DNA of 53,041 nt from Sedimenticola sp. (GTDB lineage: Bacteria; Pseudomonadota; Gammaproteobacteria; Chromatiales; Chromatiaceae), in NCBI GenBank assembly GCA_026984055.1, contig JALSSX010000172.1, positions 1 through 53,041 on the forward strand. The letters run 5' to 3'. The position numbers and the translations under genes are program-made. Numbering within the stretch: position 1 is the stretch's first letter; each line of letters opens with the position of its first letter. The notes beneath the pieces are model-generated. The model had not been told where the DNA came from. It saw nothing but the letters and a program-made list of their open reading frames with translations, and did no database searches. Positions 1-53,041 of the stretch are shown one piece after another.

Positions 1-101
1 TTTAAAGGCTCCATGCAACTATTCGATTTTATTTAAGGTCGATATGCTGACCTTGCTATTCACCGATCTTTGAGATCTTGTTACAATCGGTCTAGCACAT
101 C

Positions 102-133
102 GTTTTGTTCCAACTTGCAATTTGGAACAAAAC
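102..133. repeat. Perfect 12-bp inverted repeat (hairpin or operator)
   Basis: GTTTTGTTCCAA (102-113) and TTGGAACAAAAC (122-133) are perfect reverse complements separated by the 8-nt loop CTTGCAAT. The surrounding 1-180 is AT-rich and contains no convincing gene. No T-tract follows on the minus strand, so it is not an obvious terminator for the jet operon. On the plus strand only a weak TTTTAT follows. It could be a dimeric repressor operator for a gene left of the window, or a structured RNA end. Confidence 0.6.
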
Positions 134-183
134 CAGACTTAATTTTATCTTTTAGGGATCAATTAGTCTGTAAAATCATCATG

Positions 184-343
184 CAAGTTACAAAGTCCTT
201 TCATGGATTGTTTCCACGACGGAACCGGAAAATGGGATTTCCCGGTGCCTTCATTTTCAATGACTTGCCGTCATCGATGTGGCGGTACCTCTCTGTACTG
301 CACACAGGCCGTTGAAAAATGCCATTTTTCAACGGCCTGTTAG
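184..343 (+). repeat. Family A hairpin-array repeat, copy A1
   Basis: Full-length but left-degenerate copy of the roughly 165-bp family A element. The order of parts is the TTCATGGA-type loop, the GGAACCGG stem with an AAAATG-containing loop, the CATTTTCAATGAC stem, a GGTAC/GTACT hairpin and the 35-nt terminal palindrome CAGGCCGTTGAAAAATG-C-CATTTTTCAACGGCCTG (306-339, split here by its central C). The right end (TTAG at 340-343) overlaps the TAA stop codon of jetD on the minus strand, so the hairpins lie directly in the 3' end of the jet transcript. Confidence 0.8.
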
Positions 344-1521
344 GATAGGTTTCGCAACGCGGCTTCCAGCCAGGCGTAACTGATACGCTCTTGTTCCAGT
401 CGTAGGTTTTCTGCGTGCCGGTTTTCGCGTAGAGCATCGTAGAGTTCCTGCTCCGGACGGTTCAGATGGGACAGTTCGCGTCGAGTCGGGCGGTTTTCGC
501 GTCCCCACAACAAGCGGTGTTCCAACAGGGTGGCCTTGTCCATCGACAGCGACTGAACATGCGGGTGGTAGCCGCGTAACTGGTCGAGCATTGCGAAGCC
601 GTGGGTGTCGATGTCGCCCCAGTAGTGGATGCGGCGTTCGGACAGCCACGGGATATCTCGTAATGCGTCGAGGCCGTAGCCCAGGCCCAGGATCACCAAG
701 CTGTCTTCGCGCATGGGAAAGGCGAGTCCGTTGATGTCGTTCTCGGTGATGAAGATGTGCCGTGCTGGCGGATTCAGGCGGCGGAAGTCGGCCAGTGGTA
801 TGCTCAGGTCGCTCAGGCCATGGATGTGTTGTCCGGGATCGAGCAGGCGGAATCTTATCAGCGTGGGTTTGGCGAGAAAGCCGTAACGTGCTTCGAAGGC
901 GCGCGCGCCGTTGGCGCTCGCGTCGATCGCCGCGGCGGGTAGTACCCGGTCGAGCAGCTCGATCAACAGGCCACGGTGGGATTCGATGAATTTGGTATGC
1001 ACGCCGGGCAGGTCGATCTGACGCAGGTAGATGCCGGGGCGTGGGTGCTCGCGCAGCCAGCGTAGTATCGCCAGCAGGCGCGGCCAGTCGTCGGCATGTT
1101 GCAGCGCCTTCAATGGCTTGCGCGCTAGCCAGCCATGCAGCGTCGGGAAATTGCCGAGTATCTGTTCGGCGAGCTTGTCGAAGCATTTGGCCTCGGGTTG
1201 TTTGTGCAGCATCCGCAAGGCTAGGTCGGGGGTGTCGATCCGTACCGCGTCGGGCAGGTCTTGGGCGCCGTGGATGCGGTGCCCGATGGTTTTCCACTCC
1301 AGCGCGTAGCCATACCGTTGGCTGGCCTGTCGCAGCGCGCCGACCCAGGCACGCGCCACGTCGAATTGCTCCGTGAGTTCGCGGGCGCTGGGTTTCCTCA
1401 GTGGGATGCGCAGTGGAAACAGATTGTCGCCGGGGTCTACGCGGATGGCGAGTAGCCGGCCGTTGTTCCACAGGCGTCGTAGCCTGTTCGTGACCGCGTG
1501 GTGATCGCCCCAGCCGCTCAC
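340..1521 (-). CDS. jetD: Wadjet nuclease subunit JetD (DUF3322/DUF2220, TOPRIM-like)
   Basis: JetD is the DNA-cleaving subunit of type I Wadjet, which cuts small circular DNA after loop extrusion by JetABC. The 393-residue product has an N-terminal DUF3322-type part and a C-terminal DUF2220 TOPRIM-like domain. Candidate metal ligands are Glu260 (FITENDINGLAFP) followed by a glycine-rich ILGLGYG strand and the Asp303/Asp305 pair in YWGDIDTHGF. The motif set looks intact, so the nuclease should be active. The gene starts with GTG inside a GTGA overlap with the jetC stop, which suggests translational coupling. The TAA stop is formed by the edge of repeat A1. Fourth and last gene of the jetABCD operon. 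Confidence 0.93.
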   Translation of the reverse strand: MSGWGDHHAVTNRLRRLWNNGRLLAIRVDPGDNLFPLRIPLRKPSARELTEQFDVARAWVGALRQASQRYGYALEWKTIGHRIHGAQDLPDAVRIDTPDLALRMLHKQPEAKCFDKLAEQILGNFPTLHGWLARKPLKALQHADDWPRLLAILRWLREHPRPGIYLRQIDLPGVHTKFIESHRGLLIELLDRVLPAAAIDASANGARAFEARYGFLAKPTLIRFRLLDPGQHIHGLSDLSIPLADFRRLNPPARHIFITENDINGLAFPMREDSLVILGLGYGLDALRDIPWLSERRIHYWGDIDTHGFAMLDQLRGYHPHVQSLSMDKATLLEHRLLWGRENRPTRRELSHLNRPEQELYDALRENRHAENLRLEQERISYAWLEAALRNLS

Positions 1522-4500
1522 GGCGACAAAGCGGCCTGGCGAGCCTTGCGCTCGGCGCGATAGGTTTCGATATCGAGGTTGCGCAGCTGGGATTCGCGAC
1601 CCTGCTCATTGTGTACGAAGCCAACGCTGGCGACATAGGGCTCTATGATGTGGATCTTTTGCAATGGTGTGACGACCAGCAATTGCAGTTGCAGTTTCTG
1701 GAACAGCTCCAAGGCGAAATGCGCGGATTCGTCGGAGCCGCGCCCAAAGGCTTCGTCGATGACAACGAAGCGGAAGCTGCGCGATCGGCGTTCACCCCAT
1801 TCCAGCCCGAATTGATAGGCTAGGCTGGCGGCCAACACGGTGTAGGCCAGTTTTTCCTTTTGGCCACCGGATTTGCCGCCGGAGCTGGTGTAGTGCTCGT
1901 ATTCGCGGTCGTCCTCGCGCCAGCGCTCGGAGGCGGAGAACACGAACCAGTTGCGCACGTCGGTGACTTTGTGCGTCCAGTTGCGGTCGAGATCGCTACT
2001 GCCCTGGCGGCCGCGAAAGCGTTCGATGATGGCTTTCACCTGGAGAAACTTGGTCTCGGAGTATTGTTCATCCTCCGAGCCGCTCAGGCTGCCCTCGGTG
2101 CAACTGCGTAGATCGTGTTGGAAATCGCGGATGTCGGCATCGTTGTTGGCCCGTGCTTCCAAGCGAATGTAGCGGCCTTCGTTGTAATCGATCTGGGTCA
2201 ACGAGGCGTTGATGTGTTCGATGCGTTCGGTGATGGTCTGACGTTCACGCGCCAGTTGCGACTGGAAGTTGGCTACTTCGCGAATGGTGTTTTCGTTCAG
2301 TAGTTGCTTGAAGCGCGCCTCGAAGGCAGGCAGGCCGTCGCGTTGCAGTTCATCGAGCATCTCGCGGTAGGCGTCTGCGGCCTCGATCGCGGCGTCGACC
2401 TCGTCGGTCTCCAGCGGGTAGTCGCGGCGGTAGTCCTGCATCGTCTTGATAATGCGTTCGGCCAGCGTGCGCAGGCGTTTGTCCACGGCGTCGATGCGGC
2501 GTTGCAGCCAGTCACGCATGTCTTTTTCGCGGTTGTCGCAGGATTCCACCGTCAGGCGATGCTCGCCGAGTGCCTCGTTGCGCAAGGCGTCGAGTTCGAC
2601 GAAGCGCGCCTCGCGCTCGGCGGCATCCAGTGTGTTCAGCGCCTCGAGGCAGTCGGCGAGTTGCGCTTCGGCTTGTCTGCGTTTCTCTTCGTTTTGTGCC
2701 AGTTGGCGAGTCAGTCCGTCGCGGGATCTTTCGTTGTCGCGAATCTTTTCTTCGAGTCGGGTGAGCCTGTCGGTAAGGGTTTTGAGCTTGTCGGAGGATA
2801 CCTCCAACTCGCGACGTTCGTTCTCCAGCACGTCGATCTGGCTGGCCAATGGCTGCCAGTGGAGATCGCTGAACTCCTGGATGTCGGCGATGCGAACCAG
2901 TAGGTCTTGGCGTTTTCGCAATGCCTGCCGCTGATGTTGGATGTCGGCGATCGCGCCAGCCAGCGCGCGCATGCGCTGCTCCAATTGCGCGGCCTTGGCC
3001 TCCAGCGTCGCGATCTTTTCCTTGTTGCTCCAGCCGAGTACGTAGCGGCTCCGGTCGTCGAGTCGGTGGCGATCATCCTTCTCGTGACGCTGGCCGCCGG
3101 ATTTGATCTGGCCGGCGCGGGTGATGGCGCGTCGTTCCCGCCGGAAACTGGCCAGATCCTCGCAGCAGGCATAGTCGAAGCGCTTCGCCAACTCTTGCTC
3201 CAGCCAGGCGTAGAAGGCGGATTCAGGGTGGATGGCGAGCTTGCGTGGTAGTGATCGGGGATGATATTTCGGTGGCGTGGCGCGTTGCTGTTCTCGCACC
3301 CGGTAGTAGACCAGTCGGCCACGTAGGTGGGTGCGCTCGACCCAGTCGGCAACGGCGGCATAATGGCTCTCGGGCACCAGCAGCGACAAGGCGAAGTTGT
3401 GCAGCACTCGCTCGGCCGCACCTTCCCAGTCGCGTTCGTCTGGCCGTACCTGGATCAGTTCGCCGGCGAACGGCATCTCGTCGACGGCGATGCCGGCGGC
3501 CTTGCTCAATGCGTCGCGGATGCTGATCTGGCGCTGATCGATATTGCTACGGCGCTGGCGCAGCGAGGTGAGTTCGGTGTCGATTTCGGCATGTTCGTCT
3601 TTGCACTGCTGAAATTCGTAGCCGGTCTCGGTCTGACGGTTTTGCAGTGTGCTGTCGCTGTCCTCCAATCGATCACGCAGTTGTTGTATCTGTTGGCGGT
3701 TGGCGACGAAGGTGTCGCTGCTCAGTGCGTTCGGCAGATTCAGACCGGCGGCCAGTTCGGCGTAGTGTTTGGCGGTTTTCAGGCGGCGTTGCTTATCCTC
3801 GCTCTTGCTCGCGATCTGGACGGCGATGGCTTCCAGCCGGTCACCACCGTTGCGCGCGATGGATTGATTCAGGAAATCGCGCTGGCCGGCAAGGTCGCGA
3901 CGCTTGGCGTCGGTCTCGTCGAGTCGTGCCTGGATCCTTTCGCCGTCAGCGTGGAGATGTGTCAGACGCTTTTCCAGCAACTCGGCCTTCAAGGATGCGA
4001 ACCAGGCGCGCAGGGCATCGCGGTTGTCGCGTAGCGCGGCGCTCTCGCCGCTGAGTGCCGTTTGCCGCTCACAGTCGGCGACCAAGGGCGTCAGGCGATC
4101 GATCTGATCCTTCGCCTTCAAGACGGCTTCATGGGCGCGGTTCAGGTCGTCGAAATGATGAATCAGGTTGTCGATACGTCCGGCGACCTCGAAGCCTTCC
4201 AGCATGTGTTCACGCACGAAGCCGGTCAGGTTGCCAACCGATTTCATCGAGACAGTCTGGTGGAACAATTCCAGCGCCTGCGCGTTGGCGATGCCGAAGC
4301 GGCGACGGAAGGCCGCGCCATAGGGCGGGAAGCTATCGAACAGTTCGATATGACGGCGCGCGCGCAGTTTCTTGCGCAGCCGATTGATGTCCTTGCCGAA
4401 GCCGGCGAAGTCATTGGTGATCGACAAGGGCGCGTCGGCGACCAGGTAGAAACGACTGGGCTGGGCGGCGGGATCCTTGCTCCAGAACACTTGCGCGAGG

Positions 4501-4946
4501 GTCACGTTTTGGTCGTAGCCTTGGTTGTGGAACACGCCGAGTATCACGGAGTAGCTGTTGTGGTCGCGCAACGCCACCGGTCGCGAGGCGAGGCCGCTGT
4601 CGTTGCGTGCCGATTTGTAGTAGCCGAGTACGTAGGAACGCAGGTCGCGCTCGCGCGCCTCCGCGCCGGCGGCCTTGTTGTAGGCGACGCGATGCGCCGG
4701 CACCAGCAAGGTGGTGACCGCATCCACCAAGGTCGATTTTCCCGAGCCGATGTCGCCGGTCAGCAGGGTGTTGCGGCCATGGGTTTCCAGTGTCCAGACT
4801 TTCTTGTCGAAGGTGCCCCAGTTGAGGATCTCCAGATGATGCAGGCGAAAGCCGGCGAGTTCGTCATCACTGCCGAAATCGAGTTGCGAGGGTTCGTCTG
4901 GGGATGCGGTCGTGAGTAGAGGCATGGCGCATAATGTACCATTCAT
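1518..4946 (-). CDS. jetC: Wadjet SMC-like ATPase JetC (MukB-like)
   Basis: 1142-residue SMC-family ATPase, the motor of the Wadjet complex that extrudes DNA loops. The N-terminal head carries a Walker A motif (GDIGSGKST, about residues 64-72). Long Gln/Glu/Arg-rich coiled-coil arms with a central hinge-like region follow. The C-terminal head has the ABC signature KSGGQKEKLA and Walker B FRFVVIDEAFGRG (about residues 1015-1070). The start is uncertain: ATG at 4946 or the internal ATG at 4925, neither with a good Shine-Dalgarno. It overlaps jetD by 4 nt. A 159-nt spacer separates it from jetB, which is wide compared with the other junctions of this operon. The family is well established; the function here is inferred from the full jetABCD set. 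Confidence 0.94.
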   Translation of the reverse strand: MNGTLCAMPLLTTASPDEPSQLDFGSDDELAGFRLHHLEILNWGTFDKKVWTLETHGRNTLLTGDIGSGKSTLVDAVTTLLVPAHRVAYNKAAGAEARERDLRSYVLGYYKSARNDSGLASRPVALRDHNSYSVILGVFHNQGYDQNVTLAQVFWSKDPAAQPSRFYLVADAPLSITNDFAGFGKDINRLRKKLRARRHIELFDSFPPYGAAFRRRFGIANAQALELFHQTVSMKSVGNLTGFVREHMLEGFEVAGRIDNLIHHFDDLNRAHEAVLKAKDQIDRLTPLVADCERQTALSGESAALRDNRDALRAWFASLKAELLEKRLTHLHADGERIQARLDETDAKRRDLAGQRDFLNQSIARNGGDRLEAIAVQIASKSEDKQRRLKTAKHYAELAAGLNLPNALSSDTFVANRQQIQQLRDRLEDSDSTLQNRQTETGYEFQQCKDEHAEIDTELTSLRQRRSNIDQRQISIRDALSKAAGIAVDEMPFAGELIQVRPDERDWEGAAERVLHNFALSLLVPESHYAAVADWVERTHLRGRLVYYRVREQQRATPPKYHPRSLPRKLAIHPESAFYAWLEQELAKRFDYACCEDLASFRRERRAITRAGQIKSGGQRHEKDDRHRLDDRSRYVLGWSNKEKIATLEAKAAQLEQRMRALAGAIADIQHQRQALRKRQDLLVRIADIQEFSDLHWQPLASQIDVLENERRELEVSSDKLKTLTDRLTRLEEKIRDNERSRDGLTRQLAQNEEKRRQAEAQLADCLEALNTLDAAEREARFVELDALRNEALGEHRLTVESCDNREKDMRDWLQRRIDAVDKRLRTLAERIIKTMQDYRRDYPLETDEVDAAIEAADAYREMLDELQRDGLPAFEARFKQLLNENTIREVANFQSQLARERQTITERIEHINASLTQIDYNEGRYIRLEARANNDADIRDFQHDLRSCTEGSLSGSEDEQYSETKFLQVKAIIERFRGRQGSSDLDRNWTHKVTDVRNWFVFSASERWREDDREYEHYTSSGGKSGGQKEKLAYTVLAASLAYQFGLEWGERRSRSFRFVVIDEAFGRGSDESAHFALELFQKLQLQLLVVTPLQKIHIIEPYVASVGFVHNEQGRESQLRNLDIETYRAERKARQAALSP

Positions 4947-5105
4947 CGGCGACTTGTCTAAGCCGTCGATGCCTTGGATGCTTCCACTTGCGAGGTCGAC
5001 TTGGTCCCGTTTGATGTCCGCTTGCCGGAACGAGACGAGGCGATCGTCAGCGTGGCGTAACCGACTCTGGTCGTCGTCGGGCTGGATTGACGGCGGGCGC
5101 CGGGA

Positions 5106-5702
5106 TCACTCGTCCTGTTTGTCGACGAGTCTTGCTTGATATTCCGCCAGTCGCTGGTCGAACTCACTTAACCATTGTGCATCGACGAAAGCCTTCAGGA
5201 TGCGGCGCACCTCGAACTGTTGGTCTTGGCCGCGTAGCTTGCGCAGAAAACCGAGTTCGACGACTTTGTTGATCTGGCTGTCAATCTGTTTGATCAGGCG
5301 CACGTCGTTGCTGCCACTGGGTAGAAAGACGCGCAGCAGCTCGACGATGTCGTCGCGCGACAGGATCAGCCGGGTGTCGCTGCCGCTGGCGTCGAATTCG
5401 GCGAGTTTCTTGCGTAGTAGCGCAAGCAACAAGCTGACTGGGAAAGAAAGTTGGCGGCGCGTCACTAGCCTTGGTGGTTCTGGTTCACCGTCGCGCGCCG
5501 GGCGCGTGCGTAGCCAGGCGTGGCCTTCCGCTTCGTCGAGCATCAGTTCCAGGCCGATCATGCCGACATAATCGCGCACCCGGGTTTGCAACGTCAGTAG
5601 GTTCTGCCATAGCGTCGGATCGTTCTCGGCGTAGACGATGCCCTTTAGCAGTGCGATCAGGGTGGGCGGCAGGGCGTCGCTGGTGGCTTCGGTAGTGTTC
5701 AT
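5106..5702 (-). CDS. jetB: Wadjet accessory subunit JetB (DUF4194, MukE-like)
   Basis: 198-residue DUF4194 protein. In Wadjet this winged-helix, MukE-like KITE subunit bridges the JetA kleisin and the JetC ATPase. Visible family features are an N-terminal segment ending in LLKGIVYAENDPTLW, a middle RQLSFPVSLLLALLRKKLAEF helix region and a charged C-terminus. Its ATG lies in an ATGA overlap with the jetA stop (5699-5702), so the two are probably translationally coupled. The 159 nt between its stop and jetC hold no recognised gene; the open frame there is Ser/Thr-rich and looks non-coding. Confidence 0.9.
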   Translation of the reverse strand: MNTTEATSDALPPTLIALLKGIVYAENDPTLWQNLLTLQTRVRDYVGMIGLELMLDEAEGHAWLRTRPARDGEPEPPRLVTRRQLSFPVSLLLALLRKKLAEFDASGSDTRLILSRDDIVELLRVFLPSGSNDVRLIKQIDSQINKVVELGFLRKLRGQDQQFEVRRILKAFVDAQWLSEFDQRLAEYQARLVDKQDE

Positions 5703-7141
5703 CGGTTGAAGATTATACGGGGTATTCCAGCGCTACGCCGGGCGCCATCGGCGCTCGTCCAGGTCACCTGATCGCGCCGGCTGTCGTCGAATAGCGCATT
5801 GTCGTCGCCGCTGGCGAGACTCAACCAAGTGAGCAGTTCCGCGAGCCCCTGTTCCAGTGGATGCGCCTCTAGCAGTGTCGGCAGGCCGATCTGTGGTTGC
5901 AACTGCAAGGCTTGACGGATGTATGCGGCGAGGCGCGCCTTGTCTACATAGGTCTGTTCGAACAGCGCATCGGCGTCCAGGCCGTCGTCCTCGGCGAGTT
6001 CGATATGATCATCGATCGACGGTTTGAAGGGTGGACGGTACAGCGGACGTTCCATCGGTAGGCTGATCCGTGCGCCTGGGTTGTCGATGCGCATGAAGGC
6101 GTCAGATGGCGCCTTGTCGCGGATCGCCAGCGCGCGTGTCTCGATCTGATGCAGCACCTCCATGATGCGCCGGTTCTCCAACCATGCCTGGTCGTCCAGG
6201 TAACGGCGTAGTTGCTGCGACAGGCGCGCAACGGTGCGCTGGGTCTGTTCGCCTGCCTCCAGCCAGTCGTAGTGGATGCGCTTCAGACGGCGGTCGGGAT
6301 TCAGCGCCTTGATCGGCGGCAGCGCCAGCGCCTTCTCCAGCAACTTGGTCAACTCCTCCTGGCGACTGGGCGACATTAGAAAATCCCAGAAGGCGCGGAA
6401 GCTACGGCCCTGGTCGGAATCGATGATGGCGTCATGTTCGCCGAAGATATCCCGCAACAGTTCGCCCTTGCCGCCTTCCCACAAGGCGATGCGTTCGCGC
6501 ACGCCGCGATCCAGTTCGCGAAAGTTTTGCTCTACCTCGCGGAAATCGGTCAGCAATTCGTGCGCGGTCGCGCCTAACTGCTGGAAGCGATCCTTCAGCG
6601 CGGTTTCGTCCAGCACCTTCAGGTTGCCGTCGCGGATGCGCGCGATTTCGTCGTCGATGGCTTCCTTGCGCTTTTCCAATTCCTCGATGCGCGCGGTCGG
6701 GTCGCTCTCCGCGCCCTCGATCATGCCTTGCAACAACTCGAAGACAGTCAACAGGCGCGATTCGGTGCCGACGAAGCTGCGGCCGCCCAGGCTGTCCAGC
6801 CAGGCGATCGCTTTCTCCGCGGCCGGAGTCAGGTCGAAATGCGCTTCGTCCAAACCGGGCGGATAAAACTTGCGTAGCCAGCCCTTTTCATCCCCCGCCC
6901 AGTCGTCCAGGTAGCGCGCGGCGGATTTTGGGAAGGCGTCGTCACCCAGGGCCTCGCGTAGCGAGAACAACATATCTTCCAGGCGTGACGCTAACTCGGT
7001 GTTCGACAGTATGCGCTCGTTCGGGCCGATGAAGGCATGTTGCAGGAAACTCGCGATCAACGGCGCGTGATCGGCGAGCAACAGCCGCCAAGCGGGATGC
7101 TGTTTGCGCTGACGGGTAAGGGTGAAGTAGTCGAGGGGCAT
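5699..7141 (-). CDS. jetA: Wadjet kleisin subunit JetA (DUF3375, MukF-like)
   Basis: DUF3375 protein, the kleisin-like subunit that links JetC heads and JetB in the Wadjet complex. The conserved beginning PLDYFTLTRQRKQHPAW and a following helical region are clear. A long central helical segment (LEKRKEAIDDEIARIRDGN) and a C-terminal winged-helix part complete the fold. I place the start at ATG 7141 (480 residues) because family members begin at this motif and GGGA lies just upstream. ATG 7183 and GTG 7228 are in-frame alternatives adding 14 and 29 unconserved residues. First gene of the operon. A strong Shine-Dalgarno plus ATG at 7265 opens a different frame that runs over the jetA start. Confidence 0.9.
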   Translation of the reverse strand: MPLDYFTLTRQRKQHPAWRLLLADHAPLIASFLQHAFIGPNERILSNTELASRLEDMLFSLREALGDDAFPKSAARYLDDWAGDEKGWLRKFYPPGLDEAHFDLTPAAEKAIAWLDSLGGRSFVGTESRLLTVFELLQGMIEGAESDPTARIEELEKRKEAIDDEIARIRDGNLKVLDETALKDRFQQLGATAHELLTDFREVEQNFRELDRGVRERIALWEGGKGELLRDIFGEHDAIIDSDQGRSFRAFWDFLMSPSRQEELTKLLEKALALPPIKALNPDRRLKRIHYDWLEAGEQTQRTVARLSQQLRRYLDDQAWLENRRIMEVLHQIETRALAIRDKAPSDAFMRIDNPGARISLPMERPLYRPPFKPSIDDHIELAEDDGLDADALFEQTYVDKARLAAYIRQALQLQPQIGLPTLLEAHPLEQGLAELLTWLSLASGDDNALFDDSRRDQVTWTSADGARRSAGIPRIIFNR

Positions 7142-7183
7142 GCTTCCCGGGCTGTTCGTGGTGAGTTCGGAAGAGTTTGTCAT

Positions 7184-7413
7184 CCTCGCCGGGGATTGCC
7201 AAGTCCGGCCGGGTTGCCATCGGAACACCGTCGTTCGGCCTTGTGTGCTGCCGTAGCGGTCCCATGATCACCTCCGATCACGATGGCGGCAATACCTCGC
7301 CGCCATGAACGTCTCCGCGGAACCGTCATTCAGAGCGGCGGCGGGGTCCGGGGGTGTCATGGCTTCGCTGGTCGCCAGATCGGACAACTCTGGGTATAGT
7401 CGGCGGGTCTGAT
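7184..7413. other. Divergent intergenic region jetA-mscK, left part
   Basis: Between the divergent jetA and mscK genes. It must hold the jet promoter on the minus strand, but I see no convincing -35/-10 pair. The best translation signal is GGAGGTGATC followed by ATG at 7265 (minus), which leads a reading frame out of phase with jetA (see findings). The rest up to repeat B1 contains nothing I recognise. Confidence 0.4.
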
Positions 7414-7566
7414 GGGGATCTCGAAATATTCCTTCCATGGAATTTTTTTCGTCGCAGAGAGAAAATGCGATTTCCGTTTTTTCCACATTTTCAATCACTT
7501 ATCGTGATCGAAAAAGGTGGGACATCCCCCGTCTTACTCGGGCATCTCGATTTTTCGAGATGCCCT
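7414..7566 (+). repeat. Family B hairpin-array repeat, copy B1
   Basis: Copy of the roughly 150-bp family B element. It begins GGGGATCTCGAAA and ends in the palindrome GGGCATCTCGA-TTTT-TCGAGATGCCC, giving terminal inverted repeats of the type GGGNATCTCGAAA. Inside are the TTCCAT-loop hairpin with ATTCC/GGAAT stem, the AAAATGCGATTT loop, the TCAATCAC..GTGATCGA stem and a GTGGGAC/GTCTTAC hairpin. The right end lies 29 bp before the mscK start codon, so the last hairpins are likely part of the mscK leader. Confidence 0.8.
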
Positions 7567-7595
7567 GATGCTGAAACGTCGATGAGGATTTCCGG

Positions 7596-10500
7596 TTGAC
7601 CCTTGCGCCACGTCTCTTTGTCTTGCTGATCCTGATGAGTGTGTCATGGGCTGCTGGGTCCAAGAACACCGCGCCGATGGCCCGGCAGTCGGTTTCGAGC
7701 GTGTCGTCCGATGGCGTCGAGGCGCTTTCCGCTGCGTCGATCGCCGCCCGGCGGAAACGTGTCGAATCCGACGACACCCTGAGCGAGAGCCAGCGCAAGC
7801 AATTGTTGGCCGAGCTGGACGAGGCGACCGCGAAGCTGGCGCTGGCGGATGACACCGATGCCGAGATAGCCACGCTGAAGCGTTTGATTCACGGCGCGCC
7901 AGAGCAGATCAGGCGCCTGCGCGGTAAGGCTTCGCAAGTTGCTGGACTGAAGCCGGAAAGGATCGTGACCTGGGACGCCAGCCGCTTGGAAAACGCCTTG
8001 CGTGAACGTCAGGCCAGCCTCGACGAGGCGCGCGCTCAGTTGGCGCAACAGGAGAAAGCCCTGGCGGATTACGCAAATATCGCGAAGAATGGCGGCGCCG
8101 AGCTGGCGGATGCGCGTAAGCGCTTGGCGACGCTGCGCGCGGCCGCTCCAGTGACGGATGCCACGCTTGCCGTTTCCGTGGCGCGTCGGCTTCACCAGGC
8201 CCGGCAACGCCTGCTGGAGAAACGCATTGACTGGATGGCGCTGCGGCAGAACAATCTGGATCTGCTGACCGGTCTGGCGCAGGCGCGACGTGACCATCTT
8301 GCCGCGCGGATCAAGCGCATCGGTCGCGAGGTGGATCTGCTGCGCAAGCAGTTACAGGCGAGGCGGGAGAAGGCGGTGGAGGCGGCCCAGGCCGCGGCGA
8401 TCGAGGCCAGCAACGAAGCGCCACCGATATTGAAGCAGATTCAGGAACGGATCGCGGCATTGGTCGAAGAGCAAGGCAGGCTGCTGGACGAGGAGGCGGC
8501 CAGCGATCGCAAGGCCGAGACCGTCCGGCGTCTGCTCGATGAGCTGCGTGATGATCGCGAGCGTATCACCCATGCGTTGGGTATCGTTGGCGACAGCGAG
8601 GAGATTTCCGCGCTGTTGCTGAAGCACCGACGCCTGATTCCGTCACTGACTTGGCTGACACGGGATGTATTGGGCTATCAAACCGAGATCAACGACGCGG
8701 TGTTACGCCAGCTCACCCTGGATGAACAACTGCGCGATACCGCCGACGCCGATGCCTGGATCGCGCGGTTGCTGGCGAAGGTCCAGGTGGCCGATGAGAA
8801 GAGGCCTGCCCGGCTGCGTGAAAGCGCGCTGAAGACTTGGTCGGCTTATCGCAAGGCGATGTTGGATCTGACCAAGGCCTATAATCGCTATGTCGCCAAG
8901 CTGTCGACACTGGAGACCAACACGCGTCAGTTACTGGATGTCGCCAAGGGTTACCGTGAATTCATCGATGAGCAATTGCTCTGGATGCCGAGTACCGATC
9001 CGGTGCCACTTGCCCAAGCGAACGTCTTGCTCCAGGGTTTCGACTGGCTCATCGATCCGACCAACTTGACGCGTCTTCGCGAAGACGCGCGCCGCGTCTG
9101 GCGGAAACGTCCGCTTGCGGTGATCTCATGGATGCTGCTGGTGCTGATCCTGCTGTGGTCGTGGCGACGCGCGTGCCGCGCCCTAGAAACCAGCGAGGCG
9201 GCGACGCGTCGGGTGCGCACCGATAGCTTTACCGCGACGCTGTCCGTCCTGCTCGCCACTGTCGTGTTGATCCCGCCAGTGCCGCTATTGCCGCTTGGCG
9301 CGGGTCTGTTGCTTGCTTCGCTGCGCGCCGCCGATACCTTCAGCGTGACGGTTGCTGCCGGTCTGCAGGGCGCCGGTCATCTGCTGTTGTTTCTCGGCGC
9401 TTTGCATCAGGTCACGCGGGAGCACGGTCTGGCGCCAGTTCATCTGCGCTGGCGCGAGACCCTGTGCCGGAAGCTTGGCGGACAGGCCGTCTGGCTGATC
9501 CCGCTGGGCGCGCCGCTGATGTTCCTGATCTCGGCCAGCGCGGTGCAGGTGCCATCCAGCTTCATCCATCTGGCCAGCCCGGTGGAACTGGAGGAACCGG
9601 GCCTGCTCGCGCTCGGGCGGCTTTCGTTCGTGGTCTTGATGGTGCTGTTGTCGATCGCGGTCTATCGCATCTGGGGACGCAAGAGTCCGGTGTTTCAGGA
9701 GACCGATTCCGATAGCGTGGGTGGTCGCTGGGCCGCCTACCATTTCCTCTGGTTTCCGTTGGTGTTGCTGTTGCCGCTGGGACTGGCCGCCGCTGCGCTG
9801 GCGGGTTACTACTATACCGCGCTGTTCCTGACCAGCAAGATGGCCGAGACGTTGTGGTTCATCTTCGCCCTGGTTGTGCTGCGCGATCTGCTTTATCGCA
9901 GCCTGTATGTCACCCAGCGACGGTTACGCTTTCAGGAGATTCTGCAACGTCGCGAGGAGATGCTTGCGCAGCGTCGTGAGGCGGCCAAGACCGGATCGGT
10001 GATCCCGGACGATAACGAGGGGCTGCCGACCGATGACGATGCCATCGACTATGGCGAACTCAGCGAACAGGTACGCCAACTGGTGCGTACCGGCTATACT
10101 CTGGGGTTGCTCGCTGGTCTGTGGTGGTTGTGGAAGGCGGTGATCCCGGCATTTGGCTTTCTCGATGAGGTGACCCTGCCGATCACCACCACGCAACTGA
10201 TCGACGGCATCAGCAAGACGGTACCGCTGACGCTGGGCGACATGCTCGCTGGACTGCTGTTCGGGGGGTTGACCTTGTTCGCGGCGAAGAACACGCCGGG
10301 ACTGCTGGAGCTGACGCTGCTGCAGCGCCTGCCATTGACCCGCGCGACCCGCTATGCGATCACCACGCTGACGCAGTATGTGGTTGCGATCATCGGCGTG
10401 TTCATCACCTTTACCGCATTGGGCTTTCAATGGTCGAACGTGCAATGGCTGGTTGCCGCGTTGTCGGTCGGTCTCGGTTTTGGCTTGCAGGAGATTGTCG

Positions 10501-11048
10501 CGAACTTTGTCAGCGGTGTGATCCTGTTGTTCGAGCAGCCGATCCGCGTTGGCGACGTGGTTACGGTGAACGGCACCAGTGGTATCGTGTCGCGCATCCG
10601 CATCCGCGCCACCACGATCCAGAACTGGGATCGTCAGGAACTCGTCATCCCGAACAAGAGTTTCATCACCGGCGAGCTGGTCAACTGGTCATTGTCGGAT
10701 ACCATAAACCGCGTCATCATCAGCGTTGGTGTCGTCTACGGCAGCGATACCAATCTGGCGATGGCCTTGATGCACGAAGCCGCCGAGGAGCATTCCCGCG
10801 TATTGGACGATCCACCACCACGCGTCACCTTCGAGGCGTTCGACGACAACGCGTTGTCGTTGAGGTTGCGCGCCTATCTGGGTGAGTTGGAAGGTCGACT
10901 GACGGTCATTACCGAGCTGCATCAGGCCATCGACGAGAAGTTCACCGACGCCGGTCTGGAGATCTCCTTTCCGCAGCGTGATGTGCATCTGGATACCTCG
11001 CGGCCGCTGGAACTGGTATTGAGGCGTGATGCAAAGGCGACCGATTGA
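7596..11048 (+). CDS. mscK: Mechanosensitive channel of the MscS superfamily, MscK (KefA) type
   Basis: 1150-residue inner-membrane channel that opens on hypo-osmotic stretch. Residues 1-20 form a signal peptide (MTLAPRLFVLLILMSVSWAA). Residues about 25-480 are a long periplasmic, coiled-coil-rich MscK-type domain. Several membrane segments start near residue 505. The C-terminal MscS core, about 900-1140, includes the pore helix VAALSVGLGFGLQEIVANF and the beta domain (FEQPIRVGDVVTVNGTSGIV, VIPNKSFITGELVNWSLSD). The start is TTG 7596, chosen for the complete signal peptide and GATGAGG upstream with about 8 nt spacing. Repeat B1 precedes it. MscK-like rather than short MscS because of the N-terminal extension; ion selectivity and regulation cannot be read from sequence. 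Confidence 0.92.
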   Translation: MTLAPRLFVLLILMSVSWAAGSKNTAPMARQSVSSVSSDGVEALSAASIAARRKRVESDDTLSESQRKQLLAELDEATAKLALADDTDAEIATLKRLIHGAPEQIRRLRGKASQVAGLKPERIVTWDASRLENALRERQASLDEARAQLAQQEKALADYANIAKNGGAELADARKRLATLRAAAPVTDATLAVSVARRLHQARQRLLEKRIDWMALRQNNLDLLTGLAQARRDHLAARIKRIGREVDLLRKQLQARREKAVEAAQAAAIEASNEAPPILKQIQERIAALVEEQGRLLDEEAASDRKAETVRRLLDELRDDRERITHALGIVGDSEEISALLLKHRRLIPSLTWLTRDVLGYQTEINDAVLRQLTLDEQLRDTADADAWIARLLAKVQVADEKRPARLRESALKTWSAYRKAMLDLTKAYNRYVAKLSTLETNTRQLLDVAKGYREFIDEQLLWMPSTDPVPLAQANVLLQGFDWLIDPTNLTRLREDARRVWRKRPLAVISWMLLVLILLWSWRRACRALETSEAATRRVRTDSFTATLSVLLATVVLIPPVPLLPLGAGLLLASLRAADTFSVTVAAGLQGAGHLLLFLGALHQVTREHGLAPVHLRWRETLCRKLGGQAVWLIPLGAPLMFLISASAVQVPSSFIHLASPVELEEPGLLALGRLSFVVLMVLLSIAVYRIWGRKSPVFQETDSDSVGGRWAAYHFLWFPLVLLLPLGLAAAALAGYYYTALFLTSKMAETLWFIFALVVLRDLLYRSLYVTQRRLRFQEILQRREEMLAQRREAAKTGSVIPDDNEGLPTDDDAIDYGELSEQVRQLVRTGYTLGLLAGLWWLWKAVIPAFGFLDEVTLPITTTQLIDGISKTVPLTLGDMLAGLLFGGLTLFAAKNTPGLLELTLLQRLPLTRATRYAITTLTQYVVAIIGVFITFTALGFQWSNVQWLVAALSVGLGFGLQEIVANFVSGVILLFEQPIRVGDVVTVNGTSGIVSRIRIRATTIQNWDRQELVIPNKSFITGELVNWSLSDTINRVIISVGVVYGSDTNLAMALMHEAAEEHSRVLDDPPPRVTFEAFDDNALSLRLRAYLGELEGRLTVITELHQAIDEKFTDAGLEISFPQRDVHLDTSRPLELVLRRDAKATD

Positions 11049-11257
11049 CGCTTTCGGCGTGTATCAGCGCTTGCGCGGATGACGACTTTTGGGTGTTTGG
11101 CATATCTCTTCCAGCGACAGCCAGATGCGGATCTTCTCGGCAGCCGGACCAAGCAGCCTTGCTTTCTTCATCTGGTAGTCGGACAGATGTCGGGTCGTGT
11201 TGCCCTCGAAGCCTCTTCGGTAGCCTCCCCAAGGGGCTTTTCCGCTACCCATGCGGG

Positions 11258-11398
11258 TCACCGCGATCACGATAAGTGATGGAAAATGTGAGCAAAGAGG
11301 CAATCGCATTTTCTCTTTGCACGGAACCGGAAAATGTAATTTCCCGGTTCCTTCATTTTCAATGACCTGTTGAGGTATTCCTCAACCGGGATGCCCTG
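11258..11398. repeat. Head-to-head B/A chimeric hairpin repeat
   Basis: Starts as inverted family B (CGATCACGATAAGTGAT, then GAGCAAAGAGG..TCGCATTTTCTCTTTGC) and switches at about 11321 to forward family A (GGAACCGGAAAATGTAATTTCCCGG...CATTTTCAATGACC). It ends in a new hairpin GTTGAGG-TATT-CCTCAAC. It fills the gap between the convergent mscK and permease genes and may serve as a bidirectional transcription end. The 11049-11257 part of this gap contains no supported gene. Confidence 0.75.
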
Positions 11399-11461
11399 TC
11401 GTGACCGCGTCAGCGATATGTCATATCCTTCGTTTGAAACGTCTGTCTGAAAGGGGTCCGG

Positions 11462-12505
11462 CTATCCGAGCAGTTTCCCGCGTAGCGGTCGAATGGCCAG
11501 AAACGCCAGCAGCAGTCCGCTGAGCACCGCCAGCCATCGTGGCACGCTATCCGCGCTGTCGCCCAACTGGGCGAGGATATCGATCCGCCAGGCATCCGCC
11601 AGCAGATCGACACCGATACCAAGCGCCAAGCTGGCGATTGCGATGCCGGCCAGGTAGGCGAGCGTGCTGGTCATGCCCATCTCGCGCCGAATCACCATGA
11701 TGGTGGCGATGTTCGTGGCCGGGCCGGCGAGGAGGAAGACCAGCACGGTGCCCGGCGAGATACCCGCCAGTAGCAGCCCGGCGGCGATCGGTGTCGAAGC
11801 CGTGGCGCAGACATACATCGGTACGCCAACCAGCAGCATCAATAGTTTCGCGCCGAGGCCGCTGCCCCATTCGGCCATGGCCAGCGGCGGTACCAGGGTT
11901 GCGACCAGCGCGGCGAGCAGCAGCCCGATCGAAAGCCACAGCGTCAGGTCATCGAGTATTGTGCTGAAGGCGTGGCGCAGGCCATGCAAGGTCTTGTCGA
12001 TGGGACCCTGGCCATGCGTTTGTGGTTCGTCACTGGCGCAACTGCCTTTCGAGCAGCAAGTGGGTGCCGGCTCGGTTGTTTCGCGTGCGCGGGAGACCTG
12101 GCTATCGCGGATGGTCAGGCTCAGCAGGCCGGTGAACACCGCGCTGAGGATCGCCGCGACGGGCCGGACAACGGCCAGAAAAGGGCCGAGCAGGGCATAG
12201 GAGATAGCGATCGAATCCGGACCCGTTTCCGGCGTTGCGATCAAAAAGGACAAAGTGGCCTCGCGCGAGGCGCCGGCGCGACGTAAGCCGATCGCGGCTG
12301 GCAACACGCCGCAAGAACACAGCGGCAGGGGCGCGCCGAGCAGCGCTGCCTTCACGGTCGGCCAGATTCCCCTGCCGCCGAGCCAGCGGCCGAGCCGTTC
12401 GTCTGGTACCCAGGCCTCGATCAATCCGGCGGCGAGCAGGCCGAGAACCAGCCACGGCGCGGCTTCGAGATAGAGTTCGAGCAAGTGGCTCACGAAGGTG
12501 TTCAT
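11462..12505 (-). CDS. Putative metal-efflux permease (DUF318/ArsP-like, SO_0444 type)
   Basis: 347-residue integral membrane protein with about eight to ten hydrophobic segments. The conserved first half contains APLPLCSCGVLPAAIGLRRAGAS with a Cys-Ser-Cys pair in a membrane helix. The second half has VGVPMYVCATASTPIAAGLLLAGISPGT. These are hallmarks of the permease family DUF318, which includes ArsP and the SO_0444-type Cu/Zn exporters. A cytoplasmic loop near residues 150-170 carries TCCSKGSC, a possible metal-binding cluster. The start at 12505 (MNTFVSHLLELYLEAAPW) agrees with family N-termini. Substrate (Cu, Zn or arsenicals) is inference; no metal-responsive regulator is adjacent. It is divergent from the ECF sigma gene, 146 bp away. 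Confidence 0.8.
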   Translation of the reverse strand: MNTFVSHLLELYLEAAPWLVLGLLAAGLIEAWVPDERLGRWLGGRGIWPTVKAALLGAPLPLCSCGVLPAAIGLRRAGASREATLSFLIATPETGPDSIAISYALLGPFLAVVRPVAAILSAVFTGLLSLTIRDSQVSRARETTEPAPTCCSKGSCASDEPQTHGQGPIDKTLHGLRHAFSTILDDLTLWLSIGLLLAALVATLVPPLAMAEWGSGLGAKLLMLLVGVPMYVCATASTPIAAGLLLAGISPGTVLVFLLAGPATNIATIMVIRREMGMTSTLAYLAGIAIASLALGIGVDLLADAWRIDILAQLGDSADSVPRWLAVLSGLLLAFLAIRPLRGKLLG

Positions 12506-12651
12506 TAGCCGATTATACCGCTTACCTCGATAAATGAACCCGGGCGCGTGGAACGTTTTTGCTCGGCGATGGAATAAATCCGGCCGAGGCACGCACTTAC
12601 CTGTATATGAAACTCGTTGCCTCCTTGTCCCGGCATTTGGCGAGGCGCCAG

Positions 12652-13158
12652 ATGGCCAAGCGTTTCAATGCCTGTATCGATCAGCATCATGCGGCGTTGT
12701 TCAAGCACGCCTTGTGGCTGCTCGGCAGCCGGCAGGATGCCGAGGATGTGGTGCAAGAGACCTATTGCCAGGCTTGGCGTTCCTTCTCGACCCTGAAGGA
12801 GGATGACAGCGCGCTCGCTTGGTTGCTGACGATCCTGCGTCGTTCCACTGCCCGTGAGTATCGCGGTCGCGCGCGGAACAATGACCTTCGTGAGGCGCTC
12901 ACCGCTGGGCTGAATGAACAGGCCAGCGGCATTGCGCGTCAGGATATGCTCGATGTGTTCCACGCGCTTGACAGCTTGAATCCGGCGCAGCGCGAAACCT
13001 TGCTGCTGTTTGCGCTGCATGGCTTCAGCTATCGCGAGATCAGCGCGCGCTTGGAAGTGCCGGTCGGCACCGTGATGAGCCGAATCGCGCGGGCGCGCAT
13101 GGCTTTGCGTAAACAACTGCGGGTGGACGATGGCAATGTTATCCCATTGGAAAGGTGA
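12652..13158 (+). CDS. ECF-family RNA polymerase sigma factor
   Basis: 168-residue sigma-70-family regulator with only regions 2 and 4. Region 2 (FKHALWLLGSRQDAEDVVQETYCQAWRSF) carries the core-binding and -10 recognition helices. Region 4 (LLLFALHGFSYREISARLEVPVGTVMSRIARAR) is the -35 binding helix-turn-helix. The start at ATG 12652 has GAGG 6 nt upstream and gives normal ECF length. Longer starts at 12607 or TTG 12559 lack a ribosome site. It is followed with a GTGA overlap by a single-pass membrane protein, the usual sigma/anti-sigma arrangement, and then by a cytochrome c gene that could be a target. Which ECF group it belongs to is not clear from reading. Confidence 0.9.
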   Translation: MAKRFNACIDQHHAALFKHALWLLGSRQDAEDVVQETYCQAWRSFSTLKEDDSALAWLLTILRRSTAREYRGRARNNDLREALTAGLNEQASGIARQDMLDVFHALDSLNPAQRETLLLFALHGFSYREISARLEVPVGTVMSRIARARMALRKQLRVDDGNVIPLER

Positions 13159-13811
13159 TCATGATGGCGGATAAGCATCTGCAAGATTTGCTGAACGCGC
13201 CGCGAACGGATGCCGCGCTGGCGCAACGTATCCGTGACAACTGGCGGCGTCAGCAACGTATTGCGGCGCGGGAGGGAAGCGCGCGCTTTTGGCTGTCTGG
13301 CGCGGCTGTCGCGGCGATGACTCTGCTCGGGGTGTTGATGCTTTGGCCGTGGATGCATCCACGGCCGCCGCTTCTGGTGATCAGCGCCCGGGTCGATATC
13401 GATAAGGATGCCGATCTGAACAACGGCCTGACCACGCCGATGCGCGACTGGTTGCGCGTCCACCAGATCGGCCTGCCGCCGACCGCAGATCGCGTCGAAA
13501 TGGCCAAATACTGCAACCTCTCCGGTTATCTGAATGCCCATCTGCGCATCGCCGGCGCGCGCCAGGGGCATGCGCATGTGTTCGTTTATCCCGGTAGCCT
13601 GCCATTCGGTAATGCTCATGCCGGACGTGTCCAGGGGATGCGCTGGGAGGCTTGGCGCATGGGCAATGCGATGAGCGTGCTGGTGCTGTATGACAAAAAG
13701 ATGCGTCGGAAAGGCGTCGAACGTATTCTACAAGCCATGTTTCCGCCGTTGGCGAACCAGGCTTTGCGACAAGCGGGCCGCGCTATGCCCGAACATGCCG
13801 CCGTCTGCTGA
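13155..13811 (+). CDS. Probable membrane anti-sigma factor (DUF3379-like)
   Basis: Protein of 215-218 residues with a short cytoplasmic N-terminus (HLQDLLNAPRTDAALAQRIRDNWRRQQ), one transmembrane helix at about residues 46-66 (FWLSGAAVAAMTLLGVLMLWPW) and a periplasmic domain of about 150 residues. Topology, position behind an ECF sigma gene and the 4-nt overlap make it a likely anti-sigma factor; resemblance to DUF3379 is by pattern only. The periplasmic part has conserved-looking stretches YCNLSGYLNAHLRIAGARQGHAHVFVYP and a Cys that could sense a ligand or redox state. Start may be GTG 13155, ATG 13161 or ATG 13164; GGAAAGG suits the ATGs best. No zinc-binding HxxxCxxC motif is present, so it is not a ZAS-type anti-sigma. 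Confidence 0.7.
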   Translation: MIMMADKHLQDLLNAPRTDAALAQRIRDNWRRQQRIAAREGSARFWLSGAAVAAMTLLGVLMLWPWMHPRPPLLVISARVDIDKDADLNNGLTTPMRDWLRVHQIGLPPTADRVEMAKYCNLSGYLNAHLRIAGARQGHAHVFVYPGSLPFGNAHAGRVQGMRWEAWRMGNAMSVLVLYDKKMRRKGVERILQAMFPPLANQALRQAGRAMPEHAAVC

Positions 13812-13850
13812 CAGCGGCGACTACCCAAGGCCACCAATCAGGATAACCCC

Positions 13851-15098
13851 ATGAGAAAATCCCTGTCGAGCAGTACCTTGCTCCTACTGTTGAGTGTCTC
13901 TCCCGGCTTTGCGGCTGTCAGTGGCGATATCGCTGCGGGCAAGGTGAAAGCGCCGATGTGCGCCGGCTGTCACGGTGCGAAAGGCATCGGTGTCAGCGCC
14001 GAATTCCCGAACCTGGCCGGGCAGAAAGCCGGCTACCTGAGCAAGCAACTGCGCGCCTTTCGTGATGGCTCGCGCGTCGAACCCACCATGAAGGCGATGG
14101 CCTCCACGCTGAGCGACGCGGATATCGCCAACCTGGCGGCATATTTCTCGTCATTGGAACGCTCGCCCATGGCGGTGGCCGGGACCGCGCCCGCGGTGAC
14201 CGGTCAGCCAACCGCAAAGGAGTTTCCGCAGACTACCTTCATCACGATGAAGAAAAGCGGCACGGTCGAGACCTTTCCCGACGAAATCGTCTGGCCGGGC
14301 GGGGCGAACATGTTGTACGACGCGGTAACACCGGATGGAAGCAGACTGCTCGCCACCAGCCCGTCGAGTAATACGGTAACTGTGTTCGATACGGCGAGTG
14401 GCGGACAGCTTGCGGTGATTCCGGTCGGCAAGGCGCCGAAGGGAGTCAAGGTGACACCGGACGGGCGCTTCGCCTGGGTCAGCAACCAAGGCTCGGGCGA
14501 CCTCAGCGTCATCGATCTCGTCAGCTTGAAAGTGATCGATACCATCAGGGTCGAGGCGGGTCCGCACAACGCCCGTTTTACGCGTGATGGCAAGCTGGCC
14601 TATGTCACCCTGCAGGGAGGCGCCGGCTTGGCGGTGGTCGATACCGCGACACGCAAGATGATCCGCGTGATCCCGATACCGGGCATTACCGGGCCGCACA
14701 ATCTGGATCTATCCCAAGATGAGAAAACCGCTTTCGTACGGGATTTCGTTCATCATGTCGCGGTGCTTGACATCGCCTCGGGCAAAGTGCGCAAGGTCAT
14801 CACCGTCGGTAACGGTCATGGTGGTATCGACGTGTTTCCTGACGGTCGTTATGCGGTGACCGCCGCGATTGGCGACGATGTCGTCACGGTGATCGATACG
14901 CAAACCCTGGAGACACGCGATATCAAGGTCGGTAACGGGCCGCATGGCGTGCGCGCCAGTCGTGACGGTCGTTGGATCTATGTCACCTTGACCAAGGATA
15001 ATCAGGTTGTCGTCATCGATGCGGACACGCTGCAAGTGGTGAAACGCATCGAGGTTGGCAAGTTTCCGTTCTGGGTCGCTCTACCGGGTAACCCCTGA
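13851..15098 (+). CDS. Periplasmic cytochrome c fused to a YVTN beta-propeller
   Basis: 415-residue exported protein. Residues 1-22 are a signal peptide. Residues about 25-105 are a class I cytochrome c domain with heme motif C37-A-G-C40-H41 and a distal Met80 or Met83 in EPTMKAMASTLSDADIANLA, as in c4/c553-type domains. Residues about 140-415 form a beta-propeller of YVTN/NirF-like blades, seen as repeats of the type TPDGRFAWVSNQGSGDLSVID and HGVRASRDGRWIYVTL. It lacks recognised heme d1 ligands, so calling it a nitrite reductase would be unsupported. It follows the sigma/anti-sigma pair by 39 bp on the same strand and may belong to the same transcript. Likely an electron-transfer or substrate-binding redox protein. 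Confidence 0.82.
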   Translation: MRKSLSSSTLLLLLSVSPGFAAVSGDIAAGKVKAPMCAGCHGAKGIGVSAEFPNLAGQKAGYLSKQLRAFRDGSRVEPTMKAMASTLSDADIANLAAYFSSLERSPMAVAGTAPAVTGQPTAKEFPQTTFITMKKSGTVETFPDEIVWPGGANMLYDAVTPDGSRLLATSPSSNTVTVFDTASGGQLAVIPVGKAPKGVKVTPDGRFAWVSNQGSGDLSVIDLVSLKVIDTIRVEAGPHNARFTRDGKLAYVTLQGGAGLAVVDTATRKMIRVIPIPGITGPHNLDLSQDEKTAFVRDFVHHVAVLDIASGKVRKVITVGNGHGGIDVFPDGRYAVTAAIGDDVVTVIDTQTLETRDIKVGNGPHGVRASRDGRWIYVTLTKDNQVVVIDADTLQVVKRIEVGKFPFWVALPGNP

Positions 15099-15102
15099 CA
15101 GA

Positions 15103-15136
15103 TGGACGGAACCGGGCGGATTTCCCGGATTCCGCT
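15103..15136 (+). terminator. Possible terminator hairpin after the cytochrome gene (solo A-type stem)
   Basis: GGAACCGGG and CCCGGATTCC bracket a short CGGATTT loop (one bulged base), directly after the cytochrome stop. The stem matches the second hairpin of repeat family A, so this may be a repeat fragment acting as a terminator. The following T-tract (CTCTTTC) is weak. Confidence 0.45.
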
Positions 15137-15216
15137 CTTTCACCAAACGAGTGGTTGATTCCACCTCCTTACTGGGGCATGCTGCGTGGCTACACAGCAC
15201 GCCGCTGTGATGAAGG

Positions 15217-15297
15217 TTGCTGGAGGCAAGGCACTGGAAATGCTCCCGGCATTTCCCACGGACGAATCACAGGCAACCGACTGGCGACTTCACGCTA
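15217..15297 (-). repeat. Family C repeat, inverted and internally deleted (C5)
   Basis: GGAAATGC-TCCCG-GCATTTCC forms a hairpin that matches the ATTTCC hairpin of copy C2 in inverted orientation. GAATCACAGGCAACCGA followed by CTTCACGC matches the reverse complement of the C2 left end. The middle of the element is missing. Confidence 0.6.
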
Positions 15298-15303
15298 ACA
15301 GTT

Positions 15304-15324
15304 GTTGAAAACGTTGTTTTCAAC
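15304..15324 (+). repeat. Perfect hairpin just upstream of the DUF2058 gene
   Basis: GTTGAAAAC-GTT-GTTTTCAAC, a 9-bp perfect stem, lies about 20-30 nt before the possible start codons of the DUF2058 gene. With its left flank it reads CTAACAGTTGTTGAAAACG, close to the terminal sequence of repeat family A. It may be a solo end of that repeat and could affect translation of the downstream gene. Confidence 0.55.
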
Positions 15325-15353
15325 ATCCCGCAAACGGTGACGAGGTGCCGCTT

Positions 15354-15896
15354 TTGGGCAATTCACTACAAGAGCAACTATTGAAGGCTGGCCTGATCGA
15401 TAAAGAAAAGGCGAACAAGGCCAAGCGACAGCAGGCAAAGAAATCACGTCGGCAGCGCAACCAGAAGGCCGGCGTGATCTCGGCCGAGGAGCGGCAGCGC
15501 AAGCAGGCACTGGCGGAGAAGGCCGCGCGCGATCGCGAACTGAATCAGAAACGGAACGAAGCGCGCCGGCAACGCGAGATCGCGACGCAGATCAGGCAAC
15601 TGGTGCTTGACAATCGTCACCCTCGTGGAAACGGCGAAGACGACATTGCCTTCCATTTCGAGTATCGCGGCAAGGTCAAGCGACTCTATGTATCCGGCCA
15701 CACCCACGAGATGATCACCAGGGGCAAACTGGTGATCGTCAACCATAACGGAATTTTCGAGCTGGTGCCTGCGGATATCGCCGAGAAGGTCCGGCGGCGC
15801 AATCCTGGCATCGTCGTCGATCCGCCGAAAGAACAGACTCCGGATGAAAACGATCCCTATGCCGATTACCAAGTACCGGATGACCTGATGTGGTGA
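15354..15896 (+). CDS. yaiL: DUF2058 family protein (YaiL-like)
   Basis: Protein of about 180 residues. The N-terminal half is a highly charged helix rich in Lys, Arg, Gln and Ala (KANKAKRQQAKKSRRQRNQK), likely nucleic-acid binding. The C-terminal half contains the conserved core DIAFHFEYRGKVKRLYVSGHTHEMITRGKLVIV and ends NDPYADYQVPDDLMW, typical of DUF2058. Some annotations call the family nucleoprotein/polynucleotide-associated; the function is unknown. I favour TTG 15354 (MGNSLQEQLLKAG, as in relatives) because GAGG lies 8 nt upstream; GTG 15345 is the longer alternative. A perfect hairpin sits in the leader. Transcribed alone, convergent with the rnf cluster. Confidence 0.85.
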   Translation: MGNSLQEQLLKAGLIDKEKANKAKRQQAKKSRRQRNQKAGVISAEERQRKQALAEKAARDRELNQKRNEARRQREIATQIRQLVLDNRHPRGNGEDDIAFHFEYRGKVKRLYVSGHTHEMITRGKLVIVNHNGIFELVPADIAEKVRRRNPGIVVDPPKEQTPDENDPYADYQVPDDLMW

Positions 15897-16003
15897 TGGC
15901 GAGATGGGGGCGATATATCGCCATGGCCAGCCAACTTCTGGGTCTCGACTGGCACATACTCTCGGCAAGCGGTGCTGTTATCGCGTGATATCCCAAGGAG
16001 ACT

Positions 16004-16702
16004 TCACCCGTTCGCGTTCGCTTCGCGTACTGGCATCGCTACCTTGACGGTACGCGCGCTGGCGGCGCGACGCCTGTCGATGACGTTTTTGATGGCGATC
16101 AGCATGCCCAGCCCGATGAAGGCGCCGGGTGGCAGTACCGCCAGTAATAGGCCGGGGTAGTCCTCGTTGACATGGATGGTCAGGCCGCGCGCGCCTTCAC
16201 CGAACATCAGGTGCGCTTGAGCGAACAGGGTACCTTGACCGATGAGTTCTCGAAGCAGGCCGAGGGTGAAGAGCACGGATGTGAAGCCGAGTCCGATGAA
16301 CAGCCCGTCCAACGCGGAAGGCAGCACGGGATTGCGCGAGGCGAAGGCTTCGGCGCGACCGATGATGGTGCAGTTGGTCACGATCAGCGGGATGAAGATG
16401 CCGAGTACCTTGTACAGCTCGTGGAACCAGGCGTGGAGGCCGAGTTGCACGGCGGTGACGAAGGAGGCGATCAGCAGCACGAAGACGGGTAGGCGGATCT
16501 CCGGTGGCACCCAGTGACGGATGGTCGATACCGTGGTGTTCGACAGCAGTAGCACGACGGTGGTTGCCAGGCCAAGACCAAGGCCGTTGATGGCGGTGTT
16601 CGATGTTGCTAGCAGCGGGCACAAGCCGAGCAGCGCGACCAGCGCCTGGTTGTTGTTCCACAGGCCATCGCGGATGATCTTGCCATAGTTGGATTCAGTC
16701 AT
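16004..16702 (-). CDS. rnfE: Rnf electron transport complex subunit RnfE (RsxE)
   Basis: 232-residue integral membrane subunit, paralogous to RnfA, with about six helices. RnfA and RnfE form the membrane core that passes electrons across the Na+- or H+-coupled ferredoxin:NAD+ oxidoreductase. Family motifs are [23 protein letters not shown] and [19 protein letters not shown], each holding the conserved cysteine (CP and NC) that binds the shared intramembrane [2Fe-2S] cluster. It overlaps rnfG by 8 nt. Last gene of metG-rnfABCDGE. The usual downstream nth gene is not here; DUF2058 is convergent instead. Confidence 0.95.
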
Positions 16703-17345
16703 CGTCTTCCTCGGCTTTGTGTCGTGTCTCAGCGGGCGCGTCGAACAGGCGCTCCTTGTGCGTGGTGAAGTATGTCAACGCGGCGTGAATAGCCTTGACC
16801 ACGGCCCTGGGCGTAATCGTAGCACCGGTGAACTGATCGAATACACCGCCGTCGCGTTTTACCTTCCATTGCTTTTCCGTTGGATTGTGCAGCGAACGCC
16901 CCCTGAAACCCAGGATCCAGTCGGATTTTCCGGTTTCGATCTGGTCGCCTAGTCCCGGTGTCTCCTGGTGGTCGAGCACGCGCGCGCCAGCGAGGGTGCC
17001 GTTTTCGTAGATGCCGATCAGTAGTTTGATCGGTCCCCCATAGCCCTTCGCGACGACCGGGCTGAGTATCACCGCGACGGGTTTGCCTTGCTTGCGCGCG
17101 CGAAAGACCATGATGTCGTCACGACTGTTCAGCTCGGGAATCGGGGCGACGATGTGATCCGTCAGCAAGTCGTTGTCCATGTCCTCCGCCGGGATGACTT
17201 CGTGTAGGCTTTTCAGCAGGAATTCGCGTTGGTTCTGGGCGATGCGCTCGGCGGTCAGACGTTCCGTGCCGACCACAAGCAGGGTGCCGGCAAAGGCGAA
17301 TCCCGCCAGGATCAGGCCGGCGAGCAGGATGGCGCGTCTATTCAT
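16695..17345 (-). CDS. rnfG: Rnf complex FMN-binding subunit RnfG (RsxG)
   Basis: 216-residue subunit with one N-terminal membrane helix ([21 protein letters not shown]) and a periplasmic FMN-binding domain. The motif [12 protein letters not shown] near residue 170 holds the threonine to which FMN is attached through a phosphoester bond by Apb[35 protein letters not shown] is the family core. It overlaps rnfD and rnfE by 8 nt each. No apbE gene is in this window, so the flavin transferase must be encoded elsewhere. Confidence 0.94.
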
Positions 17346-18375
17346 GTTCGTCCTCGCGATGGCCGAAGACGCGCGGGCGGGTGTAGTAGTCGATGGTCGG
17401 CGCGGCCATGTTCATCAGCAGCACGGCGAAGGCGACGCCATCCGGATATCCGCCCCAGGTGCGGATGACATACACTAGCACGCCGATCAGGAAGCCATAG
17501 ATCAGTTGGCCGCGCGGCGTGGTCGAGGCGGTGACCGGGTCGGTGGCAATGAAGAAGGCGCCGAGTACGATGCCGCCGCTGAATACATGAAACAGCGGAT
17601 GGGGATAGCTTTCCGGATTGCCGAGCGAGAACAGGGCGGCGATCACCACCAGGCCGGCGATCATCGCGACCGGGATGCGCCAGCCGATGACGCGCTTGTA
17701 CAGCAGCCACAGGCCACCGAGCGCGTACCAGTTGGCGACCCATTCCCAGCCCTTGGCGCCAAAATCGCCCCATACCGGACTCTCACGAATCTCCGAGATC
17801 ATCATATCCTGACCAAGCCCGTTGCGCATTTGATCAAGCGGCGTGGCCATGGTGATGGCGTCCCAACCGCTCGCCGGTGGCGTGCCGCCGAAGATGATGC
17901 GCAGGCTGTCGAATAGGTCGATGGTCTCCTTGCTCAGCACCGACGGCGGCAACCAGTGAGTCATCGCCACCGGGTAGGAGATCAGCAGCAGCACATAGGC
18001 GGCCATCGCCGGGTTGAACGGGTTGTAACCGAGTCCGCCATACAGTTGCTTGACGATGACGATCGCGAACAGCATGCCGAGCACGGTCATCCACCACGGT
18101 AGGGTCGGTGGTACAGACAGGGCGAACAGCACGGCGGTGACGACGGCGCTGAAGTCGGTGATGGCCGGTTGTAGCGGGCGTTCGCGCAGTCGCAGCATGA
18201 GCGCCTCGGCGCCGAGCGCGCTGGCCGTGGCGATGACGATGTTGATCAACACGCCCCAGCCAAAATACCAGAACATCGCCGCGATGCCAGGCGTCAGCGC
18301 GAGCAAGACTTGAAGCATGACCTGCTGAACTCTGTGCCTGCCCCAATCGTGTGGCGAACTCACAAGCGTGGTCAT
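17338..18375 (-). CDS. rnfD: Rnf complex membrane flavoprotein RnfD (RsxD)
   Basis: 345-residue NqrB/RnfD-family membrane subunit with about nine helices. The motif SGWDAITMATPLD holds the threonine expected to carry covalent FMN. YNPFNPAMAAYVLLLISYPVAMTHWLPP and DPVTASTTPRGQLIYGFLIGVLVYVIRTWGGYPDGVAFAVLLMN are the conserved cores. The gene starts in a 4-nt overlap with rnfC and ends 8 nt into rnfG, so the cluster is tightly coupled in translation. Confidence 0.94.
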   Translation of the reverse strand: MTTLVSSPHDWGRHRVQQVMLQVLLALTPGIAAMFWYFGWGVLINIVIATASALGAEALMLRLRERPLQPAITDFSAVVTAVLFALSVPPTLPWWMTVLGMLFAIVIVKQLYGGLGYNPFNPAMAAYVLLLISYPVAMTHWLPPSVLSKETIDLFDSLRIIFGGTPPASGWDAITMATPLDQMRNGLGQDMMISEIRESPVWGDFGAKGWEWVANWYALGGLWLLYKRVIGWRIPVAMIAGLVVIAALFSLGNPESYPHPLFHVFSGGIVLGAFFIATDPVTASTTPRGQLIYGFLIGVLVYVIRTWGGYPDGVAFAVLLMNMAAPTIDYYTRPRVFGHREDEHE

Positions 18376-19961
18376 GTCGAATCCCCGTTAGGCGCCGCAG
18401 TGGCGGTCTGAGCTGCTTTCCTGGCTTCGACGCGTTTCAGTGCGGCCTGAATGGCGGCCTTCTTAGGGTCGTCGGCCTTGCCGGCGCCACGTTTTTCCAG
18501 GGCTTCTTTCTTCTTGCGCAGGCGCGCCTTGCGTTCGTGTTCCAGCCGGGCGAGACGCGCCTGGCGTGCTTCGTGCCGCTGGCGCGCCAGATCAGCTTTC
18601 TTCTTCTCTTCCTCTTGCGACCAGATCTCCGACTTGGCATAGCGGTAGTACTGTACCAGAGGGATATACGATGGGCAGACGTAGGCGCAACAGCCACATT
18701 CGATGCAATCGAACAGGTCATAGCTCTGTACCTCGTCGAAGTCCTTCGCGCGGGTGTGCCAATAGAGCTGTTGCGGCAGTAGCTCGACCGGGCAGACACG
18801 CGCGCATTCGCCGCAGCGAATGCAGGGGCGGGCTGGTTCCTCGGGTGGCGCTTGTTCGGGGCTCAATGCCAGCAGGCAGTTACTCCCCTTGACAATGGGG
18901 TAGTCATCGTTGCGTAACGGTACGCCCATCATTGGGCCGCCCATGACCAGCCGCTTCGCCTGGGTTTTGTAGCCGCCGATCTGTTCGATCAGCCAATGTA
19001 TCGACGCCCCAAGCGGGGAATGTACGTTCTGTGCCTGCTTCAAGGCATCGCCGCCGAGGGTGAGCGTGCGTGAGAGCAATGGCTTGCCATCGATGACCGC
19101 GTCGGCAACGGCCGCCGCAGTGCCGACGTTATGGCAGACGATGCCGATGTCCGCCGGGATGTGTTGGGAGGGCACTTCTTCACCGGTGAGGATATAGATC
19201 AGTTGCTTTTCACCACCACTTGGGTACTTGGTTGGAATCTCGATGATCTCAGTGGCTTCCAGTTCGGCTGCTTTCAATGCCTCGCGCATCGCCGCGATGG
19301 CTTCGGGCTTGTTGTCCTCGATGCCAATCAGGCATTCGTTCGGCGACAGGATGTGGCGTATCACCGCCAGCCCGGTGATGATGCGTTCGGCCTGTTCACG
19401 CATTAGCATATCGTCACAGGTGATATAGGGCTCGCATTCGGCACCGTTGAGAATCAGGGTGTGGATCTTCTTATTCTTGCCCGGTGACAGCTTGACGCTG
19501 GTTGGGAAGGTCGCACCACCGAGTCCGACGATGCCGGCCCAGCGAATACGCTCCAACAGCAGATCGCGGTTGGTTTGCTCGAAGTCCGGTAGCGGTTCGG
19601 GTAGTGGACCCCATTCATCGAGGCCGTCGGTTTCGATCAGGATGGCGCGCGTCGGTAGCCCGGACGGATGTGGGAATGGTCGTTCTTCGATCGCCTGGAT
19701 GCGCCCGGAGCTGGGCGCATGCAGGGGCGCGCTGACAAAGCCCTCGGCCCGAGCGATCAACTGGCCTTTCATAACTTGATCACCGACCTCGACCACCGGT
19801 TCCGCGATATGCCCGATATGTTGTTGCAGCGGTAGCGTCAGCAGTGGTGGCACGCCGACGTCGAGGATCGTCAGCAGGGTCGATTCCAGCTTGTGGTCGG
19901 GAAGATGCAGGCCGCCGTGGAAGCGGTGCAGGTGGCGGTTCTTGGTCAGCGGCAGCGACAT
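18372..19961 (-). CDS. rnfC: Rnf complex iron-sulfur/NADH-binding subunit RnfC (RsxC)
   Basis: 529-residue peripheral subunit that binds NAD(H) and FMN and passes electrons to RnfD/G. The N-terminal barrel-sandwich region includes GGLHLPDHKLES. A Rossmann-like NuoF-type core contains GLGGATFPTSVKL and GAECEPYITCDD. Two [4Fe-4S] motifs, CIRCGECARVCP and CIECGCCAYVCPSYIP, lie near residues 380 and 420. A Lys/Ala/Arg-rich helical tail follows (about 450-529), which is common in proteobacterial RnfC. Start at ATG 19961 sharing one base with the rnfB stop (TGATG). A longer in-frame reading upstream lies inside rnfB and is not real. Confidence 0.94.
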   Translation of the reverse strand: MSLPLTKNRHLHRFHGGLHLPDHKLESTLLTILDVGVPPLLTLPLQQHIGHIAEPVVEVGDQVMKGQLIARAEGFVSAPLHAPSSGRIQAIEERPFPHPSGLPTRAILIETDGLDEWGPLPEPLPDFEQTNRDLLLERIRWAGIVGLGGATFPTSVKLSPGKNKKIHTLILNGAECEPYITCDDMLMREQAERIITGLAVIRHILSPNECLIGIEDNKPEAIAAMREALKAAELEATEIIEIPTKYPSGGEKQLIYILTGEEVPSQHIPADIGIVCHNVGTAAAVADAVIDGKPLLSRTLTLGGDALKQAQNVHSPLGASIHWLIEQIGGYKTQAKRLVMGGPMMGVPLRNDDYPIVKGSNCLLALSPEQAPPEEPARPCIRCGECARVCPVELLPQQLYWHTRAKDFDEVQSYDLFDCIECGCCAYVCPSYIPLVQYYRYAKSEIWSQEEEKKKADLARQRHEARQARLARLEHERKARLRKKKEALEKRGAGKADDPKKAAIQAALKRVEARKAAQTATAAPNGDST

Positions 19962-20542
19962 CAGGCCACCTCGCTCGTGTTTGGAGAAGCCAGGCCGGCA
20001 TCCCGAGAGTCGTCGGGAGCCGGCCATTTCCAGTGACTCAGGTCCGGTTCCAGCGGCACCATCTTGATGCATTCGACCGGGCAGGGCGGCACACACAACT
20101 CGCAGCCGGTGCACTCATCACGGATGACGGTATGCATCTGTTTGGCCGCTCCGAGGATGGCATCGACCGGACAGGCTTGCAAACACAGGGTGCAGCCGAT
20201 GCAGTCTTTTTCCTCAATGACTGCGACCAGCTTGATCTCTTGCGCCTCGCCGACCTCCTCGTCCAGTGGCAGCGGATCGCGTCCGAGCAGATCCGCCAGG
20301 GCGATGATGCCGGTCTCGCCGCCCGGCGGGCAGCGATTGATATCCGCCTCGCCATGCGCGATTGCTTCGGCATACGGGCGGCAGCCGGCATAGCCGCATT
20401 GGCCGCATTGCGTCTGCGGCAGCAAGGCGTCGACCTGGTCGACGATGGGATCGCCCTCGATGCGGAAACGCACGGCGGCATAGCCCAGTAGCAGGCCGAA
20501 CAGGCCCGCCAGCACGACCATGGCGAGAATCGCTGTCAGCAT
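19961..20542 (-). CDS. rnfB: Rnf complex ferredoxin subunit RnfB (RsxB)
   Basis: 193-residue subunit that accepts electrons from ferredoxin. An N-terminal membrane helix ([23 protein letters not shown]) is followed by the four-Cys cluster domain [10 protein letters not shown] and two ferredoxin-type [4Fe-4S] motifs, [14 protein letters not shown] and [15 protein letters not shown]. Length is close to the short gammaproteobacterial form. It sits 3 bp after rnfA and shares one base with rnfC. Confidence 0.95.
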
Positions 20543-20545
20543 GCT

Positions 20546-21127
20546 TCAGCCCGCGACTAGGCCGGAGAAGCCCATGAAGGCCATCGACATCAGGCCGGCG
20601 GTGATCAGCGCGATGGCATTTCCCTGGAATGCCTCGGGGACATCGGCCACGGCGACGCGCTCGCGTACTGCGGCGAATAACACCAGCACCAGCGAGAAGC
20701 CGACCGCCGCACCGAAGCCGTACAAAGCCGATTCGATGAAACCATGCTGTTCCTGTGTGTTTAGCAGGGCCACGCCGAGTACCGCGCAGTTGGTCGTGAT
20801 CAACGGCAGGTAGATGCCCAGGACTTGGTACAGTACCGGGCTGGTCTTGTGCATCGCCATTTCCGTGAACTGCACGACCACCGCGATGACCAGGATGAAG
20901 GTGATGGTTTGCAGGTATTCCAGGCCGAGCGGTACCAGCAGGTATTCGTTGGCCAGATAGCTGCACACCGACGACAGCGTCAGCACGAAGGTGGTGGCCA
21001 GTCCCATGCCGGTGGCGGTCTCCAGCTTGCGGGATACGCCCATGAACGGACACAGGCCGAGAAATTTCACCAGCACGAAGTTATTTACCAGGATGGTGCT
21101 TACCAGGATCAGGGCGTATTCGGTCAT
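20546..21127 (-). CDS. rnfA: Rnf electron transport complex subunit RnfA (RsxA)
   Basis: 193-residue membrane subunit with six helices, paralogous to RnfE. Conserved features are [23 protein letters not shown] and [19 protein letters not shown], with the CP and NC cysteines for the intramembrane iron-sulfur cluster. It starts 13 bp after the metG stop, so metG and rnf are probably one transcript. Confidence 0.95.
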
Positions 21128-21140
21128 CGCGATCGCGGCC

Positions 21141-23189
21141 CTATTTGATTCGCATCCCGGGTTGGGCGCCCGCGTGCGGTTCCAAAATCCATAGATCCTT
21201 GTCGCCGGGTCCGGCCGCTAACACCATGCCCTCGGAGACGCCAAAACGCATCTTGCGCGGCGCCAGATTGGCGACCATTACAGTCAGCTTGCCAATCAGA
21301 TCTTCCGGATGGTAAGCGGATTTTATGCCGGCGAAGACGTTGCGTTGTTCGCCGCCGAGATCCAGCGTCAGGCGCAACAGCTTGTCTGCGCCCTCGACGT
21401 GTTCGGCATTCGCGATGCGCGCGACGCGCAGGTCGATCTTGGCGAAGTCGTCGAAATCGATGGTATCTGCGACTGGCTCGACGACGGCGGGTGTCTCGAT
21501 GGTCTCCGAGGCGACTTTCGCGTTGCTTTCGGTGCTGATGAGATCCTCTTTCGATGCGTCGATCATGGCGTCGATCCTATCCTTTTCGACGCGTGTCATC
21601 AGTGGTTTGAACTTGGCGATCTCGTGGCCGAGCAGTGGTGTGGCGGCATCCGCCCAGCCGGACTTGGGGACTTTCAAGAAGATTTCGGCCCTGGCCGCAG
21701 TGGCGGGGAGGATCGGACGTAGCCAGATCATCAGCACGCGGAACAGCTCGATGCCCATGCTGCACACCGCATGCAGTTCGGAGTCGCGGCCTTCCTCCTT
21801 GGCGATCACCCAAGGTTTCTTGTCGTCGATGTACTGGTTGGCCTTGTCGGCCAGCGCCATGATCTCGCGCACCGCGCGGCTGAAGGCGCGTTTCTCGTAC
21901 AGATCGGCGATGGTTTCCGAGGCGTCGGCAAAGTTCTGGAACAATGCGGGGTCGTCCAGCTCGGCGGCCAGCCTGCCATCGAAACGCTTTCGGATGAAAC
22001 CGGCGCAACGGCTGGCGATGTTCACCACCTTGCCGACCAGATCCGAGTTCACCCGCTGGGCGAAGTCCTCCAGGTTCAGATCGATGTCGTCGACCCCGGC
22101 GCCGAGCTTGGCGGCGAAGTAATAGCGCAGGTATTCCGGGTTCAGATGATCCAGATAGGTGCGCGCCTTGATGAAGGTGCCGCGTGACTTGGACATCTTC
22201 TGTCCGTCCACGGTCAGAAAACCGTGCGCGTAGATCGCCGTCGGTGTGCGGAAAGCGGCGCCGGACAGCATCGCCGGCCAGAACAACGCGTGAAAATAGA
22301 TGATGTCCTTGCCGATGAAATGGTACAGCTCGGTGTCGCTGTCCGGCTTCCACCAGTTGTCGAAATCCATGCCTGTGCGATCGCACAGGTTGCGGAAGCT
22401 GGCCATGTAGCCGATCGGCGCGTCCAGCCAGACATAGAAATACTTGCCCGGATGGCCGGGAATCTCGAAGCCGAAATAGGGCGCGTCGCGCGAGATGTCC
22501 CACTCCTGCAAGCCGGCCTCGAACCACTCATCCAACTTGTTGGCGACCTCGCTCTGCAAATGACCGGCATGCGTCCAGCTTTTCAGCATGTCCTCGAAAT
22601 CGCCGAGCCTGAAGAACAGGTGCTCGGATTTCTTGTCGATCGGTTTCGCGCCGGAGACCGCCGAATAGGCGTGCTTCAACTCGGTCGGCGCATAGGTGGC
22701 GCCGCACGCCTCGCAGTTATCGCCATATTGTTCGGCCGCGCCACATTTTGGGCATTCCCCCTTGATGAAACGATCCGGCAGGAACATCTGTTCATCCGGG
22801 TCATAGGCTTGCACGATGGCGCGCGCGTGGATGTGGCCGGCGGCTTGGTTGCGCTCGAAGATCAGTTCGGCATAGTGGCGGTTCTCATCGGAATGGGTGG
22901 AGTGGTAGTTGTCGAACTGGATCGCGAAGTCGGCAAAGTCAGCCTGATGGGACTTGCTGGTTTCCTTGATCAATTGTTCCGGCGTGATGCCCTCCTGCCT
23001 GGCGCGCAGCATGATAGGGGTGCCGTGCGCGTCGTCGGCGCAGACGTAGTAGCATCGGTGGCCGCGCATGCGCTGAAAACGCGCCCATATGTCGGTTTGA
23101 ATGTATTCGACCAGATGACCGATGTGGATCGGGCCGTTGGCATAGGGCAGGGCGCTGGTGACAAGGATCTCGCGGGCGTTATCAGTCAT
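21141..23189 (-). CDS. metG: Methionyl-tRNA synthetase with C-terminal tRNA-binding domain
   Basis: 682-residue class I synthetase charging tRNA-Met. HIGH signature at residues 22-25 (PIHIGHL) and KMSKS at 331-335. The connective-peptide zinc knuckle uses Cys146, Cys149, Cys159 and Cys162, the single-Zn arrangement seen in MetG1-type enzymes. After the anticodon-binding helical domain, residues about 580-682 form the OB-fold tRNA-binding domain ([27 protein letters not shown]), which also dimerises the E. coli type enzyme. It starts the metG-rnfABCDGE run. The ppk2 terminator lies in the short gap upstream. Confidence 0.97.
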
Positions 23190-23285
23190 TTTCTGGGCGA
23201 TGTGTCGATGGCTGGAATACGCTATTGTCGCACATTTCCGCCGCGCTGCGTTGACGGCAAACGGCTTGTTGGGTTGGCTTCCGCC

Positions 23286-23313
23286 CAGAAAAAACCCGCC
23301 AAGTGGCGGGTTT
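23286..23313 (-). terminator. Rho-independent terminator of ppk2
   Basis: On the minus strand the 9-bp stem AAACCCGCC-ACTT-GGCGGGTTT is followed by a run of T residues. It lies about 30 bp after the ppk2 stop and 100 bp before metG, so it insulates the metG-rnf operon from ppk2. Confidence 0.85.
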
Positions 23314-23343
23314 GGGCGGGCTGGGTCGGATTCGTTCGTCGGA

Positions 23344-24258
23344 TTACAATCCCATGTGCTTGCGGTATTTCTTCTCGCCCTTTTCGTAGATGACTTTTGC
23401 CGAGCCGACCAACAGCGGGTCGGGTGGCACCGCGACCTTCTTGTTTTTGCTCGGGTAGTCCATGCTGTTCAGCAGGAAGCGCATGGCGTTCAAGCGCGCG
23501 CGTTTCTTGCAATCGGACTTGACCACGGTCCAGGGCGCATCCATCGTGTCGGTGTAGAAGAACATTGCCTCCTTGGCGGCGGTATAGTCGTCCCATTTGT
23601 CCAGCGACTGGAGGTCGATCGGGCTGAGTTTCCATTGTTTCAATGGATCGCTGAGGCGCGCGTGGAAACGCCGGAACTGCTCTTTGCGGCTGACCGAGAA
23701 CCACAGCTTGAACAACAGGATGCCATCACGCGCGAGCATGCGCTCGAACTCTGGCGCTTGGCGCATGAACTCCAGGTACTGCTCTGGTGTACAGAAGTTC
23801 ATGACGCGCTCGACACCGGCACGGTTGTACCAGGATCGATCGAATAGCACAATCTCACCTTTCGTTGGCAAATGCTTGATGTAACGTTGAAAATACCACT
23901 GACCCGCTTCTTCGCTGGTGGGTTTCTCCAGCGCTACGACACGCGCGCCGCGCGGGTTCATGTGCTCCATGACGCGCTTGATGGTGCCGCCCTTGCCAGC
24001 GGCGTCGCGGCCTTCGAACAGGATCACGACGCGCTGGCCGGTTTCTCGGACCCAGTTTTGCATCTTGATCAATTCGATCTGTAAATGGCGTTTTTCGTCC
24101 TCGTATTTGCGCCGGCTGAGCTTGCGCTCGTAGGGATAATTGGCATCCGGAAAGATCTGCTTCTTACCGAGTTTGGATACCTCCTCGACCGTCGGCACCC
24201 CCTTGCCGGACTTGAAATGGTTTTCCTTGGTGAGAATCTGTAGGGCTTCTGCGCTCAT
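23344..24258 (-). CDS. ppk2: Polyphosphate kinase 2 (PPK2 family)
   Basis: 304-residue cytoplasmic kinase of the P-loop PPK2 family, which transfers phosphate between polyphosphate and nucleotides. Walker A is GRDAAGKGG (residues 83-91). Walker B Asp140 is followed by the lid motif [13 protein letters not shown]. Other family blocks are [21 protein letters not shown] and [18 protein letters not shown]. The single-domain length fits class I (NDP-phosphorylating), but class cannot be fixed by reading alone. It is monocistronic, followed by a good terminator and preceded by a C-family repeat. Confidence 0.93.
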
Positions 24259-24299
24259 AAGTATTGGTCCTGGGTGTTCGCTGGCTGACTTTTATGGAT

Positions 24300-24443
24300 T
24301 GGCGTGAAAGTATGTGGTCGGTTACCCGTGATCCGTCCGCGGGCGCGCCGTGAATACGTCCCCGTAGGCTTGGCCTCGGCCTTCCTGCCTTGGATAGCCC
24401 ACGGCCGGGCCTCGGGCAACCTTGCATGATCTGGCGTGTTTCC
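24300..24443 (+). repeat. Family C repeat, copy C1
   Basis: Starts GGCGTGAAAG and contains GGTTACCCGTGATCCGTCCGCGGG, GTAGGCTTGGCCTCGG and ends GCATGATCTGGCGTGTTTCC, matching copy C2 in order. The left arm GGTTACCCG pairs with the right arm CGGGCAACC (24413-24421) with one mismatch, where C2 has a different but also complementary pair. Confidence 0.7.
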
Positions 24444-24669
24444 CCATCATGAGAGTCAGGTTGGTGGCGCCGCGCATGTTGGCATGGGACAGCAATCGTT
24501 GTTCTGTCAGGATTGCGTCAACCGCAACAGATGTTCGGTTGGTCGCGACTACGTGACTATAATATCGACACTTGCTCCTATTAGTATAGAATAGAATATT
24601 CGCAAAGCTACTGATCCTGATCAATAATCCCGATACCCAAGTCGTTTTTCGCCATCGATGAACTGCTGG

Positions 24670-24822
24670 AGGGTATCTCGAAACAATCGAGATGCCCGAG
24701 TGGGACAAGGATGTCCCAGCCCTTTCGATCACGATAAAGGTTTGAAAATGTGAGCAAAGCGGAAATCGCATTTTCTCTTTGCGACGAGAAAAATGCCATG
24801 GAAGGCATTTTTTGAGATCCTC
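24670..24822 (-). repeat. Family B hairpin-array repeat, inverted copy B2
   Basis: Best-preserved B copy, in inverted orientation. It contains the TATCTCGA..TCGAGATGCCC end hairpin, TGGGACA-AGGA-TGTCCCA, the ATCACGATAA element, GCAAAGCGG..TTCTCTTTGC around the TCGCATTTT loop and AAAAATGCC-ATGGAA-GGCATTTTT. Stem bases differ from family A with compensatory changes while loops are the same. Confidence 0.8.
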
Positions 24823-25254
24823 TGGAGATCATACGCCTGTCTTCGGCGATGCCGATTTCGTTGACCAGGACGAGCGGGTAGCGCATTGGGAAGTGAACAA
24901 GGTGGAAGAACAGCGCGGGCCAGTATTGGCCGCGAGTCACCGATAGATGGCGTGCCATTGACGCCGCCGGCGTTGGCGCAACTTCATGAAACCTTGAATG
25001 TGGTGGCCCTTGAATGTGGTGGCCCTTGCGGACTTTTCCGGGCAGAGAAAAGGTTGTCGTTCGACTGTTTTCGATGCCGTGGGATTGGCGCACGCTCGGT
25101 GTCGACGGGGACAGGCTCCGCGTGGCGCCTCCCGGCGTTTCGAGGCGCGTGTCAGGACCTTGGAACAAGCGCAGAACCATCGCCCGGGTGGACTGTCTGA
25201 AAAAGAAGTCGACGGTTCGCCTTCATCGAAAGCAAGCAAGATAAAGGATTAACC

Positions 25255-26838
25255 ATGTTGTTTAACTTCCGGTTTGTAGCGCTGTTTTCTTTATTGTTTA
25301 CACTGGCGCTCGGCGGCTGCGCGGTGAACCCGGTGACTGGCAAGACTGAGCTCAATCTGGTATCAGAATCGCAGGAACTGGCGATCGGCGCGAAACAATA
25401 TATGCCGAGCCGCCAGCGGCAAGGCGGCGACTATGTCACCGACCCGCGGGTAGTCGCCTATGTTAAAAGCGTGGGCGAGAAGCTGGCGCGTGTCGCCGAT
25501 CGAAAGCTGCCCTATGAGTTCGTTGTACTGAACAATTCCACACCGAACGCCTGGGCCTTGCCGGGTGGAAAGATCGCGGTGAATCGCGGCCTGCTGACCG
25601 AACTGCATAGTGAGGCGGAACTGGCCGCCGTGCTCGGCCATGAGATCGTGCATGCTGCCGCACGACATGGCGCGCAACAGTTGCAACGCGGATTGCTGAT
25701 GCAGGGCGTGGTCGCAATTGCCGGCGCGGCGGCTTCGTCCAGTCAGCATCGTGGCCTGGCGACCACGGCGGCATCGATCGGATCGGCGCTGGCCGGCCGA
25801 GCCTATGGCCGCGATGCGGAGCGCGAAGCGGATTTCCATGGCATGCGCTACATGTTGCGCGCTGGCTATGATCCTCAGGCGGCGGTTACCTTGCAGGAGA
25901 TCTTCGTGCGCTTGTCGAAAAACCGGGATGCGAGTTGGCTGAGTGGCCTGTTCGCGTCGCATCCGCCATCCCGGGAGCGAGTCGAGAACAATCGCCGCGA
26001 GGCGCGGGCGCTGACTGCTGGATTGAAGGGTCGCAAGGTTTTCGTCGGCGCCAAGACATACCGGCGCGAGATGGCGGGCCTGCTGAGGGACAAGCCGGCG
26101 TACGAGGCTTTCGACAAAGGTGTCGTGGCGTTGAAGAAGGGCGCTGCGCGCGCTGCGCTGGCGTTGGCCGACGAGGCATTGCGCATTCAACCCCGCGAGG
26201 CCTTGTTCTTCAGCCTGCGTGGTGATGCCTTGCGGAAACTGGACCGGCCTGGAAAAGCGCTGCGGGCGTATGATCGCGCGGTCGAATTGAATCCGGACTA
26301 TTTTGCTTTTCATGTCGATCGCGGCCTCGCATTGCGCGGGCTTGGGCGCGATGCGCGGGCGCAACAGGATTTTACCCATAGTATCGAGCTATTGCCGACC
26401 GCGACGGCCTACTATGCGCTGGGACGCATGGCGGCGGATCGTGGCGATGAGGCGACTGCCGTCGAGTATCTGCGCGTCGCTGCCACCTCTCACTCCCGCG
26501 TGGGTCGGAAAGCGAAGGCGGAGCTGCTGGATCTCGATTTGGAACAGCATCCGGCGCGTTATATCCAGGCATCGTTGGCGCTGGATCGTGATGGCTATCT
26601 CTTGGTGACGCTTCGTAATGCCGGTTCCAAACCGATGTATGGCATCTCGTTCACCGTGGGCTGGCGTCAGGGACGTGGTTTCAAACTGCTGGAGCGCGGC
26701 CGTTACGCGCGAACCTTGAAAGCGGGTCGAAAGGCCACTATCTCCACCGACATCGGGCCGTTGCGGTCGCGCCGAGAGCTGCATCGTTACCATGTCCAGG
26801 TCGAATCCGTCGATTCCGTGCGGCGCGTGGCGCTATAA
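25255..26838 (+). CDS. M48-family metalloprotease lipoprotein with TPR repeats (BepA-like)
   Basis: 527-residue periplasmic, lipid-anchored zinc protease of the BepA/YfgC type, a family that degrades misfolded outer-membrane proteins. A signal peptide ends in the lipobox LALGG-Cys22. The catalytic motif is H129-E-I-V-H133 with third ligand Glu191 in EREADFHGMRYM. The C-terminal half (about 280-420) has TPR-like repeats (AYDRAVELNPDYFAFHVDRGLALRGLG), as in BepA. An extra domain of about 100 residues of likely beta structure ends the protein. AAAGGA stands 6-7 nt before the ATG. It is followed 11 bp later by the NUDIX gene. Close relation to BepA rather than LoiP is inferred from the TPRs. Confidence 0.88.
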   Translation: MLFNFRFVALFSLLFTLALGGCAVNPVTGKTELNLVSESQELAIGAKQYMPSRQRQGGDYVTDPRVVAYVKSVGEKLARVADRKLPYEFVVLNNSTPNAWALPGGKIAVNRGLLTELHSEAELAAVLGHEIVHAAARHGAQQLQRGLLMQGVVAIAGAAASSSQHRGLATTAASIGSALAGRAYGRDAEREADFHGMRYMLRAGYDPQAAVTLQEIFVRLSKNRDASWLSGLFASHPPSRERVENNRREARALTAGLKGRKVFVGAKTYRREMAGLLRDKPAYEAFDKGVVALKKGAARAALALADEALRIQPREALFFSLRGDALRKLDRPGKALRAYDRAVELNPDYFAFHVDRGLALRGLGRDARAQQDFTHSIELLPTATAYYALGRMAADRGDEATAVEYLRVAATSHSRVGRKAKAELLDLDLEQHPARYIQASLALDRDGYLLVTLRNAGSKPMYGISFTVGWRQGRGFKLLERGRYARTLKAGRKATISTDIGPLRSRRELHRYHVQVESVDSVRRVAL

Positions 26839-26849
26839 ACAGGGGGTTC

Positions 26850-27725
26850 ATGAGTTATCTGAGGAAGATCGTCGCGCTGAACAACGGCGATACCGAGGGG
26901 TTTCTGCCGTTTGTCATCGGTGGCCGCCATGTGGGCAACATCGCTCCGGCGTTTGCCGTCAGACTGAAGGCTTTCCCTCGCCATTTCGTGGTGACCGATC
27001 AGCTGGTTGTGCTGAACCCGGAGGTTCATGATTTCGATGCGCGTTCCGCCGCGCTGGCCGAGGTGCTCGCCGAACTCCAGCGGGAGGGCGTCGTCGGGCA
27101 GTTGCTCGGCGAGCTGTACCCGGTGACCGACGGTCGACGCGAGCACGCCCTGTGCCTGATCGATCGTGGTGCGATCGGCTATTTCGGCGTTGCCGCCTAT
27201 GGTCAGCACCTGAACGGCTATGTCGGCGCCGGCGAGAGCATGAAGATGTGGATCGGCACCCGCGCGCGCGATCGCCATCTGTACCCGGGTATGCTCGACC
27301 AACTGGTTGCGGGTGGTCTGCCATGGGGCATTTCGCTGTCAGACAATCTGGCAAAGGAATGTCAGGAAGAGGCGGGGATGCCCGCGGATCTCACGGCTGG
27401 CGCGACGCCGGTGGGCGCGATCACTTACTTTGCCGAGACGCCGCGCGGCTTGAAGCCCGATATCCTCTATTGTTACGACTTGGCCCTGCCGGCAGGTTTT
27501 CAGCCGGTGTGTACCGATGGGGAGGTGGAATCCTTTGCGCTGATGCCGATCCAAGAGGTGATCGGACGAGTGTGCGACACGCGGGATTTCAAGCCGAATT
27601 GCGACCTTGTGATCATCGACTTTTTGATTCGTCATGGGTTCATCGGACCCGACGATCCCGACTATCTGGCCATTCAGGCAGGCCTGCATGCTGGTGTGAA
27701 GGGGATAGGTGCTATGCTGCTGTAG
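26850..27725 (+). CDS. NUDIX hydrolase with N-terminal DUF4743 (Tnr3-like)
   Basis: 291-residue cytoplasmic protein. The N-terminal half (about 1-120) matches DUF4743 (FLPFVIGGRHVGNIAPAFA). The C-terminal NUDIX domain has the box GGLPWGISLSDNLAKECQEEAG, in which the catalytic EE pair is present but the early Glu is Ile, as in the Tnr3 group where that position is variable. Tnr3-type proteins dephosphorylate oxidised thiamine diphosphates; this activity is inferred from the family. Start ATG 26850 lies 11 bp after the protease stop, so the two are probably cotranscribed. Confidence 0.85.
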   Translation: MSYLRKIVALNNGDTEGFLPFVIGGRHVGNIAPAFAVRLKAFPRHFVVTDQLVVLNPEVHDFDARSAALAEVLAELQREGVVGQLLGELYPVTDGRREHALCLIDRGAIGYFGVAAYGQHLNGYVGAGESMKMWIGTRARDRHLYPGMLDQLVAGGLPWGISLSDNLAKECQEEAGMPADLTAGATPVGAITYFAETPRGLKPDILYCYDLALPAGFQPVCTDGEVESFALMPIQEVIGRVCDTRDFKPNCDLVIIDFLIRHGFIGPDDPDYLAIQAGLHAGVKGIGAMLL

Positions 27726-27815
27726 CCGAATGCTCGGGCGCGGGCATGCTAAACTCGGATAAAACAGAACCGGCGCGTTGTTGATGCATGATGCCGGCAA
27801 ATCATTGAATACAGG

Positions 27816-30017
27816 ATGAAAATCATGTTGGACAAGCAGAATGACTGTCGCGGCGATTCACGCCCCGGTGTATTGGTTGGCCTTTTGCGTCGAGGATGCG
27901 GATGGCAGTGTTCCTTGAGTCTCGCGCTGTTACTGCTCGGCTCGGCATTTTCGTTGCAAGCCAAGGTATCGCTGATCGCCGATGGTGACCTCAGCGCCGA
28001 CCGGGCCAATCGTCAGGCGGCGCTGATCATGACCCGGGTGATGGAGAAATACCATTACAAGAAGGTAGCGCTGGACGATGCCTTTTCGGAGAAGATCTAC
28101 AAACGCTACCTGGAGTCCCTGGACCCGAACCGCAGTTTCTTTACCGCCAAGGACATCCAGCGTTTCGATCAGTATCGGGATGCGCTTGACGATGCCCTGC
28201 ACGATGCCCATCTGGGGGCCGCTTTCGACATCTTCCGCACCTACCGCAAGCGCGTCGGCGAGCGGGTCGACTATGTGCTGCGCCGGCTGGATGGCAAGTT
28301 CAACTTCGACAAGGACGAGGATTATCGATTCGACCGGAAAGACGTGCCCTGGGCCGCGGACAAGGCCGCGCTGGACGAATTGTGGCGCAAGCGCGTGAAG
28401 AACGATGTGCTCAGTTTGAAGCTGGCCGGTAAATCCATGGAGAAGATTCGCAAGACCCTCAGACAGCGTTATCTCGGCATCAAGCGGCGTACCTATCAGC
28501 TGAACTCGAATGACGTCTTCCAGTTGTTTGCCAATGCCTACGCAGCTTCGCTGGAGCCGCATACCGGTTATATGTCGCCGCGCAGTTCGGAGAACTTCGA
28601 CATCAGCATGCGCCTGTCGCTGGAAGGTATCGGCGCGGTGCTGAAAACGGATGATGAATACACCGTCGTGCAGCGTACCGTGCCAGGGGGGCCAGCCGCT
28701 CTGGATGGCCGGTTGAAGCGGGGCGACCGCATCGTCGGCGTTGCCCAGGGGCGCCATGGCAAGATGGTTGATATCGTGGGTTGGCGCTTGCAGGATGTCG
28801 TCGAGCGCATACGCGGTCCGAAGGACAGCGTGGTACGTCTGGAGATACTTCCGAAGCATTCCGTCGCGGAATCCAAGACCAAACTGGTCGAGCTGGTGCG
28901 TAACAAGGTGAAGCTGGAGGATCAAGCGGCCAAGTCCCGAGTGATCAAGGACTTGAGTGGGTTGCACGGCTTGCGTATCGGTGTCATCGAGATTCCGACC
29001 TTCTACCGTGACTTTGCTGCCGAGGGACGTGGCGATAAGGATTTTCGCAGCACCACCCGGGATGTGCGCAAATTGCTGAAAAAGCTCAAGGGCGAGAAGG
29101 TCGACGGCATCGTCATCGATCTGCGCGGGAATGGTGGCGGCGCGCTCAGCGAGGCCGTCGAACTGACCGGATTGTTCATTCCATCCGGCCCGGTGGTGCA
29201 GGTGCGTGACTCCAGTGGTGATGTGAATATCGAGAACGATCCGGACCCGGCGCAGGTCTATTCCGGGCCGCTGGCGGTATTGGTCGACCGGAACAGCGCC
29301 TCGGCATCGGAGATCTTCTCTGGGGCGATTCAGGACTACAAGCGGGGTCTGATACTCGGCGAGCCGACCTTTGGCAAGGGTACCGTACAGACCCTGATCG
29401 ATCTGGATCGCTTTGTACGCTCCGGCGCGGGCAGCCTTGGACGGCTGCGTCTGACGATGGCCCAGTTCTTCCGTGTCAATGGCGGCAGTACTCAGTATCG
29501 GGGAGTCGTGCCGGATGTGCCTTTTCCGACGGTCATCGGTGACGGTGACTATGGTGAACGCGCCTATGACAACGCGTTACCGTGGGCGCACATCAAGCCC
29601 GCGTCGATCAAGACCACGGGTCTGGGTTCGGTGTCGCAACTCCTGGACGGGCATTATCAGCGCATCAGTCATGACCCAGGCTTCGATTATCTGATCAAGA
29701 CGGAAAAGGAGCTGGCCAAGGCGCGTGATCTGAAGACCGTCAGTCTGCTGGAGGGTAAGCGTCGCGAGGAATGGGAGGCGCGCGAGAAGCGTCAGTTGGA
29801 GAATCGCAACCGTTTTCGCAAGACCATTGGCCTGCCGGCAATCACCGATGCACATCAGGACGATGAGGATGAATCCGAGGCCAAGGAGGACGATGACGAA
29901 AAGGAATCCGAAGCGATCCGCAATATCGAGGTGTCGGAAGCCGCGCGTATCCTTGCCGACTTCATCAAGTCCTGCGAGCCGCCAGTGATGACGGCGATGC
30001 GCAAGGAAAAGTGGTAG
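27816..30017 (+). CDS. prc: Tail-specific periplasmic protease Prc/Tsp (peptidase S41)
   Basis: 733-residue carboxy-terminal processing protease. A hydrophobic export segment at about 30-50 (CSLSLALLLLGSAFSLQA) is followed by the Prc N-terminal helical domain and a PDZ domain at about 255-345 (LEGIGAVLKTDDEYTVVQRTVPGGPA). The S41 catalytic core has Ser496 in NSASASEIFSGAIQDY and Lys521 in EPTFGKGTVQT; the 25-residue spacing equals that of the E. coli Prc Ser-Lys dyad. A C-terminal acidic segment (DEDESEAKEDDDEKESEA) resembles the DUF3340 tail. Start is ATG 27816 or, with better spacing from AGG, ATG 27825. It degrades proteins with nonpolar C-termini in the periplasm. Confidence 0.94.
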   Translation: MKIMLDKQNDCRGDSRPGVLVGLLRRGCGWQCSLSLALLLLGSAFSLQAKVSLIADGDLSADRANRQAALIMTRVMEKYHYKKVALDDAFSEKIYKRYLESLDPNRSFFTAKDIQRFDQYRDALDDALHDAHLGAAFDIFRTYRKRVGERVDYVLRRLDGKFNFDKDEDYRFDRKDVPWAADKAALDELWRKRVKNDVLSLKLAGKSMEKIRKTLRQRYLGIKRRTYQLNSNDVFQLFANAYAASLEPHTGYMSPRSSENFDISMRLSLEGIGAVLKTDDEYTVVQRTVPGGPAALDGRLKRGDRIVGVAQGRHGKMVDIVGWRLQDVVERIRGPKDSVVRLEILPKHSVAESKTKLVELVRNKVKLEDQAAKSRVIKDLSGLHGLRIGVIEIPTFYRDFAAEGRGDKDFRSTTRDVRKLLKKLKGEKVDGIVIDLRGNGGGALSEAVELTGLFIPSGPVVQVRDSSGDVNIENDPDPAQVYSGPLAVLVDRNSASASEIFSGAIQDYKRGLILGEPTFGKGTVQTLIDLDRFVRSGAGSLGRLRLTMAQFFRVNGGSTQYRGVVPDVPFPTVIGDGDYGERAYDNALPWAHIKPASIKTTGLGSVSQLLDGHYQRISHDPGFDYLIKTEKELAKARDLKTVSLLEGKRREEWEAREKRQLENRNRFRKTIGLPAITDAHQDDEDESEAKEDDDEKESEAIRNIEVSEAARILADFIKSCEPPVMTAMRKEKW

Positions 30018-30073
30018 GAGCGCGTAAGGCGGATGCGATGATTCCGATGTTTGGGCTGGCCGTGACGCGATGC

Positions 30074-31318
30074 TCAGCTGAGCATCGCGGCGACCGCGCG
30101 TATCTCCTGTTCGGCCTTGTCCAGCACCGCGATCGAGAGTTCCGGTGACAGACGACCGAGCGCGAGCTTGTTGAACGCGGGCGTTTCGTCGATTCTCGGC
30201 AGTCTGGCGGAAGCCGGCGTGCCGATCAGGCTGTGCATCCGCGCGACCAGTACCACGTCGGTGTAGTCGGCTTTTTCGTTGCCAGCATACTCCCAGTCCT
30301 CGGCGTGTAGCGTGATACTCTGAAAATCCTCGCCAAAATCCCAATGTCGCAGCGTGGCGACGCCGATTTCCGCGCGCAGGTGGTTGATGGCCTTTTCGAG
30401 CACTGCTGGGTGTTCGGTCAAGTCCGGGTGCTGTCGGGCATTGTTCAGGATCGGTATCACACCGATATCGTGAATCAGCCCGCCAAGCATCGCGCGATCC
30501 GGATCCAGGCCAGGTGTGAGCCGGGCGAGCACCGCCGCGACGGACGCGACGCGGACGCTGTGCCGCCAGAGATCCCGCATGCGCTTTTGTAGCACGGCGG
30601 ACTTGCTGGTGAACAGATTCTTCAACAGAAAGCTGATGGCGAGATGCTTGGTCGCTCCGAGACCAAGACGGGTAACCGCGTCTGGGCAGTTGTCGATGCG
30701 TTTTTCGCCGGCGTACAACGGGCTGTTGACCACCTGGATGACGCGTGTCGTCAGGGTCGGGTCCATCTGAATGATGGCGGCGATGTCGGTGCTGCTGGTA
30801 TCCTCGCGGTCGATGGAACGCATGATTTGCATCGCCAGCCCAGGCATGCTCGGCAGGTCCAGCGAACCGCCCACCAGGGTTTCGTGAAACTCCATGAACA
30901 GCGCCTCTTCCGGGCCACCCTCGACGACCGACATCCCCGTGTCGGCTGCGGGCTGCTGAGCACCCAAGCGGGAAACCAGGGTGCGGGGAAAGGCCGCCAG
31001 CGTGCTTGGGATGATGGCGCGTGCGTTCAGCGTGGTCGCTTTCTCGCAGTTCAACGGGAAATTCGCGGCGGTGGTGCCGCCTTCCACAACGAGTTCCCCC
31101 TGGCCGGGGCGGTCGACGTGCAGCGAACCGTTCAGCACGAAAATCAGCGCGTCGTCGGGCTTGCCGTCGCGGATGCAGTGTTCTCCGCACCCACAGCTGA
31201 TGACCCGGGCGGCGGACGCCAATTGCGATACGCTGTCGTCGCGCAGATTGCGAAATGGGATGAAACGTTTGACGGTCGCCTGGTCCAGCGTTGTGGCTGG
31301 TGTCGAGATTGTGCCCAC
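30074..31318 (-). CDS. HDOD-domain signalling protein with N-terminal cyclic-nucleotide-binding-like domain
   Basis: 414-residue cytoplasmic protein. Residues about 15-120 resemble a degenerate cNMP-binding (Crp-like) domain (DSVSQLASAARVISCGCGEHCIRDGKPDDALIFVLNGSLHV). Residues about 150-350 form an HDOD domain (LPSMPGLAMQIMRSI, TRVIQVVNSPLY, GGLIHDIGVIPIL). HDOD proteins are thought to act in signalling through protein contacts; the nucleotide-binding loop here lacks a clear phosphate-binding GE...RA motif, so ligand binding is doubtful. Three Cys in the loop CGCGEHC may be a redox or metal feature. Monocistronic, divergent from prmB across repeat D1/A2. Confidence 0.85.
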   Translation of the reverse strand: MGTISTPATTLDQATVKRFIPFRNLRDDSVSQLASAARVISCGCGEHCIRDGKPDDALIFVLNGSLHVDRPGQGELVVEGGTTAANFPLNCEKATTLNARAIIPSTLAAFPRTLVSRLGAQQPAADTGMSVVEGGPEEALFMEFHETLVGGSLDLPSMPGLAMQIMRSIDREDTSSTDIAAIIQMDPTLTTRVIQVVNSPLYAGEKRIDNCPDAVTRLGLGATKHLAISFLLKNLFTSKSAVLQKRMRDLWRHSVRVASVAAVLARLTPGLDPDRAMLGGLIHDIGVIPILNNARQHPDLTEHPAVLEKAINHLRAEIGVATLRHWDFGEDFQSITLHAEDWEYAGNEKADYTDVVLVARMHSLIGTPASARLPRIDETPAFNKLALGRLSPELSIAVLDKAEQEIRAVAAMLS

Positions 31319-31406
31319 GGCCGAATTCCTCTTGGTTCCTGAACCCCTTTCTTCGGCGGGGAAGCGGGATACTTGACCTGGTGAACATTCGTTGCGAAAC
31401 GGGTAT

Positions 31407-31883
31407 TATTGACCGGGCGACCAAATGTGTCGTGTTCAGGGCGTCAGGACGTGCGTGGATCAAAGCGTCCCCCAGGTGATGGCTATTCCATTGCCAAGGA
31501 ATATAAAGCTTCCACTCCTGCTCGCGCTCTTGACCTGCTTCCTTGCGGGTTACGCCGAGCCAGGTTCGTCCTGGCGTTCCTAGCAGGACGTTGAACCCTA
31601 GCAGGATGTTGAAAAAGTCCTTCCATGGACTTTTTCAACAACGGAAGCGGAAAATACAATTTCCCGGTTCCTTCATTTTCAATGACTTGCAGGCATCGAA
31701 AATGGCGGTACATCCCTGTACCGCACACAGGCCGTTCGGTTTTTTATGATAGGCCATGATCTCCGGCACGCCGGACTGCGTTATAAAAGCTTGCCGCAGG
31801 ATGGCCGAGGTGGCGCTTCGATGCCTTGCCTCCGTGCCGGAGATCATGGCTGAACACGATATATTTTGGTCGCCGGGTCAATG
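31407..31883 (+). repeat. Family D element with about 30-bp terminal inverted repeats, split by repeat A2
   Basis: The left end 31407-31439 (TATTGACCGGGCGACCAAAT..TCGTGTTCAG) and the right end 31848-31883 are near-perfect inverted repeats. The left half up to about 31490 and the right half from about 31817 each align with the uninterrupted copy D2 (34905-35047). The insert between them contains repeat A2 plus about 100 bp on each side, including a second partial A end at 31581-31595. This is a nested insertion in the gap between HDOD and prmB. Confidence 0.7.
31599..31735 (+). repeat. Family A hairpin-array repeat, truncated copy A2
   Basis: Starts TAGCAGGATGTTG and contains a perfect 13-bp first hairpin, GTTGAAAAAGTCC-TTCCAT-GGACTTTTTCAAC (split by its loop), the AAAATACAATTT loop hairpin and GCGGTACA-TCCC-TGTACCGC. 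It stops in the middle of the last hairpin (CAGGCCGTT then CGGTTTTTTAT), so the terminal palindrome is lost. A duplicated left end TAGCAGGACGTTGAA lies 18 bp upstream. Confidence 0.8.
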
Positions 31884-31911
31884 TCGCGGCTCCCTTTCCA
31901 GTGGATCGCTG

Positions 31912-32862
31912 ATGAACAACGATTGGGATACCTTATACACGTTGCGCGACTTCGTGCGTTGGGGCGCGAGCCACTTCAACGCCGCCGGTCTGTATTTTGG
32001 TCATGGCACGGACAACGCGCTCGACGAGGCGCTCGCGCTGGTGTTGCACGCCGTACATCTGGGTCATGCATTGCCTGAGAGCTGGCTGGATTGCCGTCTC
32101 GATCCGACCGAAAGGCGAAACGTCACGGAATTGCTGCTCGAAAGGGTCGAGACCCGCAAGCCGATCGCTTATCTTACTCGCGTGGCCGCGTTCGCCGGTC
32201 TCGAATTCTATGTGGACGCGCGCGTGCTGGTGCCGCGCTCGCCCATTGCCGAACTGATAACGGCGCGTTTCGAACCCTGGCTGGAAGCGGATCGGGTTGG
32301 CGCGGTATTGGATCTCTGCACGGGCAGTGGATGTATTGCGATCGCCTGCGCGCACGCATTTCCGCAAGCCGTGATCGATGCGGTGGAACTTTCCGAGGAG
32401 GCTTTGGCGGTTGCGCGTATCAATCGTGAGCGGTATGCGCTGGAGGACAGGCTGGGCCTGTATCACTCCGATCTCTTCGCCGCGCTGCCGGCCCGGCGTT
32501 ACGAATTGATCGTCAGTAACCCGCCCTATGTATCGGCAAGCGAGATGGAAACCCTGCCGAGCGAGTATCAGTGTGAACCGCGAATGGCGCTGGAGGCGGC
32601 GGACGACGGTCTTGGGGTCATCATCCGGATGCTGGCCGAGGCGCCGCAATGTCTTGCACCGGATGGTATTATCGTCGTCGAGGTCGGTAACAGCGCCGAG
32701 GCGCTGGTGAAACGCTTTCCCGAGGTGCCCTTTCTCTGGCTGGATTTCGAGCGAGGCGGGGAGGGCGTATTCCTATTGACCGCGAGTCAAGTCGATGAAT
32801 ATCAGCAATTGTTCCAGAAAGAGGTGAATACTGGTGAGTCTGCGCAGAGCAAAAACGCCTGA
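31912..32862 (+). CDS. prmB: 50S ribosomal protein L3 N5-glutamine methyltransferase
   Basis: 316-residue SAM-dependent methyltransferase that modifies a glutamine of ribosomal protein L3. The SAM-binding motif I is VLDLCTGSGCIAIACAHAFP and the catalytic motif is NPPYVSASEM (Asn-Pro-Pro-Tyr). The N-terminal helical domain (MNNDWDTLYTLRDFVRWGASHFNAAGLYFGHGTDNALDEA) separates PrmB from PrmC. I choose ATG 31912 because this is where family similarity begins; a longer reading from 31756 translates repeat D. Its 3' end overlaps the next small gene by 29 bp. Confidence 0.93.
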   Translation: MNNDWDTLYTLRDFVRWGASHFNAAGLYFGHGTDNALDEALALVLHAVHLGHALPESWLDCRLDPTERRNVTELLLERVETRKPIAYLTRVAAFAGLEFYVDARVLVPRSPIAELITARFEPWLEADRVGAVLDLCTGSGCIAIACAHAFPQAVIDAVELSEEALAVARINRERYALEDRLGLYHSDLFAALPARRYELIVSNPPYVSASEMETLPSEYQCEPRMALEAADDGLGVIIRMLAEAPQCLAPDGIIVVEVGNSAEALVKRFPEVPFLWLDFERGGEGVFLLTASQVDEYQQLFQKEVNTGESAQSKNA

Positions 32863-33154
32863 AGAATATGCGGAATGGGTGAAGTCGGCGGTGTTCGAGG
32901 TCGGAGACTTGCGCGAATGCCTGTTGTATGAAACCGAGGAGGCAATGACGAAGTTTCCAACTTGGCTGGAGCCGTTGGAGCAGAGTGTCAAGGCGGTCTA
33001 CGATCAGATGTGTGATGGCAACTACCAGTTCGGCCGCGAGGATCTGGCTTTCATGGAGATTCTGCACAACCATGGAGATGCCATCCCGTTCGCCACCCTG
33101 CTGAAGCAGATCAACGATACCCACCGGCGCGGATTGGAGATCGACGAGGGTTGA
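32834..33154 (+). CDS. Small conserved hypothetical protein
   Basis: 106-residue acidic, soluble protein with no export signal. The sequence looks all-helical (EWVKSAVFEVGDLRECLLYETEEAM, LEPLEQSVKAVYDQMCDG) with a conserved-looking block GREDLAFMEILHNHGDAIPFATLLKQINDTHRRGLEID. I believe similar proteins exist in other gammaproteobacteria but know no function. The start is GTG 32834, overlapping the prmB end by 29 bp, with GAGGTG 9 nt upstream, so translation is probably coupled to prmB. Confidence 0.75.
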   Translation: MSLRRAKTPEEYAEWVKSAVFEVGDLRECLLYETEEAMTKFPTWLEPLEQSVKAVYDQMCDGNYQFGREDLAFMEILHNHGDAIPFATLLKQINDTHRRGLEIDEG

Positions 33155-33255
33155 ACCGGCTCGGGATGCCTTCCTTTCGACCGCTTGCGGGCGTAAGCCT
33201 CGTCGATCACGGCGCAGTTTATTTTCATTTGATGGCGCGGCGCTTGAACTCACGG

Positions 33256-33261
33256 TATAAT
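33256..33261 (+). promoter_or_regulatory. -10 element of the tRNA-Leu promoter
   Basis: A perfect TATAAT at 33256-33261 lies 23 bp before the mature 5' end of tRNA-Leu. No clear -35 box is seen at the normal distance. Confidence 0.55.
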
Positions 33262-33284
33262 GATCGGTTTGGTGGAATGTCTTT

Positions 33285-33369
<85 letters not shown>

Positions 33370-33489
33370 AATCAACGGGAACTCGGTGATGACCGCGTAA
33401 TCCGATTACAAATCCTAATTTTGCACTCGCTGGCGGGACTATCGTCTGACTGTCGGGTGGTCCGGTTATATTGAATCTGGAGAGTTTGA

Positions 33490-34782
33490 ATGCAAGTTTC
33501 GGTGGATGCAGGCGAAGGCCTCGAACGTCATATGACAGTGGAGTTGCCGTCCCAGGATCTGGAAAAGCAGGTCGAGAAACGCCTGCGGGATCTTTCCCGT
33601 AACGTCAGAATGGACGGTTTTCGCCCCGGTAAGGTGCCGTTGTCCGTCGTTAGGAAGCGGTTTGGCGCGCAGGTGCGTCAGGAAGCCTTTGGCGAGCTGG
33701 TCGAGTCGACCTTTTTCGAGGCAGCCTCGCGGGAGAATCTTTCGCCGGCTGGCATGCCGCGCATCGAACCGGCGGAAGCCAAATCGGACGATACCGTGGC
33801 CTACAAGGCAGTATTCGAGGTCATGCCCCAAGTCGAGATTGGCGATCTTTCCGGCGTGACGGTGAAAAAACCAGTTGCCGAGGTCCGTGACGAGGATGTC
33901 GATGCAATGATCGAGCGGCTGCGCGCGCAGCGTGCCACGTTTAACAAGGTGGATCGCCCGGCGGAGAACGGCGATCGTGTCACAATCGATTTCAAGGGCA
34001 TGATGGATGGGGAGGCCTTCGAGGGTGGCTCGGCCGACGACGTACCGCTGATCCTGGGCTCCAACAGCATGATCGAAGGCTTTGAATCGGGGCTGATCGG
34101 CGCGAATGCGGGTGACAAGCGAACCCTGAGCCTGAAGTTTCCCGAGGATTACCATGCCAGTGATCTGGCCGGCAGGGATGTGTCGTTCGAGGTCGCGGTC
34201 GGCAAGGTGGAAGAACAGATACTGCCGGAACTGGATGCGGATTTCGTCAAGGCGTTTGGCGTCGACAATGGCGATGTCGACACGTTGCGTCGCGAGATTC
34301 GCGAGAATATGGAACGTGAGCTGCATCAGCGTCTGCGCACTCTGAAACGCAACAACGCCATGGAGGCGCTGGCCGGCGCGGTACAGGTCGACCTTCCCAA
34401 GGTGATGATCGACAAGGAAATCGCCCAGATGAGGGAGCAGGCGCGCCGCGAGATGGCGTCCTCGGGTCAGAGCTCCAGTGTCGACCTGCCGGATAGCGTG
34501 TTCCACGAGGCGGCGGAACGACGCGTGCGCCTCGGTCTGGCGGTCAGTGAAGTTGTGCGTCAACACGAGCTTTCGGCGGACGCGGAGCGTGTCAAGGGTA
34601 TGATCGATGAACTCGCCGCCAGCTACGAAGACCCGTCGGAAGTTGTCGAATACTATCTGAAGAACAAGGAACAGCGCAGTCAGTTGGAAGCCGCCGTGTT
34701 GGAAGAGCAGGTGGCCGAGAAACTGATGGAACTGATGAACGTCGAAGAAGAAACACACAGTTTCGATGAGTTAATGAAATAA
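33490..34782 (+). CDS. tig: Trigger factor, ribosome-associated chaperone and prolyl isomerase
   Basis: 430-residue chaperone that meets nascent chains at the ribosome exit. The N-terminal ribosome-binding domain carries the signature GFRPGKVPLSVVRKRFG (family GFRxGKxP). An FKBP-type PPIase domain spans about 150-245 (ENGDRVTIDFKGMMDGEAFEGGSADDVPLILGSNSMIEGFE). The C-terminal substrate-binding arms are helical. GGAGAG lies 5-6 nt before the ATG. It stands in front of clpP-clpX-lon, the conserved proteostasis order, but 480 bp of repeats separate it from clpP. Confidence 0.97.
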   Translation: MQVSVDAGEGLERHMTVELPSQDLEKQVEKRLRDLSRNVRMDGFRPGKVPLSVVRKRFGAQVRQEAFGELVESTFFEAASRENLSPAGMPRIEPAEAKSDDTVAYKAVFEVMPQVEIGDLSGVTVKKPVAEVRDEDVDAMIERLRAQRATFNKVDRPAENGDRVTIDFKGMMDGEAFEGGSADDVPLILGSNSMIEGFESGLIGANAGDKRTLSLKFPEDYHASDLAGRDVSFEVAVGKVEEQILPELDADFVKAFGVDNGDVDTLRREIRENMERELHQRLRTLKRNNAMEALAGAVQVDLPKVMIDKEIAQMREQARREMASSGQSSSVDLPDSVFHEAAERRVRLGLAVSEVVRQHELSADAERVKGMIDELAASYEDPSEVVEYYLKNKEQRSQLEAAVLEEQVAEKLMELMNVEEETHSFDELMK

Positions 34783-34904
34783 TTGAGGTGTCACGGAATA
34801 TGACGTGACTCAAGTCTGCTGGCTTCCGACCGTTTCCACCCGAGGGGCGCGCGCGGCAGCCGAACCTCTCTCCTCCGGTTTTCGTTGAATGGCCGGTTGA
34901 AAAG

Positions 34905-35047
34905 ATTACCTGGTGGCCAGATATGTCGCGTTCAGGATGCCAGAATGGCCTGGATCAAGACACCCCTCGCGGGGAATGGCTGTTCCATGCCTTGCCTCCG
35001 CGCCGGAGATCATGGCGGAATACGATATATCGGGGCGCCGGGTCAAT
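34905..35047 (+). repeat. Family D element, complete copy D2
   Basis: Uninterrupted copy of family D. The left end ATTACCTGGTGGCCAGATAT and right end ATATCGGGGCGCCGGGTCAAT are imperfect inverted repeats. Internal blocks (CCTGGATCAAG, ATGGCTGTTCCATGCC, TTGCCTCCGCGCCGGAGATC) match D1. CTCCGCGCCGGAG forms a hairpin. It is followed after 16 bp by repeat A3. Confidence 0.7.
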
Positions 35048-35063
35048 AACAACTTACGCACAT

Positions 35064-35232
35064 TTAACAGGATGTTGAAACAGTCCTTCCATGGCCTTTT
35101 TCAACGAAGGAACCGGAAAATGCGATTTCCCGGTTCCTTCATTTTCAATGGCTTGCAGTCATTGAAAATGGCGGTACATCCCGGTACCGCACACAGGCCG
35201 TTGAAAAATGCCATTTTTCAACGGCCTGCTAA
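35064..35232 (+). repeat. Family A hairpin-array repeat, full copy A3
   Basis: The most complete A copy, 169 bp. The left end is TTAACAGGATGTTGAAA and the right end TTTCAACGGCCTGCTAA, near-perfect terminal inverted repeats. The five hairpins follow in order, including CATTTTCAATG..CATTGAAAATG (11 bp perfect), GCGGTAC..GTACCGC and the 17-bp terminal palindrome. It ends 33 bp before the clpP start, so the palindrome is in the clpP leader or sits between promoter and gene. Confidence 0.85.
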
Positions 35233-35265
35233 CCGCGAATTAAAGGAATTCTGGAGTTGACCGAT

Positions 35266-35901
35266 ATGCACGGCATGAATGAATCGAACATCACCAACCT
35301 GGGACTCATTCCCATGGTCGTCGAACAGACCGCTCGCGGTGAACGTTCGTACGATATTTATTCCCGTTTGCTCAAGGAGCGGGTGATCTTCATCGTCGGG
35401 CCGGTCGAGGACCACATGGCGAACCTGATCGTGGCCCAACTGCTGTTTTTGGAATCAGAGAATCCGGACAAGGATATCCATCTGTACATCAACTCGCCGG
35501 GCGGCTCGGTTACCGCCGGCATGGCGATATACGATACGATGCAGTTCATCCGGCCGCATGTGACGACCATGTGCATCGGCCAGGCTGCCAGCATGGGCGC
35601 CGTGCTATTGGCTGGCGGCGAGAAAGGAAAGCGCTACTGTCTACCGCATTCCCGGGTCATGATCCATCAGCCGCTGGGGGGGTTTCAAGGGCAGGCATCG
35701 GATTTTGAGATCCACGCAAAGGAGATCCTGCTGATCCGTGAACGCTTGAACCAGATCCTTGCCAAGCACACCGGCCAGCCGTTGGAAAAGATCGCCGAGG
35801 ATACCGAGCGCGACAACTTCATGAGCGGTGAGGAGGCGGCGGCCTACGGGCTGATCGATGAGGTTCTCGACCAGCGCAGCACTCCCACGGAAGCGGAATA
35901 G
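35266..35901 (+). CDS. clpP: ATP-dependent Clp protease proteolytic subunit
   Basis: Serine protease of about 211 residues forming the tetradecameric ClpP barrel. The catalytic triad is Ser109 (GQAASMGA), His134 (RVMIHQP) and Asp183 (ERDNF), with spacings identical to E. coli ClpP. The substrate pore region [28 protein letters not shown] is intact. Start taken at ATG 35266, 9 nt after GGAG; TTG 35257 and ATG 35275 are alternatives. Repeat A3 forms the upstream region. clpX follows after 258 bp. Confidence 0.97.
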
Positions 35902-36077
35902 GCGCGGCATTCCCGATATTAAGAATGTTTTTCGTGACTTGCCGGTCAGTATCAAGAAGTTTTCGTGTCATTGCGTCAAACAAGGTTTGACTGTCGACGA
36001 CGATTGGCGTAGTGACATGTCTGCATATTGATTGAGCGAGTACCCGTCTGAGCGGGCAAACCCATTTCGTTCGAGGG

Positions 36078-36105
36078 TTGCGAAACCGGCCATAAGCGAT
36101 ATTAT
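36078..36105 (+). promoter_or_regulatory. Candidate sigma-70 promoter of clpX
   Basis: TTGCGA (36078-36083) and TATTAT (36100-36105) are spaced by 16 bp and lie about 55 bp before the clpX ATG. The match is moderate; clpX may also be read from the clpP promoter. Confidence 0.45.
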
Positions 36106-36159
36106 TGGACTATAGGTGTCTGTGAACGCGCGGACATTCACGTTGGAATGAGGTTTTAT

Positions 36160-37437
36160 ATGGGCGATGACAAGCACGGCAAGAGTGACGATGGCAAGCT
36201 GTTGTACTGCTCTTTCTGCGGCAAGAGTCAGCATGAAGTACGTAAATTGATTGCCGGCCCTTCGGTGTTTATCTGTGACGAATGTGTCGAACTGTGCAAT
36301 GACATCATTCGCGAGGAGATGCAGGACAAGGCGCGGGAATCCGGGCGTAGTCTGCCGGTGCCGAAGGAGATCAAGGAAAGCCTCGATCAATATGTCATCG
36401 GTCAGGCCCAGGCCAAGAAGATGCTCTCGGTTGCGGTCTACAACCATTACAAACGCCTGGAGGCCAACGAGCAGAAGGATTCGGTCGAGATCTCGAAGAG
36501 CAATATCCTGCTGATCGGACCGACGGGTTCCGGCAAGACGCTGCTGGCTGAAACGCTCGCGCGCTTGCTCAATGTACCGTTCACGATCGCCGATGCCACC
36601 ACGCTGACCGAGGCGGGTTATGTTGGCGAGGATGTCGAGAACATCATCCAGAAGCTGTTGCAGAAATGTGACTATGACGTCGACAAGGCGCAGACCGGGA
36701 TTGTCTATATTGACGAGATCGACAAGATTTCACGTAAATCGGACAACCCGTCGATCACGCGCGACGTTTCCGGTGAAGGTGTGCAACAGGCGTTGCTGAA
36801 ACTGATCGAAGGCACCATTGCGTCGGTGCCCCCGCAGGGTGGGCGCAAGCATCCTCAGCAGGAGTTCCTACAGGTCGACACCTCGAATATCCTGTTCATC
36901 GTTGGTGGCGCCTTCGCTGGCTTGGACAAGGTCATCCGGGATCGTTCGGAAAAGAGCGGTATCGGCTTTTCCGCCCAAGTGCGCAGCAAGGACGACGAAA
37001 GCCGTAATCTGGGCGAAACCCTGAGGGAAGTCGAACCCGAGGATTTGATCCGTTATGGCCTGATCCCGGAATTCGTCGGTCGCTTGCCGGTAGTGGCGAC
37101 ACTCGAAGAGTTGGACGAGGATGCCTTGGTACAGATTCTGACTCAGCCAAAGAATGCCTTGGTCAAGCAATACAACCATTTGTTCGAGATGGAAGGCGCC
37201 GAGCTGGAGATTCGAGAGGACGCATTGCGTGCTATCGCGCTGAAGGCGATGGAGCGCAAGACCGGCGCGCGTGGATTGCGCACCATCCTGGAACAGACCC
37301 TGCTCGATACCATGTACGATCTGCCCTCGATGGAGAATGTCAGCAAGGTCGTACTCGACGGGGCCGTCATCGCGGGCGAGTCCGAACCCTATATCCTGCT
37401 CGAGGGTCAGGGCAAGCAGGCGGCTTCCCTGGACTGA
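36160..37437 (+). CDS. clpX: Clp protease ATP-binding subunit ClpX
   Basis: 425-residue AAA+ unfoldase that feeds substrates to ClpP. The N-terminal zinc-binding domain has Cys pairs CSFCGK and CDECVELC. Walker A is [18 protein letters not shown] and Walker [10 protein letters not shown]. The pore-loop GYVGEDVE, the ClpP-docking loop with KSGIGF and the sensor II region [10 protein letters not shown] are present. ATG 36160 is chosen because TGAGG lies 6 nt upstream and the N-terminus then matches relatives; 36148 adds four residues. Confidence 0.97.
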
Positions 37438-37505
37438 ATCTGCTTGCCGTGGCAATTCCGGAGATATGCCTCGGGATTGCCCCCGTCTTTCCATCCTGAC
37501 GGGGA

Positions 37506-37533
37506 CTTGAAAGCCCGTTTGCCGCCCCCATAT
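37506..37533 (+). promoter_or_regulatory. Sigma-32 heat-shock promoter of lon
   Basis: CTTGAA (37506-37511), 14-bp spacer and CCCCATAT (37526-37533) match the RpoH consensus CTTGAA-N13-15-CCCCATNT at every defined base. It is the only such match I found and stands about 180 bp before lon, the classical heat-shock target. The leader between carries a small hairpin CCTCC-TATATC-GGAGG (37548-37563). Confidence 0.85.
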
Positions 37534-37715
37534 CCCTTTTCGAACACCCTCCTATATCGGAGGTAGACCCGATGATTCCAGACGAATCGCCGTTCGCGAT
37601 TTTGGCGCATAGCATCGCCGCCATTCCCTTTTCAACCTTTTTCCGATGGCGTCTGGACACCCTCAATGAGCAAGGCGCGAGTCCTTGCCACTACAAATGA
37701 ATCAAAGGATACGCC

Positions 37716-40181
37716 ATGGGTCAAGATACCAAGACCTCGACACAGGTCACCCAACAGAATACCACCGTTCCCGTTTTGCCATTGCGTGACGTTGTCGTCT
37801 ATCCGCATATGGTCATTCCGTTGTTCGTCGGTCGGGAAAAGTCGATCAAAGCGCTGGATACTGCGATGCAGGAAGACAAGCAGATCCTGTTGCTGGCGCA
37901 AAAAACCGCGGATGTCGATGATCCCGCCATCGAGGATCTCTATCCGATCGGCACCTTGGCTAACATACTTCAGTTGCTCAAATTGCCCGACGGCACCATC
38001 AAAGTGCTGGTCGAGGGAGCCGAGCGAGCCGAGGTTGCGAAGCTTGCGCCGACCGAAGGCTATTACGCCGCCGAGATTCGCACCATCGACGACGAACTGG
38101 AGTTGAACGAACGCGAAATGGAGGTGCTGATGCGCTCCGCGATGTCGCTGTTCGACCAATACGTCAAGCTGAACAAGAAAGTCCCTCCCGAGGTACTGAC
38201 ATCGCTTTCCAGCATCGACGACCCCAGCCGTCTCGCCGATACCATGGCGGCGCACATGGCGCTGAAGCTGGAAGAGAAACAGCATGTGCTTGAAATGCCG
38301 AACATCCGTGAGCGTGTCGAACACCTGATGGCCCTGATGGAAGGCGAGAACGATATCCTACAGATGGAGAAACGTATTCGCGGCCGAGTCAAGCGCCAGA
38401 TGGAGAAGAACCAGCGCGAGTACTATCTGAACGAGCAGATGAAGGCGATTCAGAAAGAACTTGGCGAAATGGAAGAAGCGCCGAACGAGATCGAGGAACT
38501 CGAACAGCGGATCGAGAAAGCCGGCATGCCCAAGGAAGCCAAGACAAAGGCGTTGTCGGAGTTGAACAAGCTGAAGCTGATGTCGCCGATGTCGGCCGAG
38601 GCGACCGTGGTGCGCAACTATATCGATGCCCTGGTCGCGGTGCCATGGAAGAAGCGTAGCAAGATCCATCTGGATTTGGAGAAGGCGCAGCAGGTGCTGG
38701 ATGAGGATCACTATGGCCTGGAGAAAGTCAAGGAGCGCATCCTGGAGTACCTTGCGGTTCAGCAGCGCGTGCGCAAGCTGAAAGGGCCGATTCTCTGCCT
38801 GGTTGGGCCACCCGGCGTCGGCAAGACCTCGCTGGGGCAATCGATCGCGCGCGCCACGAACCGAAAGTTTGCCCGCATGTCGCTTGGCGGCGTGCGCGAC
38901 GAAGCGGAGATTCGCGGTCACCGACGTACCTATATCGGCGCCTTGCCTGGTAAGATCGTGCAGAATCTGAGTCGTGTCGGCACCAAGAATCCGTTGTTCC
39001 TGCTCGATGAGATTGACAAGATGGCGATGGATTTTCGTGGAGACCCGGCATCAGCGCTGCTTGAGGTACTGGATCCGGAGCAGAACAATACCTTCGTTGA
39101 TCACTATCTTGAAGTGGATCTCGATCTGTCCGAGGTGATGTTCGTTGCCACCGCGAACACCATGCATATCCCCGGTCCCTTGCTTGACAGGATGGAGGTC
39201 ATTCATCTCTCGGGCTATACCGAGGACGAAAAGATCAATATTGCCGAGCGTTATCTGATTCCAAAACAGATCAAGAACAATGGTCTGAAGGATACAGAGC
39301 TGGTCATTCACGAATCGGCGGTGCGAGACATCGTGCGCTTCTATACCCGCGAGGCGGGCGTGCGTAATCTGGAACGTGAGATTGCCAAGATCTGTCGCAA
39401 GGTGGTCAAGGAAATCCTGCTGAAGAAGCCCAAGGGAAAGGTGAGCGTCACATCCAAATCGCTGGCGAAATACCTTGGCGTGAAGCGTTTTCGCTATGGG
39501 CGCGCGGATGACACCGACCAGGTCGGTCAAGTGACCGGGCTTGCATGGACCGAGGTCGGCGGTGAGCTGCTACGCATCGAGGCAGCGTTGGCGCCGGGTA
39601 AGGGACGCATGACCCAGACCGGACAGCTTGGCGACGTGATGAAGGAATCCATCCAGGCGGCGATGACTGTGGTTCGTAGCCGCGCGGACTCACTTGGCCT
39701 CGAAGAGGATTTCTATCAAAAGGTGGATATCCATATCCATGTGCCAGAGGGAGCGACACCGAAGGATGGCCCTAGCGCGGGCATCGGCATGTGTACTGCG
39801 CTGGTATCGTCGTTGACCGGTATTCCGGTGCGCGCCGATGTGGCGATGACCGGGGAGATCACCCTGCGTGGTGAAGTGTTGCCGATCGGGGGACTGAAGG
39901 AGAAGTTGCTGGCGGCGCATCGGGGTGGCATACGCACCGTGATCATCCCGCATGAGAATGAGCGCGACTTGGTCGACATCCCGCGCAATATCAAGCAGAA
40001 CCTGGATATCCGGCCAGTGCGTTGGATAGATGAAGTGCTGGAGATCGCCCTGACATCGATGCCTCATCCGGCGGCCACGGCTGGCAACGAAGCCAGCGAG
40101 GCGCCGGATCAAACGGCCAAGAAGAAGGCTCGCGCGCGCAAGGCCAGCAAGAAAACCGGCGGCGGCGTCACCAAGCACTGA
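37716..40181 (+). CDS. lon: ATP-dependent protease Lon (LonA)
   Basis: 821-residue AAA+ protease. An N-terminal LON substrate-binding domain ([25 protein letters not shown]) leads into coiled coils. The AAA+ module has Walker [11 protein letters not shown] and Walker [12 protein letters not shown]. The C-terminal protease domain has Ser687 in [11 protein letters not shown] and Lys730 in [15 protein letters not shown]; the 43-residue gap matches the E. coli Ser679-Lys722 dyad. The Lys/Ala-rich tail ([18 protein letters not shown]) is longer than in E. coli. Driven by the sigma-32 promoter upstream. Confidence 0.97.
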
Positions 40182-40194
40182 TGACCGCGTGTTT

Positions 40195-40389
40195 GGCGTG
40201 AAAGCACGTACTCGGTTGCCTGTGATTCATCCGCGGGAACGCCGTGGATACATCCCTGTAGGCTTGGCCTCGAGATAACCCACAGGGAAGTGGGGAATGC
40301 TGGAAATGCCGGGAGTATTTCCCATGTTCCGCCTCGGATACCCCGCCGCTGAACCACAGGCAATCTTGCATGATCCGGGGTGTTTCAGG
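40195..40389 (+). repeat. Family C repeat, full copy C2
   Basis: 195-bp longest copy of family C. The arm GGTTGCCTGTGATTCA (40215-40230) pairs with TGAACCACAGGCAATC (40359-40374). Internal hairpins include GGAAATGC-CGGGA-GTATTTCC. Fills the gap between the lon stop and the lon terminator. Confidence 0.7.
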
Positions 40390-40414
40390 CCTCGGCGTGC
40401 GAATTGGCTGGAGA

Positions 40415-40448
40415 AGCCCGTCATTGTTGGGGTGGCGGGCTATTTTTA
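40415..40448 (+). terminator. Rho-independent terminator downstream of lon
   Basis: AGCCCGTCAT and GTGGCGGGCT form a 10-bp stem with two T-G pairs and a TGTTGGG loop, followed by ATTTTTAT. It lies 230 bp after lon, beyond repeat C2, and just before the hupB promoter. Confidence 0.75.
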
Positions 40449-40484
40449 TGTCGCATGTTTTGTGCCGACATGGCCCTTCCAACC

Positions 40485-40514
40485 TTGACTTGTCGACATG
40501 CGCTGTTGTATAAA
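40485..40514 (+). promoter_or_regulatory. Sigma-70 promoter of hupB
   Basis: TTGACT (40485-40490), 18-bp spacer and TATAAA (40509-40514), about 80 bp before the hupB ATG. A strong promoter suits an abundant nucleoid protein and probably also reads into tRNA-Val. Confidence 0.75.
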
Positions 40515-40594
40515 ATGCTGCTTCTCCGGGCACTGGGACAGTGGCACATCGGCACGGTGTGGCGAACGGAGGTAACCTTTGGGGGAAACGATTT

Positions 40595-40867
40595 ATGAAT
40601 AAAACTGAATTGGCCAAAGCCATGGCGGACAGCGCCGACATCTCGGTAGCCGCGGCTGGCCGCGCGCTCGACGGCATGGTGGAAGCGATAACTCAAGCGT
40701 TGAAGGACGGCGATCAGGTTGCGCTGATTGGTTTCGGTACCTTCTCCGTGCGCGACCGCGCCGCACGGACCGGGCGCAATCCACGCACGGGTGAAACGCT
40801 GGAAATCAAGGCATCGAAGAATCCGGTATTCAAGGCTGGTAAATCACTAAAAGATGCCGTAAACTAG
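40595..40867 (+). CDS. hupB: DNA-binding protein HU-beta
   Basis: 90-residue nucleoid protein of the HU/IHF family. It starts [22 protein letters not shown], has the hydrophobic core [26 protein letters not shown] with the conserved DNA-bending arm RNPxTG, and ends KSLKDAVN. Length and sequence are typical HU rather than IHF. Start at ATG 40595 with GGGGGAAA upstream. Located between lon and ppiD as in most gammaproteobacteria; tRNA-Val follows after 14 bp. Confidence 0.96.
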
Positions 40868-40881
40868 CGCACCTTCAGTTA

Positions 40882-40957
40882 GGGTGCTTAGCTCAGCTGG
40901 GAGAGCATCGCCCTTACAAGGCGAGGGTCGCAGGTTCGATCCCTGCAGCACCCACCA
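40882..40957 (+). tRNA. tRNA-Val (anticodon UAC)
   Basis: 76-nt cloverleaf with encoded CCA. The acceptor stem GGGTGCT/AGCACCC is perfect. The anticodon stem TCGCC/GGCGA encloses CTTACAA, anticodon TAC. T-arm GCAGGTTCGATCCCTGC. Confidence 0.97.
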
Positions 40958-40961
40958 CCAC

Positions 40962-41131
40962 TTAACAGGATGTTGAAAAAGTCCTTCCATGGGCGTTTTC
41001 AACGACGGAACCGGGAAAATGCAATTTTCTGGTTCCTTCATTTTCAATGACTGCAAGTCATCGAAAATGGCGGTGCATCCCTGTACCGCACACAGGCCAT
41101 TGAAAAATGCTATTTTTCAGCGGCCTGCTAA
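40962..41131 (+). repeat. Family A hairpin-array repeat, full copy A4, between two tRNA genes
   Basis: 170-bp copy with left end TTAACAGGATGTTGAAAAAG and right end TTTTTCAGCGGCCTGCTAA. It begins 5 bp after the CCA of tRNA-Val and ends 1 bp before the first base of tRNA-Asp. The whole hairpin array must be removed when a Val-Asp tRNA precursor is processed. Confidence 0.85.
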
Positions 41132-41132
41132 T

Positions 41133-41209
41133 GGAGTGGTAGTTCAGTTGGTTAGAATACCGGCCTGTCACGCCGGGGGTCGCGGGTTCGAGTCCCGTCC
41201 ACTCCGCCA
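41133..41209 (+). tRNA. tRNA-Asp (anticodon GUC)
   Basis: 77-nt cloverleaf with encoded CCA. Acceptor GGAGTGG/CCACTCC, discriminator G. Anticodon stem CCGGC/GCCGG encloses CTGTCAC, anticodon GTC. T-arm GCGGGTTCGAGTCCCGT. Confidence 0.97.
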
Positions 41210-41219
41210 CATTACAAAG

Positions 41220-41250
41220 GGCATCTGTTCAAGCAGATGCCTTTTTTTTT
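41220..41250 (+). terminator. Rho-independent terminator after tRNA-Asp
   Basis: GGCATCTG-TTCAAG-CAGATGCC, an 8-bp perfect stem followed by nine T residues, 10 bp after tRNA-Asp. It ends the hupB-tRNA transcript before ppiD. Confidence 0.93.
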
Positions 41251-41336
41251 GTTTGTTTCCGCGCCCGGCTGGCTGCATGCGGTTGGTCTGATAAACTGGG
41301 CGCCGAACTTTCCTGTTTTCCTTAGGTAACGTAGCA

Positions 41337-43259
41337 ATGCTTGAAGCAATCAGAGAGAAGGCCCAGGGCTGGATCGCCTGGACCATCGTGATATTGATTA
41401 CCATTCCTTTCGCCTTGTGGGGCATCCAGCAATATCTGGGCGGTGGTGGCGAGCCAGAGGTGGCCAGCGTGAATGGCCAGCCGATTACCCAGCGGGAACT
41501 CGAGGTCAAGACACGCAATCTGCGCATGAATATGCGTGAGCGTCTTGGCGACGCCTACCGCCCGGGTATGTTCGATCCTAAGCTGTTGCGCGACCGGACA
41601 CTGGATTCGATGATACGCGCGGCATTGCTCTATCAACATTCGAAGGACCTCGGACTGGGCGCGAGCAACGCGGACGTGATCGCGACGATACAGGGCTTGC
41701 CGCTGTTCCAGGTGAACGGGCATTTCGACCGGATTGCCTACCAGCAGGGTTTGCGGCTGCAGGGCATGACCTCCGCTGGCTTCGAAGAGCAGGTTCGCCA
41801 ATCACTGGTCTCGACCCAGTTGGCGAACGCGATAAGCGGCAGTGATTTTGTCACGCCAGCCTTGCTGAAACGCTATGTGCGTCTTGCCGAGCAACGTCGT
41901 GACTTCGGCTACGCGCAGGTAAAGGCGGCAAACTATCTTGCCGAGGCAAAGGTGGACGAGGCAGACATCAAGGCTTGGTACGATGATCACCCGCGGGACT
42001 TTATTCAGCCGGAACGGGTAAAGATCGATTACATCGATTTCGATCTGGCCTCGGTGCAAGACCGGGTCAAGTCTACCGAGGACGAACTGAAGAACTACTA
42101 CGAACAGAATATCGAGAAATACAACCGTCCCGAGAAGCGCCGCATCAGTCACATCCTGATCAGCGCGGACAAGGATGCGAGCGCCGAGGATAAGGCAAAG
42201 GCAAAGCAGCAGGCCGAGGAGATATACAAGCAGTTGCTCGCCGGCGCGGATTTCGCCAAGCTGGCCAGGGCGCGTTCCCAGGATGCCGGTTCCGCGCAGG
42301 CGGGCGGGGATCTGGGGGTTCTCGAACCCGGTACCCTTGGCAACGCCTTCGATGAGGCCGCGTTCAAGCTGAAGGAGGGTGACTATTCCGCGCCGGTGGA
42401 AACCGACTTTGGTTACCACATCGTCAAGGTCGATAAAATCATTCCTGGTGGTTCGGCCAGCTTCGATTCGGTGAAGAGCAAGGTGGAAGCCGAATATCGC
42501 AAGGCACAGGCCGAGAAACAGTTCTATGACAAGGCGGAAAAACTCACCGAACTGACCTATCAGAATCCGGATACGCTGGAGCCGGCGGCGGAGGAAATGG
42601 GGTTGGAGATCCAGCACAGCGACTGGTTGGGGCGAGACGGCGGCAAAGGCGTGCTGGCATCGCCCAAGGTCAGTGGCGCGGCGTTTAGCGAGGACGTGTT
42701 GACAGAGGGGAATAACAGCGAGGCCATTGAGATCGGTCCGGAGCACGTGCTGGTGCTGCGTGTTGTCGAGCATGAGGAACAGACAGTGAAGCCCCTGGGT
42801 GAGGTGAAGGCCGCGATACGCGATCGGTTGGCGGCCCGGCAGGCCGCCGAGAAGGCGAAGCAAGCCGCTGAAAAACTGTTTCGGGAATTCCTCTCTGGCC
42901 GGCCACTGAGTGAGCTGGCGTCGTCGGTTAAAGCCGAGGTGAAGGCGCCGGGCGCGTTGAAACGTACCGATCCACGTGTGCCGAAAGAGTTGCTGGATAA
43001 GGTGTTCGAGCTGCCTCGTCCGGTGGCGGGCAAGCCTCGGGCCGAGGTTGTGTCGCTTGCCAACGGCGATGCGGTAGTGGTTGAATTGCACAGCGTCAGC
43101 GATGGCGATGTCGCGAATTTGAGCGATGCCGAGCGTAAGCAACTGATTGCCGCGCTGCGCCGCGAATATGGCGAGAAGCTATTCGATGATTATGTGCGCT
43201 GGCTGCGAGATACGGCGGAAATCGCAATCAGTTTACCGGATGTCCCTGACGACAAATAG
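41337..43259 (+). CDS. ppiD: Membrane-anchored periplasmic chaperone PpiD (SurA_N/PpiC domains)
   Basis: 640-residue protein. One N-terminal membrane helix (WIAWTIVILITIPFALWGI) is followed by a SurA-like chaperone domain (SVNGQPITQRELE) and a parvulin-type domain at about 260-360 (RRISHILISADKDASAEDKAKAKQQAEEIY, GGDLGVLEPGTL). The C-terminal part is a second SurA_N-like helical region. PpiD binds proteins leaving the Sec translocon; its parvulin domain is often inactive. It follows hupB and the tRNAs as in other gammaproteobacteria and converges on valS. Confidence 0.93.
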   Translation: MLEAIREKAQGWIAWTIVILITIPFALWGIQQYLGGGGEPEVASVNGQPITQRELEVKTRNLRMNMRERLGDAYRPGMFDPKLLRDRTLDSMIRAALLYQHSKDLGLGASNADVIATIQGLPLFQVNGHFDRIAYQQGLRLQGMTSAGFEEQVRQSLVSTQLANAISGSDFVTPALLKRYVRLAEQRRDFGYAQVKAANYLAEAKVDEADIKAWYDDHPRDFIQPERVKIDYIDFDLASVQDRVKSTEDELKNYYEQNIEKYNRPEKRRISHILISADKDASAEDKAKAKQQAEEIYKQLLAGADFAKLARARSQDAGSAQAGGDLGVLEPGTLGNAFDEAAFKLKEGDYSAPVETDFGYHIVKVDKIIPGGSASFDSVKSKVEAEYRKAQAEKQFYDKAEKLTELTYQNPDTLEPAAEEMGLEIQHSDWLGRDGGKGVLASPKVSGAAFSEDVLTEGNNSEAIEIGPEHVLVLRVVEHEEQTVKPLGEVKAAIRDRLAARQAAEKAKQAAEKLFREFLSGRPLSELASSVKAEVKAPGALKRTDPRVPKELLDKVFELPRPVAGKPRAEVVSLANGDAVVVELHSVSDGDVANLSDAERKQLIAALRREYGEKLFDDYVRWLRDTAEIAISLPDVPDDK

Positions 43260-43262
43260 TCG

Positions 43263-43358
43263 TTGGCGTGATGCAGTCGGCTGTTCGCGACCCGTGCGAG
43301 GGAACGCCGCGAATACATTCCTGTCCCACTCGAGCGTCTCGATTTTTCGAGATGCCCT
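43263..43358 (+). repeat. Chimeric repeat: family C left part joined to family B right end
   Basis: 43263-43318 (TTGGCGTGATGCAGTCGG..GAGGGAACGCCGCGAATACATT) matches the left part of family C. It passes directly into CTGTCCCACTCG..GTCTCGA-TTTT-TCGAGATGCCC, the right end of family B. Lies between convergent ppiD and valS and may act as their shared transcription end. Confidence 0.7.
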
Positions 43359-43428
43359 ATACTTTATCGAGCGGCAGGGGTCGATCCCGCGCGGCAATCC
43401 TTATCGCGTGGGAGGCTCCCGCCGAGGC

Positions 43429-46251
<2,823 letters not shown>

Positions 46252-46382
46252 GCGCCTCACCAGACTACTATTGGATGAAGGTGATGCGTGACGAAGCTCC
46301 GCAAGCTTGCTGGAACCTGGCTGCCGTCCGATGAGCCTTGCCGCGTGTAGGGTCAGCCTTCGGAGGGCACTCAGATTCCATT

Positions 46383-46399
46383 CGGCAAGGCCCTTGCCG
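46383..46399 (-). promoter_or_regulatory. Palindrome in the putative valS leader
   Basis: CGGCAAGG-C-CCTTGCCG is a perfect 8-bp inverted repeat 35-50 nt downstream of a minus-strand TATAAT (46434-46439), in the region transcribed ahead of valS. It could be a leader hairpin or an operator; no leader peptide or T-box is visible. Confidence 0.4.
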
Positions 46400-46491
46400 G
46401 GCTTTGTCGTCGATCACCGAGATGAAAGCGGGGATTATACCGGCCTGGGGAGAACGGTACAGATGGAACACGAAAACTGGGCGTGATGCTG

Positions 46492-48633
46492 TCAGAAGAG
46501 TTCGATATCGCTGGCCGGAGTGGGCGGCGTGACGGAGGGCTTGTCCGTATCGCTGGCCGTGACGGTGTTGCCTTCATGGGTATCGAGCAGAAACTGTTCG
46601 ACCAGATCGCGTAGCTGATTCGCCATGATGCTGAATTCGTTGCTGCTGGCGGCGGCTTGGTCGGTGGTCTTGGCCGATTCCATCGCGACTTCACTGATGG
46701 CAACGGTGCGTTCACGCACTTGTAATGTGACGTCGGTTTGTTCCTGAGAGGCGTTGGCGATCTGCGCATTCATCTCGGTGATGGTCGCCACCGAACCGTT
46801 GATCGATTCCAGCGCGTTGCCGGCATCGCGGGCCAGTTCGACGCCGTGACGTGTCTGCTCACGGCCGCGCGCCATCGCCGATACCGCTTGACGAGCGCCT
46901 GTCTGAAGCGATTCGATCTTCTGCTGGATATGGTTGGTTTCCGACTGAATCTGTTCCGACAGGGTGCGGACCTCGTCCGCCACCACGGCGAAGCCACGGC
47001 CATGCTCGCCGGCGCGCGCAGCCTCGATCGCGGCGTTCAGCGCGAGCAGGTTGGTCTGTTCGGAGATCGCGCGGATCACCGCGAGCACCGAGCCGATCTC
47101 GTCACTCTCGCGTTCGACCCGATCGACCACTCCGGCGACGCTGTCGACCTCGATGGCCAGTTGACCGATGGCTCCGACCGCCTCCTGTACGACAGCCTTG
47201 CCACGTGTTGCGTGGTCGTGCGCTTCGGTCGCGGCGCTCGCGGCCGAGGCTGCGTTGGCGGTCATGCTCTGACTGGAAAGAGAGAGTTGTTCGATGGCGG
47301 ATGCGACCTGGCTGATGTCGGCCTGCTGACGGGTCACCCGGTCGCGGCTGCGGCGGGTGATCTCGTTCATGTGGCTGGCCTCGCGGGCCAGCGATACCGA
47401 AGAGGCGATGACCAAGTCGACGACGCCACGGATCTTGGCGACGAACTGGTTGAAGGCGCTGGCGAGCTGCGCCAGCTCGTCGCCACCGGCATCGACTAGC
47501 GTTTGGTTCAGGTTGCCACTGCCGTTGGCAATATCTTGCATCGCCGCGACGGTTCGGTTGATCGGGCAGGTGACCATGCGCATGATCGCCCAGAAGATCA
47601 GCATGCCGACCAGGATGCCACCGGGCGCGAGTAGCATCACCAGGCGCAGGTTGTGCTCCGCGTCGGCGCGGGTGCGTTCGTTCTGCGCGGTGAAACGCTG
47701 GTTTAGCCTCTCCAACAGGCGGTCCATCTCGTGCTTCAGCGCTGCGTGTGTCGGCGCGATACCGGTTGCGACTAATTTCATGTCTTGGCGCCAGTAACGG
47801 CGGTCGTGTAGCTTTTCCATGGCGATGACATGTTGCTGGTAGTCTGCCATCAGTGCCTGGATCTGTTCCAGCGCATCCTGCTGCTCGAAACCGAGGAGCT
47901 CACGGCGTTTGCCCAGTTCATCGATCAACGCCTGGGCATGATCGAGCTGCGCATGCATGTTCTCTTTCGCGCTCTTGCTGCGAAACGATAGATAACCACG
48001 TACCGCGCTGGAGACGCGAGACCAAGTGAAGCGCAGGTCTTGGAACAGGCGGTGCATATGATCGGTTAGCGTCATGCGGGCGAACGCCGACATCTCCCCG
48101 ATGCTTTCCTCTTCCAGTTCCGTATCGATCATCTGTTCCGCCAGTTGCAACATCTGTAGATTGATCGGGTTTAAGTGCTGGGTTGCGTAGGCACGCGCCG
48201 GTACATTGGCGACAGGATCCGCGTTCGCCTTTATGATCTCGTTGTAATAGCCGCCGAGCCGTGTCAGTAGCGCGCCTGCCTTGTCCGACTGGTGGTGCAT
48301 TTGTTCATCGTTCTGTACGATTGGACTTTTGCGCAACGCTCGCAGTTGCGCGTGTGCCTGCTGGTAGGTTTCCAGAAACGCGGCCTTGTCGTCGGGGTTC
48401 TGGCTGCTCAGGAACAGTCCCATGTCGGCAACGCTCTTCAGCAGGGTCTGCTGGAAGCCCTTGACTTGCAATACCGCCGGTTGCAGCTTGTTGACCAGTT
48501 CATCGACATTGCTCGTCGCGCGCAGGCTGGAGCGGTAGTTGCTGATGCCGAGCAGCGCCAACAACAGAAAGAAGAACAGCGCACTGGCCCACAGTTTGGT
48601 CGAGATCTTCCAATTCTTGGGTGTCGTCAGCAT
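46492..48633 (-). CDS. Methyl-accepting chemotaxis protein
   Basis: 713-residue chemoreceptor. TM1 at about 13-31, a large helical periplasmic sensor domain of about 300 residues, and TM2 near 331-350 ([21 protein letters not shown]). A HAMP domain follows ([24 protein letters not shown]). The cytoplasmic signalling hairpin contains [37 protein letters not shown], the highly conserved CheA/CheW contact region. The C-terminus ends DIELF after a Thr/Pro-rich linker, a short motif seen at the end of some chemoreceptors. Ligand unknown. No other che genes are in the window. Confidence 0.93.
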
Positions 48634-48690
48634 TATTGCGGAGTTATCGTGGCAGGCTTTGCATGCCTATCGGCGTGGAAAGGGCGATCT

Positions 48691-48850
48691 TTAGCAGGAT
48701 GGTGAAAAAGTCCTTCCATGGGCTGTTTTAACGACGGAAGCGGAAAATACGATTTCCTTTTTGCTCACATTTTCAATCACTTATCGTGATCGAAAAGGGT
48801 AGGCATCCTTGTCCCACTCGGGCATCTCGATTTTTCGAGATGCCCTTTAG
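48691..48850 (+). repeat. Chimeric A/B hairpin-array repeat (A5)
   Basis: The left half is family A (TTAGCAGGATGGTGAAAAAG, GTCCTTCCATGGGC loop, CGGAAGCGG). From about 48755 it is family B (TTTGCTCACATTTTCAATCAC, TTATCGTGATCGAAAAG, TTGTCCCACTCGGGCATCTCG and the terminal palindrome). Both ends carry TTTAG. It stands between divergent chemoreceptor and DUF2173 genes. Confidence 0.75.
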
Positions 48851-49098
48851 CTGCGTCGTGGCGGACTTGATGATATAAAAGCGTTTGGCCCGGCCGGATT
48901 TCGAGAGGTCTGCGCCGGGGCCAATAAAGCCGACTGTTCAACAATATACGGAATCACTGATATGGCCGAGGCCACGGATTCCAAAACACGATAGCCACCG
49001 GATCACGCCGGCCCTCGGTCGGCGGTGGTTGTCGAACCAAGGTGAACTGCCGCAGGTCCGATCTCGCGGTGGGCGCCATCATACCAAAGGGGGGTTGG
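48851..49098. other. Upstream region of the DUF2173 cluster
   Basis: 248 bp without a supported gene. TTGGCCC (48885-48891) and GGGCCAA (48918-48924) form an inverted repeat close to a TATAAA-like box at 48873-48879, a candidate regulated promoter for the three DUF2173 genes. GGGGGG stands 5-10 nt before the first start codon. Confidence 0.4.
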
Positions 49099-49458
49099 AT
49101 GAGTGTCGTAGTGAATGAATTGGCGGGACTGCCCGGCGTGATTGCCGCCGGCGAGTATTCCTACCGGGGGGACCGGTATACCTTCAAGGGAGAATTGAAC
49201 GACGAGATGGCGCGCATGGCGTCGATCATGTGTCGCGCGACCAGCCTGAGTCAACATATGCAGGTTGGGATTCTCGAATCTTTCTGTCCGGATTGCGGCT
49301 TGTCGCCGGCGCGGGGCTGGGTGGTTCATGGGCCAAACTTCAGCGTATGCAATGTGGCTAATGTGTTCTGTTTTCTGGACAACCGGAACGCAGCGTTGAA
49401 TGATGTCGTCGAACTGATGAAGAAGCGCTTGGCCGATGCCGACACGGATCTGATCTGA
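49099..49458 (+). CDS. DUF2173-like protein 1 (roadblock/LC7-like fold suspected)
   Basis: 119-residue soluble protein. The C-terminal block GWVVHGPNFSVCNVANVFCFLDNRNAALNDVVELMKK is clearly homologous to the end of the third gene of this cluster. The N-terminal LAGLPGVIAAGEYSYRGDRYTFKGEL is also shared in pattern. It differs from the others by the pair CPDCG in the middle and several extra Cys. Start at ATG 49099 with GGGGGG upstream; a longer reading lacks support. DUF2173 has no known function; I infer a small profilin-like scaffold or regulator. Confidence 0.75.
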   Translation: MSVVVNELAGLPGVIAAGEYSYRGDRYTFKGELNDEMARMASIMCRATSLSQHMQVGILESFCPDCGLSPARGWVVHGPNFSVCNVANVFCFLDNRNAALNDVVELMKKRLADADTDLI

Positions 49459-49522
49459 TTCGCATTCAAGAATAAACCGGAAGACTCATGAAGATTCCGG
49501 GACAAAGCACCAAGGGGGTAAG

Positions 49523-49876
49523 ATGATGGAACTGAATAAACTGATGACGCTGAAAGGCGCGCTGGCGGCATTTTCATTCAACGACCAGGGCGAGCTGACC
49601 GAGCATCTGATCGCCGAGGGCAGTCAGTTGAACGAGACGGCGTTGGATCTGCTTGGCCACGTTTGCGTGGCGAATACCGCGATCGCGACCATGCAGGCGC
49701 GTGGTTGGGAGGCGGTGTCCGGGCAACAGGGTTTTTATCCGATCGATGGATTCTCGCTGATCGGCCTGGATTGGTCGGCCGTTGCGAACAAGCATCAGGG
49801 TGTGGTGATCGCCAACGAGGATGCCGACTACCAGGCGGCCTTCGACGCACTGGGCATCGAGGGAGGTGCGGCGTGA
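49523..49876 (+). CDS. DUF2173 family protein 2
   Basis: 117-residue soluble protein with the family beginning MELNKLMTLKGALAAFSFNDQGELTEH and end GVVIANEDADYQAAFDALG. The middle SQLNETALDLLGHVCVANTAIATMQARGWEAVSGQQGFYPIDGFSLIGLDW is typical DUF2173. AAGGGGG lies about 5 nt before the start pair ATGATG. It is more divergent from copies 1 and 3 than they are from each other. The stop overlaps the GTG start of the third gene (GTGA). Confidence 0.85.
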   Translation: MMELNKLMTLKGALAAFSFNDQGELTEHLIAEGSQLNETALDLLGHVCVANTAIATMQARGWEAVSGQQGFYPIDGFSLIGLDWSAVANKHQGVVIANEDADYQAAFDALGIEGGAA

Positions 49877-50205
49877 TTCGACAGCTGATGGTGCTCGACG
49901 GCGTCGCCGCGATCGCCAGCTTTCGCGATGACGGCCAGTTCGTCGAGGGCTACGGTATTCTGCCGGAGGAACAACTGCGCGCGCTCGCGACCTTCGCCCA
50001 TGACTACAAGCGCATCGTGCAGGGCAACGCCGACCAGTTGTCGATGTTCATCCGACTGTCCGGCTGGACACCGCCCGGTGGCTGGATCGTGCGTGCGCGA
50101 GGTATGAGTGTGTGCAGCGTCGCCAATCTGGTATGTCTGGTGGAGAACGCCGAGGGGAATCTGAGCGAGGTGATGAACGAGCTGCGCGAGGCATCACGCT
50201 ACTGA
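49873..50205 (+). CDS. DUF2173 family protein 3
   Basis: 110-residue soluble protein starting MIRQLMVLDGVAAIASFRDDGQFVEGYG and ending VCLVENAEGNLSEVMNELREASRY. The start is GTG 49873, with GGAGG 7-8 nt upstream, and overlaps the stop of the previous gene by 4 nt; a longer reading from 49663 is an out-of-frame run through gene 2. The SVCSVANLVCLVEN block aligns with gene 1. Its stop is 4 bp from the stop of the convergent phoH-like gene. Confidence 0.85.
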   Translation: MIRQLMVLDGVAAIASFRDDGQFVEGYGILPEEQLRALATFAHDYKRIVQGNADQLSMFIRLSGWTPPGGWIVRARGMSVCSVANLVCLVENAEGNLSEVMNELREASRY

Positions 50206-50209
50206 GTGC

Positions 50210-51616
50210 TCACAATGCCTGTGATGCGAAATCCGCCAGCCGTGAACGCTCGCCGCGTTGCAGGGTGATGTGGCCGCTGTGCGGCCACTGCTTGAAGCGG
50301 TCGACCACATAGGTCAGGCCGGAAGAGGTCTCGGTGAGGTAGGGCGTGTCGATCTGCCCGACGTTGCCGAGGCACACGACCTTGCTGCCAGGACCGGCGC
50401 GGGTGATCAGGGTCTTCATCTGCTTGGCGGTGAGGTTCTGTGCTTCGTCGATGATGATGAACTTGTTCAGGAAGGTGCGCCCGCGCATGAAGTTCAGCGA
50501 ATGGATGCGGATGCGGTTGCGCACCAAGTCCGCCGCCGCGTCTTGACCCCAGCTACCGGTCTGCGGATCGGTCTGCGTCAGCACTTCGAGGTTATCCATC
50601 AACGCGCCCATCCACGGGGTCATCTTCTCTTCCTCGGTACCGGGTAGAAAGCCGATGTCCTCGCCGACTGGCACGGTGACGCGGGTCATGATGATCTCGC
50701 GATAGAGATTCTTGTCCAACACCTGGGCCAGTCCGGCGGCGAGTGACAACAGGGTCTTGCCGGTGCCGGCGACTCCCAGCAGGGTGACGAAGTCGAGCGC
50801 CGGATCCATCAACAGGTTCAACGCCAGATTCTGTTCGCGATTACGCGCGTTGATGCCCCAGACGTTGTGTTTCTTCTGACGGAAGTCGTCGATCAGTTCG
50901 ATGATCGCGTCGTTGCCGACCTCGACGACACGCGCTTCCAGCGGGTTGTCGCCTTCCATATAGAGAAACTGGTTAGGATACCAGTCCTTCAGATCATCGC
51001 CACTGACCCGGTAGAAGGTTCGGCCTTCCTCCTGCCATGAGTCGATCCGCTTGGCGTGGCGTTCCCAAAAATCGCCGGGCAGTTCGGTGACGCCGGAATA
51101 GAGCAGGTCGACATCATCGAGAACCTGGTCGTTGGAGTAGTCCTCCGAATGCAGGCCGACCACGGATGCCTTGATGCGTAGATTGATGTCCTTCGACACC
51201 AGCGTGATGCGCGTGTCTGGCAGTTTTTTCTCCAAGGCCAGACAGGTACACAGAATGTTATTGTCCGGCGTGTTGCCGGGTAGGGCAAGCGGCATCTCCT
51301 CGCACAGCTTCTCGGTTTGGAAGAACAGCCGGCCGTGTTTTTCCGACGAGCCGTCGTGCTTGTTGGTGACTTCCGGCAGCGGCAGACCGTCCTTCAGTGC
51401 CTCTGGATCCATGCCGAGCAACAGTTCGTCCATGAAACGGCTGACTTGGCGCACGTTGCGCGCCACTTCGGACATGCCCTTCTTGCCGTGATCCAGCTCT
51501 TCGAGCACGACCATCGGGATGAAGATGTCATGCTCCTTGAAGCGGAATATGGCCGTGGGATCATGCATTAACACGTTCGTGTCGAGTACGAAAAGGCGGG
51601 ATCCGGGATTCAGCAC
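50210..51616 (-). CDS. PIN-PhoH fusion protein (PhoH2/YlaK type)
   Basis: 468-residue cytoplasmic protein. The N-terminal PIN RNase domain (about 1-150) has acidic residues in FVLDTNVLMHDP and VVLEELD. The C-terminal PhoH ATPase/helicase domain has Walker A LLGVAGTGKTLLSLAAGL and Walker B IIIDEAQNLT. This fusion (PhoH2) unwinds and cleaves RNA in studied members. Start is GTG 51616 with GGAGA 7-8 nt upstream. It is convergent with the DUF2173 cluster. Confidence 0.92.
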   Translation of the reverse strand: MLNPGSRLFVLDTNVLMHDPTAIFRFKEHDIFIPMVVLEELDHGKKGMSEVARNVRQVSRFMDELLLGMDPEALKDGLPLPEVTNKHDGSSEKHGRLFFQTEKLCEEMPLALPGNTPDNNILCTCLALEKKLPDTRITLVSKDINLRIKASVVGLHSEDYSNDQVLDDVDLLYSGVTELPGDFWERHAKRIDSWQEEGRTFYRVSGDDLKDWYPNQFLYMEGDNPLEARVVEVGNDAIIELIDDFRQKKHNVWGINARNREQNLALNLLMDPALDFVTLLGVAGTGKTLLSLAAGLAQVLDKNLYREIIMTRVTVPVGEDIGFLPGTEEEKMTPWMGALMDNLEVLTQTDPQTGSWGQDAAADLVRNRIRIHSLNFMRGRTFLNKFIIIDEAQNLTAKQMKTLITRAGPGSKVVCLGNVGQIDTPYLTETSSGLTYVVDRFKQWPHSGHITLQRGERSRLADFASQAL

Positions 51617-51691
51617 GGGGATTCTCCAGCGAGAGATGTCGGCATCACGCCGGCGGGAAAACCGAGGATGGGGTGGCGGGCGGATGTATTA

Positions 51692-51818
51692 GTGTGGAAC
51701 TCGTCTGTCGCTTGCCTGCGATGCGTGAGAGGGAAGGCCGTGAATGCGTCCTTGTCGGCTTGGCCTCGGCGTCCCACGGCCGAATCACAGGCGATTTCCA
51801 TGACAGCGGGGCGTTTTT
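51692..51818 (+). repeat. Family C repeat, copy C3
   Basis: Short C copy. CTTGCCTGCGATGCG at the left pairs imperfectly with CGAATCACAGGCGATTTCCA at the right. GAAGGCCGTGAATGCGTCC and GTCGGCTTGGCCTCGGC match C1 and C2 in order. It ends at GCGTTTTTTC, which with preceding bases could help terminate bcp transcription. Confidence 0.6.
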
Positions 51819-51822
51819 TCCT

Positions 51823-52317
51823 TCATGAGGGTGAGTTCACTTCACCCTTGTTCAGCGACTTGACCGTCTCCAGCACCGCATCGACATGGCCCTTGACTTT
51901 CACCTTGCGCCATTCCTTGCGCAATACGCCCTCGGCGTCGATCAGGAAGGTGCTACGTTCGATGCCGAGTACCTTTTTGCCGTAAAGGTTCTTCAGCTTG
52001 ATGACATCGAAGGTCTTGCATAATACCTCGTCCTCGTCCGAGATCAGGTCGAATGGAAAGGCGTATTTGGCCTTGAAGTTCTCTTGGCGTTTCAGGCTGT
52101 CGCGCGACGCGCCGAGAATCACACACGATTGGCGACGGAATTTGTGGATCGCCGCGGCGAAATCTTTGCCTTCCTGGGTACAGCCGGGCGTGCTGGCCTT
52201 GGGATAGAAGTAAAGCACGATGGGCCTGCCACGGTAGTCGGAAAACCGGAGGGTCTTGCCGCCGGTGACAAGCAGTGGGATGTCGGGAACGGTATCGCCT
52301 ATCGCTATACTCATCAT
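51823..52317 (-). CDS. bcp: Thioredoxin-dependent peroxiredoxin of the Bcp/PrxQ family
   Basis: 164-residue thiol peroxidase that reduces peroxides. The active-site motif FYPKASTPGCTQEG places the peroxidatic Cys at 46 with Thr43. The Cys five residues later that resolves the sulfenic acid in E. coli Bcp is Lys here. Cys65 and Cys100 are present and could resolve, or the enzyme could be 1-Cys. It lies 5 bp after gcvR on the same strand, the same gcvR-bcp order as in E. coli, so it is cotranscribed. Start ATG 52317 or 52314. Confidence 0.93.
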   Translation of the reverse strand: MMSIAIGDTVPDIPLLVTGGKTLRFSDYRGRPIVLYFYPKASTPGCTQEGKDFAAAIHKFRRQSCVILGASRDSLKRQENFKAKYAFPFDLISDEDEVLCKTFDVIKLKNLYGKKVLGIERSTFLIDAEGVLRKEWRKVKVKGHVDAVLETVKSLNKGEVNSPS

Positions 52318-52322
52318 TGGCC

Positions 52323-52862
52323 TCAGCCTTTCAGGGGTTCGAGAACCGCGTCCAGGTTCATCGAATCGCAGAAGGTCATGAATTCGTCGCGCAGTGGAGC
52401 GATCTGCATGCTGGCCGGGATGCCGACACTCATATGAATGGCGAACATCGGCGTGCCGGTGTGCGGCGCGGCATAGGTCGAGGTCACCATGTCCTCGATA
52501 TTGATCTGTCGGCTGGAGAAGAAGCTGGCCAGGTTATGCACGATGCCGGGATGATCCAGCGCGACCACGTCTACCGCGTAGGGCAGCAATTCGCCGTCAG
52601 GGCCGCGGTCGGAGGTGCGGCGACAGATCATCGTCATGCCGAGGCGTTTCTCCAGCTCGGGAACCTGGTCCTCCAGCTTGGCCAGGGTGTTCCACAGACC
52701 CTCGACCATCAGTAGAATCGCGAATTCGCCGCCGAGCACGGTCATTCGGCTGTCGGCGATATTGCATCCTGTTTCATGGACGGCGCCGGCCAGTTCGTCG
52801 ACGATTCCCGGGCGGTCCTTGCCCAGCGCGGAGAGCACGAGATATTGATTCTGTGTTGGCAT
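52323..52862 (-). CDS. gcvR: ACT-domain regulator GcvR (glycine cleavage system repressor)
   Basis: 179-residue protein of two tandem ACT domains, about 5-85 (YLVLSALGKDRPGIVDELAGAVHETGCNIADSRM) and 92-175 (YAVDVVALDHPGIVHNLASFFSSRQINIEDM). GcvR binds glycine and restrains the activator GcvA in E. coli. No gcvA or gcv genes are in this window, so the regulatory role is inferred from family and from linkage to bcp. Confidence 0.88.
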   Translation of the reverse strand: MPTQNQYLVLSALGKDRPGIVDELAGAVHETGCNIADSRMTVLGGEFAILLMVEGLWNTLAKLEDQVPELEKRLGMTMICRRTSDRGPDGELLPYAVDVVALDHPGIVHNLASFFSSRQINIEDMVTSTYAAPHTGTPMFAIHMSVGIPASMQIAPLRDEFMTFCDSMNLDAVLEPLKG

Positions 52863-52950
52863 GAAACGCGGGTTTCCGTAAGAACGAATGGTTTGCTCGG
52901 AGTATGGCGTAAACGGCGCGCGACGTCGAGTCCTGGACTTGGTCTGTTAG

Positions 52951-53041
52951 CCCAAAGCAGTAATGTCCTCTTTGTCCAATTCTAAAATGTCCCCTTTTGG
53001 TTTCAGGAGGGGCCCGTGGCAGAGGAGCAGATTACGATGAG
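52951..53041 (+). mobile_element. Probable left end of an insertion sequence (cut by window edge)
   Basis: Just before a new gene start, two direct subrepeats AATGTCCTCTTTG (52962) and AATGTCCCCTTTTG (52986) lie 24 bp apart. Repeated ATGTCC-type terminal motifs of this kind, followed at once by a transposase gene, are seen in several insertion sequences. The family is not certain (IS21-like or ISNCY are possible) because the element runs out of the window. Confidence 0.5.
53016..53041 (+). CDS. Start of a gene cut by the window edge, probably a transposase
   Basis: GTG 53016 is preceded by AGGAGGGG at ideal distance and opens MAEEQITM before the window ends. Position behind the ATGTCC repeats suggests a transposase. 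Only eight codons are visible, so this is a weak call. Confidence 0.45.

Follow-up and report, generated by a model that had tools for sequence, protein, structure and literature searches.

Three consecutive genes of the DUF2173 family lie within a 53,041-nucleotide stretch of Sedimenticola sp. DNA, which was analysed as a whole (the window). The locus raises the question of whether their products (A, B and C) act together and, if so, in which process. The literature searched yielded no account of a function, a structure or a trio arrangement for DUF2173.

Locus and gene features

The features of the locus are listed below, with cysteines numbered from the first residue of each window protein:

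49099-49458, + strand: gene A, DUF2173, 119 aa (ORF call and Pfam match); predicted roadblock/LC7 fold; conserved C45, C66, C84 and C91
49342-49383, + strand: block SVCNVANVFCFLDN in A, common to C; beta4-beta5 hairpin in the A model
49523-49876, + strand: gene B, DUF2173, 117 aa, double ATG; divergent paralogue; predicted roadblock/LC7 fold; conserved C48
49873-50205, + strand: gene C, DUF2173, 110 aa, GTG start overlapping the B stop by 4 nt; conserved C81 and C88
50107-50148, + strand: block SVCSVANLVCLVEN in C, common to A (sequence match)
50210-51616, - strand: PIN-PhoH gene (PF13638 + PF02562), tail to tail with the trio

ORF calls and Pfam scores confirmed the three tandem genes of the initial annotation, and its proposal that the second and third are coupled was borne out by the 4-nt stop/start overlap (GTGA). 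The trio had also been described as ending against the PIN-PhoH gene; this is correct for the window, but the proximity of PhoH to the trio is local and not conserved at other loci. Upstream, a terminator-like inverted repeat (GGGCATCTCGATTTTTCGAGATGCCC, 48820-48845, followed by TTTA) is located between a divergent MCP gene and gene A, and its first arm (GGGCATCTCGA) recurs at 7540. This repeat was not found at the trio locus of the sister species (L002).

Family membership and relatedness of A, B and C

The three proteins matched DUF2173 (PF09941; curated cut-off 26.1 bits for the full domain) with 119.1 (A), 111.1 (B) and 113.7 (C) bits and E-values from 1e-34 to 4e-32. In a six-frame translation of the window, the motif SVCxVANxxCxxxN was found only in A and C, and these two proteins gave an ungapped alignment of 106 residues (26% identity, E 7e-12), in agreement with the C-terminal block earlier attributed to genes 1 and 3. 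B gave no direct BLAST match to A; it is nevertheless a DUF2173 protein that falls in the same tree, so its earlier description as a divergent paralogue is correct. sHdrH was considered as a possible DUF2173 relative, but the search turned up no sequence of it for comparison. No match to the trio was obtained among plasmids, and in PHROGs only B was matched, weakly (E 0.012), to a family of unknown function.

Fold of the proteins

AlphaFold2 models were computed for A (pLDDT 93.5, pTM 0.85) and B (pLDDT 92.8, pTM 0.84), and both have the topology alpha-beta-beta-alpha(long)-beta-beta-beta-alpha, as in roadblock/LC7. In structural comparisons (Foldseek, VIA-align), the best match of the A model was 3kye_C (Z 14.2, 107 residues) and that of the B model was 9jq8_A (Z 11.7, 97 residues); all the top PDB matches of the two models were roadblock, MglB or LAMTOR proteins. 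On the strength of these models, A and B are predicted to adopt the roadblock/LC7-type fold that had been supposed for them, and C, because it aligns with A, should have the same fold as A.

The relationship was not seen at the sequence level: none of the three proteins matched PF03259 (the Robl_LC7/MglB sequence family) at E-values up to 1, and hhalign of the trio against the PF03259 protein of the same genome gave probabilities of at most 0.1. A sequence search of solved structures returned no match, and no DUF2173 member with a solved structure was found.

Known roadblock dimers pair via helix alpha2 and strand beta3. In each subunit of the trio, the entropy of these two elements was below the protein mean. 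Inter-subunit coevolution showed no alpha2/beta3 enrichment, in an analysis that was underpowered (Neff 31) and recovered intra-chain contacts poorly.

Copy number, gene order and age of the trio

The Sedimenticola genome (3.16 Mb, 99% complete) encodes exactly three DUF2173 proteins: A, B and C. In the order-level sample, 10/119 genomes were positive, all 10 with three copies. At class level DUF2173 was present in 46/369 genomes, 39 of which had exactly three copies; the other sets comprised six copies (two trios) in one genome, two copies in one and a single copy in four, and in a genome with four DUF2173 genes one copy was on another contig and another was cut by a contig end. In six class-level positives, then, the set amounted to one or two copies or appeared to be split. 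This genome was the only positive among the 299 of the phylum sample, so the family is uncommon beyond certain lineages. Among the named carriers are Sedimenticola, Candidatus Thiobius, the Solemya velum symbiont, Thioalkalivibrio sulfidiphilus and Thiohalobacter.

The initial annotation had named conserved clustering elsewhere as a test. Three consecutive DUF2173 copies were present at 30/30 loci fetched by similarity to C, and the order A-B-C is common to about 60 distinct trios, so the clustering is indeed conserved. One genome (G137) carries two complete trios (L076 and L077), one of them divergent.

A quick tree was built from 190 DUF2173 copies with few alignment columns. In this tree the position-3 copies formed one clade (support 96), as did the position-2 copies of trios (support 95), and the position-1 copies formed two adjacent groups compatible with a single origin. 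The position labels required 3 changes, versus 89.7 expected from shuffles, and the divergent trios L059, L083, L082 and L067 were also matched by position. The three positional groups are old, which makes the trio ancient rather than the product of a recent tandem duplication; the triplication most likely predates the split of the carrier lineages. Where a genome has only one or two such genes (L044, L045, L073, L074, L075), the copies fall near the B group, and these might represent a simpler relative of the complex proposed below.

Intergenic gaps were compared across 59 loci, with approximate lengths because start codons were picked by a simple rule. In 16/59 loci the B-C gap was -4 nt, and most of the others had a B-C gap of -4 to 15 nt; the A-B gap was typically about 40 nt.

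These data bear on the idea that A, B and C are co-transcribed but form three separate homodimers with no joint complex. Single-copy DUF2173 in four genomes is consistent with such self-sufficiency, as is the homodimeric state of a solved MglB structure (3t1s). However, all three genes are strictly retained in fixed order in about 60 loci at differing chromosomal places, and B and C are closely spaced, so we regard independent homodimers as unlikely.

Genomic surroundings

In one set of lineages the trio stands in an lptF/lptG-RDD-trio-purL arrangement, with pepA and holC also among the neighbours; in other lineages pcnB, phoH, a VWA gene or other genes lie beside it. The sister species (L002) encodes proteins 90% (A), 88% (B) and 90% (C) identical to those of the window, yet its trio (around 5233-6321) has wholly different flanks and a different chromosomal place, beside a VWA-domain gene. 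Since the flanks vary between lineages and differ even from those of the sister species, it is the three genes themselves that are conserved as a unit. A functional link to the neighbours (lptF/lptG, pepA, holC, RDD, purL, pcnB, phoH) was rejected, these being housekeeping genes that change with lineage. No known sulfur genes were found beside the trio among the assigned neighbours.

Search for a GTPase partner

Roadblock proteins are mainly known as small-GTPase regulators or platforms. In prokaryotes, the gene for an MglB homologue is often coupled to one for a small GTPase (PMC4316618). Among the assigned neighbours in the window and at representative loci, no small GTPase was found beside the trio, so the gene coupling of an MglB-type GAP was not seen at these loci. 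A GTPase that we take to be of the COG2229 type (Pfam: ATP_bind_1, with weak Roc and SRPRB matches) was detected in 9/32 carriers versus 13/32 non-carriers and showed no co-occurrence with the trio.

Stand-alone small GTPases were also searched for with PF00025, and none was found in the 32 carriers. The same profile missed the COG2229-like GTPase of this very genome, so its null is weak evidence, and PF00025 was discarded as an insensitive small-GTPase test.

The trio could, in principle, be an MglB-like GTPase-activating or regulating module for a Ras-like GTPase encoded elsewhere: the A and B models match the MglB fold, and the genome encodes COG2229-like small GTPases at other places. An MglB-like GAP role is nonetheless disfavoured, and we consider it improbable, given the lack of a GTPase among the assigned adjacent genes, the similar frequencies in carriers and non-carriers, the fact that the genome's own COG2229-like GTPase adjoins a canonical PF03259 roadblock of its own and, in a non-exhaustive search, the PF00025 null.

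This GTPase and its roadblock neighbour are encoded on contig C136 of the same genome (L095, 1426-2443): a 120-aa PF03259 roadblock protein adjoins the 188-aa COG2229-like GTPase, and a gene with a PAS-like region lies downstream. The two form a GTPase-roadblock pair of the ordinary kind, distinct from the trio. More GTPase relatives are located on contigs C38 and C323.

Conserved cysteines

Among A orthologues, C45 was conserved in 98%, C84 in 93%, C91 in 87% and C66 in 85%. B orthologues retain a single conserved cysteine, C48 (89%), the counterpart of A C45 in the alignment, and C orthologues retain C88 (90%) and C81 (85%). Arithmetic on the element limits of the model puts A C84 and C91 at cross-strand positions of the beta4-beta5 hairpin; by alignment to A, C C81 and C88 would form an equivalent pair.

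The redox or metal role first suggested from CPDCG in A has become weak, as no more than 43% of A orthologues have its first cysteine (C63), and it is other cysteines of A, B and C that are conserved. The broader proposal, in which the trio carries metal, Fe-S or persulfide through its cysteines and the roadblock fold is mere support, is consistent with the 85-98% conservation of the A, B and C cysteines (A C45 being the highest) and with the cross-strand neighbours A84/A91 and C81/C88, but is unlikely, because CPDCG is not a conserved CXXC and B keeps only one conserved cysteine.

Association with sulfur oxidation and CO2 fixation

Among class-level carriers, soxB was present in 43/46 and dsrA in 33/46. 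One or both genes were found in 45/46 carriers versus 119/323 non-carriers (Fisher p 9e-17), and the association held when one genome per family was considered (G119-G275 plus G000): 19/19 carriers versus 53/139 non-carriers (p 7e-8). The trio was missing from 119/164 genomes with soxB or dsrA; as most sulfur oxidisers lack it, it is an accessory and not a core component of sulfur oxidation.

RuBisCO was found in 32/32 carriers and in 30/32 non-carrier sulfur oxidisers tested. With RuBisCO in nearly all the genomes tested, autotrophy and sulfur oxidation are inseparable as correlates of the trio, and RuBisCO was dropped as a discriminator of carriers, being near-universal in both groups and hence uninformative. 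Pyr_redox_2 was used to probe the sole carrier that has neither soxB nor dsrA (G419), but was rejected as too general to be informative. In Archaea, a DUF2173 membrane protein was 99-fold and 32-fold up on sulfur in two Sulfolobaceae, according to the one paper found to mention the family by name (PMC11323534).

A proposed three-subunit complex

The three genes are inherited as a set in fixed order and without the usual GTPase neighbour, and we infer that they probably specify one undescribed multi-part complex. We hold with moderate confidence that this self-contained operon encodes a hetero-oligomer built from three distinct subunits of the roadblock/LC7 fold, serving chemolithoautotrophic sulfur oxidisers. 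The initial annotation had considered a heteromeric complex plausible; the fixed trio, its order and its close spacing support the idea indirectly, while the assembly itself remains at the level of inference.

In such a complex, the subunits would most likely pair via helix alpha2 and strand beta3. The assembly would probably act in these bacteria as a scaffold or as a regulator and would have no dedicated Ras-like GTPase partner. The thiols (the cross-strand pair in A and C, and the alpha2 cysteine in A and B) may have a structural role or may serve to sense or hold sulfane sulfur. A more specific version, in which a GTPase-independent complex of three different subunits uses its thiols to sense or hold sulfane sulfur and so ties the cytoplasmic sulfur load to sulfur oxidation or carbon fixation, is speculative, and we think it quite unlikely to be right as formulated.

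Comparison with known systems

The predicted models of A and B resemble MglB (PF03259; Myxococcus xanthus 6hjm, Thermus thermophilus 1j3w) in fold and topology, with Z 12.2 for A against 6hjm_K and Z 10.7 for B against 1j3w_A. The trio differs from MglB in that it has no PF03259 match, no adjacent GTPase was found, and it comprises three paralogues rather than one. In M. xanthus, the partner of MglB in a bipartite GAP is RomY. That GAP, a bipartite complex with a roadblock-domain protein, acts on MglA (PMC9481161), whereas no such GTPase link was found for the trio.

LAMTOR/Ragulator (MP1-p14, LAMTOR2/3 and 4/5) provides a precedent for several differing roadblock-fold subunits in one assembly, as would be the case for the trio, and the A model matched 5y3a_B (LAMTOR) with Z 13.3 at about 8% identity; LAMTOR/Ragulator differs in being eukaryotic and in working with Rag GTPases. 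Beside these systems, a fixed set of three different roadblock-fold proteins untied from a GTPase in sulfur-oxidising Gammaproteobacteria would widen the bacterial roles of the fold, and the uncharacterised DUF2173 family gains a predicted fold, a candidate stoichiometry and a physiological setting.
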